Below the pieces are notes generated by a model. The model made no database searches, was not told the origin of the DNA, and saw only the letters and a program-made list of their open reading frames with translations. From NCBI RefSeq assembly GCF_015709515.1, contig NZ_JADNQZ010000056.1:186001-250000 (forward strand): 64,000 bases of DNA. Direction: 5' to 3'. The position numbers were made by a program, and so were the translations under genes. Positions 1 through 64,000 of the stretch are shown here, piece by piece (within the stretch, counting starts at the first letter, position 1; every line of letters begins with the position of its first letter). Source of the stretch: Methylocystis sp. H62. GTDB taxonomy: Bacteria > Pseudomonadota > Alphaproteobacteria > Rhizobiales > Beijerinckiaceae.

Positions 1-909
1 GCGGGCAAGGACCTCATCGATTCGGTGAAACTGTCCGGGGCGATCGTGCGGGCGCTTGGCGGGCGCGCGCCGGAAGGCTTCAACTACGAACTCTTCCTCG
101 ACGAGAAGGGCCAGAAGATTTCGAAGTCGAAGGGCAATGGCCTGACGATCGAGGAATGGCTGACCTACGCCAGTCCCGAGAGCCTGGCGCAATTCATGTT
201 TCAAAAGCCCACGGCGGCGAAGCGGCTCTATTTCGACGTGATCCCGCGCGCGGTCGACGACTATCTGAATTTCCTCGACGCCTATCCGCGCCAGGACTGG
301 AAGAACCGACTCGGCAATCCGGTCTGGCACATCCACGCCGGAGACCCGCCGCAGGCCGAGACGCTGGCGCATGAGGGCGACGCCAAGGGCGTGAGCGTCT
401 CCTTCTCGATGCTGCTCAATCTCGCCGCCGTCGCCAACGCCGAAGATCCGGCCGTGCTTTGGGGCTTTCTGCGCCGCTATGCGGGGTCCGCGTCGCCCGA
501 AAATCATCCCCGGCTCGACAAGCTCGTCGGCTACGCCGTCGCTTATTTCCGCGATTTCGTGAAGCCGGCGAAAACCTATCGCGCCGCCGACGAGACCGAG
601 CGCGAGGTGCTGCAAAAGATCGACGAGACGCTGCGCGGCATGGACGCCGCGAGCGCCGAAGAGATTCAGTCGGCGCTTTACGACGTCGGCCGCGCCGCGC
701 CGCGCTACCAGGATTTTGCCGCCAAGGGCGCGACGCCCGAGCGCCCCGGCGTCTCCAACGATTTCTTCAACATGCTGTACGAAGTGCTGCTCGGCGAGAA
801 GAAGGGCCCGCGCTTTGGCTCCTTCATCGCGCTCTATGGCGTCGCCGAGACGCGCAAGCTGATCGAGGACGCGCTCAACGGCGCCTTTGTGGCGCGCGAA
901 ACCGCCTGA
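1..909 (+). CDS. lysK: Lysine--tRNA ligase, class I (3' part)
   Basis: C-terminal 302 residues of a class I lysyl-tRNA synthetase, which charges tRNA-Lys with lysine in the cytoplasm. The frame is open from the first base, so the start and the HIGH signature lie outside the window. The KMSKS-type signature KISKSKGN is read at 115-138, followed by the helical anticodon-binding region typical of the class I (archaeal/alphaproteobacterial) form rather than the class II LysS. The stop TGA overlaps the ATG of the next gene, so the two are probably co-transcribed. The family assignment is firm. Confidence 0.93.
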
Positions 910-1457
910 TGCGCGCAGCCGACGCCGACATTCTCATCGTGCCGGGGTGGAGCGATTCCGGCCCCGAACATTGGCAGACGCGCTGGCAGGCGAAACTGTC
1001 GACAGCGCGACGCGTCACTCAGCGCGACTTCGAGAAGCCGATCCGCGCCGAATGGGAAGAGGCGATCGCGCAAGAGATTCTCGCGAGCGCGCGGCCTGCG
1101 GTGATCGTCGCGCATTCGCTCGGCGTCATCGCGGCTCTGCATGCGGCGCAACGCGTCGGCGACAAGATCGCCGGCGCCTTTCTCGTCGCGCCGCCCTCGG
1201 AGGCGGTGATCCGCGAATTGCCGTCGGTCGATTCCGCCTTTCTGCCAATCCCCCGCGCGCGGCTTCCCTTCCCCGCGGCGCTGGTCGGCAGCAGCGACGA
1301 CCCTTACGCCGATCTGCTCTTTGCGCGCCAACTCGCGCAGGACATCGGCGCGCGCTTCATCGACGCCGGCGCCGCCGGACATATCAATGTCGATAGCGGC
1401 CACGGACCGTGGCCGGAAGGGTCGCTCGCCTTCGCCAATTTCATGGCGAAGCTGTAA
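909..1457 (+). CDS. RBBP9/YdeN-family alpha/beta serine hydrolase
   Basis: A 182-residue single-domain alpha/beta hydrolase of the RBBP9/YdeN family. It starts ILIVPGWSDSGPEHWQTRW, the family's first strand and oxyanion-loop signature. The nucleophile elbow is AHSLG, the acid is probably in SSDDPY and the catalytic His in AGHINVDSGHG. Members are small cytosolic serine hydrolases whose natural substrate is mostly unknown. The start ATG shares a base with the stop TGA of the lysyl-tRNA synthetase gene (TGATG), which fixes the start and implies translational coupling. I infer no specific substrate. Confidence 0.85.
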   Translation: MRAADADILIVPGWSDSGPEHWQTRWQAKLSTARRVTQRDFEKPIRAEWEEAIAQEILASARPAVIVAHSLGVIAALHAAQRVGDKIAGAFLVAPPSEAVIRELPSVDSAFLPIPRARLPFPAALVGSSDDPYADLLFARQLAQDIGARFIDAGAAGHINVDSGHGPWPEGSLAFANFMAKL

Positions 1458-1588
1458 GCGCGTCATCAGTTCGGAGTATTGACACGCTACTGGCGATCGT
1501 CGACCCTGACGCAATGCGCTGTTCCCAGGCGTTTTTGCATCGGCGTTGACGCGATTTTGTAACGGCCGTTCATTGAGAAGTTTGCAAG

Positions 1589-3346
1589 ATGAGCATCACC
1601 AAGGCATTCCGCTCCGCTGCGCTTACTGTCGCCATTCTGTTCGCAAGCGCGCCCGCTTCGCTGGCGTTGGAACGCGTCGAACAGCCCTCTTCCATTCCGG
1701 GCGCCGGCCCTTGGGACCAAAAGGCCTGGAACGACTTTTACACGACGAGCCAAGGCTCCCGCCTCATCCCCTGGGACTGGATCAAAGCGCTCAAGCAGGC
1801 TGACGGCCAACCCTTTCTTGCCGATGGACTGGCCCGCTACGGCTATCTGGCCAACCCCGCGAGCGCGACGCCGGGGCTGCCGGTCGGCTTCGTCGTCGCG
1901 GATGGCGTGTTGGGGCCCAGCTGCGCCGCCTGCCATACGCGGCAGATCGACGTCGAGGGCAAAGCCTATCGCATCGACGGCGGGCCGGCGCTCGCCGACA
2001 TGGGCGCGCTTTGGGCCGATCTCGATACCGCAGCCGGGAAGGTTCTCGCGGACACGGCGTCCTTCTCAGAATTCGCCAAGGCCGTTCTCGGAAGCGGCTA
2101 CGACCCGCAGAAGGAAACCAAGCTGCGCGCCGAAGTCGATCTCTGGTATGCGCGCCACCACGCCATCACCGAGGCGGGCCTGCCTAAAGACAGGCCCTGG
2201 GGCGCCGGACGCATCGACGCCGTCGGCATGATCCTCAACCGCGTCACTGGCCTCGATATCGGACCCGGCCCGACGCATATCATTTTGGGTAACATGCGGA
2301 AGGCCGACGCGCCGGTGCGCCCGCCGTTCCTTTGGAACGCGCCGCGGCAGGATCATACGCAGTGGCCGGGCTTCGCCGACAATGGCGACCGCATTCTGGC
2401 CATGGCGAGAAACGTCGGACAGGTCTACGGCGTCTTCGGCGAATTTTTCCCGGAGAAGGACGCCACGCATCTCCTGGGCTTCAATTACGTCAAGGCCAAT
2501 TCGGTCGACTTCAAAGGGCTGATCGAATTGGAGCGGCTCGTCGAGCGGATCGGCCCGCCGAAATGGCCGTGGCCGACCGACAGGACGCTCGTGGCGCAGG
2601 GCAAGCTCATCTACGAGCGTCCCTACGAAGAGGGCGGATGCGCTGATTGCCACGGGATCGACAAAGGCCAGCCGCGCCTGCTCAATCCGGACACCTGGTG
2701 CACGCCCGTTCAGGACGTCGGCACCGACGCGCGCGAATATCAATATTTCGCGCCGGACTGGAAGGTCGACACCGGCGCGCTGACCGGCGCCTTCATTCCT
2801 TTCGTGTCCGAGCCGCTTGGCAGAACCGACGCGCCCGTCTCGGTGCTGGCGACCGCGGCGCGCGGCGCAATCCTGCAGCACTTCCTTCCCGTCACGGTGA
2901 ACGGGATCGAGCGAAAGAAAGCCGACGTGGCGCTGTCCCTTCTGCAGCCTTTGATCGAAGAGCTGAAGGGCGTCTACAAGATTCCGGGCACGCCGGGCGC
3001 CGGGCGCTGGGCGTGCCGCCGCGCCCCCGAGACGCCGGGCAAACTCAAATTTGAAGCCCGCGTCCTCGAAGGCGTGTGGGCGGCGGCGCCCTATCTGCAC
3101 AACGCCTCTGTTCCGTCGCTCGCCGAGCTGTTGAAGCCGCCGCAGGATCGCGTCACGGACTTCAAAGTCGGGCCGGCCTATGACATTGCCGCTGTCGGCT
3201 TGGCCATTGAGCAGCCGAAGTCGACCTTCCTGATGAAGACGGACTGCAACCGAGGCTCCGGCGTCAGCCATTGCGGCCATGACTTCGGAACGGCGTTGAG
3301 CGAAACGGACAAGCGCGCGCTGCTCGAATATCTGAAGACGCTGTGA
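1589..3346 (+). CDS. RoxA-like dihaem cytochrome c (peroxidase/oxygenase superfamily)
   Basis: A 585-residue secreted protein with a Sec signal peptide ending near SLALERVEQ (residue about 27). Two haem-binding motifs are visible: CAACH at residues 112-116 and CADCH near 351-355. The C-terminal part has the APYLHNASVPSLAELL segment seen in the MauG/RoxA/CcpA superfamily. The length and long inter-haem spacing fit RoxA-type proteins (rubber oxygenase and relatives) better than the shorter bacterial cytochrome c peroxidases. It should act in the periplasm or outside the cell. The substrate cannot be told from sequence; a role in polyisoprene cleavage would be over-reading. It stands alone, followed by a strong terminator. 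Confidence 0.75.
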   Translation: MSITKAFRSAALTVAILFASAPASLALERVEQPSSIPGAGPWDQKAWNDFYTTSQGSRLIPWDWIKALKQADGQPFLADGLARYGYLANPASATPGLPVGFVVADGVLGPSCAACHTRQIDVEGKAYRIDGGPALADMGALWADLDTAAGKVLADTASFSEFAKAVLGSGYDPQKETKLRAEVDLWYARHHAITEAGLPKDRPWGAGRIDAVGMILNRVTGLDIGPGPTHIILGNMRKADAPVRPPFLWNAPRQDHTQWPGFADNGDRILAMARNVGQVYGVFGEFFPEKDATHLLGFNYVKANSVDFKGLIELERLVERIGPPKWPWPTDRTLVAQGKLIYERPYEEGGCADCHGIDKGQPRLLNPDTWCTPVQDVGTDAREYQYFAPDWKVDTGALTGAFIPFVSEPLGRTDAPVSVLATAARGAILQHFLPVTVNGIERKKADVALSLLQPLIEELKGVYKIPGTPGAGRWACRRAPETPGKLKFEARVLEGVWAAAPYLHNASVPSLAELLKPPQDRVTDFKVGPAYDIAAVGLAIEQPKSTFLMKTDCNRGSGVSHCGHDFGTALSETDKRALLEYLKTL

Positions 3347-3351
3347 TCGGG

Positions 3352-3385
3352 GCGTCTCGGGACGCAATGTCCCGAGACGCTTTTC
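3352..3385 (+). terminator. Rho-independent terminator after the RoxA-like gene
   Basis: Perfect 12-bp inverted repeat GCGTCTCGGGAC / GTCCCGAGACGC with a five-base loop (GCAAT) followed by TTTTC. It begins six bases after the stop codon at 3346, so it closes this transcription unit before udgX. Confidence 0.88.
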
Positions 3386-3446
3386 GGCGCGACGGCGCCG
3401 CCTATATCGACCTTCTTGGCGTCGCTCGACGCGGAGGAAGGGACAG

Positions 3447-4115
3447 GTGGAGAAATCCGAATTCGCGCTCGGGGCGAAGCCCCTGCCGGCGGCAGGTCTC
3501 TTAACAGAAGCCCCTTCGCTTTCGGCGCTCGCTGAGCAAGAAGCGGTCTGCACGCGCTGCCCGCTTTATAAAAACGCCACGCAGGTCGTTCCCGGAGAAG
3601 GGCCGGCGCAAGCGCGCGTGCTGCTGATCGGCGAGCAGCCGGGCGACCAGGAAGATGTGTCGGGGCGACCCTTCGTCGGGCCCTCCGGCAAGCTCCTCGA
3701 CATCGCGCTGGAGCGCGCCGGCGTCGACCGCGACAGATGTTTCGTCACTAACGCCGTCAAACATTTCAAATTCGAGCCGCGCGGCAAGCGCCGTCTGCAC
3801 AAGAAGCCCGACGCCGGCGAGATCGACGCCTGCCGGTGGTGGCTGGATCGCGAACGCGCCCTGCTCAGCCCAGGACTGGTCGTGGCGCTCGGCGCGACCG
3901 CGATCCGCGGCGTGCTCGGCCGCTCCGAGGCGGTGTCGCGTGTGCGCGGCGAGATCATCGACCTTGGCGACGGCGCGCAATTCCTGGCCACCGTTCACCC
4001 TTCCTCTCTGCTACGTTTGAGGGATGAATCGGATAAGCGCCAGGCGTGGCGGGGCTTCCTCGCCGATCTTCGCAAGATCGCCCGCTGGATCGAAAAGGAC
4101 GCGCGCGCGAATTAG
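3447..4115 (+). CDS. udgX: UdgX-type uracil-DNA glycosylase
   Basis: A 222-residue member of the uracil-DNA glycosylase superfamily. Visible motifs are the water-activating loop GEQPGDQED (from about residue 62), the Cys residues of the N-terminal Fe-S site (CTRCPLY, residues about 36-42), and the C-terminal VHPSSLLR loop. The decisive mark is KRRLH at residues 114-118 inside KHFKFEPRGKRRLHKKP. This insert is characteristic of UdgX, whose His in the KRRIH loop forms a covalent bond with DNA after uracil removal (shown for the mycobacterial enzyme). Here Ile is replaced by Leu but the His is kept. The start is GTG, preceded by GGAGGAAGGGA at 3433-3443. Confidence 0.88.
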   Translation: MEKSEFALGAKPLPAAGLLTEAPSLSALAEQEAVCTRCPLYKNATQVVPGEGPAQARVLLIGEQPGDQEDVSGRPFVGPSGKLLDIALERAGVDRDRCFVTNAVKHFKFEPRGKRRLHKKPDAGEIDACRWWLDRERALLSPGLVVALGATAIRGVLGRSEAVSRVRGEIIDLGDGAQFLATVHPSSLLRLRDESDKRQAWRGFLADLRKIARWIEKDARAN

Positions 4116-5235
4116 AGGCGCTGCGCTCATCGGGTCGCTGGCGCTCGCCGGCGCCGCCCATGCCGAACTGCTGAAATTCGAGACGCGTCCGGACGGCCCG
4201 AATGAGGCGGTCGTCGCGACCGTGAAGCTCGACGGAACGTCTCACGACATCGCCGGAACGCTCGCCAAGCCCGCAAAGCCCGCAAAGCCGCCAAGCGGCG
4301 CAAAGGCGCTGCTGATCGAGACGCAGTCAAGCGACGACGTAAAGCCGCTGGCGCTCGAACGCGGACTTGCCGTACTGACGCTCGATGTCGCCAAGCTCCC
4401 CGACAAAGCTCGAGCGCCGGCCCTGCGCGATGTGCTCGGCCATCTTCGCGGCGCGCTCAAGATGAAGCGCGTGCTCGGCCGCGCGCAGGGCTCGGACGCC
4501 GACGCAATGACGGACGCAGCTTCCGCATTCGATGGCCTGTTGCTGCATGACGCGAACCGCGAGCCCGCCGCCCCGACGCGCTTCATCGAGACCTGGGGCG
4601 CCGACGCCTATTGGCGCGAGAAGCCGCGCGTCGAGTTCGCGAACGGCGCGCCGCCGAACGGTCGGCGCTTCTATCTTGCCGGAATCGCCGCGTCGACGAC
4701 GGCGACGAATTGCGCCGCGCCCGTGAACGCACGCCCCTCGGCCCCCGCGCTGCGCGCGCTGTTCGCCGCGCTCGACGAGTGGACGGCCAAGGGCGTCGCG
4801 CCGCCCGCCGCGCGCGCGCCCCTCGACGCCGATCTGGCGCCCGCGCAGGATCTGAAATGGCCGAAAATTCCCGGCTTGCCCGCGCCGCCTGAGGGCGCAC
4901 GCCGCGTCCCGAAAATCGACGCGGATGGCAATGAGATCGCCGGCCTACGCCTGCCCGACGTGGCGCTCCCTGTCGCGACCTTCACGGGCTTCAACGCGCA
5001 AAAGAACAAGAAAGGCCCGCCTTGCGCCGCAGCCGCCGCGATTCCCTTCGCGGCGACGAAGTTGGACCGCGAAAAGAACCTCGATCCGCGTCCCGCGCTC
5101 GTCGAGCGCTACGGATCGCGCGCCTATTTCGTCGCGACCGTGCGCGTCATCGCCGACAAGCTCGTCAAGGAGCGGCTGCTGCTACAGCAGGACGCCGACG
5201 CCTATGTCGCCGCGGCGCGATCTGCGCCATTCTAA
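4024..5235 (+). CDS. Secreted alpha/beta-hydrolase-domain (PF20091-like) protein, short form
   Basis: A 403-residue protein with a late signal peptide: the hydrophobic stretch AALIGSLALAGAAHA ends near residue 47, so the n-region is unusually long. The C-terminal half carries the conserved end of the large PF20091 hydrolase-domain family: RRFYLAGIA, ALFAALDEWTAKGVAPP, IDADGNEIAGLRLPDVALPVATFTGFN and ERYGSRAYFVATV, split here only for quoting. I do not see a convincing GxSxG nucleophile elbow, and the protein is shorter than usual for that family, so it may not be a working hydrolase. The start overlaps udgX by 92 bases; no better start is visible because the signal peptide needs codons inside that overlap. 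Confidence 0.6.
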   Translation: MNRISARRGGASSPIFARSPAGSKRTRARIRGAALIGSLALAGAAHAELLKFETRPDGPNEAVVATVKLDGTSHDIAGTLAKPAKPAKPPSGAKALLIETQSSDDVKPLALERGLAVLTLDVAKLPDKARAPALRDVLGHLRGALKMKRVLGRAQGSDADAMTDAASAFDGLLLHDANREPAAPTRFIETWGADAYWREKPRVEFANGAPPNGRRFYLAGIAASTTATNCAAPVNARPSAPALRALFAALDEWTAKGVAPPAARAPLDADLAPAQDLKWPKIPGLPAPPEGARRVPKIDADGNEIAGLRLPDVALPVATFTGFNAQKNKKGPPCAAAAAIPFAATKLDREKNLDPRPALVERYGSRAYFVATVRVIADKLVKERLLLQQDADAYVAAARSAPF

Positions 5236-5735
5236 CGATTGAGGATAAAAATCCCGGCGTTGAGATAAGTCGCGAAAGCCACCCAGAAGGCGGTTGGCGC
5301 AAGCGAATATCCCGCGACGCGGTCAAGCCGCCAGAACAGGACGATCGTGGCGACGAGCAGCGCTTCCATCGGCAGAATGACGACGAGTCCGAGCAAGGGA
5401 TTTCGCGCCGCGAAGAAGGCGAACGACCAGGCTGCATTCAAAACAAGCTGAACAAAAAACACGATGATCGCGGCGCGCCGGCCCGGCGTCGCCGGCTCGA
5501 GCCGTAGAACGCGATAAAAGGCGTAGCCCATCAGAATGTAGAGAGCCGTCCAAGCGGGGCCAAACACCCAGTTCGGCGGATTCAGCGGCGGCTTGGCCAG
5601 CGTATCGTACCATGGGATGTTCGGCGTCGTCGCGAAGCTGCCGAGCACCGCGGCGGCGAGCACAGGCGCCGCGGCGGCGACTCCGGCGACGAGCCGCGAA
5701 GGCCGCCGATCCGAAAGAGACGTTGAACTGCTCAT
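5232..5735 (-). CDS. tspO: TspO/MBR family membrane protein
   Basis: A 167-residue, five-helix TspO/MBR protein, a tryptophan-rich sensor-type membrane protein that binds porphyrins and other tetrapyrroles. Family marks are the W-x-P-P-region KPPLNPPNWVFGPAWTALY, the YR motif in the second helix, NAAWSFAFFAARNPLLG and the final FATYLNAGIFILNR. The start was set at the ATG at 5735 because GAGGAGG lies just upstream and the extra 46 upstream codons have no family counterpart. Its stop overlaps the convergent hydrolase-like gene by four bases. Confidence 0.92.
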   Translation of the reverse strand: MSSSTSLSDRRPSRLVAGVAAAAPVLAAAVLGSFATTPNIPWYDTLAKPPLNPPNWVFGPAWTALYILMGYAFYRVLRLEPATPGRRAAIIVFFVQLVLNAAWSFAFFAARNPLLGLVVILPMEALLVATIVLFWRLDRVAGYSLAPTAFWVAFATYLNAGIFILNR

Positions 5736-5785
5736 TGCGCCTCCTCGCGCCGCGTCGCCCGGATATCGGGCGCAGCGCGGCGGCT

Positions 5786-6682
5786 TCAAGGCTGCTGCAG
5801 GGTCGGGAAAAAGACCGGCGTCGCGCCGGCGCGAACGCTGTTCTGAGATGCGAACATGTCGTCCTTCATCCAATTGGGCAGGTCGTCTTCGCGATGTCGG
5901 CTGATGAGAGTCTTGTCGCTCTCGCCGAGATAGATGCGAATGCCGCCCCAGACAGCCTTGTAATCATTCTCGCCCACGCGGCTTTCGATGAAGCCGGTGA
6001 TCGCGGAATGGCCGAGATTCCAGACGAGCGCCTCGCCGCTGAGCGCAGCCGCATGCCGCCCTCCGACGTAACGATGGCCGACCGAGATTTTGACGTTGTA
6101 GGTCGGATAGACGCTGATATCGAACATGTCGAAGAAGCGCCCGCGCCGCGGCTGCCACTGATAGGCGAGATATCCCGGTCCATAGCCCAGCGGCGTGAAG
6201 AAATGGCCCGAGCTCTCCTCATAGCCGGCGATGCTGGAGAGCGTGAACGGCCCATAGTAATAGGCGCTTTCAGCGCCGACGCGGAAACGCGTGTCGTCGA
6301 GACGCTTGTCGTGAGCGATCGCGCCATAGCCGCCGAGGAGACCCACGCTCGGATCGCGCCAGAAGGCGTGTCCGGCGCCGCCGCTCACGAAGAAGCCGCG
6401 ATGCGCCGCCGCGATCGCGTCGACCTGAAATCCAAAACGGTCGCCGACGGGGGCGATGATCGACCCCATTCCGCCGGCCGAGGCGTTGTTCAAGCGCGCG
6501 AAGCCCAGCCATTCAGAGCCGCCGCCAAAACCTTCGAGCTTGCCGTTGACGCCGTCGACGGCGCGCTTGGGTCCGGGGTTTTCCGAGAGCGGAGCCTTCC
6601 ACCAGGTCGGACCCTCGGCGCGCGCTGAAGACGCAGCGAGGGCGACCGCCAGAACGGCGAGAAGCTGACGCTTGTATGACAT
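5786..6682 (-). CDS. Exported protein, probable outer-membrane beta-barrel
   Basis: A 298-residue protein with a clean signal peptide (LLAVLAVALAASSARA, cleavage near residue 22). The rest alternates aromatic and glycine-rich short strands, for example GFFVSGGAGHAFWRD, SAYYYGPFTLSSIAGYEE and VKISVGHRYVGGRHAAALSGE, which suggests an outer-membrane beta-barrel. I do not recognise the family. It lies 50 bases upstream of tspO on the same strand, so the two may be co-transcribed. Confidence 0.6.
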   Translation of the reverse strand: MSYKRQLLAVLAVALAASSARAEGPTWWKAPLSENPGPKRAVDGVNGKLEGFGGGSEWLGFARLNNASAGGMGSIIAPVGDRFGFQVDAIAAAHRGFFVSGGAGHAFWRDPSVGLLGGYGAIAHDKRLDDTRFRVGAESAYYYGPFTLSSIAGYEESSGHFFTPLGYGPGYLAYQWQPRRGRFFDMFDISVYPTYNVKISVGHRYVGGRHAAALSGEALVWNLGHSAITGFIESRVGENDYKAVWGGIRIYLGESDKTLISRHREDDLPNWMKDDMFASQNSVRAGATPVFFPTLQQP

Positions 6683-6816
6683 TGCTATCGAAGTCCCGTG
6701 GGTGATCGTCGCGAGCTGTCGACCCTAAAGGGCTTCAGCCTCGCTGGCTGTGACATTGCGGCAACAGCCCTCCAAAATAGGACCACCAGACGCATCGAAT
6801 TCACAGCTGTGTTAAA

Positions 6817-8037
6817 TTAATATTGCGTATCAAGCTTTTGACCAGCGGCGCTTAGATGTTCGCTCAAATTCTCGCGCGTGGCCGGATCGACAATGGCGAA
6901 GGGCGCGGCGACCGCCGCCCCGGCCACGCCGCCGACCGCAGAAACCGCCCCCGCGGTCGCGATTCCAAGGTGATCCCCCAGGCCCGGCTGGCCGTCCCTG
7001 AGCGGCTGACCCTGCGCGAGCCTGGCGCCGATGGAGCGTACGACCTGGGGAGAGGACGCGAACTTGCTATGCTCCAAAGGATCGCTGGTGGCGATGCCGG
7101 TCAGATCGACGACCTTCACCCGATCCCGGTCGAGGACCTCCTGATAGGGGGACGCCTTCGGGTCGACGGCGCCCAGACGCGTATTGCCCCAGAAGCGGCG
7201 GGATGCCGCGAGCGCGTCGTCGTCGCGCGAAGCGAACAGCGTAAAGATCGAAGGTCGAACGCCGCCGATCTCGGCGATCTGACGCCGGAAGACGTCGAAA
7301 TCGACGTCCGGCGAGGCGAGCATGACGTTCTGGATTTTCGATCCGATCTGACCGTTGCGGATCGCCATCTGGCGTAGCGCTTCCAGCGTCACCCAATTGC
7401 CCATCGAGTGCGCCAGAATCGAGATCTCGCCGACGTCCCGGTCACGCTGCAGCGCCTGCAGCACGAGTTCCAGGGCGTCGCGCGAATAGCTGGCGCTCTC
7501 ATGATCATAGCCATATTGCAGCAGCCGGCCGCGCGACGGCCAGGTGAACAGCACCGGCGTGACTTCGGCGCGCGAGTCGTGGACGATCTGCGCGAAGCGG
7601 TAGACCGCCTCCTCGAAACGCGTGTTGAAGCCGTGGACGAAGAGAAGCACCTGCCGCTTGGGCGTCTTGCGGATGCGGGCGTTGAAGTCCGCGAGCGCCG
7701 CCTCCCTGCTCAGCACCTCGGCGCGAACGGTGGCGAATTGGACGGCCGGGTTGGGGGTCGGCCCATCCGGCCACTGCACTTCGCCGACCACGCGGGAGGC
7801 GTCTGGCGGGATCGAGACGGCGATATCGGCAAAATGCACGCCGTGTCCGCGTTCGCCCGAAAACATGACGCCGGGCTCGGAGTCATTCGGCTGCCGGGTG
7901 GTGACGACCAGAAGATCGACGACGCTGGTTCCGGGCGCGACCTGATGCGACGCGACAAGGGTGCCGTGCGGCCGGCTCGAACAACCGCTGAACGCAAGCG
8001 CCAGAAGCGCCGCCAAGATAATCCGCCCGCGCCCCAT
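6817..8037 (-). CDS. DUF900-type alpha/beta hydrolase lipoprotein
   Basis: A 406-residue lipoprotein with the lipobox LAFSGC ending at residue about 19. The body is an alpha/beta hydrolase of the DUF900 family: VVDLLVVTTRQ near the start, VLLFVHGFNTRFEEAVYR, LFTWPSRGRLLQYGYD and the nucleophile elbow LAHSMGNW. The family is widespread in alphaproteobacteria with unknown substrate. A glycine/alanine-rich hydrophobic patch (AGAVSAVGGVAGAAVAAPFA) near the C-terminus could associate with the membrane. It is separated from the upstream gene by about 240 bases containing a terminator-like hairpin, so it probably has its own promoter. Confidence 0.82.
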   Translation of the reverse strand: MGRGRIILAALLALAFSGCSSRPHGTLVASHQVAPGTSVVDLLVVTTRQPNDSEPGVMFSGERGHGVHFADIAVSIPPDASRVVGEVQWPDGPTPNPAVQFATVRAEVLSREAALADFNARIRKTPKRQVLLFVHGFNTRFEEAVYRFAQIVHDSRAEVTPVLFTWPSRGRLLQYGYDHESASYSRDALELVLQALQRDRDVGEISILAHSMGNWVTLEALRQMAIRNGQIGSKIQNVMLASPDVDFDVFRRQIAEIGGVRPSIFTLFASRDDDALAASRRFWGNTRLGAVDPKASPYQEVLDRDRVKVVDLTGIATSDPLEHSKFASSPQVVRSIGARLAQGQPLRDGQPGLGDHLGIATAGAVSAVGGVAGAAVAAPFAIVDPATRENLSEHLSAAGQKLDTQY

Positions 8038-8247
8038 ACGCCGCCTGCACTCAAGTGTTTATGCGCGGCGTCGCCGCTCAGGCGAAGCCAACACGACTCC
8101 CTCCATCATCTTTGCGGCTCAAATGCGACGGTTTGCCCGCGCTGTGCGCAGTCGCACTGATTTCTTGGAGGGAATGCGGCAATATAGCGACGCTCGCTCG
8201 AGAGGCGAGCGTCGGAGGCGGGGCTGGGACGAATCGCCTCCGACTGT

Positions 8248-8277
8248 GCAGGGGAAAGCCTCAAAACTTTCCCCTGC
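8248..8277 (-). terminator. Inverted repeat, probable terminator of the host-attachment-family gene
   Basis: Perfect 11-bp inverted repeat GCAGGGGAAAG / CTTTCCCCTGC with an eight-base loop, three bases beyond the stop of the minus-strand gene at 8281. No U-tract follows on the minus strand, so its strength is uncertain. A second hairpin, GACGCTCGC / GCGAGCGTC, lies at about 8189-8213. Confidence 0.5.
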
Positions 8278-8280
8278 CTT

Positions 8281-8730
8281 TCAGCCGCGGGTCAGCGCCT
8301 TTTCAATATCCTTGAGTGGATGGCGGGTCAGGTCCTTGGCGAGTTCGCCAACAACCTTGCTTTGCGCCTTGACGGACAGCTCCTTGCGAATTTCGCCGAG
8401 CGCCTTTGGCGGCGCGATGATGGCGATCGCAGTCAATTCGCCCGACTCCGCCGCCTGATTGATGCGGTCGGCCATGGCGCGGGCGAAGCGCTCCTCCTCC
8501 AGCTCATGCCAATCGGTATTTTGCATGGCGCTTCGGCCCGGCGAGAAAGAGGCGAAGCTGCGGCCGGGACGATCCGTTCCCTGCTCATGCGTCGGCGGAT
8601 TGTCGTCAACGCGCGTCTCGACGACGCGAAGGTCGAGGAGTTCGGCGTCGCCGTGATTTTGAAAAAACAGCGCCCGGCGGCCGTCGCCGACCAGGACCCA
8701 GGCGCCATTGCCGACGGAAAATTCGCTCAT
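8281..8730 (-). CDS. Host attachment protein family (Host_attach)
   Basis: A 149-residue soluble protein of the family named for an Agrobacterium protein needed for plant-cell attachment. Typical marks are WVLVGDGRRALFFQNHGD at the N-terminus, then HELEEERFARAMADRIN, IAIIAPPKALGEIRKEL and EIAKDL-type VGELAKDLTRHPLKDIE. Most members are in non-plant bacteria, so the family name should not be read as function. The ATG sits behind a purine-rich site and the length is normal for the family. Confidence 0.85.
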   Translation of the reverse strand: MSEFSVGNGAWVLVGDGRRALFFQNHGDAELLDLRVVETRVDDNPPTHEQGTDRPGRSFASFSPGRSAMQNTDWHELEEERFARAMADRINQAAESGELTAIAIIAPPKALGEIRKELSVKAQSKVVGELAKDLTRHPLKDIEKALTRG

Positions 8731-8940
8731 GATGCTCCCTCGCCTTCCAACGTCGTTCTCATCAATCCGGACGTCAGGCGAGGCCGCTCGGCTGCGGCGC
8801 GCGCAGCCGCGTCATGCGGGCGTCGTATCCTCGCGGGAGTTGGGTCACAAGCCCGACAGCCTTTAAGCGCCCCTTTGCGAGGAGCGCTCTAACGCAAGGA
8901 TAGCGCGCTGCCGGGTGCGTTCAATCCGCGCTTGGCGGCG

Positions 8941-9231
8941 TCACGCCGCGAGCTTTTCTTCCTTGGCAGGCGCGGGCTTCATGTCCTGCAGCGCGGCGCC
9001 GAGCGCCTCGCCGCCGGCCGCTGCGGCCCTCGCCTGCAGAAGGGCCGCTTTCCGCTTGATCGCGCGCTCATTGAGCGCCCAGATCAGCCAGCAGACGCCG
9101 CCGATGCTGATGAGCGCCGTATAGGGTTCGCCAATGGCGAAAGACTTGAGGAAGGAGAAGTCGGGGGCGCATTCCTTCGCGTATTCGCACGCGTCCGACC
9201 AGTCCTGAAACCATTGTTTGACCGATTCCAT
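8941..9231 (-). CDS. Small single-pass membrane protein, unknown
   Basis: A 96-residue protein beginning MESVKQWFQDWSDACEYAKE. One hydrophobic segment (YTALISIGGVCWLIWALNE) is followed by a charged Ala-rich helix, suggesting a single-pass inner-membrane protein with a cytosolic tail. I moved the start to the ATG at 9231 because GAGGAGG lies a few bases upstream, whereas the 13 extra upstream codons have no site. No family recognised. Confidence 0.65.
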   Translation of the reverse strand: MESVKQWFQDWSDACEYAKECAPDFSFLKSFAIGEPYTALISIGGVCWLIWALNERAIKRKAALLQARAAAAGGEALGAALQDMKPAPAKEEKLAA

Positions 9232-9566
9232 TGTGACCTCCTCGCCGCGCGGACAATTCGACGGGCGCACGCCCCGCCGGTCGAATCGTGTAGCGCAGCC
9301 ATGTGGCGAGCATTGTGCGCTGCAGCATATTGCGCGTCAACCGGCCGGCGCACGGTCAAAATGGCGCACCGCTTTGAATTTAGGCAGAAAAGCCCGCAGC
9401 GCCGGTCTCGTCGCGAACGTCCGTGCGTTCCTCTCCATGTGATGCGCGCGCGTATCACGGCCATGCGACGCAAAACATGCGCCATTGTCAGGAGCGGAAA
9501 TCCAAGCGATTCAAAGGGCGCGTGTGGGGTTTTTCTGACAAAAGCGCACGTCAACCAAGGACAGGA
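9232..9566. other. Non-coding stretch, no gene seen
   Basis: 335 bases between the divergent small membrane-protein gene and the small lipoprotein gene. Open frames cross it on both strands but none has a ribosome binding site or family resemblance. It presumably holds both promoters; I see no clear -35/-10 pair. Confidence 0.5.
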
Positions 9567-9701
9567 ATGATGCGAACGCTACGCGTCAAATTGATGTTGC
9601 TCATCGCGATTGTCTTGGCGCTCTCAGGCTGCGGCGTGAACTATCATGTCAATCCGGGCCCACGCTCCTGGCCCGCCGCGCCGAACGCGCCCAACAAGTG
9701 A
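9567..9701 (+). CDS. Small lipoprotein (44 aa)
   Basis: A 44-residue peptide: a short positive N-terminus, a hydrophobic helix (LMLLIAIVLALSGC) with the lipobox LSGC, then a short tail rich in Pro and Asn (VNYHVNPGPRSWPAAPNAPNK region). Mature length after lipidation would be about 23 residues. AAGGACAGGA lies just upstream of two adjacent ATG codons. The AhpD-like gene follows 23 bases after the stop, so they may share a transcript. Function unknown. Confidence 0.6.
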   Translation: MMRTLRVKLMLLIAIVLALSGCGVNYHVNPGPRSWPAAPNAPNK

Positions 9702-9724
9702 CATCGCGCATCAACGGGAAGATC

Positions 9725-10123
9725 ATGGCGACGGTTCGACTGCTTACCGACGAAGAGCTCTCGCCCGAAGCGCGCGCCGTCTTCGCCGACATTCGCGCGA
9801 CGCGCAAAAGCGACTTCGTCAATAATTTCTGGCGGGCGCTGGCGCATGATCCCGTGACGCTGAAGCGCACCTGGGAGAGCGTCAAGCAGGTGATGGCTCC
9901 AGGCGTGTTGGAGCCGAAGGTCAAGGAGATGATCTACATCGCCGTCTCCATCGCCCATGCCTGTCCCTATTGCATCCATTCGCACACGGCCAACGCCCGC
10001 GCGAAGGGCATGAGCGAAGAGGAATATCGCGAACTGCTGGCGATCGTCGGCATGGCGTCGGAGACGAACCGTCTCGTCACCGCGCTCGGCGTGCCGATCG
10101 ATGAGGAATATGAGGTGGTGTGA
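9725..10123 (+). CDS. Carboxymuconolactone decarboxylase / AhpD-like protein
   Basis: A 132-residue protein of the CMD/AhpD fold. The redox motif is C80-P-Y-C83 followed by IHSH, the CxxCxxxH arrangement of alkylhydroperoxidase D-like proteins that use the Cys pair and His as a proton relay. The upstream helix VKEMIYIAVSIAHAC is also typical. The start ATG at 9725 follows GGGAAG; a GTG at 9698 in frame would add nine residues but has no site and no family support. A role in peroxide defence is likely but unproven; gamma-carboxymuconolactone decarboxylase activity is unlikely without aromatic degradation genes nearby. Confidence 0.85.
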   Translation: MATVRLLTDEELSPEARAVFADIRATRKSDFVNNFWRALAHDPVTLKRTWESVKQVMAPGVLEPKVKEMIYIAVSIAHACPYCIHSHTANARAKGMSEEEYRELLAIVGMASETNRLVTALGVPIDEEYEVV

Positions 10124-10195
10124 GGTAGGTGGAGTGAGTTGGGGTGAGGTGAGCGCTGTTGGAAAAGCCCCTTGTTGCTCTCCTATCGCAAACCT

Positions 10196-10310
10196 CTCCG
10201 CGTCATGCCTGCGCTTGTCGCGGGCATCCACGCGTCGCCGTTGCGAAAGTCTCCGAGCATTTACGCAGCCTCACGGCGTGGATGGCCGGGACAAGCCCGG
10301 CCATGACGCG
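10196..10310. repeat. Double-hairpin dispersed repeat, copy 1 (divergent)
   Basis: About 115 bases. The 3' hairpin, GGATGGCCGGGACAAGCCCG followed by GCCATGACGCG, is intact; the 5' hairpin (CGTCATGCCTGCGCTTGTCG then CGGGCATCC) has diverged. Same orientation as copies 2-4. Confidence 0.85.
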
Positions 10311-10366
10311 CTGAACGGTTACGTAAACAGCTCCACCGCAACGCTACTACATCGGAAGGCGCTCCC

Positions 10367-10479
10367 TCTCCGCGTCATGCCCGGCCTTGTGCCGGGCATC
10401 CACGCGGCGCCGCTGCGCGCGCCCCCACATTTGCGCAGCGTCACGGCGTGGATGGCCGGGACAAGCCCGGCCATGACGG
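10367..10479. repeat. Double-hairpin dispersed repeat, copy 2
   Basis: Starts CCGCGTCATGCCCGGC, with arms ATGCCCGGC / GCCGGGCAT around a CTTGT loop, a middle of about 55 bases, then ATGGCCGGG / CCCGGCCAT around ACAAG. The outer ends (CGTCATG, CATGACG) are also complementary, so the whole unit is a larger imperfect palindrome. Confidence 0.9.
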
Positions 10480-10536
10480 CTGAGAGGTTTCGCAAATGAC
10501 CTCGACGCACCGCAGCTACAATCCGATAGACGCACT

Positions 10537-10652
10537 CTCTCCGCGTCATGCCCGGCCTTGTGCCGGGCATCCACGCGTCGCCGCTGCGCGCGCCCCCACA
10601 TTTGCGCAGCGTCACGGAGTGGATGGCCGGGACAAGCCCGGCCATGACGCGC
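10537..10652. repeat. Double-hairpin dispersed repeat, copy 3
   Basis: Nearly identical to copy 2, including most of the middle segment (GCCGCTGCGCGCGCCCCCAC). It lies about 44 bases upstream of the GIY-YIG gene. Confidence 0.9.
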
Positions 10653-10695
10653 TGAAACTCTTGCCGCGGCGCTCTCTCGTCCGCACCATGCGCCT

Positions 10696-10986
10696 ATGCG
10701 TGGCGGCTGGGTTTACATCATGACCAATCGGCCAAACGGGACGCTCTATCTCGGCGTCACGAACGATCTCGCGCGCCGCGCCTTTGAGCATCGTGAAGGC
10801 CGCTCTCGCGGGTTCACACAACTCTATGGCCTGAGGCGCCTCGTCTGGTACGAAACGCACGACGACATCCGCACGGCGATCCAGCGCGAGAAGACGATGA
10901 AGAGTTGGCCGCGCTGCTGGAAGGTCCGGCTCATTCTCGAAATGAATCCGGATTGGCGCGACTTATACGAAGACTTGGCGAACTGA
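10696..10986 (+). CDS. GIY-YIG nuclease family protein
   Basis: A 96-residue stand-alone GIY-YIG domain (UPF0213/YhbQ-like size). The two short motifs are VYI in GGWVYIMTNRPNG and YLG in LYLGVTNDLARR, followed by the conserved Arg/His-rich helix FEHREGRS, then LVWYET and the conserved AIQREKTMKSWPR. These small proteins are predicted single-strand endonucleases of uncertain role. The gene sits directly between two same-orientation copies of the double-hairpin repeat (10537-10652 and 10997-11113), which is unusual and suggests a link between nuclease and repeat, or insertion together. Confidence 0.88.
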   Translation: MRGGWVYIMTNRPNGTLYLGVTNDLARRAFEHREGRSRGFTQLYGLRRLVWYETHDDIRTAIQREKTMKSWPRCWKVRLILEMNPDWRDLYEDLAN

Positions 10987-10996
10987 TCGGCGCATT

Positions 10997-11113
10997 CTCT
11001 CCGCGTCATGCCCCGCCTTGTGCCGGGCATCCACGAGTCGCCGCTGCGCGAACTCCCGCAGCATTCGCGAATCATCCCGACGTGGATGGCCGGGACAAGC
11101 CCGGCCATGACGG
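10997..11113. repeat. Double-hairpin dispersed repeat, copy 4
   Basis: Same bipartite unit, beginning TCTCCGCGTCATGCC and ending GCCATGACGGC. The middle is more divergent (CGAACTCCCGCAGCATTCGC). It starts 10 bases after the GIY-YIG stop codon and ends about 46 bases before the convergent end of pyrG. Confidence 0.9.
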
Positions 11114-11158
11114 CGCGAGGCGATTCAATTACCTCACGAGGATCGTCGGCGCTTTTGA

Positions 11159-12799
<1,641 letters not shown>

Positions 12800-12891
12800 C
12801 TAACGCCTTTCCAGCGATTGTGATAGCGGATTCTATCGGGCCGGGGGCGTCGCCCCCAGCCAAGATCGTCGGATGGCGGATTTGACGCCGG

Positions 12892-13866
12892 TTACTGGGT
12901 CGGGACTTTCCAGATCGTCGAAGGCGCGGGCTTGGTTTCCGGCGCGGCGGGCTTCGGGGCTTCCGCGGCCGGGGCCTGCGGAGCCGTCGTCGCCGGGGCC
13001 TCCGTCTTCGGCGCTTCCCACTTCAAGCCGTCGCTCTTCGAGGCGTCGGGCTTCGGCGCTTCAGCGGCAGGCGCAACCGCGTCCGCCTTGGGAGCTTCCG
13101 CCTTGGGGGCTTCGGCAGGCGGCGCAACGGACTTCGGCGCTTCCGCGGCCGGGGCCGGGGCCTGCGGAGCCGTCGTCGCCGGGGCCTCCGTCTTCGGCGC
13201 TTCCCACTTCAAGCCGTCAGTCTTCGGGGCGTCAGGCTTCGAGGCTTCAGGCTTCGAGGCTTCAGGCTTGGGCGCTTCGGCGGCCGGCGGCGTTGCGGGC
13301 GCAACCGCTTCAGGCTTGGGAGCTTCGGCAGGCGGCGCGACAGGCTTCGGCGCTTCAGCGGCCGGAGCCTGCGGCGCGGGCTCCTGCGACGGGCGCAGCG
13401 CCGGCGCCTCGGCGGCGGGCGGAGTCGAAGCTGGCGGCGCGGCGGCCGGCGGCGCGTCTACGGGCGCGCTCTGCTGGCGCTTCTGCTGGGCGCGCTGGAG
13501 CTGGTCAAAAATGCTGTCCTTGCCGGGTTCGGGCGCCTTTTCAGGCGCGCCCTGCTCGCCCTTGCCTTCGGTCTTGGGAAGCTCCTTGACCTGGATCGAG
13601 CCTGGATCAAGCGCCTTGGTCCAGTCGTCGCCGCCCTCGCTGCGCCGTTCCCAGGCCGGCAGCACGGTCAGCGCGATGCTGGTGATAAAGAAGATCGTCG
13701 CGAGGATGCCCGTGGCGCGGGTGAGCGCATTGGCCTGGCCGCGCCCGGTGAAAACGCCGCTGCCGCCGCCCATGCCGAGCGCGCCGCCCTCCGACTTTTG
13801 ATAAAGCACCAGAATGACGAGCGCCGTCACCACCATCAGGTGGATCGCGATAATGACCTGCTGCAT
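12892..13866 (-). CDS. secG: Preprotein translocase subunit SecG with long Ala/Pro-rich tail
   Basis: The first 90 or so residues are SecG, the small two-helix partner of SecYE: MQQVIIAIHLMVVTALVILV, the SEGGALGMGGG loop, then a second helix ILATIFFITSIALTVLPAW. The remaining roughly 230 residues are a low-complexity tail of Ala, Pro, Glu and Lys with repeated EAPKP/EAPKT units; most SecG proteins have only 75-130 residues. The tail follows the second membrane helix. The ATG at 13866 is preceded by GGAAGGG; the 14 upstream codons were dropped. The tail length probably varies between strains because it is built of DNA repeats. Confidence 0.9.
   Translation of the reverse strand: MQQVIIAIHLMVVTALVILVLYQKSEGGALGMGGGSGVFTGRGQANALTRATGILATIFFITSIALTVLPAWERRSEGGDDWTKALDPGSIQVKELPKTEGKGEQGAPEKAPEPGKDSIFDQLQRAQQKRQQSAPVDAPPAAAPPASTPPAAEAPALRPSQEPAPQAPAAEAPKPVAPPAEAPKPEAVAPATPPAAEAPKPEASKPEASKPDAPKTDGLKWEAPKTEAPATTAPQAPAPAAEAPKSVAPPAEAPKAEAPKADAVAPAAEAPKPDASKSDGLKWEAPKTEAPATTAPQAPAAEAPKPAAPETKPAPSTIWKVPTQ
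12961..13218. repeat. Internal duplication in the secG tail
   Basis: A block of about 72 bases at 12961-13032 recurs at 13141-13218 with one extra six-base GGGGCC unit. It encodes the repeated stretch DGLKWEAPKTEAPATTAPQA. Between and beyond the copies lie many shorter repeats coding EAPKP, so the tail has grown by tandem duplication. Confidence 0.85.
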
Positions 13867-13985
13867 GTGCACCCTTCCAGCCGCGCCTGAGCCGAGCTCG
13901 ACGCGCAATCGTTGGGCGCCTTTTACACCAAGCGCCGCGCGCGAGGAAGGGGATATGACCGTGCGATCAGCCGCCTAAACGAAGA

Positions 13986-14009
13986 ATCGCGAGCCTGGCG
14001 GCCCGCGAT
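13986..14009 (-). terminator. Possible terminator of the 14031-14507 gene
   Basis: Stem ATCGCG / CGCGAT with an inner GCC/GGC pairing. On the minus strand it is followed by TTCTTCGTTT, a weak U-rich tail. It is 22 bases past the stop of the upstream minus-strand gene. Confidence 0.35.
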
Positions 14010-14030
14010 CGCCCGCGTCCTGGACGTTGC

Positions 14031-14507
14031 TCAATAAAAATTGCCGTCCTGGCCCTTCCACTTCGAGCCTTCTTCGTCGAACCGCGTCTCGTCACTGAAG
14101 TCGATGACCCTGCCCGGCTCGATATATTGCTTGTCCTTGATCATCTGGTTCTGGATCGTCGTCGAATAATAGCTCGTGTTATCGGAGCAGCCCGGCTTCG
14201 CGCCGCCCTCCGGCTTGCATTCGAGATTGGCGCCCTTCGGGAAGCGCACTTTCGCCGTGTAGTAGAACTCATAGCCGGCGTGACCGGCCCCTTCGACGTC
14301 GAGCGGCCAGAAGCGCGTGACCTTGAAGTCCTCGATCACGACGTCCTTGTCGAATTTCTTCTTGATGAGATTTTCGAAGACCTGCTTCGCGTGCTCGGGC
14401 TTGGGCTCGCAATTGACGAGGCAGAAAGCCTTGGCGGGCGCCGCGCCGGCGAGGGCGCCGAACAGGCTAAGCGCCATGATATGCACGATGGTTTTGTAGC
14501 TCTTCAT
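14031..14507 (-). CDS. Exported protein of unknown function
   Basis: A 158-residue protein with a signal peptide (IMALSLFGALAGAAPAKA, cleavage near residue 27). The mature part starts FCLVNCEPKPEHAKQVFENL and has four Cys (CLVNC, then C in LECKPEGGAKPGCSD), probably forming disulfides in the periplasm. The rest is a mixed alpha/beta domain with HAGYEFYYTAKVRFPKG. I do not recognise the family; no neighbour suggests a role. Confidence 0.65.
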   Translation of the reverse strand: MKSYKTIVHIMALSLFGALAGAAPAKAFCLVNCEPKPEHAKQVFENLIKKKFDKDVVIEDFKVTRFWPLDVEGAGHAGYEFYYTAKVRFPKGANLECKPEGGAKPGCSDNTSYYSTTIQNQMIKDKQYIEPGRVIDFSDETRFDEEGSKWKGQDGNFY

Positions 14508-14753
14508 CTCAAGCGTCTCCCAACTGCGCAGAGCCTGCGCATCGCTTCCCGCGGACGTCGCTCATTGATTGACGCGTCTCGCGCGAAGCCCCCTTGCGTT
14601 TGACATTTTTCAAGCTGCACGGCTTAACGCGCTGCGGCAAGGGCGGCGCGGCAGGCGAATTGTCGCACGACAAGATGAGATTTCGTGCGGTTGCGTCGCC
14701 TAGTCGCGCGCTCTATTGACAGCGCGAGTTTCAAAGCCGACGACGAGGCGTTC

Positions 14754-15863
14754 ATGGCCATATACAAGCTTCTGCTCCTGCCGGGCGACGGCATCGGTCC
14801 GGAAATTTCCGCCGAGGCCGAGAAGGTTCTCGCCCTTCTGAACGAGGCGGGCGTCGCGCGCTTCGAAGTCGAGCGGGGGCTCGTCGGCGGCGCGGCCTAT
14901 GACGCGCATAAGCAAGCGATCAGCGAAGAAGACATGAAGCGCGCGCTTGAGGCGGACGCGGTGCTGCTCGCCGCCGTCGGCGGGCCGAAATGGGACGGCG
15001 TGCCTTATGATTTGCGTCCCGAATCCGGCCTTTTGCGCCTGCGCAAGGATTTGGGTCTTTTCGCCAATCTGCGCCCCGCGATCTGCTACGCCGCGCTGGC
15101 CGACGCTTCTTCCTTGAAGCGCGAGATCGTCGACGGTCTCGACATCATGATCGTGCGCGAATTGACGGGCGGCGTCTATTTCGGCGAGCCCAAGGAGATC
15201 ACCGATCTCGGCAATGGCCAGAAACGCGCCGTCGATACGCAGGTCTACGAAACGTACGAGATCGAGCGCATCGGCCGCGTCGCTTTCGAGCTGGCGCGCA
15301 AGCGCGGCAACAAGGTGACCTCTTCCGAGAAGTCGAATGTGATGAAGTCGGGCTATCTGTGGCGCGAAGTCATCACCGCGCTGCATAAGCGCGAATATGC
15401 CGACGTGACGCTCGAACATATGCTCGCCGACGCGCTTGGCATGCAACTCGTGCGCTGGCCCAAGCAGTTCGACGTGATCGTCACCGACAATCTCTTCGGC
15501 GACATGCTGTCCGATGAAGCCGCGATGCTCACCGGCTCGCTCGGCATGTTGCCGTCGGCTTCGCTCGGCGCAGCTGACGAAAAGGGCAAGCGTCATGCGA
15601 TGTATGAGCCCTGCCATGGCTCGGCGCCCGACATCGCCGGCAAGGGCATCGCCAATCCGATCGCCATGATCGGCTCGCTCGGCATGGCCCTGCGTTACAG
15701 CTTCGATCTGCCAAAGGCGGCCGACGCCATCGACGCGGCGATCGCCAATGTGCTGGCGAAGGGTCTGCGCACGGCCGACATCAAGGGTGATGCGACGTCG
15801 ACCGTCTCCACGAAAGAGATGGGCGACGCGATTGTGGCGGAGCTGAAGACGGCGCTGTCCTAG
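14754..15863 (+). CDS. leuB: 3-isopropylmalate dehydrogenase
   Basis: A 369-residue LeuB, which oxidises and decarboxylates 3-isopropylmalate with NAD in leucine synthesis. Marks are [20 protein letters not shown], the substrate-binding [30 protein letters not shown], the metal site [20 protein letters not shown] and the NAD-binding [17 protein letters not shown]. The ATG at 14754 is preceded by GACGAGG and gives the standard family start; an upstream start would add 23 unmatched residues. No other leu genes are in the window. Confidence 0.97.
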
Positions 15864-15880
15864 AACTGGCTCCGCGCGAT

Positions 15881-16453
15881 TTACTTCCCGTGCACCATGC
15901 CGAGGAATTCCTCGCGGGTGCGCGGATCGTCGCGGATGACGCCAAGCAGTCGGCTCGTCGTCAGCAGCGAACCAGTCGTGTTGACCCCGCGCAGCGTCAT
16001 GCAGCTGTGCTCCGCCTCGATGACGACGCCGACGCCCTGCGGCTCCAGAATATCCTGGATCGCTTCGGCGATCTCGGCGGTGAGCTTTTCCTGAATTTGC
16101 AGCCGGCGCGCGAAGCCATGCACGACGCGGGCGAGCTTTGAGATGCCGACCACGCGGTTGCTTGGCAGATAGCCGACATGCGCGCGCCCGGTCACTGGCA
16201 ACATGTGGTGCTCGCAGAAGCTGACGACGCGAATGTCCTTGAGGACCACGAGCTCGTCGTAGCCGCCGACCTCGTCGAAGGTGCGCTTGAGATAGTCGCG
16301 CGGATCGACGTCGTAGCCGGCGAAAAGCTCGCGGTAGGAGCGCGCCACCCGCGCCGGCGTGTCGATCAACCCCTCGCGATTAGGATCGTCTCCCGCCCAT
16401 TCGATGAGAACCCGCACGGCCGCCTCTGCGTCAGCTTGAGTGGGTTTGGCCAT
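15881..16453 (-). CDS. folE: GTP cyclohydrolase I
   Basis: A 190-residue FolE, which converts GTP to dihydroneopterin triphosphate, the first step of folate synthesis. The zinc and catalytic region reads [20 protein letters not shown], with the distal Cys in [21 protein letters not shown]-type helix is [16 protein letters not shown]. The ATG at 16453 follows GGAGAG; the longer open frame is not supported. It ends 17 bases from the convergent leuB stop. Confidence 0.96.
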
Positions 16454-16557
16454 GCGTTCAGCTCTCCAGGATCGTCGAGGCGGATCGCGCCGCCCAGCCA
16501 CTGGATAAAGTCACAGGCTATGGCGTTTGGCAAAGGCCACTGCCCGGTCCATTCGCC

Positions 16558-16591
16558 AAAAGAAAACGCCGGCGCGCTCGCGCCGGCGTTT
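16558..16591 (-). terminator. Rho-independent terminator of the 16612-17703 gene
   Basis: On the minus strand a 12-bp perfect stem (AAACGCCGGCGC / GCGCCGGCGTTT, loop GAGC) followed by TCTTTT. It starts 20 bases past the gene's stop. The stem also has A/T-rich ends in the other direction, so it may work both ways. Confidence 0.85.
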
Positions 16592-16611
16592 CGAATGGTG
16601 CCGTTCTCAGG

Positions 16612-17703
16612 TTAGCGTACGAGGCCGCCGATGGCCGATCCGACCGAGTTCACCGAGCGCTTGACGAAGCCGAACGGTCCGTCGCTCGCGGGAGGCGGGG
16701 GAGGAGGCGGCGCCATCGGCGCCGGCTCAGGCGCTGCGACGGCGACCGGCGCCTCGGCGGCCGGCCTGGGTCGGCTGGCGACCGGCTTCGTCGGCTTCTT
16801 CTGCTTCACGACCTTTGCGCGCGGCGCGGGCTTTGGCGCTTCCATCGTCTCGGCCGCGGCGGTCGGCGGCTGCGAAATGGGCGCGGCGGGCGCAGCCGCT
16901 TGCGGCGGCGTCAGCGACGCGGCTTTCGGCGGAACGGCTTTCGGCGGAACGGCCGCCGGCGGCGACGTCGGCGCAGGGGTCGCCGGCGCCGTCGCCGTCA
17001 CGGGCACTGGCGCCGTCATGGGCGTTGGCGCCGTCGCCGCCGTGGGCAGTGGCGCAAGTTGCGGCGCAGCGGCGGCGCCGGTGGGAACAGGAATGGTCGC
17101 GCCAAGCGGCGCAGCCGCCGGATTCACCGGCGTCATCGCGGCGCCTGCCGACGGCGCTGGCTCCGATTGGAGGTCCGCGCCAGACGCGGGTTCGGCGGCC
17201 GCTGCGGCCGGCGCAGGCTCGGCCGGCGCCTGGGCGCTTTCCTCAAGCGCAGGCGTCTTGTCTGCTCCTTCATCGGTCGGCGCGGCGCTGCCGAGAGCGG
17301 ATTCAGCGGCTTCCGGAGCGGCCAAAGGCGGCGCCGTGGCCAACGCGGGATCCTCGCTCGGCCCGACCGCGCTCCACGGCCCCAGAACCCAGGTCAGGGC
17401 CGCCAGTCCGGCGATGACGACGGCCGCCGCCGCGAAGAACAGGGCCCGACGGCCGCCCTCGCGTTCCTCCTCGGGCTCGTCGTAGAATTCTTCCTCCGTC
17501 GCATGGACCGCGCCCCAGGCTTCCTCTGCGCGGGGCGCTTGAGGAGAAGGACCCGGATGGATCGCTGCGTTCGTTGGCGGGCGCTCGAAGCCCGGAGCCG
17601 GCGCCGCAGTTGGCGCGGGGCCATGGCCGAGGTCGCGGCGCAGCAACTCTTTAAACTCGGCAAATTCAGCCATCAGCTCCTTATCGTCGCCGATATCCAT
17701 CAT
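16612..17703 (-). CDS. Ala/Pro-rich single-pass membrane protein, unknown
   Basis: A 363-residue protein in four parts: an acidic N-terminal helix (MDIGDDKELMAEFAEFKELL), a disordered linker, one membrane helix (ALFFAAAAVVIAGLAALTWVL, residues about 86-106), then more than 200 residues of Ala/Pro/Thr-rich low complexity ending in the amphipathic SDGPFGFVKRSVNSVGSAIG. The short ordered ends on both sides of the membrane suggest a tethering or localisation role, which is only inference. No family recognised. Confidence 0.55.
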   Translation of the reverse strand: MMDIGDDKELMAEFAEFKELLRRDLGHGPAPTAAPAPGFERPPTNAAIHPGPSPQAPRAEEAWGAVHATEEEFYDEPEEEREGGRRALFFAAAAVVIAGLAALTWVLGPWSAVGPSEDPALATAPPLAAPEAAESALGSAAPTDEGADKTPALEESAQAPAEPAPAAAAAEPASGADLQSEPAPSAGAAMTPVNPAAAPLGATIPVPTGAAAAPQLAPLPTAATAPTPMTAPVPVTATAPATPAPTSPPAAVPPKAVPPKAASLTPPQAAAPAAPISQPPTAAAETMEAPKPAPRAKVVKQKKPTKPVASRPRPAAEAPVAVAAPEPAPMAPPPPPPPASDGPFGFVKRSVNSVGSAIGGLVR

Positions 17704-18019
17704 GCCTGAACCCTTTCATTGGCCGCGCGCCAGGGACTCGGCGATGAGTCGCGCGCGGTCGCACCATCCGCGCCCAGACAAACGTTAAAATGTGGCTGTA
17801 CTGCGCCGGGTTGCTTTCAGGAGATTAAAACTGGTTAATTTCAGTCTCTTGGATGTAAGTTGAGGCGCAGCTTGCCGCCGCGCGGGCGCGGCGTGCGACG
17901 TAAATTCGCAACCTTGCTGGAAGCTATCCAAATTAACGAAATTGACCTTTGCGCCGCGCGATTCCTAAAGTTTCGCAAGGCGCGAAGCAACGCGGTTCTC
18001 TTTCCGACGGGCTCCTCAA
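17704..18019. other. Divergent intergenic region
   Basis: 316 bases between divergent genes, richer in A+T than its surroundings. A possible sigma-70 promoter for the rightward peroxidase gene is TTGACC (17942-17947), an 18-base spacer, then TAAAGT (17966-17971). No gene or stable hairpin seen. Confidence 0.4.
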
Positions 18020-19276
18020 GTGACCCTTTCCTGTCTACGCAAGGCGCGTCAGGCGGCGCTTTGCGCCGTCTTCGCAGTGCTCGGCTCCCCGCTCGACGCG
18101 CAGCCCGCGCCACCTCGCGCCGGCGCGGCCGACGAACGCGGCCTGACGGCGCTCGAACTCCTCGGCAAGCGCGTGTTCGAAGATGCGAGCCTGTCGCGAC
18201 CGGCGGGGGTCTCCTGCGCCTCCTGCCATGACGCCGCGACGGCCTTTCAAGGCAATAATGGTTCGAGCGTCCCGGCCGTGGCGAGGGGCTCGCTGCCGAC
18301 GTCGCTCGGCAAGCGCAACACGCCGTCGATCATGTATGCGTCCTTCGCGCCGCCCTTCGAATTCATCGACGATAAGGATGAAGAGACCGGCAAGATCGAA
18401 AAAATTCCGGCTGGCGGACAGTTCTTCGACGGGCGCGCCCGCGATCTCCTCGCCCAGGTCGAAGGTCCGATGCTCGATCCGCTCGAAATGAACGCGCCGT
18501 CGAAACGCTTCGTGGTCGAGACGGTGCAGGGCGGCGCCTACGCCGACCTCGTCCGCCAGGTCTATGGCGACAAGGTTTTCGCCGACCCGGACGCCGCCTT
18601 CGTGAAGCTCGCGCAAGCCGTCGTCGCTTTCGAGGCGAGCGCGCGCTTTCATCCCTTCGCGTCCAAATTCGACGATTATTTGCGCGGGCAAGCGCAGTTG
18701 ACGGCGCTGGAGAAGAAAGGCTTCGAACTCTTTAAGGACCCCAAGAAGGGCAATTGCCTCGCCTGCCACGCCGGCAAGGAGGATTCGCGCAATCCGCAGG
18801 ACTGGCTCTTTACCGACTTCACCTATGACGCGCTCGGCGGCCCAAGGAATAAAGCGATTCCGACCGCGGCGAAGGCTGATTCAGCTCCCGATCTCGGCCT
18901 GTGCGCGCGACCGGGACTCGCTGAAGTCGCGCCCGCGGGCTTCAAGGTCGAGAGCGTCTGCGGCGCTTTCAAAGTGCCGACCTTGCGCAACATCGCCGTC
19001 ACCGGCCCCTATCTGCACAATGGCGTCTTCGACAGACTGCGCGACGTCGTCGCCTTTTACGCGACGCGCGACACCGATCCTGGTCACTGGTACCCGAAAG
19101 ACCGAAGCAGCGAGCCGGAAAAATATGACGACCTGCCGGCCTCCGCGCATGACAACGTCAACGTCGACGAGGTTCCCTACGATCGCAAGCCCGGGCAAAA
19201 GCCGCGGCTGTCCGATAAAGACATCGACGCCATCGTCGCATTTCTCGAAACATTGACCGACCGGCAAAAGCCATAA
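18020..19276 (+). CDS. Dihaem cytochrome c peroxidase (MauG/CcpA family)
   Basis: A 418-residue periplasmic dihaem protein. A signal-like hydrophobic stretch (AALCAVFAVLGSPLDA) is followed by haem motifs CASCH at residues 66-70 and CLACH near 246-250. GKRNTPSIMY, FFDGRARDLLAQVEGPMLDPLEM and the C-terminal VPTLRNIAVTGPYLHNGVF are standard for the cytochrome c peroxidase/MauG superfamily. The start is GTG with a weak site, so its position is uncertain by a few codons. The usual function is H2O2 reduction with electrons from a small cytochrome; MauG-like cofactor maturation cannot be excluded. No amine dehydrogenase genes are near. Confidence 0.85.
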   Translation: MTLSCLRKARQAALCAVFAVLGSPLDAQPAPPRAGAADERGLTALELLGKRVFEDASLSRPAGVSCASCHDAATAFQGNNGSSVPAVARGSLPTSLGKRNTPSIMYASFAPPFEFIDDKDEETGKIEKIPAGGQFFDGRARDLLAQVEGPMLDPLEMNAPSKRFVVETVQGGAYADLVRQVYGDKVFADPDAAFVKLAQAVVAFEASARFHPFASKFDDYLRGQAQLTALEKKGFELFKDPKKGNCLACHAGKEDSRNPQDWLFTDFTYDALGGPRNKAIPTAAKADSAPDLGLCARPGLAEVAPAGFKVESVCGAFKVPTLRNIAVTGPYLHNGVFDRLRDVVAFYATRDTDPGHWYPKDRSSEPEKYDDLPASAHDNVNVDEVPYDRKPGQKPRLSDKDIDAIVAFLETLTDRQKP

Positions 19277-19327
19277 CGCGCCTTTATGAAGCATTGGCGC
19301 TTTGGCGAAACTCGACGACGCGCCGCG

Positions 19328-20149
19328 CTAAACGGTAGGGACAACAGCGGTCCACGCAAGGCCGTAGCGCGCGAGCGTCGCGGCGAGCGGCGCCGGGGGA
19401 CGCGCGCCGCTCGTGAAGATGATGCTACGGGAGACAGGCTGACGTCCCGGCGCATCCGCGCCGAAGCGCTCGCCAAGCAATTGATCCGCGCGCCGCGCGA
19501 TCGCCGGCGCGGGGTCGATCCACTCGACCGGCCAGGGCGCAAGACGTTTGAACTCGTCGACCAGCAGCGGATAATGCGTGCAGGCGAGAACGATGGCGTC
19601 CGTGCGCCTGCCGCCTTCTTCCTGGAAACAGGGGGCAATCTCGTCGCCGATGTCGGCGTCTCTCACGCTTTCCCCATGCATGTAGCGCTCAGCGAGACTC
19701 GCCAGGCGTTTCGAGCCGACGAGGGTCACCGAGCAGTGCGCGGCGAATTGCGCGATGAGCTTTTGCGTATAGTCGCGCGCCACCGTGCCCTGCGTCCCGA
19801 GCACCGAGATCATCTTTGACCGTGTGCGCTCGGCCGCCGGCTTGATCGCCGGCACCGTGCCGACGAAGGGCAGAGCTGGCCAATGCAGCCGCAGATCGGG
19901 CAGAACGATCGTCGAGGCGGTGTTGCAGGCGATAATGATCATATCCGGCGCGTGATCGACGATCAGCCCTTCCATGAGCTTCATCACGCGTTCGACAAGC
20001 GCCGGCTCCTGCCAGGACCCGTAGGGGAAGCCGGCGTCATCCGCGCAATAGACATAGTCCGCCGATGGCCGCAGCTTGACGATCTCGGCAAAGACCGTGA
20101 GGCCGCCGAGACCGGAATCGAAGACGAGGAGTTTGGGCGGATGGGTCAT
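19328..20149 (-). CDS. murI: Glutamate racemase
   Basis: A 273-residue MurI, which supplies D-glutamate for peptidoglycan. The first strand is LLVFDSGLGGLTVFAEI, and the two catalytic Cys lie in IIACNTASTIVLP and LACTHYPLLVDEF. The PYG motif is in FPYGSWQE. The gene is divergent from the toxin-antitoxin pair and convergent with the peroxidase gene. Confidence 0.96.
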   Translation of the reverse strand: MTHPPKLLVFDSGLGGLTVFAEIVKLRPSADYVYCADDAGFPYGSWQEPALVERVMKLMEGLIVDHAPDMIIIACNTASTIVLPDLRLHWPALPFVGTVPAIKPAAERTRSKMISVLGTQGTVARDYTQKLIAQFAAHCSVTLVGSKRLASLAERYMHGESVRDADIGDEIAPCFQEEGGRRTDAIVLACTHYPLLVDEFKRLAPWPVEWIDPAPAIARRADQLLGERFGADAPGRQPVSRSIIFTSGARPPAPLAATLARYGLAWTAVVPTV

Positions 20150-20206
20150 GTGCGGCGAATCTCGCAGCGAATAGGACAGGATACCCGCGACAAGATCAAC
20201 GCCATA

Positions 20207-20235
20207 TTGACTAGTTTGTTTGACCAGTCGAATAT
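20207..20235 (+). promoter_or_regulatory. Promoter and probable operator of the Phd/VapC pair
   Basis: TTGACT (20207-20212), a 17-base spacer and GAATAT (20230-20235). Only six bases separate the -10 from the ATG at 20242, so transcription should start at or next to the start codon. The imperfect palindrome GACTAGT-N7-ACCAGTC (20209-20229) fills the spacer, placed for autorepression by the antitoxin. Confidence 0.7.
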
Positions 20236-20241
20236 TTCCTC

Positions 20242-20487
20242 ATGAGAGAAGTTCAAGCCTCCGACGCGAAGGCCCGCCTTGCGGAATTGCTGACCGCCGT
20301 GGAGCGCGGCGAAACAATCGTCATCACCCGGCATGGACGCCGGATTGCGCGCCTGGCCCCGGAAACGAGTTTTAAACGGGCTGAGATCGAGCGAGCGATC
20401 GACGATCTCGCGCGTTTTCGAGAAAGCGCAGGAAAAGCGCCGCTGGCCGAGGTTCTAAGCGCGCGCCATCGCGGCCATAAATATTGA
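20242..20487 (+). CDS. Phd/YefM-family antitoxin
   Basis: An 81-residue antitoxin of the Phd/YefM type. The N-terminal DNA-binding part reads VQASDAKARLAELLTAVERG followed by ETIVITRHGRRIARLAP; the charged C-terminal part (residues about 46-81) should wrap the toxin. The gene overlaps the vapC start, giving translational coupling. No Shine-Dalgarno sequence precedes the ATG, consistent with a leaderless mRNA. It neutralises the PIN toxin and probably represses its own promoter. Confidence 0.9.
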   Translation: MREVQASDAKARLAELLTAVERGETIVITRHGRRIARLAPETSFKRAEIERAIDDLARFRESAGKAPLAEVLSARHRGHKY

Positions 20488-20888
20488 TGGGTTTCGTCAT
20501 CGATGCGTCGATCCTTGCGGGCTTTGCGCTTGCCGATAAACGTCCGTCGCGCGTGGTGGCGGCTATTGAACGCCTCCTAGAGGAGACGGCGCTCGCGCCG
20601 TCCCTGCTGTTTTTTGAGATCCGCAATGTCTTGCTCGTCAGCGAGCGACGTCATCGAATATCGCCGACCGGAACCGACGAATTTCTTCGGATAATGGCGC
20701 GCTTGCCGATAGCGATCGACTTCGACTGCGACGAGAGGCGCCTAATACCGCTTGCACGCAAGCACAGGCTGACAGCTTATGACTCCGCCTATCTCGAACT
20801 CGCCTTGCGGGAAGGCGCTGCGCTCGCGACGCTCGACGCCGAATTGGAGCGCGCCGCGCGCGCGGAAGGCGTCGCGATTGTCGAATAG
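20487..20888 (+). CDS. vapC: VapC-type PIN-domain toxin ribonuclease
   Basis: A 133-residue PIN domain, predicted Mg-dependent ribonuclease. Acidic active-site residues are seen in FVIDASILAGFAL, LLFFEIRNVLL, LTAYDSAYLELAL and ATLDAELERAA. The ATG overlaps the antitoxin stop (TGATG); an in-frame TTG one codon upstream is less likely. The short spacing and order (antitoxin first) are standard for type II modules. The RNA target cannot be predicted. Confidence 0.92.
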   Translation: MGFVIDASILAGFALADKRPSRVVAAIERLLEETALAPSLLFFEIRNVLLVSERRHRISPTGTDEFLRIMARLPIAIDFDCDERRLIPLARKHRLTAYDSAYLELALREGAALATLDAELERAARAEGVAIVE

Positions 20889-20890
20889 GC

Positions 20891-21793
20891 TCAGAACGGG
20901 AGATTAAACACCCGCGCCGGCGCGAGCGCGCCCTGGACGATTTCGCCGAAAGCGACCGGCACGCCGCCGCAAGCAGCGTAGACAATGCCCTCATGCGGCG
21001 CGTCGCGGCCCCGCAAAATCACCGAGCCGCCCCGCCGCAGCCGCGCCGCCATGTCGCGATCGACAACGACGCAAGGCAGTTCCGCCAATCCGGCCTCGAC
21101 CGACAGCAGCGCCTCTGCGGCCATGTTCTGATTTTCGATCTCGTCGAGCGTATAAGCGTCGTCCTCGACGAAAGGCCCGACGCGGGTGCGTCTCAGCGCC
21201 GTGACATGGCCGAAACAGCCCAAAACCCGACCGAGATCGCGGGCGATCGCGCGCACATAGGCGCCCTTGCCGCATTCCATGACGAAGGTCGCCTCGTCGC
21301 GCGACGCATCGATCAGCGTCAGCGAGCGGATCTTGACCACGCGCGGCTTCAAATCGACCAGCTCGCCCTCCCGGGCGATGTCATAGGCGCGCTCGCCGGC
21401 GATCTTGATCGCCGAGAACTGCGGCGGCGTCTGCAAAATCTCGCCGACGAACTGCGGCAGCAGAACTTCGATCGCGGCGCGCTCCGGCCGCACAGCGCTC
21501 TCCCGCACGCCGCGGCCGTCGGCGTCGTCAGTATCGGTCTCGACGCCCCAATGCACGGTGAAACGATAGGCCTTCTCGCCGTCCTGAACGAAGGGCACGG
21601 TCTTGGTCGCTTCGCCGAAGGCGACGGGAAGAATGCCGGACGCGAGCGGATCGAGCGTGCCCGCATGGCCCGCCTTCTGGGCGTTATAGATGCGCTTGAG
21701 GCGCGACACCGCCTGCGTGGACGTCAGACCGACAGGCTTATCCAGCGCCAACCAGCCGTCCACGATGACTCGGTCCGATTTTTTTTTGCTCAT
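20891..21793 (-). CDS. truB: tRNA pseudouridine(55) synthase
   Basis: A 300-residue TruB, which makes pseudouridine 55 in the T-loop of tRNAs. Marks are [20 protein letters not shown], the catalytic Asp in [38 protein letters not shown], and the [12 protein letters not shown] motif. It is the last gene of the rimP-nusA-infB operon and overlaps the end of rbfA by four bases. Confidence 0.97.
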
Positions 21794-22218
21794 TCCTCAA
21801 CGCCATCCTCTTTGGCGTCGTCGCCATCGGCGAGATCGCGCTTCACACGGTCGGAACTGAGCAGCGCGTCGATGCGCGACACATTGTCGAATGTGTCGTC
21901 GATGCGAAAGCGGATTTCGGGCGCGAACTTCAAATTCACCTCTTGCACGATCTCCCCGCGCAAAAATCGCTTGTGGCGATCCAGCGCGGCGAGCACCTCA
22001 GGCTCATCCTTGCCGCCAAGCGGAACGACGTAAATCGTCGCGAGCTTGAGATCGGGACTCATCTTCACCCGCGACACGGTCACGACATGCTGTTCGAGCA
22101 CCGGATCGCTGATTTCGCCCCGCGTGAGCAGCCGGGCGGCGGCGTGACGAACGAGTTCGCCGACGCGCAACATACGCTGCGACGGCGCCCCGGCCTGTGA
22201 GTGATGAGCTCTGGACAT
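21790..22218 (-). CDS. rbfA: Ribosome-binding factor A
   Basis: A 142-residue RbfA, a KH-like factor for late maturation of the 30S subunit and growth in the cold. Marks are [40 protein letters not shown], and [15 protein letters not shown]. The acidic C-terminus ([15 protein letters not shown]) overlaps the truB start. It is separated from infB by 150 bases holding a degenerate palindromic repeat. Confidence 0.96.
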
Positions 22219-22249
22219 TTTGGACCCGGTAATTGCAGTCGTCTCACGC

Positions 22250-22346
22250 CCGCGCCTGTGGCGGACATTCCGCGCATGACGCGTAATGAATGAAGGTAGC
22301 GCGGCTCAGCGCGACGAGGATGGCCGGGACAGGCCCGGCCATGACG
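22250..22346. repeat. Degenerate fifth copy of the double-hairpin repeat
   Basis: The right half, GATGGCCGGGACAGGCCCGG followed by CCATGAC (22317-22344), matches the 3' hairpin of the copies at 10.2-11.1 kb. The left half is a diverged GGCGGACATTCCGCGCATGACGCG-like hairpin in two parts. It lies in the spacer between infB and rbfA, inside the operon. Confidence 0.75.
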
Positions 22347-22368
22347 TTTCGCGGCGGCGCAGCGCCGC

Positions 22369-24990
22369 TTACAGCGTTCGCTTGATTTCCTCGACGCGAT
22401 AGCACTCGATGACGTCGCCGGCGCGCATGTCCTGGTAGTTCTCGAAAGCCATGCCGCATTCCTGTCCAGCGGCGACTTCCTTGACCTCGTCCTTGAAGCG
22501 CTTGAGCGTCGAGAGCTTGCCCTCATGCACGACGACATTGTCGCGGATGAGCCGCACATTGGCGCCGCGCTCGACATTGCCATCCGTCACGCGGCAGCCA
22601 GCCACCTTGCCGACCTTCGAAATATCGAAGACCTCGAGGATCGCTGCATTGCCGAGCAGGGTTTCGCGCAGCGTCGGCGCCAGCAGGCCGGACATCGCGC
22701 CCTTCACGTCATCCACGAGATTGTAGATGATGTTGTAGTAGCGAATCTCGATGCCGGCGCGTTCGGCCGCGTCGCGCGCCTCTTTGTGCGCGCGCACGTT
22801 GAAGCCGATGACCGCGGCGTTCGAGGCTTCGGCGAGCGAAATATCGGACTCCGAGATGCCGCCGACGCCGGCATGCACGATGCGCGCCCCGACCTCTTCG
22901 GTTCCAAGTTTTTCGAGCGCCGCCGCGATGGCTTCGACCGAGCCCTGGACGTCGCCCTTGATGACGAGCGGGAATTCCTTGCGGCCCGCCGTCTTGAGCT
23001 GGCTCATCATGTCGGAAAGCGAACCGCGCGCCGAACCGCCGCGCGCGGCGATCTTGTCGCGCTTCATCCGCTCGCGATATTCGGCAATCTCCCGGGCGCG
23101 GGCTTCCGACTCGACGACAGCCACGCGGTCGCCGGCTTCCGGCGTGCCGCTGAAGCCCAGAATCTCGACGGGAAAACTCGGGCCGGCTTCGGGACGCGCG
23201 GCGCCCTTGTCATCGAGCAGCGCGCGCACGCGGCCCCATTGGGTTCCCGCGACGACAATGTCGCCGACGTGAAGCGTGCCGCGCTGAACCAGCATGGTCG
23301 CCACAGGCCCTCGGCCCCGGTCGAGCCGCGCCTCGATGACCGTGCCTTCGGCGGCGCGATCGGCGTTGGCCTTGAGGTCAAGCACCTCGGACTGAAGCGC
23401 GATCAGCTCGAGCAGCTTGTCGAGATTGGTCTGCTGCTTCGCCGAGACTTCGACTTCGAGCGTTTCGCCGCCCATCGATTCGACCTGCACTTCATACTGC
23501 AGCAGTTCCGTGCGCACCCGCTCAGGCTTGGCGTCCGGCTTGTCGATCTTGTTGATGGCGACGATCAGCGGGACATGCGCGGCGCGGGCGTGATTGATCG
23601 CCTCGATCGTCTGCGGCATGACGCCATCGTCAGCCGCGACGACCAGCACCACGATGTCCGTGACCTTGGCGCCGCGGGCGCGCATCGCCGTAAAGGCCGC
23701 ATGGCCGGGCGTGTCGATGAAGGTGATGGCGTGACCGTTGGGGGCCGTCACCTGATAAGCGCCGATATGCTGGGTGATGCCGCCCGCTTCGCCGGAGACG
23801 ACATTGGCCTGGCGAATGGCGTCGAGCAATGACGTCTTGCCGTGGTCGACGTGGCCCATGATCGTGACGACAGGCGGACGCGCCGTGAGATCGACGTCGA
23901 CGTCGGGCGTGTCGAACAGGCCTTCCTCGACGTCGGATTCGGCGACGCGCTTGACCGTGTGGCCCATCTCTTCCGCGACGAGCTGCGCCGTATCAGCGTC
24001 GACGACGTCGTTGATCTTATGCATCTCGCCCTGCTTCATCAGCAGGCGGATGACGTCGACCGCGCGCTCCGACATGCGGTTCGCGAGTTCCTGAATGGTG
24101 ATCGTCTCGGGAAGGATCACCTCGCGCAGAACCTTTTCCTTCTGCTCCACCTGGCCGCGGAACAGCCGCTGCTGACGGCGCTTGAAGGAGGCGACGGAGC
24201 GCGTGCGCTCTTCGTCGGTTCCGGCCGTGGCGGTGGAAACCGTCAGCCGGCCGCGATCTTTCATCGCGCCGCCGCGAGAGGGGGTCGGGCGTGGCGGAGC
24301 GGGCGGCGTGAAGCCGCCGATGGTGCGCACGGGCGGACGTCGCACCGCGGCGGTTTCGCCCTCGGTGCGAATGGGCGCGCGGGCGCCGGCCGAACCAGGC
24401 GCGGCGGCCCCGACGGAACTGCGCGGCGCTGCAACGCCGGCGGCGTCACCGGGCAGCCGGCGACGCGCTTCTTCCTCGGACTTGCGTTTCGACTCGGCTT
24501 CGCGCGCGAGACGCTCTTCTTCCTCCCGCTTGCGCGAGTCGGCGGCGGCGCGCTCGGCGTGCTCGCGCTCCTCGCGTTCGTTGCGCGCCTTGGCGTCGAT
24601 TTCCGCGCGGCGGCGATCGTCCTCTTCGCGCGATTTCGCATCGACGAGCGCGCGGGCGCGCGCCTCGCGCTCCTCATCGGTCAACGCGCGCAGCACGACG
24701 CCCGAGCCGGAGCGCGGCGCAGGCGCCGAACGCTGTGTCTCGGATCTCGGCGCGGCCTTCGGCGGCGGCGCCGGCGGCTCCGCAATCGGGGCCGTCGCGC
24801 CGGCCGGCTTCGCCGGCTCGACATTTCCGGGCGCGCGGCGCTTCACCTTCTCGACCACGACCACTTTTGAGCGGCCATGGGAGAAGCTCTGACGGACCAT
24901 GCCGTGCTCGACCGGTCGTTGCTTTAAGTGCAACGTCTTCGACGGCGCGACGGTCAGAGTTTTGTCGCCGCTGTTCTCGCCTTCGCTCAT
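22369..24990 (-). CDS. infB: Translation initiation factor IF-2
   Basis: Full-length 873-residue IF-2, the GTPase that brings initiator tRNA to the 30S subunit. The N-terminal 300 residues are charged and low in complexity (long Arg/Glu helices, then [13 protein letters not shown]). The G domain has G1 [17 protein letters not shown]3 [10 protein letters not shown] and G4 [11 protein letters not shown]. The C-terminal domains end with [20 protein letters not shown]. It is read after the ylxR-like gene with a gap of 37 bases. Confidence 0.98.
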
Positions 24991-25027
24991 CCAGTTCCCA
25001 ATCCTGGGCCGCTACGACCCGTTAACT

Positions 25028-25681
25028 TCAGTCTGCGCAGCCGTTCGGCTTCGCCTCGTTTTCGTCGCCCGTCGCCGCCGCGCCGTCGATGCATACGCCC
25101 CGATAGGCTGCGAGTCGACGGCATCGCCCGATGAAAGCCGTCGTCGGACCGCTCCCGGCGAGGGCAGCATGTATCACATTTGTGCGGCCCAACGCCAAAT
25201 CCAATTGCACCGACGAAAATAAGCCGATGACGGGGGTCGTCGACCCGGCGCGCCGGGCCGCTTGGGCAAGCTTGCGCTTGCCGTCTTCGCCGCCGTCGCG
25301 CGCTTCGATCAGCGCGCGGACAGAACCTTGCGCGAGGGCGTCGGCGACCTTGCCGAAGCCCGCCGCAACGGCGCCCGCCTTATTGGCCAGCGACAGCATC
25401 TGCAGACAATCGGCTTCGAGCAATCGGTCGACGTCCTCGGCCAGTTGCGGCGCGGCGTCGATCTGCGTCTTCAGCGCGCGCGCAAACAGACGCTTTTGCG
25501 CCGCTTGCGCAACGACGTCGGCGCGCGCCGTCACCCAGACGCCGCGGCCAGGGAGCCGCGCCTTGATGTCGGGCGCGAGCCCGCCGTCCGGCCCGCGCAC
25601 AAAGCGGATCATCGCCTCGGGCGCGCCGCTCTGGCGCGTCACGATGCAGGTCCTCTCCGAAACATGCGGCTCGCGCGTCAT
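25028..25681 (-). CDS. YlxR-family RNA-binding protein with L7Ae-like domain
   Basis: A 217-residue fusion typical of alphaproteobacteria. Residues about 1-85 are YlxR/DUF448 (ERTCIVTRQSGAPEAMIRFV, LPGRGVWVTA); the rest resembles an L7Ae/ribosomal eL30-like fold (MLSLANKAGAVAAGFGKVAD, VRALIEARDGGEDGKRKLAQ). YlxR proteins bind RNA and affect RNase P in Bacillus; the function here is unproven. The ATG at 25681 follows GAGGGC; an in-frame TTG at 25693 was rejected. It sits between nusA and infB as usual. Confidence 0.92.
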   Translation of the reverse strand: MTREPHVSERTCIVTRQSGAPEAMIRFVRGPDGGLAPDIKARLPGRGVWVTARADVVAQAAQKRLFARALKTQIDAAPQLAEDVDRLLEADCLQMLSLANKAGAVAAGFGKVADALAQGSVRALIEARDGGEDGKRKLAQAARRAGSTTPVIGLFSSVQLDLALGRTNVIHAALAGSGPTTAFIGRCRRLAAYRGVCIDGAAATGDENEAKPNGCAD

Positions 25682-25697
25682 GCCCTCGATCAATCCG

Positions 25698-27293
25698 CTA
25701 TTCGCCTTCCGCCTGAGCTTCAGCCTCGACCTCGGCCGGCGCCACAGGCTCCTCGATCCAGCCCACGCGCACCCGCGCGAACATGATCATCGCTTCAGCC
25801 TCTTCACGCGACAGGTCAATGCCCTCGAAGTAGCCCTCGTGCTTGACCGTCTCGCCATCCTTCTTCTCGCTCCAGCCGACGAGGTCGTCCGGCACGCAGC
25901 CGGCGAAATCCTCCAACGTCTTCACGTCGTTTTCGCCGAGCTTCACCAGCATCGCGCTCGTCAGGCCCTCGATCTCGCGCAGTTCGTCGGCGACGCCAAG
26001 CGCCTTTCGGCGCTCTTCGTTCTCCGCCTCGATGCGCTCCAGATAGTTCTTGGCGCGGTTCTGAATTTCGGCGGCGGTATCCTCGTCGAAGCCCTCGATC
26101 GTCGCGAGTTCAGGAAGTTCGACATAGGCGAGTTCCTCGACCGAGCGGAAGCCCTCGGACGCCAGCAGCCGCCCAACGACCTCGTCGACGTCGATGGCGT
26201 TCATGAACGACTTCGTGCGCTCGACGAATTCCCTCTGCCGGCGCTCCGACTCTTCGGCCTCAGTGAGAATATCGATGTCCCAGCCGGTCAGCTGTGAGGC
26301 GAGACGCACATTCTGGCCGCGTCGGCCGATCGCGAGCGACAGCTGATCGTCCGGCACCACGACCTCGATGCGCGAGCTGTCCTCGTCGAGGACGACCTTG
26401 ACCACTTCCGCGGGCTGCAACGCATTGACGATGAAGGTCGCGGCGTCCGCGGACCAGGGAATGATGTCGATGCGCTCGCCCTGCAACTCGCCGACGACCG
26501 CCTGAACGCGGGAGCCGCGCATGCCGACGCAGGCGCCGACCGGATCGATCGAGGAATCGCGCGACACCACGGCGATCTTGGCGCGCGAACCCGGATCGCG
26601 GGCGACCGACTTCACCTCGATCACGCCGTCATAGATCTCCGGCACTTCCTGCTTGAACAGCTTCGCCATGAATTGCGGATGGGTGCGCGAGAGGAAGATC
26701 TGCGGGCCCCGCTGCTCGCGGCGCACATCGTAGACATAAGCGCGGGCTCGATCGCCCGGGCGGAACATTTCGCGCGGGATCATCTCGTCGCGGCGGATAA
26801 TGGCTTCGCCGCGGCCAAGGTCGATGACGACATTGCCGTATTCGACGCGCTTGACCACGCCGTTGACGATTTCGCCGATGCGGTCCTTGTATTCTTCATA
26901 TTGGCGGTCGCGCTCGGCCTCGCGCACTTTCTGCACGATGATCTGCTTTGCAGACTGCGCGGCGATGCGGCCGAAGTCGAAAGGCGGCAGCGTCTCCGAG
27001 ATCCAGTCGCCGGACTGCGCCGCCGGATTGCGCTTGCGCGCTTCGGCGAGCGAAATCTGCGTCGAGTCGTTTTCGACCTCGTCGACGACGAGCAGCAGCC
27101 GCGAGAACCGAACTTCGCCCGTCTTGGAATTGATCTCGGCGCGCACCTCGGTTTCCTGGCCGTAGCGCGAGCGCGCCGCCTTCTGCAGCGCGTCCTCCAT
27201 CGACGCGATGACGATCGAACGGTCGATCGACTTTTCGCGCGCGACGGCTTCGGCGATCTGCAAAATCTCAAGTCGGTTGGCGCTGACGGCCAT
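25698..27293 (-). CDS. nusA: Transcription termination/antitermination protein NusA
   Basis: A 531-residue NusA, which binds RNA polymerase and nascent RNA to control pausing, termination and antitermination. The N-terminal polymerase-binding domain starts [20 protein letters not shown], then S1 ([18 protein letters not shown]), KH1 ([20 protein letters not shown]) and KH2 ([20 protein letters not shown]). Two C-terminal helix-hairpin-helix repeats follow, then an acidic tail. Its start is one base from the rimP stop. In E. coli NusA feeds back on its own operon; the leader hairpin at 28085-28115 makes that plausible here. Confidence 0.98.
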
Positions 27294-27295
27294 TG

Positions 27296-28051
27296 TTAGT
27301 CTCCCCTCGAACGGCCGGGGGGCTTTGGTTTGCCGCCGGCCTTCTTGAACTGGGTTTGAACGCCGGCCGGAGCCAGCGGTTTTTGCTTCTGTTGCGCGGG
27401 GCCGCGAAAGCGTCCCGGTCCGCGGCGCGGACGCTCCTCCGCGTCCGCCTCCTCCGGATTCCCTTCAGTCTGCTGGAGCTTGCCCGCCCGCAGCGACTCG
27501 CGAATGAGCGCCTCGGTCAGCACCAGCCGGCCTTCGTCGAGATCGGCGAGCGGCAGCGACACGGCTTTTTCTTCGTCCGAGCGCGCGTCGGTGCGCTCCA
27601 GCGCGAGCGTCGCGCCTTGTCCCTCGCCTTCGACGCCGCGAATGACGCCACGAAAACGCTTGCGTCCGCTCGCCACGGGATGAGTCAGTTCGATCTTCAC
27701 CTCATGACCGATGGCGTGGTGAAAATCCGACAGACGCACCAGCGGGCGATCGACGCCCGGAGAAGAAATCTCCAAGCGATATTCACTGGCGATGAGATCG
27801 GCGACGTCGAGTTCGGGCGACAGCGCCTGGCTCGCCGCCTCGCAATCATTAACGGTCATCGTTCCGTCCGGACGCTCCGCCATGATCTGCAGAATCGGTC
27901 CGTTCTGCTGCAAGAGGCGCACGCGCACGAGTCGGTAGCCCAACTGCCCCAGCACCGGCTCTACAAGATGCGCGACGCGCGCGGCGACGCCGGTCTCACT
28001 GATGAGACGCGGTTCGTCAAAGGTCGTGCTGGCGGCGGCGTTTTGCGTCAA
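27296..28051 (-). CDS. rimP: Ribosome maturation factor RimP with basic C-terminal tail
   Basis: RimP assists early assembly of the 30S subunit. Visible marks are [35 protein letters not shown] and [14 protein letters not shown]. About 75 extra C-terminal residues ([20 protein letters not shown] and on) are Arg/Lys/Pro/Gln-rich, longer than the usual 150-200-residue protein. I chose the TTG at 28051 because AAGGA lies six bases upstream. A TTG at 28081 would add ten residues but lies within the U-tract of a terminator-like hairpin and has no site. The start remains uncertain. Confidence 0.88.
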
Positions 28052-28084
28052 GCGCTGTCCTTGAAGCTCTCGAACGATCAAAGC

Positions 28085-28115
28085 AAAAAGAGCGGGTCCC
28101 CGGAGGGCCCCACTC
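28085..28115 (-). terminator. Terminator-like hairpin in the rimP operon leader (possible attenuator)
   Basis: On the minus strand GAGTGGGGCCC-TCCG-GGGACCCGCTC folds with ten pairs, one G-A mismatch and a four-base loop, followed directly by TTTTT. It lies between the promoter at 28165-28193 and the rimP start. A second small stem, GATCAT / ATGATC with a six-base loop, is at 28125-28142. Confidence 0.8.
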
Positions 28116-28164
28116 TCAATCGGCGATCATCCGAGAATGATCGTTATGAGATGAAGTTCGGCCC

Positions 28165-28193
28165 TATATGGCAGGGGAACGGCGAAAAATCAA
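28165..28193 (-). promoter_or_regulatory. Sigma-70-type promoter of the rimP-nusA-infB operon
   Basis: On the minus strand TTGATT (28193-28188), a 17-base spacer and CATATA (28170-28165). Expected transcription start near 28158, giving a leader of about 107 bases to the chosen rimP start with the terminator-like hairpin inside. Confidence 0.65.
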
Positions 28194-28575
28194 GAAATCT
28201 TGAAACCAGTCGCCCAGCCGATCTTCGCTTACCAACGAAGGTCAGAGTCCGAGCCGCCATGTCAATTCTCCCGTTCGGTCTATGAATTAGTTCTTTACCG
28301 CTGCTTTTACTAGGAACCCGAATACTAACGCAGTAAACGCGAGACCCTGCCCTGCCGCATCCAATGGCAGGCGTCGCGTCCCGTCTCGGCTCGACCAATC
28401 GCCGCACGCAGATGCTAAGAGCCCGGCCCTCGCGGTCTTTGAATTCACATCTTCTTTTGCGAGAATCGCACGAAAGCGCGCGTGTTGACCTCGCGGCGAT
28501 GCGCCCATAGTTTCGCGCCGGGTCTGATGTAATTCTTTTTTTTCGGTCGTTCGGGCGCGGCCGCCAAATGCGACA
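28194..28575. other. Non-coding stretch between the rimP promoter and the polysaccharide locus
   Basis: About 380 bases. Open frames exist on the minus strand (28287-28703 and 28144-28407) but lack binding sites and family resemblance. I see no tRNA, unlike the metY gene found here in E. coli. A T-rich patch near 28530-28545 may be part of the promoter for the rightward glycosyltransferase gene. Confidence 0.45.
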
Positions 28576-30603
28576 TTGTGGAGATTATTATCGAAGCGCG
28601 TTCGTTTTCCGACGCTGGAACAGTCGTCGACTCTCATGCTTTGCTCGCGTGCGCCACAGGGGGGCGCTGAATTGCCGCCGTCAGACGCTGCGAGCGACCC
28701 CATTTCCTTGGAGCCCGCGCGCGACGTTCGGCGCGAGCAAGACGTCTTCCTTGCGCTGTCGCAGGAGCCTTGGCTGCGCTTTTGCGGCTTGAAGGGATTT
28801 CCGCCTGGGAGATTCGTCGAACTTCGCTATACGGCGAGCGTCTATGACGCGCCGGTGCGGCCGATCCTGCGATTTTGGATTGGCGAGGAATTCAAAGAGC
28901 ACATTCTGCCATCGCCCTGCGAAGGCGTTGGGCTTTGGATCGGGCGCGTTCCGCGCGAGACGACCGAGGCCTGGATCAGCCCGACCAATCGCTCCGGGGC
29001 CTTCAGTTTCCGCTTATTGGGCGCGCGGCCGCTGGGCGGCATCGAGGCGCTGCGCCAAGCGTCGGCGGCGCCCAAGCGTCTGTTCTTCGCCCTGTCGGCC
29101 GATATGGTCGGACTGACGCAGGAAGCGGAGCTCAACTGGCGCTGGGCGCTCGGCGCCGCGCCGATGTCGACGTACCCGTCCTGGCGCGCCGCGCGAACGC
29201 GCGAGAGCGACCCCGACTTCGACCGGCCTCGGAGCGAATGGGCAAAGGCGCCGAAAGTGGTCGCGCTGGTCGACGCCCGCGGCGCGTCGCCGCGCGACAT
29301 TGAAACGACGTGGGAAAGCGTCGCGGCGCAAACCTATCCGCACTGCGCCGTCTTCACAAAGACCGACGGGGCGCAGTTCGACGCTCGCGATCTCGTGCTG
29401 CCGCTCGTCGCCGGAGATCGTCTGGCGCCCGACGCCTGCGCCTGCTTTGTCGAACATTTCGCCCGCGATCCGCAGCACGCCATCGCCTATGCGGATGAAA
29501 CCGTCGGCGAAGGCGACGCCTTGCGCCCGATCTACAAACCCGGCTGGAGCCCGGCGCTTCATCGTTTTGCAAATTATGTCGGCCGCGCGGCCTGCGTTCG
29601 CGCAAGCCTTCTCGCCGCGGAGTCCGACTGGATCGAAGCCGGCGCCGACGAACTGATCGACCGGCTGCTGTCACGCGCGGGAAACGACGACGTCGGCGCG
29701 CTGCGCCGGCCATTGTTTCGCCTTGCGCGCGCGGCGAGCGGGCGACGAACGACGATTGACGCTGTGTTCCGCGGCCCGCCGCCTTCGGTGACCGTCGTCA
29801 TTCCGACGCGCGACCGCATCGATCTGCTCGCGCCCTGCCTCGACAGCCTGCTGCGCAAGAGTCTCTATCCACAATTCGACGTCATCGTGGTCGACAATGA
29901 CAGCGTCGAGCCGCGCACACAGGCGTTGCTACAGGCGCTGCAAGCGAAGGATTCGCGGCTCAAGGTCCTGAACAAGTCAGGCGCCTTCAATTTCTCCGCC
30001 CTGTGCAACGCCGGCGCGGGCGCGGGGCGCGGCGACTACCTGATTTTCCTCAACAACGATACCGAAGTGGTGACGCCGGACTGGATCGAACGGCTGCTCT
30101 TTTTTGCGTCGGCGCCGGATGTCGGCGCCGTGGGCGCGAAGCTCCTTTATCCCGGCGGCCGCGTTCAGCACGTCGGCGTCTTGCTCGGCATGGGCGGCGT
30201 CGCAGGCCATTTCGGCGCCGGCGTGACCGAAGACGATCGCGGCTGGATGAGCCGAAATGTCTTGCCGCACGACGTCTCGGCGGTGACCGGCGCCTGCATG
30301 ATGATCGAACGAGACAAATTCGACGCCGTCGGAGGCTTCGACGAGATCAATCTCCCCGTCGAATTGAACGACGTCGACTTATGCCTGCGACTGGCGGCGC
30401 GAGGCTGGCGCACGATCTGCCACACGCAGACGATTCTCATTCATCGTCAGTCGGCGAGCCGCGGCGGCGGCGCGCTGCGTCTGCAACGCGTCTACGAGAC
30501 CGAGCGCCGCGCGTTTTACGAGCGCTGGCGCGCCGTCATTCGCGACGATCCGCATTTCCATCCGGGGCTGTCTCTCTACGCCAATAGCGAAGCTTTACCG
30601 TGA
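28576..30603 (+). CDS. Glycosyltransferase family 2 with N-terminal extra domain
   Basis: Up to 675 residues. The C-terminal GT2 domain (from about residue 400) begins SVTVVIPTRDRIDLLAPCLD, has VIVVDNDSVE, the metal-binding region YLIFLNNDTEVVTPDWIE, LLYPGGRVQHVGV and the acceptor-side GGFDEINLPVELNDVDLCLR. This is the arrangement of rhamnosyl/O-antigen-type GT2 enzymes. The N-terminal 200 residues (LRFWIGEEFKEHILPSP, WISPTNRSGAFSFRLLG) look like a beta-sandwich, function unknown. The start is uncertain: TTG at 28576 or ATG at 28636. It opens the polysaccharide locus. Confidence 0.82.
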   Translation: MWRLLSKRVRFPTLEQSSTLMLCSRAPQGGAELPPSDAASDPISLEPARDVRREQDVFLALSQEPWLRFCGLKGFPPGRFVELRYTASVYDAPVRPILRFWIGEEFKEHILPSPCEGVGLWIGRVPRETTEAWISPTNRSGAFSFRLLGARPLGGIEALRQASAAPKRLFFALSADMVGLTQEAELNWRWALGAAPMSTYPSWRAARTRESDPDFDRPRSEWAKAPKVVALVDARGASPRDIETTWESVAAQTYPHCAVFTKTDGAQFDARDLVLPLVAGDRLAPDACACFVEHFARDPQHAIAYADETVGEGDALRPIYKPGWSPALHRFANYVGRAACVRASLLAAESDWIEAGADELIDRLLSRAGNDDVGALRRPLFRLARAASGRRTTIDAVFRGPPPSVTVVIPTRDRIDLLAPCLDSLLRKSLYPQFDVIVVDNDSVEPRTQALLQALQAKDSRLKVLNKSGAFNFSALCNAGAGAGRGDYLIFLNNDTEVVTPDWIERLLFFASAPDVGAVGAKLLYPGGRVQHVGVLLGMGGVAGHFGAGVTEDDRGWMSRNVLPHDVSAVTGACMMIERDKFDAVGGFDEINLPVELNDVDLCLRLAARGWRTICHTQTILIHRQSASRGGGALRLQRVYETERRAFYERWRAVIRDDPHFHPGLSLYANSEALP

Positions 30604-30774
30604 TGTTGCTCGCTTGCGCCGGGGCCCCGACCCGCTTAATTTGCGGCGCGGGAAAACTGTCTGCTCCGCCCGAATGATAGGGCCGCCAGGGACCGACGCC
30701 GCGTCAACGCGCTCAGGCGATTCAGCCTCAGTTAACATGCGTAGCGCATGAACAGGTCAGCGACTTGAGGGTAG

Positions 30775-32079
30775 ATGAGCACGCCTAGGGCTCCAAGACC
30801 GCCTAAACTGTCTGAAGTCATCGCCACCGCTCAGAACGTGGCGCGTTTCTCGTCGACCAAGGCGGTGGAGATTCTCGCGCCGCTGACGACGAAGGACGCC
30901 GCGAACCGCCTGCCGACGCTGATTCGCGAAAGCTTCGAGGGCATGGCGGAGAAACTGGCGACCGCCAGGGCGGACGCGGGCGGCGGGCTGCTCGGACGCA
31001 GCTTTATCTTCGCCGTCGTTCTGCCGACATTCCTGTTCTGGCTTTACGCCTGCTTCTGGCAGTCGGAGCGCTACGTCGCTGAGACGCGGCTGACCGTGCG
31101 CGCTCAACATGAAAAAAAATCGGGGACCGACGCGGCGTCGATGATCACCAAGCTGACGGGCGGGGGCGCCAATCCGTCCTCGCAGGACGCCTTCATGGTG
31201 CTCAATTACGTAAAAAGCCGCGCCATCGTCGCCGACCTCGGCGGCCGCGACTACATGGAGAAAAAGTTTGCGCGCTCCGGCATCGACTATTTTTCGCGGC
31301 TCGGCAGAAACGCCAACGCGGAAGAAATCTGGAAATATTGGCTGAGTCATATTTCGGCCAGCGTCGACACCCTTTCCGGCATTTTGACCGTGCGCACCGA
31401 CGCATTCCAGCCCAAGGACGCGCTCGACGTCGCGCGCGATATCGTCAGGCTCAGCGAGGATCTCGTCAACAAGATCACCGTGCGCAATCGCACCGACGCC
31501 TTGAGTCGCGCCGAGCTCGAAGTGACGCTGTCGCGCCAGATGCTCGCCGACGCGCGCGAGAAGACGCTTCAGTTCCGCAACAAGAACGTCATCATCGACC
31601 CGAGTTCGCGCGCTACAAGCATTGGCGAACTGTTGGGCAAGCTCATGATGGAGCGCATGGACATCGTCAACGCGCTTTCGACATTTTCTTCGTCGCTCTC
31701 CAGCGATGCGCCCAGCCAACGGCTGCAACGCACGCGTCTTGCCGCGATCGACCAGCAGATCGCGGACCTCAAGAAGAAGCTTACGGACCCGCAGGGCGCC
31801 GACGCCGTTTCCTCGCAGATCGCGTCCTATGAACGCCTGAAGCTCGACGAGCAATTCGCTGAAAGATTCTATTCGATCGCGCAGACCTCCTACCATCACG
31901 CGCGGCAGGAACTTGCAAAACAGCAGCTCTATCTCCTGACGATCGTTGAGCCGACGTTGCCGGAATCTGCGAGTTACCCGAAAGCCACGGCGAACACCAT
32001 CCTGCTGTTTTGCGCGCTGCTCGTCGCCTGGGCGGCGATTTCGCTGATCGTCGCGAGCATCGACGATCACATGGTTTGA
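30775..32079 (+). CDS. KpsE-like capsule export inner-membrane protein, paralogue 1
   Basis: A 434-residue polysaccharide co-polymerase/export protein of the KpsE/BexC/WcbD type. It has an N-terminal membrane helix (FIFAVVLPTFLFWLYACFW), a large periplasmic coiled-coil region (IDYFSRLGRNANAEEIWKYW, MLADAREKTLQFRNKNV, QQIADLKKKLTDPQ) and a C-terminal helix (TILLFCALLVAWAAISLIVA). Such proteins bridge an ABC exporter to an outer-membrane channel. A homologue is on the other strand at 33210-34511. Its 3' end overlaps the convergent gene by 13 bases. Confidence 0.85.
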   Translation: MSTPRAPRPPKLSEVIATAQNVARFSSTKAVEILAPLTTKDAANRLPTLIRESFEGMAEKLATARADAGGGLLGRSFIFAVVLPTFLFWLYACFWQSERYVAETRLTVRAQHEKKSGTDAASMITKLTGGGANPSSQDAFMVLNYVKSRAIVADLGGRDYMEKKFARSGIDYFSRLGRNANAEEIWKYWLSHISASVDTLSGILTVRTDAFQPKDALDVARDIVRLSEDLVNKITVRNRTDALSRAELEVTLSRQMLADAREKTLQFRNKNVIIDPSSRATSIGELLGKLMMERMDIVNALSTFSSSLSSDAPSQRLQRTRLAAIDQQIADLKKKLTDPQGADAVSSQIASYERLKLDEQFAERFYSIAQTSYHHARQELAKQQLYLLTIVEPTLPESASYPKATANTILLFCALLVAWAAISLIVASIDDHMV

Positions 32080-33146
32080 GTGTCCCGCGCGACGACGTCG
32101 GCGTCATCGGAGAGCGCGGAGACAACCGATTCCTCAGCGAAGGAATAGAGCGCCAAATCGGCTTCAAGAAGGTCCGCGACGAGGCTGATGCGCGACAGCC
32201 GATCGGCCAGCGCGCTGATCGAAGGGTGCACCACCGGCTCATAATCGCCGGTGAGATCGTGACCGAGAATGCCGGCCAGCAGCGCGCTGAAATCACGAAA
32301 GCGGCTGCGCACGCCCACGAGCTCCATCGACGCCAGGTTCTCAAGCGCCGCCGGGACGTGACGGCGCTCCGGCGTCTCGCCCGGGATGCAGCCGAACATT
32401 CGCGTCATCGGGCTTATGAGCGCCTCACGCTCCTCATCGGAAACATTCCGGAATTTCGCAAGGATGCCTTTCGGATCTTCGAGCGGCAGGTCGCGAACAA
32501 AATCGGTCAACGCCGTCAGCCCGGTGAAGAGCAGCGGCAGCATATGCGTCGAATCCGACTTCTGGATCAGGCTGAGGATCACCAGTCGCTGCGCCAGCTC
32601 CTCGAAGGGGTCGCCCAACAGCGCCGCAGTAGTGAATTTCGCATTGGAAAGAAAATGCGCGTAGCGCGGGAAGCTCGAGCGGCCCGACATAAAGATTGAT
32701 TTGTTGAAACTGTTGTTAATGAGCACGAGCATGGTCTCGAAGGCGTAGCGCTCGGTCGACGGGTAGGTGAGTGTGAACAGATTTCTCGACCGTCCGCCCA
32801 ATTTCTCGATGGGGCGAATCGAACCGTCGAACAGAAAAAATTTGCGCTCGATGTGCCGTCCCTTCTTGAATCGCCGGTAGATCAGAATTCCGGTGTCGGC
32901 TTCGAGCAGTTCGATTTCCTCGACGCCCGGCAGCCCCTGGACCAGCTTGTCGTCGACCAAAAAGCCAACGAGACCGGTGGCGTGAACGCCAAGGTCGCGC
33001 ACGTCCGGACGCTGAACGGTCGCCGAGATTTCAATGTCTTCTTCTCCCGGTCTGCGGACCAGGATCTTCGGCACGGCGGAAGGATTGTCCGGCGCGAGCC
33101 AGCCCCGAATGGCGGCGCCGTCGTCGGCGTCAATATTGAAAAACAC
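32067..33146 (-). CDS. Unknown protein in the polysaccharide locus
   Basis: A 359-residue soluble protein, no signal peptide or membrane helix. The N-terminal 100 residues are beta-rich (AIRGWLAPDNPSAVPKILV, LVGFLVDDKLVQGLPGVEEI), resembling the accessory domain found in front of some glycosyltransferases. The middle has TYPSTERYAFETMLVLINNS and SGRSSFPRYAHFLSNAKF; the C-terminal half is helical. I do not recognise the family. Its place between two KpsE homologues and upstream in the kpsE2-kpsT direction suggests a role in polysaccharide synthesis or its control, which is inference only. Confidence 0.6.
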   Translation of the reverse strand: MFFNIDADDGAAIRGWLAPDNPSAVPKILVRRPGEEDIEISATVQRPDVRDLGVHATGLVGFLVDDKLVQGLPGVEEIELLEADTGILIYRRFKKGRHIERKFFLFDGSIRPIEKLGGRSRNLFTLTYPSTERYAFETMLVLINNSFNKSIFMSGRSSFPRYAHFLSNAKFTTAALLGDPFEELAQRLVILSLIQKSDSTHMLPLLFTGLTALTDFVRDLPLEDPKGILAKFRNVSDEEREALISPMTRMFGCIPGETPERRHVPAALENLASMELVGVRSRFRDFSALLAGILGHDLTGDYEPVVHPSISALADRLSRISLVADLLEADLALYSFAEESVVSALSDDADVVARDTQTM

Positions 33147-33209
33147 GATCGCTCCATCTCAGACGGATAAGCGCCGCCGATCCGCGTTTCGGCCCCGCTG
33201 CCTTGCCCG

Positions 33210-34511
33210 CTATTTGGCCATATGATCGCGGACAAGGAAGGCCACGGCGATGAGCGCGAGCCAGCCGATCGTCGCCGGCGCGACAATAATGCCCCATTCG
33301 ATCCACCGCCGGGGATAGAGAGATTTTTCCGCAAGCGTCGGACGAAGGAAGGAGACGAGATAGGCGCGCTGCGTTTCGAGATCGACTCGGGCGTTTTCAA
33401 ACATCGACGCGGCGAGCCCGTATCTTTGCCGGGCGAGATCAAGCTCGATCTGATGCATGGAAAGCACGCCCGCACGCTGCGCCAGAGAGCCCTCCCCCCT
33501 CTCGCCGCCGCCGGCGATTTGCGTCGAATATTCGTCAATCTGGCTCTTGAGGCTCTGAACCCGCGCGGTGAGCAGGCGCGCTTGAGGCGAGTCCGACGTG
33601 GCAGAGTCGCTGTGCAGCGCGAGATCTTCCTGCGTCGCCGCGAGCTCAAGCCGAAGCGTGGTGATGAGCTTGTTGATCGCCTCCGCCGCAGCCGGCGCGT
33701 CGAGCACGCCCTCGGTATCGCGCGCGTCGCGCATGGAGCCAGTCGCATTCTTCAACTGTTCTTCGGCGCGCGTCAGTTCCGTGCGCGCCTGCGCCAGCGC
33801 ATCGCGCCTGGAGCGCGTTGACAGTTCGTTAACCACCCGTTCCGAAAGGTCGGTGACGTTCTGTGCGATGGCGAGCGAATCGCTTGGCGTGAAGGCGCGC
33901 ACATTGATGGAAATGATGCCGGACATCATGTCGAGGCTCGCGTCGATCCGCCGTTTCCAGTATTTTTCCAGTTCCTCAACCGAATCTTCCGGATCGAAAC
34001 TCGAAAAATAGTCGACTCCGGAACGCGCGAACATGGCGCGCAAGCCGACCTTTCGGTCGAGCGCTTCGACTATCGAGCGGCTCCTGATGAAATTGACGAG
34101 AACCTGCGCGTCCTGCATCTGCTGGGAGGCCTGCGAACCCATGGCGCCTCCGCTCAAGAGATCGAGACTCGACGCTTCGCCGGCGCGCAGCGCGAATTTG
34201 GTTTCGGTCACATATTGCTTGCTGGCGATCAGACCCCAATAGATCGAGGCGACGAGGAACGGAGCAATGACGAAGGCGGCGAAGCTGGCGAGGACGCCGA
34301 GGCGGAACGCGCGGTCGCCGCGTCGCGCCTGGAAGCCGCCGCCCCCGGCGATGACGCTCGTCGGCGCGCGGGATTTGTTCGCGGCCCTGCGCAGCGCGCG
34401 CGAGATCGACTTCGCCTTGAAGCTAGCGTCCTGCGGGCTCAGCGGCCCCCGCTCGGGCTCGGCGAGCGCGACCGTGATCTCCGGCTGCTGGGCGTGAACG
34501 GCTTCAGGCAT
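33210..34511 (-). CDS. KpsE-like capsule export inner-membrane protein, paralogue 2
   Basis: A 433-residue homologue of the protein at 30775-32079. It has a longer cytosolic N-terminus, a membrane helix (LGVLASFAAFVIAPFLVASI), the shared core SGVDYFSSFDPEDSVEELEK with ASLDMMSGIISINVRAFTPS, coiled coils, the proline-rich SFLRPTLAEKSLYPRR and a final helix (APATIGWLALIAVAFLV). The ATG at 34511 overlaps the end of the kpsT-like gene by eight bases, so the two are translationally coupled and very likely work together. Confidence 0.87.
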   Translation of the reverse strand: MPEAVHAQQPEITVALAEPERGPLSPQDASFKAKSISRALRRAANKSRAPTSVIAGGGGFQARRGDRAFRLGVLASFAAFVIAPFLVASIYWGLIASKQYVTETKFALRAGEASSLDLLSGGAMGSQASQQMQDAQVLVNFIRSRSIVEALDRKVGLRAMFARSGVDYFSSFDPEDSVEELEKYWKRRIDASLDMMSGIISINVRAFTPSDSLAIAQNVTDLSERVVNELSTRSRRDALAQARTELTRAEEQLKNATGSMRDARDTEGVLDAPAAAEAINKLITTLRLELAATQEDLALHSDSATSDSPQARLLTARVQSLKSQIDEYSTQIAGGGERGEGSLAQRAGVLSMHQIELDLARQRYGLAASMFENARVDLETQRAYLVSFLRPTLAEKSLYPRRWIEWGIIVAPATIGWLALIAVAFLVRDHMAK

Positions 34512-35157
34512 TGAGCTTCTTATAAAGTTCGATCGCGTCGTCGACACTGTTGAAGACGTGCATTCGCCCGCCCGCCAGCACCATGCCGCGATCGCAATAT
34601 TGCTGAATGGTCGTCATGGCGTGCGACACCATGATAACGTCCGCCGTCCGCCGGCGCTTGGAGAACTCCTCTTGGCACCGCGCCGCGAAGCGCGCGTCGC
34701 CAACGGCGGTGACCTCGTCGATGAGATAGCAGTCGAATTCGATCGAGAGCGACAGGCCAAAGGCGAGACGCGCCATCATGCCGGACGAATAGGTGCGAAT
34801 CGGAGCGTCGATATAGGCGCCAATCTCGGCGAAGTCCTCGACAAAGTCGATCACCTTGCGCGCGTCCTGTCCGTACACGCGCGCGACGAACTTCACGTTT
34901 TCGCGTCCGCTGAGCATCGGGTGCAGCCCGCCCGAAAACCCCAGCGGCCAGGAGACGCGCGAGGAGCGCACGACCCGGCCGCCATTGGGCAGCTCGGTGC
35001 CTGCGAGGAGGCGCATCAGAGTCGATTTTCCGGCCCCATTGACGCCGAGAATGCCGTAGCTGCGGCCAGCCGCGAAGTCGAGGCTGACATGATCGAGCAC
35101 GACCTTTCTGTGGCCGTGCGAGCGATAATACTTAAAGACATTGTCAAGCTTGATCAT
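34504..35157 (-). CDS. KpsT-like polysaccharide ABC exporter ATPase
   Basis: A 217-residue ATP-binding subunit of a capsule/O-antigen exporter. Walker A is GVNGAGKST, the signature region reads TYSSGMMARLAFGLSLS, Walker B is CYLIDEVTAVGD and the switch His is in MVSHAM. The FSGGLHPMLSGRENVKFVA segment is typical of KpsT/Wzt. It would energise export of a lipid-linked polysaccharide across the inner membrane. The matching permease (KpsM) is not in the window. Confidence 0.92.
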   Translation of the reverse strand: MIKLDNVFKYYRSHGHRKVVLDHVSLDFAAGRSYGILGVNGAGKSTLMRLLAGTELPNGGRVVRSSRVSWPLGFSGGLHPMLSGRENVKFVARVYGQDARKVIDFVEDFAEIGAYIDAPIRTYSSGMMARLAFGLSLSIEFDCYLIDEVTAVGDARFAARCQEEFSKRRRTADVIMVSHAMTTIQQYCDRGMVLAGGRMHVFNSVDDAIELYKKLNA

Positions 35158-35352
35158 GATTCCCGAGCGGCGGGACGGTGGTGTTCCGTCACATTCCCCC
35201 GGCGCAGCCCCTAGCGCGCCGCGGGCCTTGGTTACGCCGAATTTCTGGCTAAGTCATGGCGAGACAACCGTTTTTCATTTAAGCCAGAGACGGTTGAATT
35301 TTCGTAAACTTCCACCGCCCCAATTGCCCAAGCTCGACTGGAAGGCGCCCGC

Positions 35353-37860
35353 ATGACGGACAAGAAATCCGAAACCAGGCTGCAATGGGCGCGCCGCCAT
35401 CTGCGCAACGGCTACATTATCCTGACCACACGCGGCGCCGTGGCGCTTTACGGCGCGGCGATGCGCGAACTGGCGAAACTGATTGATTCGCCGGTCGGCG
35501 TGTTTCTGGCGCCGCGCGATCTTTTGCGGGACGGTCCACGCTTCCTGCGCGAACAGGGGCTGCGCGCCGCCTGCGGCGCCGTATTGCGCCAGATCGCCGC
35601 GCAATATGATCCGCCGCTTGGGCGGCGACGCAATCCGATCAATGACCCGCTGCGTCAGGCGGCGATCAGTTATTACTACACTTACGAGTTGACCAAGCCG
35701 GATGGGGTCGTTCCCTCTCGCCGTCCGGTCAATGAAATGGACTTCGCGCTCGAGACGCCTTTCGCCTATGACGCGAGCCCGAAGCGCGCGCCTTCGATCG
35801 TCGCCATCGTCCACGCCTTCTATCCGGACGTGCTGCCGCTTGTCCTCGAAAAGCTGGATAACGTTCCCGGCGCGCTGGATCTTTGCGTCTCGACGGACAC
35901 CGAGGAAAAGCAAAGGGCGGTCGACGAGGTCTGCGCCGACTGGCGCAAGGGCAAGGTTTTGACGCGTATCTGCCCGAATCGCGGGCGCGACATCGCCGCC
36001 AAATTCTTCGGGTTTCGCGACGTCTACGCCAATTACGAACTGTTCATCCACGTTCACACCAAGCGCTCGCCCCACGGCGGTGAAGCGCTGGCGCGCTGGC
36101 GCGACTATCTCATCGACAATCTTCTCGGGTCAGAGCGCATCGTGCGCTCGATTCTTTCGCTGTTCGACGATCCGCGGCTCGGCGTCGTATTTCCGCAGCA
36201 TCTTTTCGAACTGCGCGGCATTTTGAACTGGGGCTACGACTACGATCTCGCGCGCAATCTGTTGAAGCGGATGAACATCGAGATCGACAAGAACCTCACG
36301 CTCGAATTTCCCTCCGGCTCCATGTTCTGGGGCAGGACCGCTGCGATCCGCCCGCTGCTCGACATCGACATCGGTTTCGCTGACTTCCCGCCAGAGAGCG
36401 GACAGGTCGACGGCACCCTTGCGCACGCCATCGAACGTTCTCTACTGATGATCGCCGAATCGCAGGGTTTCGAATGGCTCAAAGTCGCGCAGCGCGATCT
36501 CTATCCGATGGGCCATACGCTGCTGCCCGTGCATAGCGTCGACGACCTCGCGGCGCATCGGCTTAAGGTCTTCCAACCCGCGCTCGCATGCGTCGACTCC
36601 AATTTTCATCCCTATGCAACCCCGATCGCCGAAACGCGACCTCTGCTTTCCTATCCGTCGCGCAACGATCGGCCGCGCCTGACGTTGTTGACCCCGACGG
36701 TCAATCCGCAGCAGACCTTCGGCGGAATCGCCACCGCGATGAAGCTCTTCTCGGCGTTGCTCGCCGAACTCGGCGATGAGTTCGACGCGCGCATCGTGGT
36801 GACCGACGCAGATATCGAACCCCAAGCCTATGCGACGCTGTCCGGCTATACGCCGGTTCCCTATGCGGCCAGTCTCGATACTGAAAGAGCTGCGCTCGTC
36901 GACGCCAATGAGCGGGAAGGCGGCAGGCTGAACCTGCGCGCCAACGACATTTTTTTCGCGACCGCTTGGTGGACCGCGGAATTCGCGCTCGCCATGGAGC
37001 GCGAGCGGGCCCGCTATTTTGGCGGCGCGCGTCCGTTCATTTACCTCATTCAGGACGACGAGCCGAACTTCTATGGCCGCGGCGCAAAGTCCAGTCTTGC
37101 CGAAGCGACCTATCATCACGGCGATCAGACGATCGCGATCGTCAACTCCGAAGAGCTATTCTCGATCATGACCCAGAAATATCAGTTCCGTGACGCCTAT
37201 TATGTTCCCTACGAGCTCAACGAACGCATCGGCGAGAGGCTGACAAACGTCGCGCGGGAGCCGACGATGCTTGTTTACGGTCGGGAAACCGTCGCGCGCA
37301 ACGCCTTTGAGTTGATTTGCGCAGCGCTCGTCATTTGGCAGCAGCGCGATCCTGTTCGGGCGAGCCGCTGGAACATTGTTTTTCTCGGCGAGGATTTTCC
37401 AGACTCGCTTCTCTATCCGGTGCAGAATGCAACCGTCGGCGGGAAGGCCCGGCTCGATGACTACGCCGAACATCTCAGTCGCGCACTTGTCGGCGTTTCG
37501 CTGATGATCTCTCCCCACCCGAGCTACCCGCCGCTCGAAATGGCGGAAGCCGGGCTCGCGACAATCACCAACGCTTTCGCGGGGAAGGATTTGCGCCGTC
37601 GGTTCGACAACATCGTTTCGCCCGCGCGGCTCGATCCCGCATCGCTTGCGGATCTGATCGAGGACACTGTCGCGAGAATGGAGCCTTTCGTCGGCGCCAT
37701 CGTTCCGCGTCAGCGTCACTCAGCGCCGCCGGCCGATGCGATGCGTCGCTTCGATCCCAAAACCCTCGCCGCTAAACTGCGGCGCGCCGCGGCTTCGCCG
37801 CTCTATGCGACCGGCGAGACCTCCGGCTCCATCTCGGCGAGCACCTGCGAGATATATTGA
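35353..37860 (+). CDS. Rhamnan synthesis protein F / WsaF-like double glycosyltransferase
   Basis: An 835-residue two-part protein. The first half (residues about 140-400) is RgpF-like: [46 protein letters not shown] and [12 protein letters not shown]. The second half is a GT-B-type rhamnosyltransferase of the WsaF kind: [68 protein letters not shown]. Both halves point to rhamnose polymer synthesis, which fits the rfbBCDA genes next to it. The 3' end overlaps the convergent rfbA by 58 bases. Confidence 0.87.
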
Positions 37861-38690
37861 CCATAGCCGCTTTTGGAGAGTTTTGACGACGCGGCGCGCA
37901 CCTGAGCGGCGTCGATCCATCCGGCGCGGAAGGCGATTTCTTCGAGACAAGCGACGCGCTGTCCCTGCCGCTGCTCGATGGCGCGCACATATTCGCTGGC
38001 TTCGATCAGCGCCTCGGGCGTGCCGGTGTCGAGCCAGGCGAATCCGCGGCCAAGGCGGGCGACCTGCAGTTCTCCGAGTTCCAGATAGACGCGGTTGAGA
38101 TCGGTGATCTCCAATTCGCCGCGCGGCGAGGGCTTCAATTGCGCCGCGAATTCCGGCGCGCGTTCGTCGTAAAAATAAAGACCGGTCACCGCCCAATTGG
38201 ATCGCGGCCGCGTCGGCTTTTCTTCGATCGTGATCGCGCGCCCGGCCGAATCGAATTCGACGACGCCGTAACGCTCCGGATCGCGCACATGATAGGCGAA
38301 CACCGCGGCCGAGCTGCGGGACGATTCGCTCAACACTTCCGGCAAGCCATGACCGTAGAAGATATTGTCGCCGAGGATGAGCACCGAGGGTTCGCCGTCG
38401 ACGAATGCTGCGCCGATGAGATAGGCCTGCGCCAACCCCTCCGGCCGCGGCTGCACGGCGTAGGACAGCGACAGGCCCCATTGCGCGCCGCTCCCGAGCA
38501 ACCGCTTGAAGGAAAGCAGATCCTCCGGCGTGGTGATGATCAGGATCTCACGCACGCCGGCGAGCATCAGCGTGCTGAGCGGGTAATAGATCATCGGCTT
38601 GTCGTAGACGGGGAGCAATTGCTTCGACGTGACGAGCGTCATCGGATGCAGCCTGGTGCCGCTTCCTCCGGCGAGAATGATGCCGCGCAT
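37803..38690 (-). CDS. rfbA: Glucose-1-phosphate thymidylyltransferase
   Basis: A 295-residue RfbA/RmlA, which makes dTDP-glucose from glucose 1-phosphate and dTTP. It begins [19 protein letters not shown], then [33 protein letters not shown], and ends with the SGYGQYIS helix region. The ATG at 38690 matches the family start. Last gene of rfbBCDA; it overlaps the end of the convergent glycosyltransferase gene. Confidence 0.97.
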
Positions 38691-38701
38691 GAGAATCCTA
38701 T

Positions 38702-39583
38702 TCAGTTTGGAATTAATCGGGCGACGCAGGCATTGACGGAGTCGCGCCATTTCGGCAGCGCGACGCCGTAGCAGGCTTCGAGCTTGGCGTTGTCGAGCCT
38801 TGAATTCGCTGGGCGGCGCGCCGGCGTCGGATAGTCTGCGGTGGCGATGCGCTTGACGCGCACCGGCCGGCGGCCTTTCGTCTCCGCTGCGGAAAAGATC
38901 GCGTCCGCCATGTCCGCCCAGCTGGCTTCGCCCTGCCCGGTCATGTGAAAAACACCGCGCAGGCGCGGATCGAGATCGTCGACCAGCCTTTCGGCGATGG
39001 CCAGCAGCGCGTCGGCGATGTCGAGCGCGCTTGTCGGATTGCCAATCTGGTCGGCGACGACGCCGATTTCGTCGCGGGTCTCGCCAAGACGCAGCATCGT
39101 CTTGACGAAATTCGCTCCAAAAGGGCTGTAAACCCAGGCGGTGCGCAAAACGGCGCAATTCTCGCAGCGCGCGGCGATCTGCCTTTCGCCTTCGAGCTTC
39201 GAGCGCCCATAGGCGCCGGTCGGGCTGGGTTCGTCGTCTTCGCGATAGGGACGATCGAGCGCGCCGTCGAAGACATAGTCGGTCGAAAGATGCAGCAGCG
39301 GCACCTTCAGTTCGGCGGCGGTTTCGGCGACAAAGCCTGCGCCCGCGCCATTGACGCGCATGGCGACGTCGGGTTCGCTCTCGGCCTTGTCGACCTGAGT
39401 GTAGGCGGCGGCGTTGATGATGGCGTCGCAGCGCACGCTGCGTAGCGACGCGAGTATCATGTCGCGAGAAGAGAGATCGAAGCTGGGGCGGCCGAGCGCG
39501 AGCATTTCGACGCCTCTCGGCGCGCGCTCGATGAGCGAGCTGACGACCTGGCCGGTGAGCCCCGTGACGGCGATGCGTTTCAT
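38702..39583 (-). CDS. rfbD: dTDP-4-dehydrorhamnose reductase
   Basis: A 293-residue SDR-type reductase for the last step to dTDP-L-rhamnose. Marks are [37 protein letters not shown], and the YxxxK motif in YGRSKLEGE. Substrate-side [13 protein letters not shown] is also typical. The ATG at 39583 was chosen from the family start. It ends 11 bases before rfbA. Confidence 0.95.
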
Positions 39584-39593
39584 CCTGCCCACT

Positions 39594-40145
39594 TTACGCG
39601 AAAACCTCCGCCAAATCGCGCAGCCGCGGCCATTTGCGGTCCTTGTCCGACAGCACGGCGCTTTCGGCGGCGGCCGGCCACGCGATCCCGATGTCAGGGT
39701 CGTCCCAGGCGACGCCGCAATCATGCTGCGGCGAATAGAAATTCGTCACCTTGTAGATGACTTCCGTATCGGGCTCGAGCGTGACGAAACCATGCGCGAA
39801 ACCGATCGGAATGAACAGCTGACGCCAGTTCTCTTTCGAAAGCTCGACGACGACGTGACGCCCGAACGTCGGCGAAGACCGCCGTAGATCGACGGCGACG
39901 TCGAGTATGCGGCCGCTGACCACGCGGACGAGCTTGTCCTGCGCGAAGGGCGCGGTCTGGAAATGCAAGCCGCGCACCGTCCCGACGTCGCGGGACAATG
40001 AGTGATTGTCCTGGACGAAGTCGAAATTCAATCCGGCGTTCGCCCAGGTCTTTTCGTTATGCGTTTCGCAAAAGAAGCCGCGCTCGTCGCCAAATTTTCT
40101 AGGCGTGACGAGCTTCAGCCCCGAAAGCTCGAGATCTTCAAACAA
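39594..40145 (-). CDS. rfbC: dTDP-4-dehydrorhamnose 3,5-epimerase
   Basis: A 183-residue cupin-fold RfbC/RmlC. Marks are KLVTPRKFGDERGFFCETHN, VQDNHSLSRDVGTVRGLHFQ (with the catalytic His), DVAVDLRRSSPTFG, and GFAHGFVTLEPDTEVIYKVT. It acts between RfbB and RfbD. Ten bases separate it from rfbD and 20 from rfbB. Confidence 0.96.
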   Translation of the reverse strand: MFEDLELSGLKLVTPRKFGDERGFFCETHNEKTWANAGLNFDFVQDNHSLSRDVGTVRGLHFQTAPFAQDKLVRVVSGRILDVAVDLRRSSPTFGRHVVVELSKENWRQLFIPIGFAHGFVTLEPDTEVIYKVTNFYSPQHDCGVAWDDPDIGIAWPAAAESAVLSDKDRKWPRLRDLAEVFA

Positions 40146-40165
40146 ACAGCCCCCCCTGTCGCGCG

Positions 40166-41242
40166 TCAGGCGACGGCGTCTTCATCTTGCTCGGCAAGCA
40201 CGCCGAGGCGCTCGCCGCGATATGTGCCCGAGCGGATCGCTTGCCACCAATCCGAATTATCGAGATACCAGCGCACGGTTTTGCGAAGACCGGTTTCAAA
40301 CCGCTCGGCCGGCCGCCATCCGAGTTCACGCTCGATCTTGGAGGCGTCGATGGCGTAGCGCAGATCATGTCCCGGTCGATCGGAGACGAAGGCGATGAGG
40401 TCGCGATGCGATCCGGCGCGCCGCGGACGGAATTCGTCCATCAGGTCGCAGATCGCTTCGACCACGTCGATATTGCGCCATTCATTGCGTCCGCCGACAT
40501 TGTAGGATTCGCCGACTTCGCCTTCCCGCGCCACGCGCATCAGCGCCGAGGCGTGATCCTCGACATATAGCCAGTCGCGCACATTCTCGCCGCGGCCGTA
40601 GACCGGCAGCGGCTTCTCCTCGATCGCATTGATGATGGTGAGCGGAATGAGCTTTTCGGGGAAATGATAGGGTCCGTAATTATTGGAGCAATTGGTGACG
40701 ATCGTCGGAAGACCGTAAGTGTGACGCCAGGCGCGCACGAGATGGTCGGAGCCCGCCTTCGACGCCGAATAGGGCGACGTCGGAGCATAGGGCGTGTCTT
40801 CGCAGAAGAGGCCTTCCGCGCCAAGGGCGCCGAAAACCTCATCGGTGGAGATATGCAGGAAACGGAAGTCGCGCGCGCGGGCGCGGTCGAGCTGGCGCCA
40901 ATAGTCGAGCGCCGCCCGCAGCATGACGAAGGTGCCGACGACATTGGTTTCGATGAAGGCCGCCGGCCCGTCGATCGAGCGATCGACATGGCTTTCGGCG
41001 GCAAGATGCATGACGACGTCGGGCTGAAAATCCTCGAAGGCGCGCGCGACTGCCGCCGCGTCACAAATATCGGCTTGAAGAAAGGAGAAACGCGGACTAT
41101 CCGCGATGGGCCGCAGCGATGCGAGATTTCCCGCATAGGTGAGCTTGTCGAGAACGAGAATCTGATCGACGCTCCCGCCGATGACGGCGCGCGCAACGGC
41201 CGAGCCGATGAACCCAGCGCCTCCGGTGATCAATATTTTCAT
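40166..41242 (-). CDS. rfbB: dTDP-glucose 4,6-dehydratase
   Basis: A 358-residue RfbB/RmlB of the extended SDR family. Marks are [29 protein letters not shown], the STDEVFG motif and the catalytic [15 protein letters not shown]. It makes dTDP-4-keto-6-deoxyglucose, the branch point toward rhamnose. The ATG at 41242 was taken instead of the TTG one codon upstream. First gene of the four-gene set, divergent from the 41445 gene. Confidence 0.97.
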
Positions 41243-41444
41243 CAAAGCCCCGCTTTTATCTATCGCGCCGCCCTAAAATCGCGCCCCCACGCCCGCGCAG
41301 GGGAGCCCTATTGCGAAGGCGACGGTCGGCGCTCAAGCCGTTTACGCGGACTATGTGGCGGAACAACGTCATGGCATTGCGTAAGAATTTGGCGCGGCGC
41401 CGCGCGCGACGGCGCTGAATTGCGCGATTGGCGCGCGCGCGGAT

Positions 41445-43514
41445 ATGCTCCCGGCGACTTCAGCTTCGCATGGCGACGGCGCCATGCCTCACGCTCGGGC
41501 GCGGCCGTCAATGTGGAGAGAGCAGTTCGATTATTACTGGGATGGGCGCCGCCGGCTGGCCATCGGCTGGTTCGAAGGCGCCGAACGCGCGGCGGTCCGG
41601 CCGGAACTCACGGTCATCTCGGCGCGCGACGAGCGCTTCACGAATGCGCCCACGCTCGTCGACGTCATCAGCGCCGCGCGCTGGCGCGCCCGCATCATTG
41701 TCGTTGATGTGCCGCCTGAGCATCGATTCGTCCGACTGACCGCCGCCGACGGCGCCGAACTCATCCTGGCGCTCTCCGCGGAGCGCGAGCTGCCGCAGGG
41801 CGGCGACTGGCGTCTGCTCCTGACCTTGCTGCCGGACGCCGGCGGCGCCGACCCCGTCGCCTTTCGGCTGGCGGCGTTTCCGGCGCGCGGCGACGTCGAA
41901 CGGCTTTCGCGGGAGCAGACCGCGGCGGCCGGCGCGCGATTGGTTTGGGCGATCGGCCAGCGCCGCGTGGTCGAGCGCGCCGACAACGCCCTCGTCATCC
42001 GCCTCGCCCCGGCGCGCCGCATCTTCCCGGCCTATCAGAGCCGACTCGTCCTGGAGGCGGCGCCGTTCGACTCATCGGCGGCCGCCGACGCGCGCGAGGC
42101 GCCCTTCGCCATCATGGAGCATTGGCTGCGCGAACCCGGCGCGCCGCGCATTATTCTTCGCCTGCGAATTCCCGATTCGATCGAAGAGAGCGCCACGCTG
42201 CTTGGCCGATGCAGCGTCGCGCTGGCGATGAACCAGCGACGGCGGCTGAAAGGCTGGACGCTCGAGCAGCGGTCGGCGGGAGAACCGGCCGTGGATCCGC
42301 TCACCTTCGACGACCTGCGGCAGGCGACAGGCGATCCGCAAGAACATCCAGACGCGGCGGAAACGGCGGAGTCGGTGGTCGTCGGCAATCTTTTGGCGCT
42401 GCTTGTCGATCCTGACGAGGCGGAGGTCGACGGAATCGCCTTGCGTCGCAGCCGTGAGAAGGCCGCCCCCGGCATGGGCGAAACCGCGGACATCGAATTT
42501 TATGGCGCGGCCCTTGGCGATGACGTTGGCCTCGTTTGCCCGGCGGCAGGGCCCGGCGATCTCGGCGTCGCGCCGGTCGATCCCGGCGGCCCCGCTTTCG
42601 CGCGGCTTTTTCGAGTCGAAGGCGACGGACTCGCGCCGCGCCGCGCGACGGATGACGAAGGACTTCTCGACGACCTCATGCGCCGCGCCGCCGACGCCGC
42701 GCGCGCAGCGACCGGCGCAGCCGCCCGCGCCGTGGCCGAACGCGCCGCCGGGCTGAAAGGCCGGCGCGACAAATTTGTCGCTTCACTGAACGGCGCTCTG
42801 GCGCGGGCGGAAGTCGCCGCGCGCTTCGAGCCGCCGGGCCTGTGGGATGCGCTCGAGCCTTTGGCGCAAGCGAGCTTCGCAGCGCTCGTCGTCGGCGAGA
42901 CGGGGCCGGCCCGCGCGCGCTTGCAGCAGCTTGGCGGCTATGGCGCCTTTTGCGCCGATCCCGCGCTTGCCGCAGTCATTGCGGAGGGCGGCGAATTTGC
43001 GCAGTCCGCGCGCCCCTCCGCCGAAGCCGCCCCAGCGCGCGCGCCTTCTCTGCTTGCCCGCTATCTCGACGCCTGCGGCGCCCAAGGCATGGCGCCGACT
43101 GGCGTTGACGCCTCGCAAGAAGCGCGGCTCATGCGCGCGCTCTTGAAGGAGCCGGATGTGGCCGCGTTGCGCGAGGCGCGCGTCGCTTTGGCGATCGATG
43201 ACGGCGTCCGGCGTGAAGCGGCGAAGGCGGCGCGATTCATCGTCGACGCCGCCGCGGTCGAGCGGGCGCGCGCGCATTTCACGGAAGCTGGCGCGATGGA
43301 CGCCGCCGAGATGCTCGACGCCTATCTTGACGTACGGCGGGCCGGCGGCTGGACGCCGCCGCATGAAGCGCCGACTCTCGCCGCGCTCGTCGCGCGCGCC
43401 GGCGTCGAACGCGACGCCGCGCGGCTCGAAGCCGAAAGCCTCGCGCAGGCGCCGCCGGCTCAAGAGCGGTCGAAGGGATTATTTGCCGCGATGCGCGGCT
43501 TGTTTGGACGCTGA
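41445..43514 (+). CDS. Large unknown protein
   Basis: Up to 689 residues, Ala/Arg-rich, without signal peptide or membrane helix. The N-terminal 300 residues are beta-rich (FDYYWDGRRRLAIGWFEGAE, LILALSAERELPQGGDW); the C-terminal half is mainly helical with many Ala and Glu, including ARAATGAAARAVAERAAG and a final GLFAAMRGLFGR that looks amphipathic. The start is uncertain: MWREQFDYYW at 41511 is a plausible ATG. No family recognised. It is divergent from rfbB by about 200 bases, so a surface-polysaccharide role is possible but not shown. Confidence 0.55.
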   Translation: MLPATSASHGDGAMPHARARPSMWREQFDYYWDGRRRLAIGWFEGAERAAVRPELTVISARDERFTNAPTLVDVISAARWRARIIVVDVPPEHRFVRLTAADGAELILALSAERELPQGGDWRLLLTLLPDAGGADPVAFRLAAFPARGDVERLSREQTAAAGARLVWAIGQRRVVERADNALVIRLAPARRIFPAYQSRLVLEAAPFDSSAAADAREAPFAIMEHWLREPGAPRIILRLRIPDSIEESATLLGRCSVALAMNQRRRLKGWTLEQRSAGEPAVDPLTFDDLRQATGDPQEHPDAAETAESVVVGNLLALLVDPDEAEVDGIALRRSREKAAPGMGETADIEFYGAALGDDVGLVCPAAGPGDLGVAPVDPGGPAFARLFRVEGDGLAPRRATDDEGLLDDLMRRAADAARAATGAAARAVAERAAGLKGRRDKFVASLNGALARAEVAARFEPPGLWDALEPLAQASFAALVVGETGPARARLQQLGGYGAFCADPALAAVIAEGGEFAQSARPSAEAAPARAPSLLARYLDACGAQGMAPTGVDASQEARLMRALLKEPDVAALREARVALAIDDGVRREAAKAARFIVDAAAVERARAHFTEAGAMDAAEMLDAYLDVRRAGGWTPPHEAPTLAALVARAGVERDAARLEAESLAQAPPAQERSKGLFAAMRGLFGR

Positions 43515-43818
43515 TGGCCATCCGCCGCGCGGCCTGCGGCCATTCGCCTGAACCTGTCTCGCCTATATGGCGAGCTACCGGATCAATTTGCCTCCACGCC
43601 CGCGTGCAAAGCCGTCAAAGCAAAATCTTCGATTCTCAGGAATGTGACACTGAACTGTATTATTCTGCCGCGGAACGCGTCGCGCAAGACGAAAACGTCT
43701 TCTGCTGCGCAGCAGAACAAAGGCGAATGACCTGCGTCTGTGATCAATCGTGGCCGATGCACACTTGGCTCAGACGGTATCGGTTCCATGCCAGAGCCCC
43801 CAAGTTTAAGAGGACGAC
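43515..43818. other. Non-coding stretch
   Basis: 304 bases. An inverted repeat ATGGCC / GGCCAT around 43513-43546 follows the upstream stop but has no U-tract. The right part is A+T-rich (TGTATTATTC near 43657) and probably holds the promoter of the small gene at 43819. No gene seen. Confidence 0.45.
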
Positions 43819-44001
43819 ATGTCAGATTCCGAGAAAACCGAAGCGGAAATTTTGCAGCAGTGGATTGAGACCGTCGGCGGCGGCATCTCTCTTGGAGAGA
43901 GCCTGTTGAAATCTGTAGAGGTGTCAAAAAGAGGCGATAAGCTGACGATCGTGCTGAAGAAAAAGAAGCAGAAAAAAGGGTCTGATCAAACCCAGCCGTA
44001 A
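43819..44001 (+). CDS. Small protein, unknown (60 aa)
   Basis: A 60-residue acidic-then-basic protein: SDSEKTEAEILQQWIETVGG at the start and VSKRGDKLTIVLKKKKQKKG near the end. AAGAGGAC lies just upstream of the ATG, a good ribosome site, so it is probably real. The lysine-rich C-terminus could bind nucleic acid or membrane. Not recognised. It lies 72 bases before the CYTH-CHAD gene on the same strand. Confidence 0.6.
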   Translation: MSDSEKTEAEILQQWIETVGGGISLGESLLKSVEVSKRGDKLTIVLKKKKQKKGSDQTQP

Positions 44002-44073
44002 TCGCTCGCGTCCGACCCGCCGAGGTAGCGCCGATCGCGCTACGCGCCGCCACAAAAATGATATATTCCCCGC

Positions 44074-45624
44074 ATGAGCGAGATTGAGCTGAAGCTCTTG
44101 CTGGACAAGAAGATGTCGAGTGAGATTTGGGCGCGCCTGACGGCGTCGAAGCTGGCTCACGGCGCGCCTGTCACGAAAACGCTCAGAAGCATTTATCTCG
44201 ATACGCCCGAGCATGCGCTGAACAAAGCGGGAATTGCGCTGAGGCTCAGACGCGACGGGCGACGGTGGATCCAGGGCGTCAAAACCAGGGGAACCTTGCA
44301 TGGCGGCCTGTCGCAGGTCGGCGAGCTAGAGAACCCGGCGCCTGGCGGACGCCTGTGTCTCGATGCAATTTCGGATGCATCGATTCGTGAGGAGATCGTT
44401 GACCGCGTCAACGGCGCTCCGCTTCAGCCCATTTGCGAGACCGTGATCACGCGCAGGACGAGCGAGCTGACGCTTTCGGACGGCACGCGCGCCGAACTCG
44501 CGCTCGACACTGGCGAAGTTCGGGCCGGCGACCGCTCTGCTGAACTCTCCGAGTTGGAAATCGAACTCCTCGCCGGCAAGGCAAGCGGACTGTTCGACAT
44601 TGCGCTCATCCTGGTTCCTGATGGCGGGTTGCAGTTCTCCCGTCTTTCCAAGGCCGCGCGCGGTTATTTGTTGGCCCAAGAGGGACGGATCGATTCGCCG
44701 CTTGCGCCCCGCAATGCTCAGAACCTTGCGCTTGATCCCGCGCAAACCGCCGAGCAAGCGGCCCGTGACGTCTTGCGCGAATGCCTCGATCAGATCGCCA
44801 CGAATGTGCGCGTCGTTCGCCAGCTGGACGACGACGAGGGGCCGCACCAGCTGCGGGTTGGTCTGCGGCGACTGCGCAGCGCATTTTCGGTCTACGCCGC
44901 CGTGCTGCGAAGCCCCGAGATGAAGCGGCTTGACGCCGAGGCGCGCTGGCTCGGACAGGAAGTCGGGAGCCTGAGGGATCTCGATGTGGTGGCGAACGAC
45001 ATGGCGCGGCGGGAAGCCGAAACTCATCCCGACGAGCCCGGGCTTTCGGCGCTCGCCGATGTGGTCTCGCGGCAGGCGAAAGAACGGCGTGAGCAGCTGC
45101 GCAAGCTTCTTGTCGGCGCGCGCGTGCAGGCGTTCCTCATCGATCTTGCGCGATTCGTGGAGACGCGTGGTTGGCTTGTGCCTCAGGATTTCGTCCAGAC
45201 CGAGCGGCTGGCGGCGCCGATTGCAACGCTCGCGCGCGCGTCTCTCAACAAGCGCTGGAAGAAGACCGCCAAGCATGCTCAGGGACTTGCGACGCTGACC
45301 GTGGAGCAGCGCCACGAGCTGCGCAAGGAGCTCAAAAAGCTGCGCTATGCCGTCGAGTTCTTTTGCTCCTTATTTCCGGCGAAACGCATCGATCCTTTCT
45401 TGAAGCGCCTTAAGAAGCTGCAGACCGTTTTTGGCGACCTCAACGACGCCGCGACGCTGAAAGCGATGTTCACAGGAACGGATGTTCCCGGCGCCGACGC
45501 TCCCTCCGTCCAGCGCGCCATCGGCTGGATGATCGGAGCGAGCCAGGCCCGCGCCGAATCGGGTTGGACCGGCGCCAAGGCGCTCTGGAGAGATCTCGAG
45601 CAGACCCGCCCGTTCTGGAAATGA
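44074..45624 (+). CDS. CYTH-CHAD domain protein (triphosphatase-like)
   Basis: A 516-residue two-domain protein. The N-terminal CYTH domain starts with the ExExK signature EIELKLLL and has the Arg/Lys/Glu pattern of the triphosphate tunnel (SIYLDTPEHALNKAGIALRL, ELELELL-type ELSELEIELLAGK). The C-terminal CHAD domain (residues about 230-510) has the conserved His helices HQLRVGLRRLRSAFSVYA and RHELRKELKKLRYAVEFF. Such fusions hydrolyse inorganic tripolyphosphate in vitro (E. coli YgiF), and CHAD domains bind polyphosphate. Cytosolic. Confidence 0.93.
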   Translation: MSEIELKLLLDKKMSSEIWARLTASKLAHGAPVTKTLRSIYLDTPEHALNKAGIALRLRRDGRRWIQGVKTRGTLHGGLSQVGELENPAPGGRLCLDAISDASIREEIVDRVNGAPLQPICETVITRRTSELTLSDGTRAELALDTGEVRAGDRSAELSELEIELLAGKASGLFDIALILVPDGGLQFSRLSKAARGYLLAQEGRIDSPLAPRNAQNLALDPAQTAEQAARDVLRECLDQIATNVRVVRQLDDDEGPHQLRVGLRRLRSAFSVYAAVLRSPEMKRLDAEARWLGQEVGSLRDLDVVANDMARREAETHPDEPGLSALADVVSRQAKERREQLRKLLVGARVQAFLIDLARFVETRGWLVPQDFVQTERLAAPIATLARASLNKRWKKTAKHAQGLATLTVEQRHELRKELKKLRYAVEFFCSLFPAKRIDPFLKRLKKLQTVFGDLNDAATLKAMFTGTDVPGADAPSVQRAIGWMIGASQARAESGWTGAKALWRDLEQTRPFWK

Positions 45625-45786
45625 CGACGTCGCAATCGCCGCGTCATTGAACGTCTCCTCGACACGTCTTTGGATTACCCTTGGCGCTATGTTACTTGGC
45701 CCCGCAAAGTGGCCGGACGCTGAGGATTGCAGCATCGATACGCGATGCGCACCGTCTTATTGAATGTCGGATGTTGGGAGAAATCT

Positions 45787-46635
45787 ATGCAGAGTGACCC
45801 TTTCAGCGAGATCAACGCCACCTTCCGAATGCTTTACGGCGCAAATCGCGACGAGGTGTTCGCATCGACGCCGCTTTCCGCGATTACACTGATCGGGACA
45901 GGGGAAATCTGGCGCATCGAGCATGGCGCGATCGTAAAGTCCTATCCGCCGACGCCGTGGCTTTCGCAGGTCAAGTCGCTGATGCATGCGATCATCGGCG
46001 TCCAGGGAACCTGGGCGCGCCTTGTACGCGGGAAGGACCTCGAATCCGCACGGCTCGCGGCTGTCCGCCTGAACAAGGCGTTGGAAGAGGCCGTGTCGCG
46101 TTTGTCGCGTGAGCTGCCCGCCGAACTCGTGTCCCCCGCGCAAATCGTTCTGGGCCAGCTCCTTCAGCTCTCAGTCAACTGGGCCGCAGGTCAGATGGCG
46201 ACGCCTGCGGAGCTCCCGGAAGCTCTCGAAAAGGTTCAGGTCGAATATGAAAAGATCATCACCGCTGCAGGAGAGGCGGTGTACGCATCCATCGTCAGAG
46301 GCTTGCACAGTTTCATCGACGAGACTGACCCGGCCATCTGGGAGACCTGTCTCGTCTGCGTTTGCGGCGTGGCGTTTGGACGCCGCGACAATGTCGAAAT
46401 CGCAGCCGCCATGTCGTTGATGGGCGAAGAGTCCGTCGGAACGCGGCTTCTCTATCTCGAGAATGCGCATGATCTGCCTCAGGCCATGGCGTGTCTGGCT
46501 GCGGCTCTCGCCGATAGGGATCTCGGAGAAGGCGTTTTCAACGATCCCTATCGCATGTGGCGCGATCTTCTGGGCGACGTCGCCGCCCGGCATGCCGGCA
46601 AAGGCTTCTTCCCGACGCTCGGCCGCGATCGATGA
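45787..46635 (+). CDS. Unknown protein, 282 aa
   Basis: A soluble protein beginning MQSDPFSEINATFRMLYGAN with no signal or membrane helix. It is mostly helical (LAAVRLNKALEEAVSRLSRE, ALEKVQVEYEKIITAAGEAV) and has a Cys pair in WETCLVCVCGVAFGRR. The ATG at 45787 follows GGGAG; the 20 extra upstream codons of the longer frame have no site. No family recognised. Confidence 0.55.
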   Translation: MQSDPFSEINATFRMLYGANRDEVFASTPLSAITLIGTGEIWRIEHGAIVKSYPPTPWLSQVKSLMHAIIGVQGTWARLVRGKDLESARLAAVRLNKALEEAVSRLSRELPAELVSPAQIVLGQLLQLSVNWAAGQMATPAELPEALEKVQVEYEKIITAAGEAVYASIVRGLHSFIDETDPAIWETCLVCVCGVAFGRRDNVEIAAAMSLMGEESVGTRLLYLENAHDLPQAMACLAAALADRDLGEGVFNDPYRMWRDLLGDVAARHAGKGFFPTLGRDR

Positions 46636-46686
46636 CGATTGCGTTCTGCGCGTTGGCCAGAGTCGCCGGCGTGCGTCTGCAAAGCG

Positions 46687-46815
46687 TTAGAAGAGGCCCG
46701 TGTTATAAGCGGCGACGTGACTGAATTCGCCAAGGGCCATCGCGATGTTGAGCGCTTCGGCGGCCAGTGCGATAGCGACGACTCCAAAAATTCCTGTCGT
46801 GATCATCGGTCCCAT
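46687..46815 (-). CDS. Membrane peptide of 42 aa, unknown
   Basis: A short frame on the minus strand reading MGPMITTGIFGVVAIALAAE followed by 22 more residues to a TAA stop. AAAGGAGA lies five bases before the ATG, one of the best ribosome sites in the window. Residues about 5-30 are hydrophobic, enough for one membrane helix. It lies just downstream of the kinase/phosphatase gene (ends 46935) on the same strand, so it may be the last gene of the nitrate operon or an independent peptide gene. Function unknown. Confidence 0.6.
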   Translation of the reverse strand: MGPMITTGIFGVVAIALAAEALNIAMALGEFSHVAAYNTGLF

Positions 46816-46858
46816 GACGTTCTCCTTTCTGCGTTAATCAGAAGTTAAGGAGAGACGC

Positions 46859-46881
46859 GCGCTGGCGCTGTGCGCCAACGC
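46859..46881 (-). terminator. Stable hairpin after the kinase/phosphatase gene
   Basis: On the minus strand GCGTTGGCGC-ACA-GCGCCAGCGC, ten pairs including one G-T. No U-tract follows (GCGTCTCTCC). It could end or attenuate the nitrate operon ahead of the 42-residue gene. Confidence 0.4.
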
Positions 46882-46934
46882 ACAAGCCTCGAGCGACCGA
46901 GATCGCCCGGTTCAAGGAGATTCTTACGCCGCTA

Positions 46935-48641
46935 CTAGCGATAGAAAAGCGAGACCGCCAAGAAGAGCGCCAGCAGCAAACAGAGCGTCTGCCAAAAGAT
47001 GAGGGGATTGCGTTCGTAGAGAGACTTTTTGCGCAGCGCCAGCGGTTGTCCCCGCGCCGAGCCGTTTTCGAGTTCGAAGGCGAATTCCAGCACATCGCCG
47101 AAACGATCGTCGCGCGCGACGGCGATCGCCTTCAGGATCGCGGCGTCGAGCCAGGCGGGAAGGTCGGGTCGCTTGAGGGCAAGCGGCAGAGGCTTTGAGA
47201 AGCGGGGTCTACTGAACGGCTCGATCTCGCCGTAGGGGTAACAACGGCTGAACATCCGATAGATGGTGACCCCGAAAGCATAAAGATCCGACGCTTCGTC
47301 GCCGGCGGCGCCGTCGAAAAGCTCCGGCGCCATATAGCTCGGCGTGCCGGGCGCATGTATTTCCGGCAAGTTCTCGAGGTTCGGCGCGCGGCAAACGCCG
47401 AGATCGACGAGACGCAGCCCGCCATCCTTGAGCAAAATAATATTATCCGGTTTGATGTCGCGGTGAATGACGCCGCAGCGGTGCAAGGTCGCGATGGCGC
47501 GCGCCAGGCGCGTCGCGATTGAGGCGCCCTCAGCAAGATCAATGCGGGGTTCGCGCCGCAGGCGCCGCTCCAGCGTCTCGCCATCGTAATATGGCATCAC
47601 CGAATAGAGCCGGCTTTGTCGTCCCGGGAGCAGTTCGACGACTTCGCCGACGAACGGACTTCGCACCCGCGCCGCAACCCAGGCTTCATTGACGAAGGCC
47701 AATCGGTAAGCGGCGTCATCGGCGACGCGCGGATGCGGAAATTTCAAAACGACCGCTTTTCCGTTCTGCGTATCCGTCGCCCGCATCAGTCGACTGTAGC
47801 GCCCTTCCGAGAGAAGGCCGTCGATTCGAAACTCGTCGACAAGGTCTCCGATCGCCGGCAACTCGCCAATCGGCAAGGCTGCGAAGGCGTGCGACAAGGC
47901 GCGCTCGTCGGCGGGCGGCACATCGACGACGTCAACGACAAGCGCAGTGACATTGTCATGGCTGCCCGCCTCGAGCGCCGTCTGAACGATCCTCTCCGAC
48001 GTTTCCTGCGGCCCGCCCCTTTCGGCGAGCAGCGAACGAAGCGTCGCGCCTGGCAACACGCCATGAACGCCGTCCGAACACAGCAGAAAACGATCATGCA
48101 GATTGAGACTATGCATGCCCTGATCAAACAAAAGCGCATCGTCAAAGCCCACAGCGCGAAGCAGCGCATGGGCGAAATCGCCGCGACCTAAGGTGTGATC
48201 TTTCGTCAGTCTTTCGAGGCTGGCGCCAGCGAGTCGGTAGACGCGCGTATCGCCAACATGGAGAATAAAGGCCGTTCGGCGCGACAGGATCAGCGTGCTG
48301 AACGTCGTCGCCATGCCTTCCAATGAAGGATCGACCCTCGACTGCGCCGCGATCCAGCTGTTAGCCGCTTCGAGTGAACGGGCGGCGGCGCGACTGACGC
48401 CCAAAGTCTCCGGCTGCGCATAGTAGCCGTCGATGAAGGCGCGCACGGCGGTTTCAGCCGCCGCGCGTCCGCCCTTGTGGCCGCCAACGCCATCGGCGAC
48501 GGCGGCGACGACGCCCTGCAAGGCGCCGGCGCCGCCTGAGCCCAGGCAAAATGCGACATAGTCCTGATTGTCGGGCCGTCGGCCTTTTTGCGTCGCAAAG
48601 CCCGCTTCGATTCGAAGATCATGAACGACGCGGACCGACAC
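46935..48641 (-). CDS. Bifunctional PP2C phosphatase / Ser-Thr protein kinase, membrane-anchored
   Basis: A 568-residue fusion. Residues about 1-245 are a PP2C phosphatase with the metal-binding Asp motifs DNQDYV, VADGVGGHKGG, LHVGDTRVYRL, LLCSDGVHG and GSHDNVTALVV. Residues about 270-520 are a Hanks-type kinase with VVLKFPHP (Lys), HRDIKPDNIILL (catalytic loop) and PGTPSYMAPELF. The DFG motif reads DLG and the glycine loop is poor. One helix near the C-terminus (WQTLCLLLALFLAVSLF) should anchor it in the membrane. It is the last large gene of the nitrate operon, 14 bases after the transporter gene; similar fusions occur in nas clusters of other proteobacteria. Target unknown. Confidence 0.92.
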   Translation of the reverse strand: MSVRVVHDLRIEAGFATQKGRRPDNQDYVAFCLGSGGAGALQGVVAAVADGVGGHKGGRAAAETAVRAFIDGYYAQPETLGVSRAAARSLEAANSWIAAQSRVDPSLEGMATTFSTLILSRRTAFILHVGDTRVYRLAGASLERLTKDHTLGRGDFAHALLRAVGFDDALLFDQGMHSLNLHDRFLLCSDGVHGVLPGATLRSLLAERGGPQETSERIVQTALEAGSHDNVTALVVDVVDVPPADERALSHAFAALPIGELPAIGDLVDEFRIDGLLSEGRYSRLMRATDTQNGKAVVLKFPHPRVADDAAYRLAFVNEAWVAARVRSPFVGEVVELLPGRQSRLYSVMPYYDGETLERRLRREPRIDLAEGASIATRLARAIATLHRCGVIHRDIKPDNIILLKDGGLRLVDLGVCRAPNLENLPEIHAPGTPSYMAPELFDGAAGDEASDLYAFGVTIYRMFSRCYPYGEIEPFSRPRFSKPLPLALKRPDLPAWLDAAILKAIAVARDDRFGDVLEFAFELENGSARGQPLALRKKSLYERNPLIFWQTLCLLLALFLAVSLFYR

Positions 48642-48655
48642 GGCTGTTCCTCAGC

Positions 48656-49918
48656 TCAGATTCGCGCGCCGGAAACGGCGCCCCAGGTCGTCCGCCAGCG
48701 CGTCTTCACGAAGATCAAACCGACGAGACCGAGCAGCGCAAGGAAACCGAAGAAGACGAATCCGGCGGTGAAGCCGCCCGTCGCTCCTTTGGAGTAGGCG
48801 AGCGTCTTGGCGAGAAAAAATCCGCCAAACCCACCCGCGGCGCCGACGAGGCCGGTCATCGCGCCGATCTCCCGGCGGAACCGCTGCGGCAGCAACTGAA
48901 ACACCGCGCCATTGCCCATGCCGAGCGATAACACGCCGACGGAGAACAGCGCCACCGCTGCAAAGGCGACGGGCGGCAGCTGCATCAGACCCCATCCCGC
49001 AACGCCTTTCGCCGGGGCCGGTCCCACCGGCAGAAAGGCGACGGCGAAATAGCAGGCGGAAACGAGAACGAACAGGAAGCACAACGTCTTCACGCCGCCG
49101 ATGCGGTCCGCGATATAGCCGCCGACGGGCCTGAAACCCGAACCGAAGGCGACGATCAGCGCGACCATGAGGCCCGCGGCGACTCCCGTGGCGTGATACT
49201 GCGTCGTGAAATAGAGCGGAAGCGCCGAAGCAAGACCAACGAAGCCGCCGAAGGTGATGAAGTAGAAAAACATGAACCAGCGGCTGTCGGAGTCCGCGAG
49301 CATCCTGCCGTAATCGGCAAGAGCAATCGTCGTTTTGCCGCCGGGCGCGTCCTTGGCGGCCAGCGAATAAATGAGCAGCACCAAAACCATCAGCGCGAGC
49401 AGAACGCCATAAACGGTCTGCCACCCGTAAGCCTCGGCGATCGACGGCGCAAAGAGCGTGTCGAGCACGACCCCCATATTGCCGGCCCCCGCGATGCCCA
49501 TCACCAGACCCTGATATTGCGGCGGATACCAGCGGCCCGCCTGCGGGAGGGCGACGGCGAAAGAGGCGCCGGCGAGCCCAAGGGACAGACCGAAAAGCGC
49601 GATGGCGATTGAACTACTCAGGCCAAAGACGCACACCAGAGATACGGCGAACATCACGATCGCCTGCGCGAGGATGCCCGTCATCTTGGGGCCGATCGCG
49701 TCGGCGAGGAGGCCGAGCGGAACCCGAAAGAAGGCGCCGCCGAGAACCGGAATCGCGACAAGCGAGAGTTTGTCCTCGACCGAAATCGGCATGTCTTTGG
49801 CGATGTAAATCATCAGCGGGCCGAGCGAGACCCAGGCCATGAAGCTGATATCAAAGTAGAGGAAGGCCGCAAGCAGCGTCGGCCAATGACCAGCCTTTTT
49901 AAAATCCGACAGTTTCAT
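48656..49918 (-). CDS. narK: Nitrate/nitrite transporter, MFS NarK/NasA type
   Basis: A 420-residue 12-helix major-facilitator protein of the NNP family. Signature regions are GGAFFRVPLGLLADAIGPK, the nitrate signature GIAGAGNMGVVLDTLFAPSI and FGSGFRPVGGYIADRIGG with its conserved Arg. It should bring nitrate into the cell for NasA. Its ATG overlaps the end of nasA by 20 bases, so it belongs to the operon. Confidence 0.93.
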   Translation of the reverse strand: MKLSDFKKAGHWPTLLAAFLYFDISFMAWVSLGPLMIYIAKDMPISVEDKLSLVAIPVLGGAFFRVPLGLLADAIGPKMTGILAQAIVMFAVSLVCVFGLSSSIAIALFGLSLGLAGASFAVALPQAGRWYPPQYQGLVMGIAGAGNMGVVLDTLFAPSIAEAYGWQTVYGVLLALMVLVLLIYSLAAKDAPGGKTTIALADYGRMLADSDSRWFMFFYFITFGGFVGLASALPLYFTTQYHATGVAAGLMVALIVAFGSGFRPVGGYIADRIGGVKTLCFLFVLVSACYFAVAFLPVGPAPAKGVAGWGLMQLPPVAFAAVALFSVGVLSLGMGNGAVFQLLPQRFRREIGAMTGLVGAAGGFGGFFLAKTLAYSKGATGGFTAGFVFFGFLALLGLVGLIFVKTRWRTTWGAVSGARI

Positions 49919-52679
49919 CAGATGCTCCTTCTTTCATGCTTGTTGGGTTCTCTCGCGCCGAATCCATCGCAGACTCGGCGGCGAGAGAAATCTTGATGAG
50001 ACGTTGAATTTCCGGTTGGCAGGAGCCGCAATTGGAGCCTGCGCGCGTGGCCTTCCCGACGTCGAGCGCCGAGCGGCAGCCTTGGTGGATTGCGGCTTCG
50101 ATCTGCTTTTGACCGACGCTAAAGCATGAACAGACAAGCGGTCCGTCATCCGCCAGTTGTCGACCCGAGCGACCGGACAATAGCGACAGCCGCTCTGACT
50201 GATCGAGACGATCGCGGGCGAAGAGTTCGAGCGCGAAATCCCAGGATTGCGCAAGGGGAGACAAAGCCCAGATGAGCGTTGCGCGGTCCTCAAGGAAGGC
50301 GGCGCCGGAAAAGAGGCTCTTCGTCTCATCGATCAAATGGATGACGTCTTCGCTCGCCGCAGCGGCGTGGATTATTTCCGTCCACTCGTCGTCTGCGAGA
50401 TCGCCAGCGACGCGATAGCCATAGCCATTGGCGACGGCGACGCGCGCCCACCATACGCCCTGGGGCAACGTGATCGGGCTGCGGGAGAGAAGAAAGCCCT
50501 GGCGCGCGAAGCGCATAGGCGTGACGATGGCGGGCGTCGCCTTAGATTCCGGCTGTCCCGAGAAAGGATCGACACAGGGCGCGACAAGTGCGCCAATGCG
50601 CGCATCCGCGGCGGTTTCATCGGTCCAGTGAATCGGCGCGAAAATATGCCCGGCGGGCTGACGGTCCGTCACCACGGCGCGCAAGACGCAGCTTCCATAG
50701 GGCGTCGCGACGCGCGCAAATCCGCCGTCCTCGACTCCAAGATCCTTCGCGTCTGATGGATTGATCTCGACGAAGGGTTCCGGAAGATGCCTTGCAAGGC
50801 GGGGACTCATGCCGCTGCGCGTCATGGTGTGCCACTGATCGCGGATGCGACCGGTGTTGAGCCGAAGCGGGAAGTCCCGCGTCAATTCAGTCGCCAAGGT
50901 CGGCGTCGCCAACGCGATGAATTTCGCTCGTCCGCCTCGACAGAAAAAGCCGCCGTCGGCGAAGAGGCGCGCGCGGCCCTTGTTCTTGTCATCAGGGACC
51001 GGCCATTGCGTCGGCGCGAGCGCGTCATATTCGGCGTCGCTCAGCCGCGCGAGACCGCCAATGTCGAACCCGCGCGTTCCGTTATTCTCGAAAGCCGAAA
51101 GCGCGGCGTGTTCGCGAAACACGTCTGCGGCCGCTCCGTAGTCGAAGCCTGCAAAGCCCATGCGTCGCGCGACATCGGCGAAAATCGCCCAGTCGGCGCG
51201 AGTCTCTCCCGGCGGAGGCAAAAACGCGCGCTGACGCGAAATGCGGCGCTCCGAATTCGTCACCGTGCCGCTCTTTTCGCCCCACGCCTGCGCCGGCAGG
51301 AGCAAATGCGCGCCGCTATTGATCGTGTCGTTCGACGTCACATTGTCGGAGACGATGAAGAGTTCGAGCTTGCTAAGAGCGGCGCGCGCGGCATTGGCGT
51401 TTGGAAGCGACGCCGCCGGATTGGTGCCGACGACCCACAGCGCCTTGATGTCGCCGCGCGCGATGGCGTCGAACATCTGCACCGCCTTCAATCCGTCACG
51501 CGTCGCCATGCGCGGCGCGTTCCAGAAGCGACCGACGCGGTCGATGTTTGCGGGCTCGAAGCCCATATGGGCGGCGAGGCTGTTGGCGAGTCCGCCGACT
51601 TCTCGCCCGCCCATCGCATTGGGCTGGCCGGTCAGGGAGAAGGGAGACGCGCCGGACTTGCCGACGCGGCCCGTCGCGAGATGGCAATTGATGATGGCGT
51701 TGACTTTGTCCGTTCCCTGCGCCGACTGATTGACGCCCTGCGAGAAGCAAGTGACCGTGCGCGGCGTCTGCGCGAACCATGCGAAGAAAGACGCGATGTC
51801 AACCTCGCGAAGTCCGGTGGACGCTGCAGTCGCTTCGATCGAGGGCGCAAGGGTCCGCGCCACTTTCAGGGCGCCTTCCAGGCCCGCAGTATGACGACGG
51901 ACGAAATCATCGTCGAAAGCGCCGACCTTTGTGAGATGGACAAACAAGCCGCAAAACAGCGCCTGATCCGCGCCCGGCGCGATCTGCAGAAAGAGGTCAG
52001 CGCTTTCGGCCGTCGGCGTGCGGCGCGTGTCGATGACGACGAGCTTGGCGCCGCGCTCCTCCTTGTTGCGCATGATGCGCTGGAAGAGGACAGGATGGCA
52101 CCAGGCGGCGTTGGAGCCGACGAGCACGATGAGGTCGGCTTCGTCCAGATCCTCGTAACAGCCCGGCACGACGTCGGCGCCGAAGGCGCGCTTGTGGCCC
52201 GCGACCGTGGAGGCCATGCACAGGCGCGAATTGGTGTCGACATTGGCCGAGCCGATAAAGCCCTTCATCAGCTTGTTGGCGACATAATAATCCTCGGTCA
52301 GCAGCTGACCCGAGAGATAAACCGCGACGGCGTCAGGACCGTGCTCGTCGACGATGCGACGAAATCCGTCTGCGGCTTGATCCAGCGCGGCATCCCAGCT
52401 TACGCGCGCGAAGGCGCCGTCAGACTGACGGCGCATCGGATGGAGAAGGCGCCCCTCCAGCCCAAGCGTTTCGCCGAGAGCCGAGCCCTTAGAACAGAGC
52501 CGGCCGAAATTTGCAGGATGGGCCGGATCGCCAATCACGTCGGCGCCATTTGCGGACGCGAGCACGCCGCAGCCGACGCCGCAGTAAGGACAGGTCGAGC
52601 GCGTCGTCGTCGCCTGAACAGGCGCTATGCTGTTGTGCGAATTTTCAAGCGGCGCGGGCGCCAGGACTTCATCGAGCAT
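49899..52679 (-). CDS. nasA: Assimilatory nitrate reductase, catalytic subunit
   Basis: A 926-residue molybdopterin oxidoreductase that reduces nitrate to nitrite in the cytoplasm. The N-terminal 4Fe-4S site has C30, C33, C37 (STCPYCGVGCGV) and C62 (RLCSKGS). The molybdenum domains include CFSQGVNQSAQGTDKVNAII and GTNPAASLPNANAA. The C-terminal 60 residues form a BFD-type 2Fe-2S domain: LVCSCFSVGQKQIE and SNCGSCQPEIQRL, a feature of NasA forms that take electrons from a flavoprotein. The ATG at 52679 was chosen over a TTG at 52691 that would overlap the upstream gene. No signal peptide, as expected for an assimilatory enzyme. Confidence 0.96.
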   Translation of the reverse strand: MLDEVLAPAPLENSHNSIAPVQATTTRSTCPYCGVGCGVLASANGADVIGDPAHPANFGRLCSKGSALGETLGLEGRLLHPMRRQSDGAFARVSWDAALDQAADGFRRIVDEHGPDAVAVYLSGQLLTEDYYVANKLMKGFIGSANVDTNSRLCMASTVAGHKRAFGADVVPGCYEDLDEADLIVLVGSNAAWCHPVLFQRIMRNKEERGAKLVVIDTRRTPTAESADLFLQIAPGADQALFCGLFVHLTKVGAFDDDFVRRHTAGLEGALKVARTLAPSIEATAASTGLREVDIASFFAWFAQTPRTVTCFSQGVNQSAQGTDKVNAIINCHLATGRVGKSGASPFSLTGQPNAMGGREVGGLANSLAAHMGFEPANIDRVGRFWNAPRMATRDGLKAVQMFDAIARGDIKALWVVGTNPAASLPNANAARAALSKLELFIVSDNVTSNDTINSGAHLLLPAQAWGEKSGTVTNSERRISRQRAFLPPPGETRADWAIFADVARRMGFAGFDYGAAADVFREHAALSAFENNGTRGFDIGGLARLSDAEYDALAPTQWPVPDDKNKGRARLFADGGFFCRGGRAKFIALATPTLATELTRDFPLRLNTGRIRDQWHTMTRSGMSPRLARHLPEPFVEINPSDAKDLGVEDGGFARVATPYGSCVLRAVVTDRQPAGHIFAPIHWTDETAADARIGALVAPCVDPFSGQPESKATPAIVTPMRFARQGFLLSRSPITLPQGVWWARVAVANGYGYRVAGDLADDEWTEIIHAAAASEDVIHLIDETKSLFSGAAFLEDRATLIWALSPLAQSWDFALELFARDRLDQSERLSLLSGRSGRQLADDGPLVCSCFSVGQKQIEAAIHQGCRSALDVGKATRAGSNCGSCQPEIQRLIKISLAAESAMDSARENPTSMKEGASDETVGF

Positions 52680-52687
52680 GAGCGGCC

Positions 52688-54277
52688 TCAATAGACGTCC
52701 TGTTGATAGCGCCCGCTCTTCTTGAGCTGGGCGACGAAGGCGACCGCTTCATCGGCGCTGCGGGCGCCGAATTCGGCGATAACGTCGACAAGCGCACGTT
52801 CAACATCCTTGGCCATGCGCTGCGCATCGCCGCAGACGTAAAAATGCGCGCCTTCCGCGAGCCACGCCCATAGTTCACGGCCGGACTGGCGCATGCGGTC
52901 CTGCACATAGAATTTTTCCGCGCCATCACGCGACCAGGCGAGCGACAGACGTGTGAGCAGGCCCGTCGCCTTCATCGCTTCGAATTCGTCGGCATAGAAG
53001 AAATCGCAGGCCGAACGCTGGTGTCCAAAGAAGAGCCAGTTCCTGCCGGGCGCGCGGGTCGCCGCGCGCTCCTGCAAAAAGGCGCGAAACGGCGCGACGC
53101 CGGTGCCAGGTCCGATCATGATGATCGGCGTCGCCGGATCGTCCGGCAGCGCGAAACCATGCGCCGGCTGCACATAGACCGGAAGACTGTCGCCCGGCGC
53201 GATGCGCTCGGCCAGAAAGGTCGAGGCGACGCCAAGACGCCTGCGCTTGCCGACGATATATCGAACCGCGTCGACAGTCAGCGACAGGCGCCCCGGCGCC
53301 GCCTTGGGGGATGAGGAAATCGAATAGAGGCGCGGCTGCAGCGGCTCCAGCGCTTCGACAAAGGCTTCCGGGTGGGGCCGCGCGCTGGAAAATTTCTGCA
53401 GCACGGCGAGCACGTCGAGCGTTGCGGCGTCGCCGTCGGGGTCCTTGCCTTGCGCCAGCAAACGCGCTTTCTCGCGCTGCGCGCCGCCGGTGATGAAGGA
53501 GATGAGCTCGTAAAGCGCATCAGGCGCCGGAGCGAGAGAGACGTCGCTCAGCAATGCTTCGCGCAGGGTCTTGTCGCGCACCGGCGTTACATGCGAGGCG
53601 CCGAGCATGGCGATGATCTGGTCGACGAGGCCGAGATCATTTTTGGCAAACACGCCGAAACTGTCGCCGACTTTGTAGCTGATTTCGCTGGCGCCGAGAT
53701 CGAACTCGACGTGCCAAGTGTCCTTTTCCGAGCCTTCCTTGTTCAGCCGACGGCGAGAAGCGAACGTCGCGCGCACCGGATTGTCGCGCGAGCAGCCGGG
53801 CGCCGCAGCGACGTCGGGTTCGACCTCGGCGACGATGGGCGGTGCCGGCGAAGGCTGATCCAGCTCCGCCGCAAGCGCCTTCACCATGCGCGCCGTGTCC
53901 TTGCCGCCGGGCGCGCAGAGATTGAGGCGAACCTCCTTGCGCGCCGCGAGCGCGTCCGCATAGGTCTCGCAAATGTAGCCGCACTGGCCGCAGTCCTGTT
54001 GCGCCATGGCCGCCATCAGGCGGCGACGCAGCGGACGGCCTTGGGCAAGCTGCATGCGCGATTCGAGCGCCAGCGTCTGGTCATGCCACGGCGCTGCGCC
54101 ATCGTCGCTATCGGCGCCGGCCATCACGGCGGCGTTTGCCTCTGGCGAGAGCGGCGTGATCGAGCTGTCATCGGGCGCGGCGAAGCCGGCAAAGAAGCCG
54201 CTGAGCCAGGCGCGCTGCTCCTGCGTGAAAGGCGCATTCGGCGGAATGAAAAACGGCGGGGAGGACTGATGAGTCAC
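52688..54277 (-). CDS. CysJ-like NADPH flavoprotein reductase with Fe-S motif in place of flavodoxin
   Basis: A 529-residue diflavin-reductase-like protein. The C-terminal two thirds match sulfite reductase alpha: FAD site RLYSISSSP and GVASTFLAER, NADPH site IMIGPGTGVAPFRAFLQER, FFGHQRSACDFFY, and the end RYQQDVY. There is no FMN flavodoxin domain. Instead residues 96-121 hold four Cys (C96, C99, C103 in DCGQCGYICETYADAL, then C121), like the RnfB/CO-dehydrogenase-type 4Fe-4S domain. It lies between nirA and nasA, overlapping nirA by four bases, so it most likely passes NADPH electrons to NirA and/or NasA rather than to sulfite reductase. The N-terminus (TQEQRAWLSGFFAGF) resembles that of the neighbouring NirA. 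Confidence 0.88.
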   Translation of the reverse strand: MTHQSSPPFFIPPNAPFTQEQRAWLSGFFAGFAAPDDSSITPLSPEANAAVMAGADSDDGAAPWHDQTLALESRMQLAQGRPLRRRLMAAMAQQDCGQCGYICETYADALAARKEVRLNLCAPGGKDTARMVKALAAELDQPSPAPPIVAEVEPDVAAAPGCSRDNPVRATFASRRRLNKEGSEKDTWHVEFDLGASEISYKVGDSFGVFAKNDLGLVDQIIAMLGASHVTPVRDKTLREALLSDVSLAPAPDALYELISFITGGAQREKARLLAQGKDPDGDAATLDVLAVLQKFSSARPHPEAFVEALEPLQPRLYSISSSPKAAPGRLSLTVDAVRYIVGKRRRLGVASTFLAERIAPGDSLPVYVQPAHGFALPDDPATPIIMIGPGTGVAPFRAFLQERAATRAPGRNWLFFGHQRSACDFFYADEFEAMKATGLLTRLSLAWSRDGAEKFYVQDRMRQSGRELWAWLAEGAHFYVCGDAQRMAKDVERALVDVIAEFGARSADEAVAFVAQLKKSGRYQQDVY

Positions 54278-56028
54278 GCCATGCTCTCCTCACTAGCAAG
54301 ACGGCGCAGCGTTTCGATGTCGTGGCGGCGCGCAAAGGCGACGAAGGTTTCGTCCGCGTTCGCCCGGTTTTTTCGATAGGCGCGCAGAATTTTCGCCACC
54401 ATTTCCGGCGCCTCTTCCGCCTTCACATTTTGATAAAACTCGAACGCAATGCCGGCGTCTTCGGCAAAGCCGCCACCAACCAGAATGTGATAGCCCTCGA
54501 CCGTGTCGCCGTCGTCATTCACCGGCACGCGCGCGCCGATCAGTCCGATGTCGCCGATGTAATGCTGCGCGCATGAATGATGGCAGCCAGTGAGATGTAT
54601 GTTGATCGGCGTGTCGATCGGCGCCGCCGCCTCGCAATAGGCCGCGATTTCCTCTGCGTGCCGCTTGGTGTCAGCCGCGGCGAAACGGCAGCCGAAATTG
54701 CCCGTGCAGGCGACGAGTCCGGCGCGAATCGGCGAGGTTTGCGTCGAAAGGCCGAGCGCCTCGATCATCGAGGCAGCTTCGGCAATCTGTGCGTCGCTAA
54801 CGCCCGTGATCAGCACATTCTGCCAGACCGTGAGACGCAGGCCGCCGTCGCCGAATTGGCGCGCGATCTCGGCGAGACCGCGCGCCTGCTCGGGGGTAAA
54901 ACGTCCGACCGGCAACATTACGCCGATCCAATTGAAGCCCGGCTGCTTTTGCGGATGCACGCCGATATGCGCGGCGCGATCCTGACGCGGGCGGACGGCG
55001 ATCGCCGCCGCGTCGATGCGGAGCAGCTTGCGGCCCAGCTTCTCTTCGACGGCGGCTAAAAATTTGTCGAAGCCCCAGGCGTCGAGCACATATTTGAGCC
55101 GCGCCTTGGCGCGATTGGTGCGATCGCCATGTTCGATGAAGACTCGCAGAATCTTGTCGGCGACCTCCACCGCCTCATCCGGCGAAACGATCACGCCGGT
55201 GTCGCGCGCAAAATCCTTGTGACCGGTGATGCCGCCAAGCGCGAGGCGGAAATAAACGCCCGGCGCGACGCCATGCTGGTCGTTCACGACAACGGCCTGA
55301 AAGCCGATGTCATTGGTGTCTTCCAGCGCGCCGATCAATCCCGCGCCGTCAAAGGCGATGTTGAACTTGCGCGGCAGTCCGGAGAGCGAGCGATCGTTGA
55401 GGATGTGATGATGCATCGCGCGCGCATAGGGGCGCGTGTCGATGAGTTCCTGCGGATCGACGCCGGCGGTCGGCGTGCCGGTGATGTTGCGGATATTGTC
55501 GGCGCCAGAGCCCTTGCTCCACAGCCCCAGATCCTGAATCGCCTCCAAAATATTCGTGGCGTTTTTTGGCGCGATTTCGCGGATCTGGATATTGGCGCGC
55601 GTCGTCACATGCAGATAGCCGCCGCCATAATTTTCCGCGAGATCCGCAAGCCCGGCGAACTGCCAATGCGTGAGCGCGCCATTGGGAATGCGCAGCCGGC
55701 ACATATAGGAATTCTGCGCCGGCGCGACATAGAAGAGTCCATAGTAGCGCCAACGGAAATTGTCGGCGGGCTTTGGCGGCGCATTCTCCTTGGCTTGAGC
55801 GACGAGGCGCGGCCATGCGTCGAACGGATGCTCCTCGCGCTTCCATTTTTCCTGATCGGTCAGCTTGCCGCCGGCCGCGGTGACGCGGTCCTGCGCGGAT
55901 AAATGCGCGGCGTCGGGTCCCATCGGCTGCGTTTGCGAAGGCGGGGCCTTTTGTCCGCTGCGCGCAGAAAAGCCGGCTGCAAATCCTTCGAGATAGCGCT
56001 TCTGGTCGAGCGTGAAATCGACGGACAT
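54274..56028 (-). CDS. nirA: Ferredoxin-type nitrite reductase
   Basis: A 584-residue sirohaem/4Fe-4S nitrite reductase, which reduces nitrite to ammonium. The Fe-S/sirohaem Cys are C441 and C447 (ACTGNFGCRFA) and C482 and C486 (TGCHHSCAQHYIGDIG). The sirohaem-side motif TTRANIQIRE is at residues 142-151. It resembles NirA rather than CysI by the DTKRHA and HHSCAQH segments, but electron-donor type cannot be fixed by eye. The neighbours (flavoprotein reductase, FAD oxidoreductase, NasA) set its role in nitrate assimilation. Confidence 0.92.
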   Translation of the reverse strand: MSVDFTLDQKRYLEGFAAGFSARSGQKAPPSQTQPMGPDAAHLSAQDRVTAAGGKLTDQEKWKREEHPFDAWPRLVAQAKENAPPKPADNFRWRYYGLFYVAPAQNSYMCRLRIPNGALTHWQFAGLADLAENYGGGYLHVTTRANIQIREIAPKNATNILEAIQDLGLWSKGSGADNIRNITGTPTAGVDPQELIDTRPYARAMHHHILNDRSLSGLPRKFNIAFDGAGLIGALEDTNDIGFQAVVVNDQHGVAPGVYFRLALGGITGHKDFARDTGVIVSPDEAVEVADKILRVFIEHGDRTNRAKARLKYVLDAWGFDKFLAAVEEKLGRKLLRIDAAAIAVRPRQDRAAHIGVHPQKQPGFNWIGVMLPVGRFTPEQARGLAEIARQFGDGGLRLTVWQNVLITGVSDAQIAEAASMIEALGLSTQTSPIRAGLVACTGNFGCRFAAADTKRHAEEIAAYCEAAAPIDTPINIHLTGCHHSCAQHYIGDIGLIGARVPVNDDGDTVEGYHILVGGGFAEDAGIAFEFYQNVKAEEAPEMVAKILRAYRKNRANADETFVAFARRHDIETLRRLASEESMA

Positions 56029-56029
56029 T

Positions 56030-57262
56030 TCAGGCCGCCTCTTGCATCGGCGGGCCGAACATCAATTCGTCGCGCATCGACGAAATATTCGCGCCGGTAC
56101 GGATGAGATCGAGAAGATCGGCCGCGCCGTTCGTATCTCCGATCAGGATCGCGCCGACGAGCCTGTCGTCGCGCACGACAAGCTTGCGATAAATTCCCAT
56201 GCGCGGGTCCTTGCAGACAATGCGGCGTGCATCTGCGTCGCCAAGATAATCGCCGGCTGAGAAAACGCGCACGCCGGAGACTTTCAGATTGGTGGAGACG
56301 ACGCTGCCGCCATAGGACGCGTCTTGTCCGGCGAGGCGCATGGCGAGCACGCGGCCCTGCTCATAGGCCGGCTCGACGAGCCCGTAACAGACGCCGCGAT
56401 GTTCAGCGCATTCGCCGATGGCGAAAACGCCTGGCGCGCTTGTCTTCAAGCCGTCGTCGACGATGACGCCTCGCCCGACGTCAAGAGCGGCCTGTCGCGC
56501 AAGGTCGGCGTTCGGCCGAATGCCGATGGCGAAAATCACGGCGTCGGCTGGAACCGTTCGACCGTCGGCGAACTCTACATTCTCGACTCGGCCCGAACCG
56601 CAGATGCGCGCCGTGTTGGCGTTGAGAAGCACGCGCACGCCTTTTTCTTCAACGAGGCGGCGCAGGATATCGGCGCCGGCCGCATCGAGTTGGCGCTCCA
56701 TCAGCCGATCCATGACATGGGCGAGCGTCACGTCGACGCCGCGTCGCGCAAGGCCATAAGCCGCCTCCAGTCCGAGAAGGCCGCCGCCGATGACGAGCGC
56801 GCGAGCGCCTTTGCCTTCCAGCCGGGACAGCGCCTCGACGTCTTGCACGTCGCGAAACGTATGAACGCCCGGAAGATCGGCGCCTTCGATCGGCAGCCTT
56901 GCCGCGCGCGACCCGGTGGCGAGCACGACTTTCGAATAGTCGACGCTCTCGCCATTATCGAGAAGAAGACGCCGCGCCGCGGCGTTGATCTTTATGACCT
57001 TGCGGCCGCTCAGAACCTCAACGCCGGCGACGCGCCACCATTGTGCCGGCTTGAGTTCGATGTCATCGACCGACAATTCCCCGGCGAGCACCGAAGACAG
57101 CAGCACGCGATTATAGGCAAGCCGCGGTTCCTCTCCGATCACGAGAATGTCGTATCGACCCGGCGCCCGCTTCGTCAGCTCCTCGACGAAACGCGTGGCG
57201 GCCATGCCGGCGCCGACGACGACAAGCTTCTCGCGACTTTTACAATCCTGCAATCCAGTCAT
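56030..57262 (-). CDS. NirB-N-terminal-like FAD/NAD(P)H oxidoreductase
   Basis: A 410-residue pyridine nucleotide-disulfide-type oxidoreductase equal to the N-terminal part of NirB or the NasB/NasC electron-transfer subunit. FAD site VVVGAGMAATRFVEEL, then PRLAYNRVLLSSVLAGE, NAD(P) site ALVIGGGLLGLEAAYGLARR and the FAD end motif GVFAIGECAEHRGVCYGLV. The sirohaem and BFD domains of full NirB are missing. It is the first gene of the nitrate operon, with a 328-base leader upstream that carries a sigma-54-type promoter and two ANTAR-type stem-loops. One base separates it from nirA. It is likely one of two routes of electrons to NasA. Confidence 0.9.
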   Translation of the reverse strand: MTGLQDCKSREKLVVVGAGMAATRFVEELTKRAPGRYDILVIGEEPRLAYNRVLLSSVLAGELSVDDIELKPAQWWRVAGVEVLSGRKVIKINAAARRLLLDNGESVDYSKVVLATGSRAARLPIEGADLPGVHTFRDVQDVEALSRLEGKGARALVIGGGLLGLEAAYGLARRGVDVTLAHVMDRLMERQLDAAGADILRRLVEEKGVRVLLNANTARICGSGRVENVEFADGRTVPADAVIFAIGIRPNADLARQAALDVGRGVIVDDGLKTSAPGVFAIGECAEHRGVCYGLVEPAYEQGRVLAMRLAGQDASYGGSVVSTNLKVSGVRVFSAGDYLGDADARRIVCKDPRMGIYRKLVVRDDRLVGAILIGDTNGAADLLDLIRTGANISSMRDELMFGPPMQEAA

Positions 57263-57300
57263 GTGTCGACTCTGCTGAACGGCCGAACGGTCCGGTCACA

Positions 57301-57342
57301 GGTCGCTTTGCCTTACGGGTGATGAGAACGGGCAAGACGACC
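57301..57342 (-). promoter_or_regulatory. Late leader hairpin upstream of the nitrate operon
   Basis: On the minus strand GGTCGTCTTGCC pairs with GGCAAAGCGACC over 18 bases of loop, 11 of 12 positions matching. No U-tract follows. Its 5' arm (GGUCGUC) is also complementary to GACGACC inside the first ANTAR-type stem-loop at 57413-57428, so the two could exchange partners. Confidence 0.5.
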
Positions 57343-57379
57343 AAAGCGCGACGCAAATTGCGAAATCGCTTCTGTGACG

Positions 57380-57428
57380 GAGCCCGACTTTGGGCTCGTT
57401 CCGGCGGACCGGCGGTCGTCGTTGACCA
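57380..57428 (-). promoter_or_regulatory. ANTAR-type double stem-loop, leader of the nitrate operon
   Basis: In RNA sense: first stem-loop UGGUC-AACGAC-GACCG (57428-57413), a 15-base linker, second stem-loop GAGCCC-AAAGUC-GGGCUC (57397-57380). Both loops have six bases with A at position 1 and G at position 4, the consensus bound by ANTAR proteins such as NasT, NasR and EutV. The first stem lies at the predicted 5' end of the transcript. Confidence 0.78.
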
Positions 57429-57438
57429 ATGAGGGGAG

Positions 57439-57454
57439 TGCACATTTCGGGCCA
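57439..57454 (-). promoter_or_regulatory. Sigma-54-type promoter of the nitrate operon
   Basis: On the minus strand TGGCCCGAAATGTGCA, against the consensus TGGCAC-N5-TTGCA, with the invariant GG and GC at the required spacing. Predicted start of transcription near 57428. The perfect inverted repeat TTAGGCGC-GAG-GCGCCTAA at 57540-57558 lies about 112-130 bases upstream of that point, where an enhancer-binding activator would sit, though it is not an NtrC consensus and could instead end the nasS transcript. Confidence 0.7.
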
Positions 57455-57589
57455 GAGGCGCCGGCGTGGTTTTTCCCAAGGAATGCGGGCGTTTGGCGCT
57501 GACCAACGGAAGCAGGCGGCATTTTGCGGCGCCGAATGCTTAGGCGCGAGGCGCCTAACGGCTGGCGCTTTTGAACAGAGGTTCAGCGC

Positions 57590-58738
57590 TCACAGGCGCT
57601 GTCCGATAGCGAAGTCGGCGAGATAAGCTTCATAGCTGCGGTCGTCGAACGACGGTCCCGCAAAGGCCCCGATTTCGCGCTGAACATGCGCGCGATCAAT
57701 CGCGGCGTCGTAGAGGTCCGGGCGCAGGACGCTCTTCGCGCGATCGGCCATCTCTGGCGAATGGCGCGTCTGCCCCCAGCGCAGCATCTGCGCATAGATC
57801 CATTCGGTTTGCTGTGGATCCGGCCGCATGGCGCCGTCTCGTCCAATGATGAGGTAGTTGGCGTCGCTTCGTTCGTCGCGCGCCTTAACGCGCAAATGGC
57901 CCGTGAGCACGCGGCCGATGATCTCGGCGTCGACGCCGACATATTCCGGCCGCGAGAGAATTTGCGAAACCTCGCCCAGGTTTTGCGGCGCGTCAACGAA
58001 GGCGGCCCCCCTGTCGAGCGCGCGGATCAGCGCCGCGACAAGATCAGGATTATCGTTGGCGAAGCTCTCGCGCAGCGCGAGGACTTTCTCCGGCGCGCAC
58101 GCAAAAATCTCGCAGCCGAAATGCAGAATGACCCCAACGCCGGCGTCGACCGCGACAGAACTCCAGGGCGCGCCGACGCAAAAGCCGTCGAGCTGACCGC
58201 GCGTCAGATTTTCCACCATATAGGGCGGCGGCAGAACGATCAGCCGCAGGTCTTCGTCGGGATCGACGCCGCCTTCCGCCATCCAGTAGCGCAGCTGATA
58301 ATTGTGCATGGAAAAAGGAAAGGTCATGCCGAAGGTCAGAGGCTCACGTCCCTCGGCCCTTCGCCGCGCGACGAGCTTGGCGAGCGCGCGCGCGGTTTGC
58401 GCCGGATGCGCGACCTCGCCTTCCGCTGCGAGTTCGGCATAAAGCGCTGTGGACACCGCGATCGCATTGCCGTTCATCGCAAGATTCATCGGCGCGACAA
58501 GCGGGACTCGCACATGGCCCAGTCCGAGCGTGGAAGCGACCGCCATTGGCGCCAGAAGATGCGCCGCATCGAAACGGCCGATGGCGAGCTTGTCTCTAAT
58601 ATTCGCCCAGGACGCTTCGCGGATCAGTTCGACGTCGAGACCTTCCGCCTTGGCGAAGCCCTTATGTGCGGCGATCAACAGCGCAGCGGCGTCGACAAGC
58701 GGAATGAAGCCGATTTTCACATGCGCTTCGCCGGTCAT
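57590..58738 (-). CDS. nasS: Nitrate sensor NasS (NrtA/CmpA-like, cytosolic)
   Basis: A 382-residue periplasmic-binding-protein fold of the NrtA/CmpA/NasF family without a signal peptide: it begins directly with VKIGFIPLVDAAALLIAAHK. Ligand-side segments include HLLAPMAVASTLGLG, FSMHNYQLRYWMAEGGVDPD and FCVGAPWSSVAVDAGVGVIL. Lack of export and the four-base overlap with nasT identify it as NasS, the protein that holds NasT inactive until nitrate binds. No ABC permease or ATPase is nearby, which also argues against a transport role. Confidence 0.93.
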   Translation of the reverse strand: MTGEAHVKIGFIPLVDAAALLIAAHKGFAKAEGLDVELIREASWANIRDKLAIGRFDAAHLLAPMAVASTLGLGHVRVPLVAPMNLAMNGNAIAVSTALYAELAAEGEVAHPAQTARALAKLVARRRAEGREPLTFGMTFPFSMHNYQLRYWMAEGGVDPDEDLRLIVLPPPYMVENLTRGQLDGFCVGAPWSSVAVDAGVGVILHFGCEIFACAPEKVLALRESFANDNPDLVAALIRALDRGAAFVDAPQNLGEVSQILSRPEYVGVDAEIIGRVLTGHLRVKARDERSDANYLIIGRDGAMRPDPQQTEWIYAQMLRWGQTRHSPEMADRAKSVLRPDLYDAAIDRAHVQREIGAFAGPSFDDRSYEAYLADFAIGQRL

Positions 58739-59307
58739 TTGAACATCTCCGCCGCCGTGATGACCGAGCGTGCAATTTCGATGATCTTTTTGTTTTCGCG
58801 CATGGCGACGCCGCGCATCATCTTATAGGCGTCCTCTTCGGAAAGCTGCTTCGCCTTCATCAATATGCCTTTGGCGCGTTCGATCGTCTTGCGCTCCTCG
58901 AGATCGGATTTGGCCTGTTCGAGTTCATCCCGCAGCTTCGAGAAGGCATGGAACCGCGATACGCACAGATCGAGGATCGATTTGATGCGCTCCTTTTTCA
59001 ACCCATCGACGATATAGGCCGAGACCCCAGCGTCGACCGAGGCCTGAATCGACGCCGTGTCGCTCTGATCGACAAACATGGCGATCGGCCGACGCACCGC
59101 GCGACTGACCTGAAACATTTGCTCAAGCGTATCGCGCGAAGGGTTCTCGAGATCAATCAGGATCACGTCGGGGTCGCTGGCGTAGATGTGCTTCAGCAGA
59201 TTGTGCATCTCGCTGATGCGCTCGACCTGCGTGAAGCCGGCTTCGCGCAGTCCCTCCTCGAGGATCAGCGAGCGAATGGGGCTTTCGTCGACAATGACGA
59301 TCTTCAA
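58735..59307 (-). CDS. nasT: ANTAR-domain antiterminator NasT
   Basis: A 190-residue response-regulator-like protein. The receiver-like domain starts KIVIVDESPIRSLILEEGLR, with DPDVILIDLENPSRDTLEQM. The C-terminal ANTAR domain (about residues 130-190) reads LEERKTIERAKGILMKAKQL then SEEDAYKMMRGVAMRENKKI. It binds double stem-loops in leader RNA and prevents termination when NasS is loaded with nitrate. I chose the TTG at 59307, which gives the family start; a GTG at 59400 would add 31 residues of no resemblance. NasS follows with a four-base overlap. Confidence 0.93.
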   Translation of the reverse strand: MKIVIVDESPIRSLILEEGLREAGFTQVERISEMHNLLKHIYASDPDVILIDLENPSRDTLEQMFQVSRAVRRPIAMFVDQSDTASIQASVDAGVSAYIVDGLKKERIKSILDLCVSRFHAFSKLRDELEQAKSDLEERKTIERAKGILMKAKQLSEEDAYKMMRGVAMRENKKIIEIARSVITAAEMFK

Positions 59308-59401
59308 TTCACGGCGTCCAGTGAGCGCATGTAGGGGTCGCGCCAGCGGCGGCGCATCGCCAGTCTCCGCGATCCGGCCGCCGGGCCGCGACCAACGCAC
59401 G

Positions 59402-60649
59402 TTATATCTTGAAGCGCAACGACATGCCCGCCTGCCAGTTCTTCATGATCTGCGGACCGTTGAGATTCTGATAGACGGGCAAACCGGCCTCGACCGCGAC
59501 CGTCGCATTGTCATAGCCGATAAATTTGCCGCTGATCGTCGCGCCGCCGAAGAGTTCGACCCGCTGCCCGCCGTAGAAGGCCGGATTGGCCGGCACGGCG
59601 GGGCCGCGGATTTCGGGATCGAAGCCGCGGATCGGACCCTGCGTCGAACCGCTCACGCGAAAGGTGGTGGTGAGTCCGGGCGTCCAGGTGTAGCCGCCCC
59701 AGGCGTTGAATTCATGCAACTCGCCCCATCGGTAGCCCCCGGAAGGAGTGGGACCGAACGGGAAGCGCAGGCGATATTCGAGCAGGTAGTCCCAGGAATA
59801 GCCCAGTGAATTTGGGGCCAGAGGGAAGCGCCCGCGATAGCCGAGGCCCCATGACCACGGTCCCAGATAGCCTGCATAGACGATGCCCGGCAGGAAATCG
59901 AATGTGCCCGTGCCTGGCTGCATGCCATAGAATCCTCGGATGTTGCGGCGGGTTCCGTCGGGCAGGAGAAAGTCCTTGAACGTGGCCGTGTAGCTGCCGG
60001 CGGGGAAGGAGACGCCAAGCGAGAGCTGGATGCGATGGACGTCGTCCTGATAGATGCGATAGACGCCCGACAACGTGACGTCGGCAAGGCTCGTCGTTCC
60101 CGGCAAACTCCTGCCGAGCGGCAAGATCCCCGACGCGCCCTTGAAGGTGAGCGCGTTGAGATTTTTCTCGATCATGCCGGCCGTGAGGATAACGGCGAAA
60201 TCTTTCGTGACGCCGTAGCTCAGTCCGGCAATTTGCGTCGCGACCGCAATGTTTTGCGGGATGATGCGCACAGTCTGCTTGGGATTGAGAAAGAACGGCA
60301 CCGTCGTGACGATATATTCGTTGGAGACCGTGCGCGTTCCCATTTTGATGCCTGACAGATTGGCGAACACCGGCGTAATGGAGAAAACAAGTTTGCCAGC
60401 GGCCGGCATATCGGCGCCGAACACCCCCATGGGCGCCGGCGGCGGAGCGGGAGGCGGCACAGGCGGCGCGGCCGGCGCGAGCGATGGCGGCGGCGCTTGA
60501 ACTTGTATCGCAGTCGCCTCGGACGGCGCGTGTTTGCGGGGCGCGGCGTTCGCGTCGGTCGCGAGGAGCGCGGCCGCCACGACTATCAATCTTGCGCCGC
60601 GCCATGGCGGCCGCTGGCGCATCGATCGCTGGGACTGTGCTCTCTTCAT
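59402..60649 (-). CDS. Predicted outer-membrane channel-like protein in the nasTS operon
   Basis: A 415-residue exported protein. Signal region RLIVVAAALLATDANAAPRK (residues about 20-40), a Pro/Ala linker (PPVPPPAPPPAP), then a 330-residue beta-rich domain resembling the phenol_MetA_deg/transporter-type outer-membrane barrels: VYRIYQDDVHRIQLSLGVSF, WSWGLGYRGRFPLAPNSLGY, and an end in Phe-Lys-Ile. The ATG at 60649 follows GATGAGG. It is the first gene after the ANTAR-type leader at 60693-60768 and ends 94 bases before nasT, so it is probably induced with NasST and may pass nitrate or another anion through the outer membrane; that role is inferred. Confidence 0.68.
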   Translation of the reverse strand: MKRAQSQRSMRQRPPWRGARLIVVAAALLATDANAAPRKHAPSEATAIQVQAPPPSLAPAAPPVPPPAPPPAPMGVFGADMPAAGKLVFSITPVFANLSGIKMGTRTVSNEYIVTTVPFFLNPKQTVRIIPQNIAVATQIAGLSYGVTKDFAVILTAGMIEKNLNALTFKGASGILPLGRSLPGTTSLADVTLSGVYRIYQDDVHRIQLSLGVSFPAGSYTATFKDFLLPDGTRRNIRGFYGMQPGTGTFDFLPGIVYAGYLGPWSWGLGYRGRFPLAPNSLGYSWDYLLEYRLRFPFGPTPSGGYRWGELHEFNAWGGYTWTPGLTTTFRVSGSTQGPIRGFDPEIRGPAVPANPAFYGGQRVELFGGATISGKFIGYDNATVAVEAGLPVYQNLNGPQIMKNWQAGMSLRFKI

Positions 60650-60692
60650 CGCGAACCTCATCTGCATCTCGCCTGCGCGCGCCCCAGAAACG

Positions 60693-60742
60693 AAAAAAGC
60701 CGCTGCCTGAACGCCTGCGAGGCAGACGTTCAGGACAGCGGC
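60693..60742 (-). terminator. Strong leader terminator of the nasTS operon
   Basis: On the minus strand GCCGCTG-T-CCTGAACG pairs with CGTTCAGG-CAGCGGC (one bulged base), with a further CTGC/GCAG inside, followed by TTTTTT. It ends 43 bases before the ATG at 60649, so it must be overcome for the operon to be expressed. Confidence 0.93.
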
Positions 60743-60768
60743 AATGCTGGGGGACCCTTCTTTGGGCC
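60736..60768 (-). promoter_or_regulatory. ANTAR-type double stem-loop, leader of the nasTS operon
   Basis: In RNA sense: first stem-loop GGCCC-AAAGAA-GGGUC (60768-60753), a three-base linker, second stem-loop CAGC-AUUGCC-GCUG (60749-60736). Both six-base loops have A at position 1 and G at position 4. The second stem-loop shares seven bases (60736-60742) with the 5' arm of the terminator, so the two structures cannot coexist. This is the arrangement known for EutV, NasR and NasT targets. Confidence 0.87.
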
Positions 60769-60804
60769 GGGTGACGTCGCAAGCGACGCCCTCGCGCCAA
60801 GGGA

Positions 60805-60820
60805 TGCAAGCGCGGCGCCA
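60805..60820 (-). promoter_or_regulatory. Sigma-54-type promoter of the nasTS operon
   Basis: On the minus strand TGGCGCCGCGCTTGCA fits TGGCAC-N5-TTGCA, with GG and GC at the fixed spacing. Predicted start near 60794, which puts the first ANTAR-type stem-loop about 26 bases into the transcript. Confidence 0.72.
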
Positions 60821-61093
60821 CCTACAGCGAGGCTTTATGGCGCGCGTCGCTGAGCCGCTCTGGACGCCAGGCTTTTGCAGGGGTTCGCGCTTGCACGCGC
60901 GCGCTTGTTAAAACATTCACGAGGACTTATTCGCGTCGCGCGCTTGCTTGCGAGGCGGCAACGAACGCCGAAAAAATTTGCATTCTGCCGTCATCGACGA
61001 CAGCCGCTTTGTCCTTGTAGCCGCGTTTGCCGTGATGACGCGGCCTTCTACATGTCTTCCGTCCGACGTCCCTGTTTGGACAGGGAGGACGCA

Positions 61094-61267
61094 ATGAGAG
61101 GATGTGAAACTTGTCTCGCGGCCGCCTCAGAGGGCCGCGCGCCGATCCTGCCGTCCGCCCCTTCGGGGACCGACGACAAGGCCGGTGGATTTCCGCCGAC
61201 GGAGGAGGAGCGTGCGCGCGCAGCCGAGAAACCCGCCGGCAAGCCGCAGGCGCCGTCCAAGACGTAG
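61094..61267 (+). CDS. Small hydrophilic protein with CxxC, unknown
   Basis: A 57-residue peptide starting MRGCETCLAAASEGRAPILP. GGGAGGAC lies four bases before the ATG, a strong site. The CxxC near the N-terminus may bind metal or be redox active; the rest is charged and Pro/Ala-rich with no helix for membrane insertion. Not recognised. A longer in-frame open region upstream has no site. Confidence 0.5.
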   Translation: MRGCETCLAAASEGRAPILPSAPSGTDDKAGGFPPTEEERARAAEKPAGKPQAPSKT

Positions 61268-61522
61268 CTGCCTCCTATAGGCGCCGCCGGACGCTCAACT
61301 CCCGCGCGACTCCCGAAGGATTCATCGCACCGGGTCAGCATTCGCCCAGTGGGCGCGGTCCAGACCTCTCGCCGCGCCCGCTCGGACGACACAGATGTGG
61401 TGTCCAACGACGACCTAAAATCCTAATAGCGCCTTTACATCATTCCCGCGCAAATTGCGGTTCGTCGTTCTCGATTGGTGAAGACCCGAAGCGAGAACGC
61501 GCCATCAAGGTGAGACACAATC

Positions 61523-61636
61523 ATGCCTCTATCTCTCATAGGCTTAGGCGTCGCGGCCATTATCTTTGTGATCGCGAACAATCTGGTTCACGAGATGCGC
61601 GCGCGGCGTGCGCGCATTGATTCACGCCGCCGGTGA
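61523..61636 (+). CDS. Small membrane peptide (37 aa) ahead of kdp
   Basis: Reads MPLSLIGLGVAAIIFVIANN then a strongly basic tail (HEMRARRARIDSRRR). One membrane helix with a cytosolic Arg-rich end. AAGGTGAG lies upstream. It ends 15 bases before the next small gene, on the same strand and in line with kdpF, so it looks like part of the kdp transcript. Function unknown. Confidence 0.55.
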   Translation: MPLSLIGLGVAAIIFVIANNLVHEMRARRARIDSRRR

Positions 61637-61651
61637 GCGCGGAGAAGACAC

Positions 61652-61735
61652 ATGCTCGATATTCTGTACATTGGCCTCGGTCTTTTCCTTTTTGCGGTCG
61701 TTGGCGCCTATGCGCGGGCCTGCGGGCGCCTTTAG
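61652..61735 (+). CDS. Kdp-linked membrane peptide (27 aa)
   Basis: Reads MLDILYIGLGLFLFAVVGAY then ARACGRL. Tiny genes of this type (one helix, then YxRACxRL) commonly precede kdpF in proteobacterial kdp operons, often annotated only as hypothetical. GGAGAAG lies upstream of the ATG. It is 9 bases before kdpF. Probably a single-pass inner-membrane peptide associated with the Kdp pump; no activity is known to me. Confidence 0.65.
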   Translation: MLDILYIGLGLFLFAVVGAYARACGRL

Positions 61736-61744
61736 GAGAACCGC

Positions 61745-61831
61745 ATGTTTGAACCTGTCATTGGACTGATCGTCGCCGTTCTTCTCGGCGCCTATCTCGC
61801 CTATACGCTGCTCCATCCGGAAAAATTCTAA
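61745..61831 (+). CDS. kdpF: K(+)-transporting ATPase subunit F
   Basis: A 28-residue Kdp[21 protein letters not shown] then TLLHPEKF. The C-terminal L-x-PEKF is the family's hallmark. KdpF is a single-helix subunit that stabilises the KdpFABC complex in the inner membrane. It lies 31 bases before kdpA. Confidence 0.9.
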
Positions 61832-61862
61832 AGGGAGGCTCGGCGCATGCCGGGCATTCGCC

Positions 61863-63572
61863 ATGACGTCCATTGGGCTGGCGCAAATCGCCATCGTCCT
61901 GCTTGCCGTTATTGGCGCGGCTATTCCGCTCGGCAATAACATAGCCACCGTCTTAGCGGGCGAGCGCAGCCTGCTCTCTCCCCTGCTCTCGCCCATTGAG
62001 CGCGTCTTCTACAGACTCGCCGGCGTTGATCCTGCGCGGGAGCAAAACTGGCTTGCCTACGCGATGGCCATGCTGGCCTTCAGCGTGATCGGCTTTGTTT
62101 CGCTTTACGCGCTGCAACGGCTCCAGGCCTATCTGCCGCTCAATCCTCAGGGCTTTAGCGGGGTTCCCGCCGATCTCGCCTTCAACACGTCGATGAGCTT
62201 CGTCACCAACACCAATTGGCAGAACTACGGCGGCGAGTCGACGATGAGTCACTTGACGCAGATGCTCGGCCTCACCGTGCATAATTTCGTGTCCGCCGCC
62301 ACCGGCCTTGCGATGGCGTTTGCGCTGGTGCGCGGTTTCTCGCGCGCCGAATCTCCCACCATCGGCAATTTCTGGGTCGACCTCACCCGATCGACGCTTT
62401 ACGTGCTTCTGCCGCTCTCGATCATCGTCGCGCTCGCCCTCGTTGCTCTCGGCGTGCCGCAGACGCTTCAGGGTTCGATCGAAGCGACGACGCTCGAGGG
62501 CGCCAAGCAGACGCTGGCCATTGGCCCGGTCGCCAGCCAGGAGGCGATCAAGGAACTCGGAACCAATGGCGGCGGCTTCTTCAACGCCAATTCCGCGCAT
62601 CCTTTTGAAAGCCCCAATGCGCTTTCCAACATGCTGGAAATCTGGGCTCTGCTTGTCATCCCCTTCGCCACGGCCTTCGCCTTTGGGCGTGCGGTCTTCG
62701 ACTATCGACAAGGTCGCGCGATCGCCATCACCATGATGATCGTGCTCGCCGCAGGCGTATCCGTCGCTTACTGGGCCGAGGCAGGCGGCAATCCGTTGCT
62801 GACGGAGATCGGCGTCGATCCTTCGCCCGGCAATATGGAAGGCAAGGAGGTCCGCTTCGGCCCTGCGATGAGCGCGCTATTTGCCGCGTCGACCACGGGC
62901 ACGAGCTGCGGCGCCGTCAACGCCATGCACGACTCATTCATGCCGCTCGGCGGTCTCGTGCCCTTGTTCAACATGCTGATGGGCAGCATCGCGCCGGGCG
63001 GCGTCGGCGCCGGGCTCTACGGCTTTCTGGTGCTGGCGATCATCGCCGTTTTCATCGCCGGGCTTATGGTCGGCCGCACGCCGGAGTATCTCGGCAAGAA
63101 GATCGAGACGCGGGAGATGAAGCTCGCGATGCTGGCGGTGCTGATCTATCCGCTCAGCGTTCTTGCCTTCACGGGCGTTTCGGTCATGCTTCAGACGGGT
63201 CTCGCCAGTCTCAACAATGCCGGCCCGCACGGGCTCTCCGAAATCCTCTACGCATTCGCCTCAGCCACCGACAATAATGGGTCGGCTTTCGCAGGCCTGA
63301 CGGGCAATACGCCTTGGTACAACACGACGCTCGGCGTCGCGATGCTGCTCGGGCGCTTCGCCTTCGTCATTCCCGTATTGGCGATCGCCGGCGCGTTCGC
63401 GGCGAAAAAGAAGGGCGCTGCTTCAGTTGGCACCTTCCCGACGCATGGGCCCCTCTTCATCGGCCTGCTGCTCGGCGTCATCGTCGTCCTCTATCTGCTG
63501 CAATATTTTCCGGCGCTCGCGCTCGGCCCGATCGTCGAGCATTTCGCGCTGCTTGCCGGAAAAACCTTCTAA
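61863..63572 (+). CDS. kdpA: Potassium-transporting ATPase subunit A
   Basis: Full-length 569-residue KdpA, the K+-binding channel-like subunit. The four selectivity-filter regions are visible: [42 protein letters not shown] and [12 protein letters not shown]. The start at the ATG at 61863 is 25 bases from AAGGGAGG, an unusually long distance; no closer in-frame start exists. It is followed by kdpB after 12 bases. Confidence 0.97.
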
Positions 63573-63584
63573 GGAGCATGTCAG

Positions 63585-64000
63585 ATGTCCGGTCTGTTCG
63601 ACGCCGCGATCACAAAGCGCGCCGCCATCGACGCCTTCAGGAAGCTCGATCCGAGACGCCTTGCGCGCAATCCGGTGATCTTCGTCACGGAAGCCGTGTC
63701 GGCGGTGGTCACGGCGTTCTTTGTGCGCGATCTCCTCGCGCAGAACGGCGCCGCCTTTTTCTCTGGCCAGATCGCCGCCTGGCTGTGGTTCACCGTGCTC
63801 TTCGCCAATTTCGCCGAAGCGGTGGCGGAGGGGCGCGGCAAGGCGCAGGCGGACGCCTTGCGCAGGACGCGCAGCGATTCGCACGCCAAACGGTTGATTG
63901 ATCCGCAAGACAAGAGCGGCATGAAGGACGTCTATGAAGGCGTATCGGCGCTCGATCTCAAACTCGGCGACCTGGTGCTGGTCGAGGCGGGCGACCTTAT
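63585..64000 (+). CDS. kdpB: Potassium-transporting ATPase subunit B (5' part)
   Basis: First 138 residues of KdpB, the P-type ATPase subunit that hydrolyses ATP for K+ uptake. It starts MSGLFDAAITKRAAIDAFRK, then LDPRRLARNPVIFVTEAVSA, LWFTVLFANFAEAVAEGRGK and the actuator-domain start LKLGDLVLVEAGDLI. AAGGAGCATGTCAG provides the binding site. The catalytic DKTGT site lies beyond the window end. Confidence 0.97.
   Translation, partial: MSGLFDAAITKRAAIDAFRKLDPRRLARNPVIFVTEAVSAVVTAFFVRDLLAQNGAAFFSGQIAAWLWFTVLFANFAEAVAEGRGKAQADALRRTRSDSHAKRLIDPQDKSGMKDVYEGVSALDLKLGDLVLVEAGDL

Follow-up and report, generated by a model that had tools for sequence, protein, structure and literature searches.

The control of genes through a leader RNA that is recognised by an ANTAR protein is an established type of switch, and the closest described cases involve the same NasT/NasS pair and hairpins in the leaders of nitrate genes; statements followed by a PMC number rest on excerpts of the papers concerned. 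In Paracoccus denitrificans, NasT binds the leader RNA of nasA and nitrate dissociates NasS-NasT (PMC3795266), and in B. diazoefficiens NasT acts on the nosR leader (PMC6759348). The latter species also has a predicted NasT hairpin before narK-bjgb-flp, and these genes are up in a nasT mutant (PMC6759348); therefore, a predicted NasT hairpin need not mean activation. In ANTAR leaders, stabilisation of the second hairpin (P2) leaves the terminator shorter and separated from its U-tract, according to an excerpt of Stewart and van Tilbeurgh (PMC3369936), which includes the nitrate-controlled nasF leader of Klebsiella oxytoca (PMC3369936). The EutV/EutW leaders of Enterococcus faecalis (eutP, eutG, eutS, eutA) likewise contain two hexaloops with A1 and G4, a P2 which overlaps the terminator and a constrained linker. 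It was proposed that EutV binds P1 and then P2 (PMC8934654), and induction in E. faecalis falls when A1 or G4 of one or the other loop is altered (PMC3369931). Linkers of 2-25 nt were accepted in a list of actinobacterial ANTAR RNAs (PMC8164766). In Pseudomonas aeruginosa, AmiR is a pseudo-receiver ANTAR protein held by the ligand-binding protein AmiC, and the operon name amiECBRS (PMC3369936) places the regulator gene in an operon behind its own leader.

In the 64-kb stretch of DNA analysed here (the window), a leader of this type precedes the genes for an outer-membrane-like protein (OMP), NasT and NasS themselves, whereas the leaders of P. denitrificans and B. diazoefficiens precede structural genes. 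The locus resembles the nasF case in its proposed shortening of the terminator by P2, but NasR senses nitrate itself via its NIT domain and without NasS, while a NasS-NasT pair is present here; EutV differs by being activated by phosphorylation, as opposed to a NasT held by a nitrate-binding partner, and controls different genes. AmiC-AmiR, the precedent for placing a regulator gene behind the leader on which its product acts, senses amides instead of nitrate, and its operon has no outer-membrane gene in front, whereas the operon described here starts with one behind a sigma-54-type promoter motif. Within the open-access literature searched, the position before its own regulator and an outer-membrane-like gene, behind such a promoter, is new. 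The initial annotation had read positions 60693-60768 as an ANTAR riboregulator in front of the nasT operon, and the sequence comparisons support this reading. We assign a probability of about 0.88 to the more complete version, in which this element is a NasT (ANTAR) antitermination leader of a sigma-54-dependent OMP-nasT-nasS operon that is gated by nitrate and subject to feedback. The features of the locus are, in the order of the minus strand:

60805..60820, minus strand: sigma-54-type promoter motif TGGCGCCGCGCTTGCA (GG-N10-GC), the only TGGC-N7-TTGCA match in the window
60773..60790, minus strand: extra hairpin P0, GGCGUCG-CUUG-CGACGUC, just 5' of P1, recognised from the fold and the letters
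60753..60768, minus strand: hexaloop hairpin P1, GGCCC-AAAGAA-GGGUC (A1, G4), with one G-U pair
60736..60749, minus strand: hexaloop hairpin P2, CAGC-AUUGCC-GCUG (A1, G4), the candidate antiterminator, from letters, fold and covariation
60693..60742, minus strand: predicted intrinsic terminator, its 5' end sharing 7 bases with the 3' end of P2
59402..60667, minus strand: OMP gene, predicted as such in the initial annotation, the first gene behind the leader
58735..59400, minus strand: nasT, coding for a receiver-like and an ANTAR domain (Pfam ANTAR, 9.4e-19)
57590..58738, minus strand: nasS, coding for a nitrate-binding-type protein (NMT1_2, 2.8e-74)
49899..57262, minus strand: nas structural genes behind a second leader (leader 2, see below), from family matches, namely nirB-like (56030), nirA-family (54274), sulfite-reductase-flavoprotein-like (52688) and nitrate-reductase-like molybdoenzyme (49899) genes

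The window belongs to a 4.54-Mb genome in 59 contigs. Its nearest named relatives by NasT are Methylocystis rosea SV97 (96%) and other Methylocystis; the host is a Methylocystis species near M. rosea, and no experiments on this species were found in the open-access literature searched. Reading along the minus strand, the promoter motif, P0, P1, P2 and the terminator with its U6 run are followed by the OMP gene, nasT and nasS, and, after a 327-nt gap that contains leader 2, by the nirB-like gene and further nas structural genes on the same strand. A receiver-like plus ANTAR protein thus lies beside an NrtA-like protein, as in a NasS-NasT system: the relatives of NasT with solved structures include the 'putative antiterminator' 1s8n, and those of NasS in the PDB are NrtA and nitrate-transport ATP-binding chains. 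The search of the genome turned up no ANTAR protein other than NasT. Its listed reading frame extends about 30 residues ahead of the start of homology in the alignment, and the true start probably lies some 30 codons further in. For the OMP, the N-terminus looks like a signal peptide by eye, the Pfam and NCBIfam searches gave no usable family, and a further search returned only chance-level matches (best E 0.13). The AlphaFold model, based on an alignment of nine sequences, was unusable with a mean pLDDT of 30.6, so that a barrel is a prediction only. Candidate starts of the OMP gene are ATG 60649 and the in-frame ATG 60661 and 60667, the last of which is missing in the relatives L106, L109 and L110. 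Many genomes of the genus contain several OMP paralogues. Directly 3' of nasS, a hairpin TTAGGCGC-CTC-GCGCCTAA is conserved in Methylocystis (57540-57558, minus strand), with no T-run behind it.

The promoter motif TGGC-N7-TTGCA occurs once in the 64-kb window, with a chance mean of 0.56. Its first base lies 52 nt before P1, and from the usual spacing the transcript would start near 60794. Of 32 leaders, a count in which some genomes appear twice, 25 have the strict pattern at -46 to -53 relative to P1; for the remaining seven, the respective genomes show looser forms at -32 to -50. RpoN is encoded in the genome. A search with the NtrC consensus of P. denitrificans gave no match near either leader, and no sigma-70-like site was found in 59250-60950, which carries little weight, since only 0.2 are expected by chance.

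A script confirmed the letters and coordinates given in the initial annotation for P1 and P2 with their A1/G4 loops, as well as the three bases between them (CCC) and the seven bases which P2 shares with the 5' arm of a terminator ending in U6. The latter arm is GCCGCUG (60742-60736), its counterpart is CAGCGGC (60705-60699), and the U6 run occupies 60698-60693; the terminator stem consists of 7 bp, a bulged U and another 13 bp. The reported distance of 43 bases to the first gene holds with ATG 60649, and the nearest possible start codon is 25 nt past the U-tract. The sequence features of an ANTAR antitermination leader of the type of Ramesh et al. 2012 are present, namely two stem-loops with six-base loops, conserved A1 and G4 in both loops, a short linker, an overlap of P2 with a terminator with U-tract, and an ANTAR protein in the genome.

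The 76-nt RNA is predicted to fold with a minimum free energy of -46.6 kcal/mol (z -6.8, no equally stable sequence among 200 shuffles). The 43-nt stretch of P1 and P2 alone is close to its shuffles (z -1.35; 20 of 200 fold equally well), and the stability of the whole element is therefore due to the terminator. The predicted energies are -6.7 for P1, -3.7 for P2 and -39.1 kcal/mol for the terminator hairpin. If P1 and P2 are forced to form together, the energy is -34.3 instead of the -46.6 kcal/mol of P1 with the terminator, and the upper 13-bp stem persists at a distance of seven bases from the U-tract, in agreement with the published picture of ANTAR leaders as given in the excerpt of PMC3369936. 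Because the terminator fold is better by 12.3 kcal/mol, the switch would have to work kinetically and with strong help from the protein. A simple terminator scanner did not report this terminator, and the bulged stem is the probable reason.

Only this place in the window has both a pair of A1/G4 hexaloops within 15 nt and a terminator stem that overlaps the second of them, and 200 simulated 64-kb strands from a second-order Markov control contained two such full patterns (stem of at least 7 bp). Chance alone readily produces pairs of A1/G4 hairpins when no terminator is required, with about 1.2 per simulated strand, and the two strands of the window together contain eight pairs, including that of the OMP-nasT leader. 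Rfam gave no match in the window at gathering thresholds, and at loose thresholds only two chance-level miRNA matches in 60600-61000; the Rfam search suggested in the initial annotation therefore does not decide the matter. Two genomes of the genus have an A1/G4 hexaloop also in the hairpin 5' of P1 (AGAGAU in L036:3062 and AGGGAU in L198:764, oriented coordinates), so that three consecutive hairpins of this kind precede the terminator; the corresponding P0 loop in the window is CUUG.

For the conservation analysis, we aligned 33 of 50 scanned elements. The rows were selected by a scan in which stems of at least four pairs, A1/G4 and a terminator were mandatory, and the percentage of paired cells is raised by this selection. 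We left out near-duplicates (L035, L058, L074, L076, L089, L111), wrong or second pairings (L036:3059, L047:3261, L102, which is leader 2, and L193 and L194 with misplaced terminators) and divergent rows, mostly with longer linkers (L046, L051, L053, L064, L068, L069). With P1 and P2 formed, 98.3% of the cells are paired, four pairs are changed on both sides, and the covariation score is 0.265, compared to 0.161 in shuffles (reached by 0/500) and at most 0.080 in slid controls. With P1 and the terminator formed, 93.3% are paired, eight pairs are changed on both sides (within the terminator, five of the ten counted pairs), and the score is 0.305, compared to 0.186 in shuffles (0/500) and at most 0.145 in slid controls. 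One of the five measures, the number of further pair types, did not exceed the shuffles (reached by 391/500 for P1 and P2, and by 63/500 for P1 and the terminator). Both mutually exclusive folds are thus supported by compensatory changes in the alignment above shuffles and slid controls. Loss of the two stems in relatives, which the initial annotation had named as evidence against itself, was not observed.

A covariance model built from the 33 elements (R1), which does not demand fixed loop bases, was used to find further copies; many of its matches are also in its own alignment and match by construction. Among 30 distinct full-length rows, not counting two partial ones on the opposite strand, A1 is present in 29 and G4 in all 30 of the P1 loops, and both are present in all 30 P2 loops, so that the expected constancy of A1 and G4 in relatives is borne out almost without exception. 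The single exception is a leader after nasS in L197 with G at position 1 of the P1 loop. In Methylosinus sp. Sm6 (L113), the P2 stem contains a mismatch.

A less biased and independent point comes from loci which were picked by protein alone. The OMP is present in 34 of 39 genomes of the genus, and nasT comes next in 26 of 30 retrieved loci. Enough upstream sequence was available for 24 of these (all except L081 and L083), and all 24, the window's own included, carry an R1 element in front of the OMP gene, whereas none of the four OMP loci without adjacent nasT does (L084, L091, L095, L097). At E ≤0.01, R1 matches in 33 of the 39 genomes and in 28 of the 30 nearly complete ones. The leader and a partial OMP match lie about 2 kb apart in L111:3104-6049, as though an insertion had occurred between the leader and the OMP gene or within the gene.

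We also located the element among 120 nasT loci, made up of 40 of the 42 strong family places outside the window's own genome (G026 and G094 were left out) and 80 named loci, with a few genomes counted twice. R1 matches 57 of them (E ≤0.01) and none of the other 63, which are mostly from Bradyrhizobium. Not counting one partial opposite-strand match (L036), the element lies directly 3' of nasS in 45 loci and upstream of nasT in 13, with L032 and L114 included in both counts; two cases are located elsewhere. In each of the 13 upstream loci, the OMP gene (partial in L111) stands between leader and nasT, and all of them belong to the window's genus (Methylocystis or close MAGs) or to Methylosinus sp. 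Sm6 (L113). This indicates that the leader is the common nas leader of the group, and that its place before OMP-nasT-nasS is a local arrangement. In six loci (L193-L197 and L200), an R1 leader before OMP-nasT is accompanied by another one after nasS, and both operons would be NasT targets there.

Within the window's own genome, R1 finds three matches at E ≤1.3e-13, and the next one follows at 0.019. Copy 2 lies before a second OMP gene (contig C37, 86% identical), and copy 3 precedes transporter genes, of which the first codes for a substrate-binding protein (NMT1_2) and the next ones for permease, ATPase and MFS proteins. The second OMP gene lies beside nasT remnants only and still has the element in front; the remnants of nasT and a broken nasS are found between this gene and the ABC-transporter leader.

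C37:17948-21289 and beyond: second OMP gene with leader (L199 / L296), from R1 matches and gene calls

Because only one ANTAR protein was found in the genome, NasT is the candidate regulator of all three leaders, and it probably acts in trans on the two further copies. The two copies, the sigma-54-type promoter and leader 2 are features absent from the initial annotation.

These observations are consistent with the following mechanism. Shortage of nitrogen would start transcription from near 60794. Without nitrate, NasS would hold NasT, the RNA would adopt P1 and the full terminator, and most transcripts would end at the U6 run. Nitrate or nitrite would make NasS release NasT, which would bind the A1/G4 hexaloops of P1 and P2. 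With P2 held, the terminator would lose its lowest seven base pairs, and its 13-bp remainder would be parted from the U-tract, allowing read-through. Since nasT and nasS lie behind the switch, NasT would boost its own supply, and the NasS produced with it would temper this positive feedback; nitrate thus probably turns up the production of NasT itself. The co-transcription of OMP and nasT which this presupposes is suggested by the 1-nt gap in the window.

The gap is longer in other Methylocystis (310 nt in L033), which makes an additional nasT promoter possible. The leader could accordingly be a true NasT target that serves mainly the OMP gene, with nasT and nasS also expressed from an internal or post-OMP promoter and no real feedback. 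We regard this as rather unlikely, although it would account for the fact that NasT is needed before any antitermination by NasT can occur, and nasTS of P. denitrificans forms a unit of its own whose expression was seen on all nitrogen sources tested, according to the cited part of PMC5424462. It is opposed by the start of nasT only 1 nt past the OMP stop in the window and by the retention of the leader before the OMP-nasT pair in all 24 loci with upstream sequence; the missing sigma-70-like site says little on this question.

Two other explanations dispense with antitermination by NasT. An exact and conserved overlap of P2 with a U-tract terminator, as in classical antiterminators, and a nearest possible start codon 25 nt past the U-tract make it highly improbable that the NasT-bound site is a sponge or a translational element, even though EutV also binds hexaloops singly, a small RNA can sequester it (PMC8934654) and translational ANTAR RNAs have been described in Actinobacteria (PMC8164766, both in excerpts). 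An ordinary attenuator or terminator of an upstream transcript, on which no protein acts and in which the A1/G4 hairpins are coincidental, is barely credible: the strong hairpin with U6 would end transcription by itself, chance yields about one hairpin pair without terminator in a 64-kb strand, and P1 with P2 alone folds no better than shuffles, but the covariation in both exclusive folds, the conserved loops and the position near nas genes behind a conserved sigma-54-type motif argue against it.

If the reading as a NasT antitermination leader is correct, NasT stands behind its own nitrate-gated switch in methane-oxidising bacteria, in a positive-feedback loop with two gates, nitrogen shortage (sigma-54) and nitrate (NasT). 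It would also tie an outer-membrane-like protein to the use of nitrate, since both OMP copies found in the genome carry the switch and the second one shares a cluster with switch-bearing ABC-transporter genes. The 33 aligned leaders, with both folds covarying, provide a covariance model for NasT targets, of which Rfam 15 detected none here.

The nas structural genes behind nasS are preceded by leader 2, which we consider a more novel lead than the OMP-nasT leader. The gap between nasS and nirB is strongly conserved in Methylocystis and contains the following features:

57262-57454, minus strand: leader 2 region before the nirB-like gene, from scan, conservation and model R2
57439..57454, minus strand: sigma-54-type promoter motif TGGCCCGAAATGTGCA, the only match of its pattern in the window (chance mean 0.35)
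57414..57427, minus strand: putative hairpin P1', GGUC-AACGAC-GACC (A1, G4), adjoining the inferred transcript start
57401..57412, minus strand: linker hairpin CCGG-UCCG-CCGG, from letters and alignment
57380..57397, minus strand: putative hairpin P2', GAGCCC-AAAGUC-GGGCUC (A1, G4), with compensatory changes in two pairs
57336..57342, minus strand: strand a', GGUCGUC, complementary to 57414-57420 (P1' from G4 of the loop onward plus the 3' arm)

Position 1 of the P2' loop is A in the window and G in L110, L111 and L036, by eye also in L244 and L248, and G4 is kept in the relatives where it was read. A covariance model of 12 rows (R2), for the first of which the P1' letters and the promoter were used as selection criteria, so that their invariance proves little, matched 21 of 199 genomes of the family at E ≤1e-5, including 17 from three genera with scores of at least 42 bits. 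In the order, 39 of 249 genomes matched at 0.001, and we kept 30 loci. Five of these, the window included, adjoin nas-like genes, three of the five being weaker (28.5-34.8 bits) and from two other families. The other 25 were not taken as real, with no nas-like gene nearby, and L247 looks like coding sequence by eye. In 385 genomes of the class, R2 found the window's own match and four weak ones lacking the P1' letters. These letters occur near the centre of 19 of the 28 leader-2 loci read. A loose sigma-54-type motif lies at -28/-29 from the GTCA of P1' in all 19 readable loci, of which 17 precede nirB-like and two NasS/NrtA-like genes.

The core of leader 2 exceeds its shuffles in cells paired, cells changed on both sides and covariation score (0/500 each), and does not in changed pairs (303/500) or pair types (460/500). 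The complementarity between a' and P1' gave a summed score of 322 over 18 representatives, which are not independent of each other, compared to a mean of 233 and a maximum of 266 in 1000 shuffles. Taken singly, six of the 18 are unremarkable, with at least 98 of 1000 shuffles reaching them (L245, L246, L288-L291), and the distant copy L248 has the compensatory form GAUGACC/GGUCAUC. The single-sequence fold is somewhat more stable than shuffles (z -2.2; 7 of 200 as stable), and the best fold pairs a' elsewhere.

A U-tract terminator overlapping P2', as expected of a classical ANTAR antitermination leader, was not found for leader 2 of the window by scan, and no U-run lies behind a stem in 57262-57380. 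In L186 of M. rosea, from the same genome as L102, the scan gives a 5-bp stem before TTTT. The conservation, the promoter spacing and the a:a' complementarity across genera argue against a classical leader that has simply decayed. We tentatively propose, at somewhat below even odds, that a second class of NasT RNA, one without intrinsic terminator and with competition between P1' and a long-range helix, controls the nas genes located behind nasS. A strand some 80-115 nt downstream would pair with the loop and 3' arm of P1', so that P1 and not P2 would be contested, and the choice made by NasT between P1' and this helix might act on Rho-dependent termination, translation or mRNA stability. ANTAR RNAs without terminator are known (excerpts of PMC3369931 and PMC8164766), so leader 2 would be a variant of these; competition at P1 is not described in the open-access literature searched. 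If the proposal is correct, one NasT works two RNA switches, one for its own operon and one for nitrite/nitrate reduction, and leader 2 with its missing U-tract offers a way to ask what ANTAR proteins do without an intrinsic terminator.

Two single loci deserve mention. Leader 2 of L189 contains GTCACAA/TTGTGAC instead of GTCACAG/CTGTGAC, and the two changes may compensate each other in a long-range stem behind P2', while the consensus fold pairs both bases elsewhere. In L106:8972-9171 (identical to L190), leader 2 occurs twice in tandem with N between the copies, which may be an assembly artefact.
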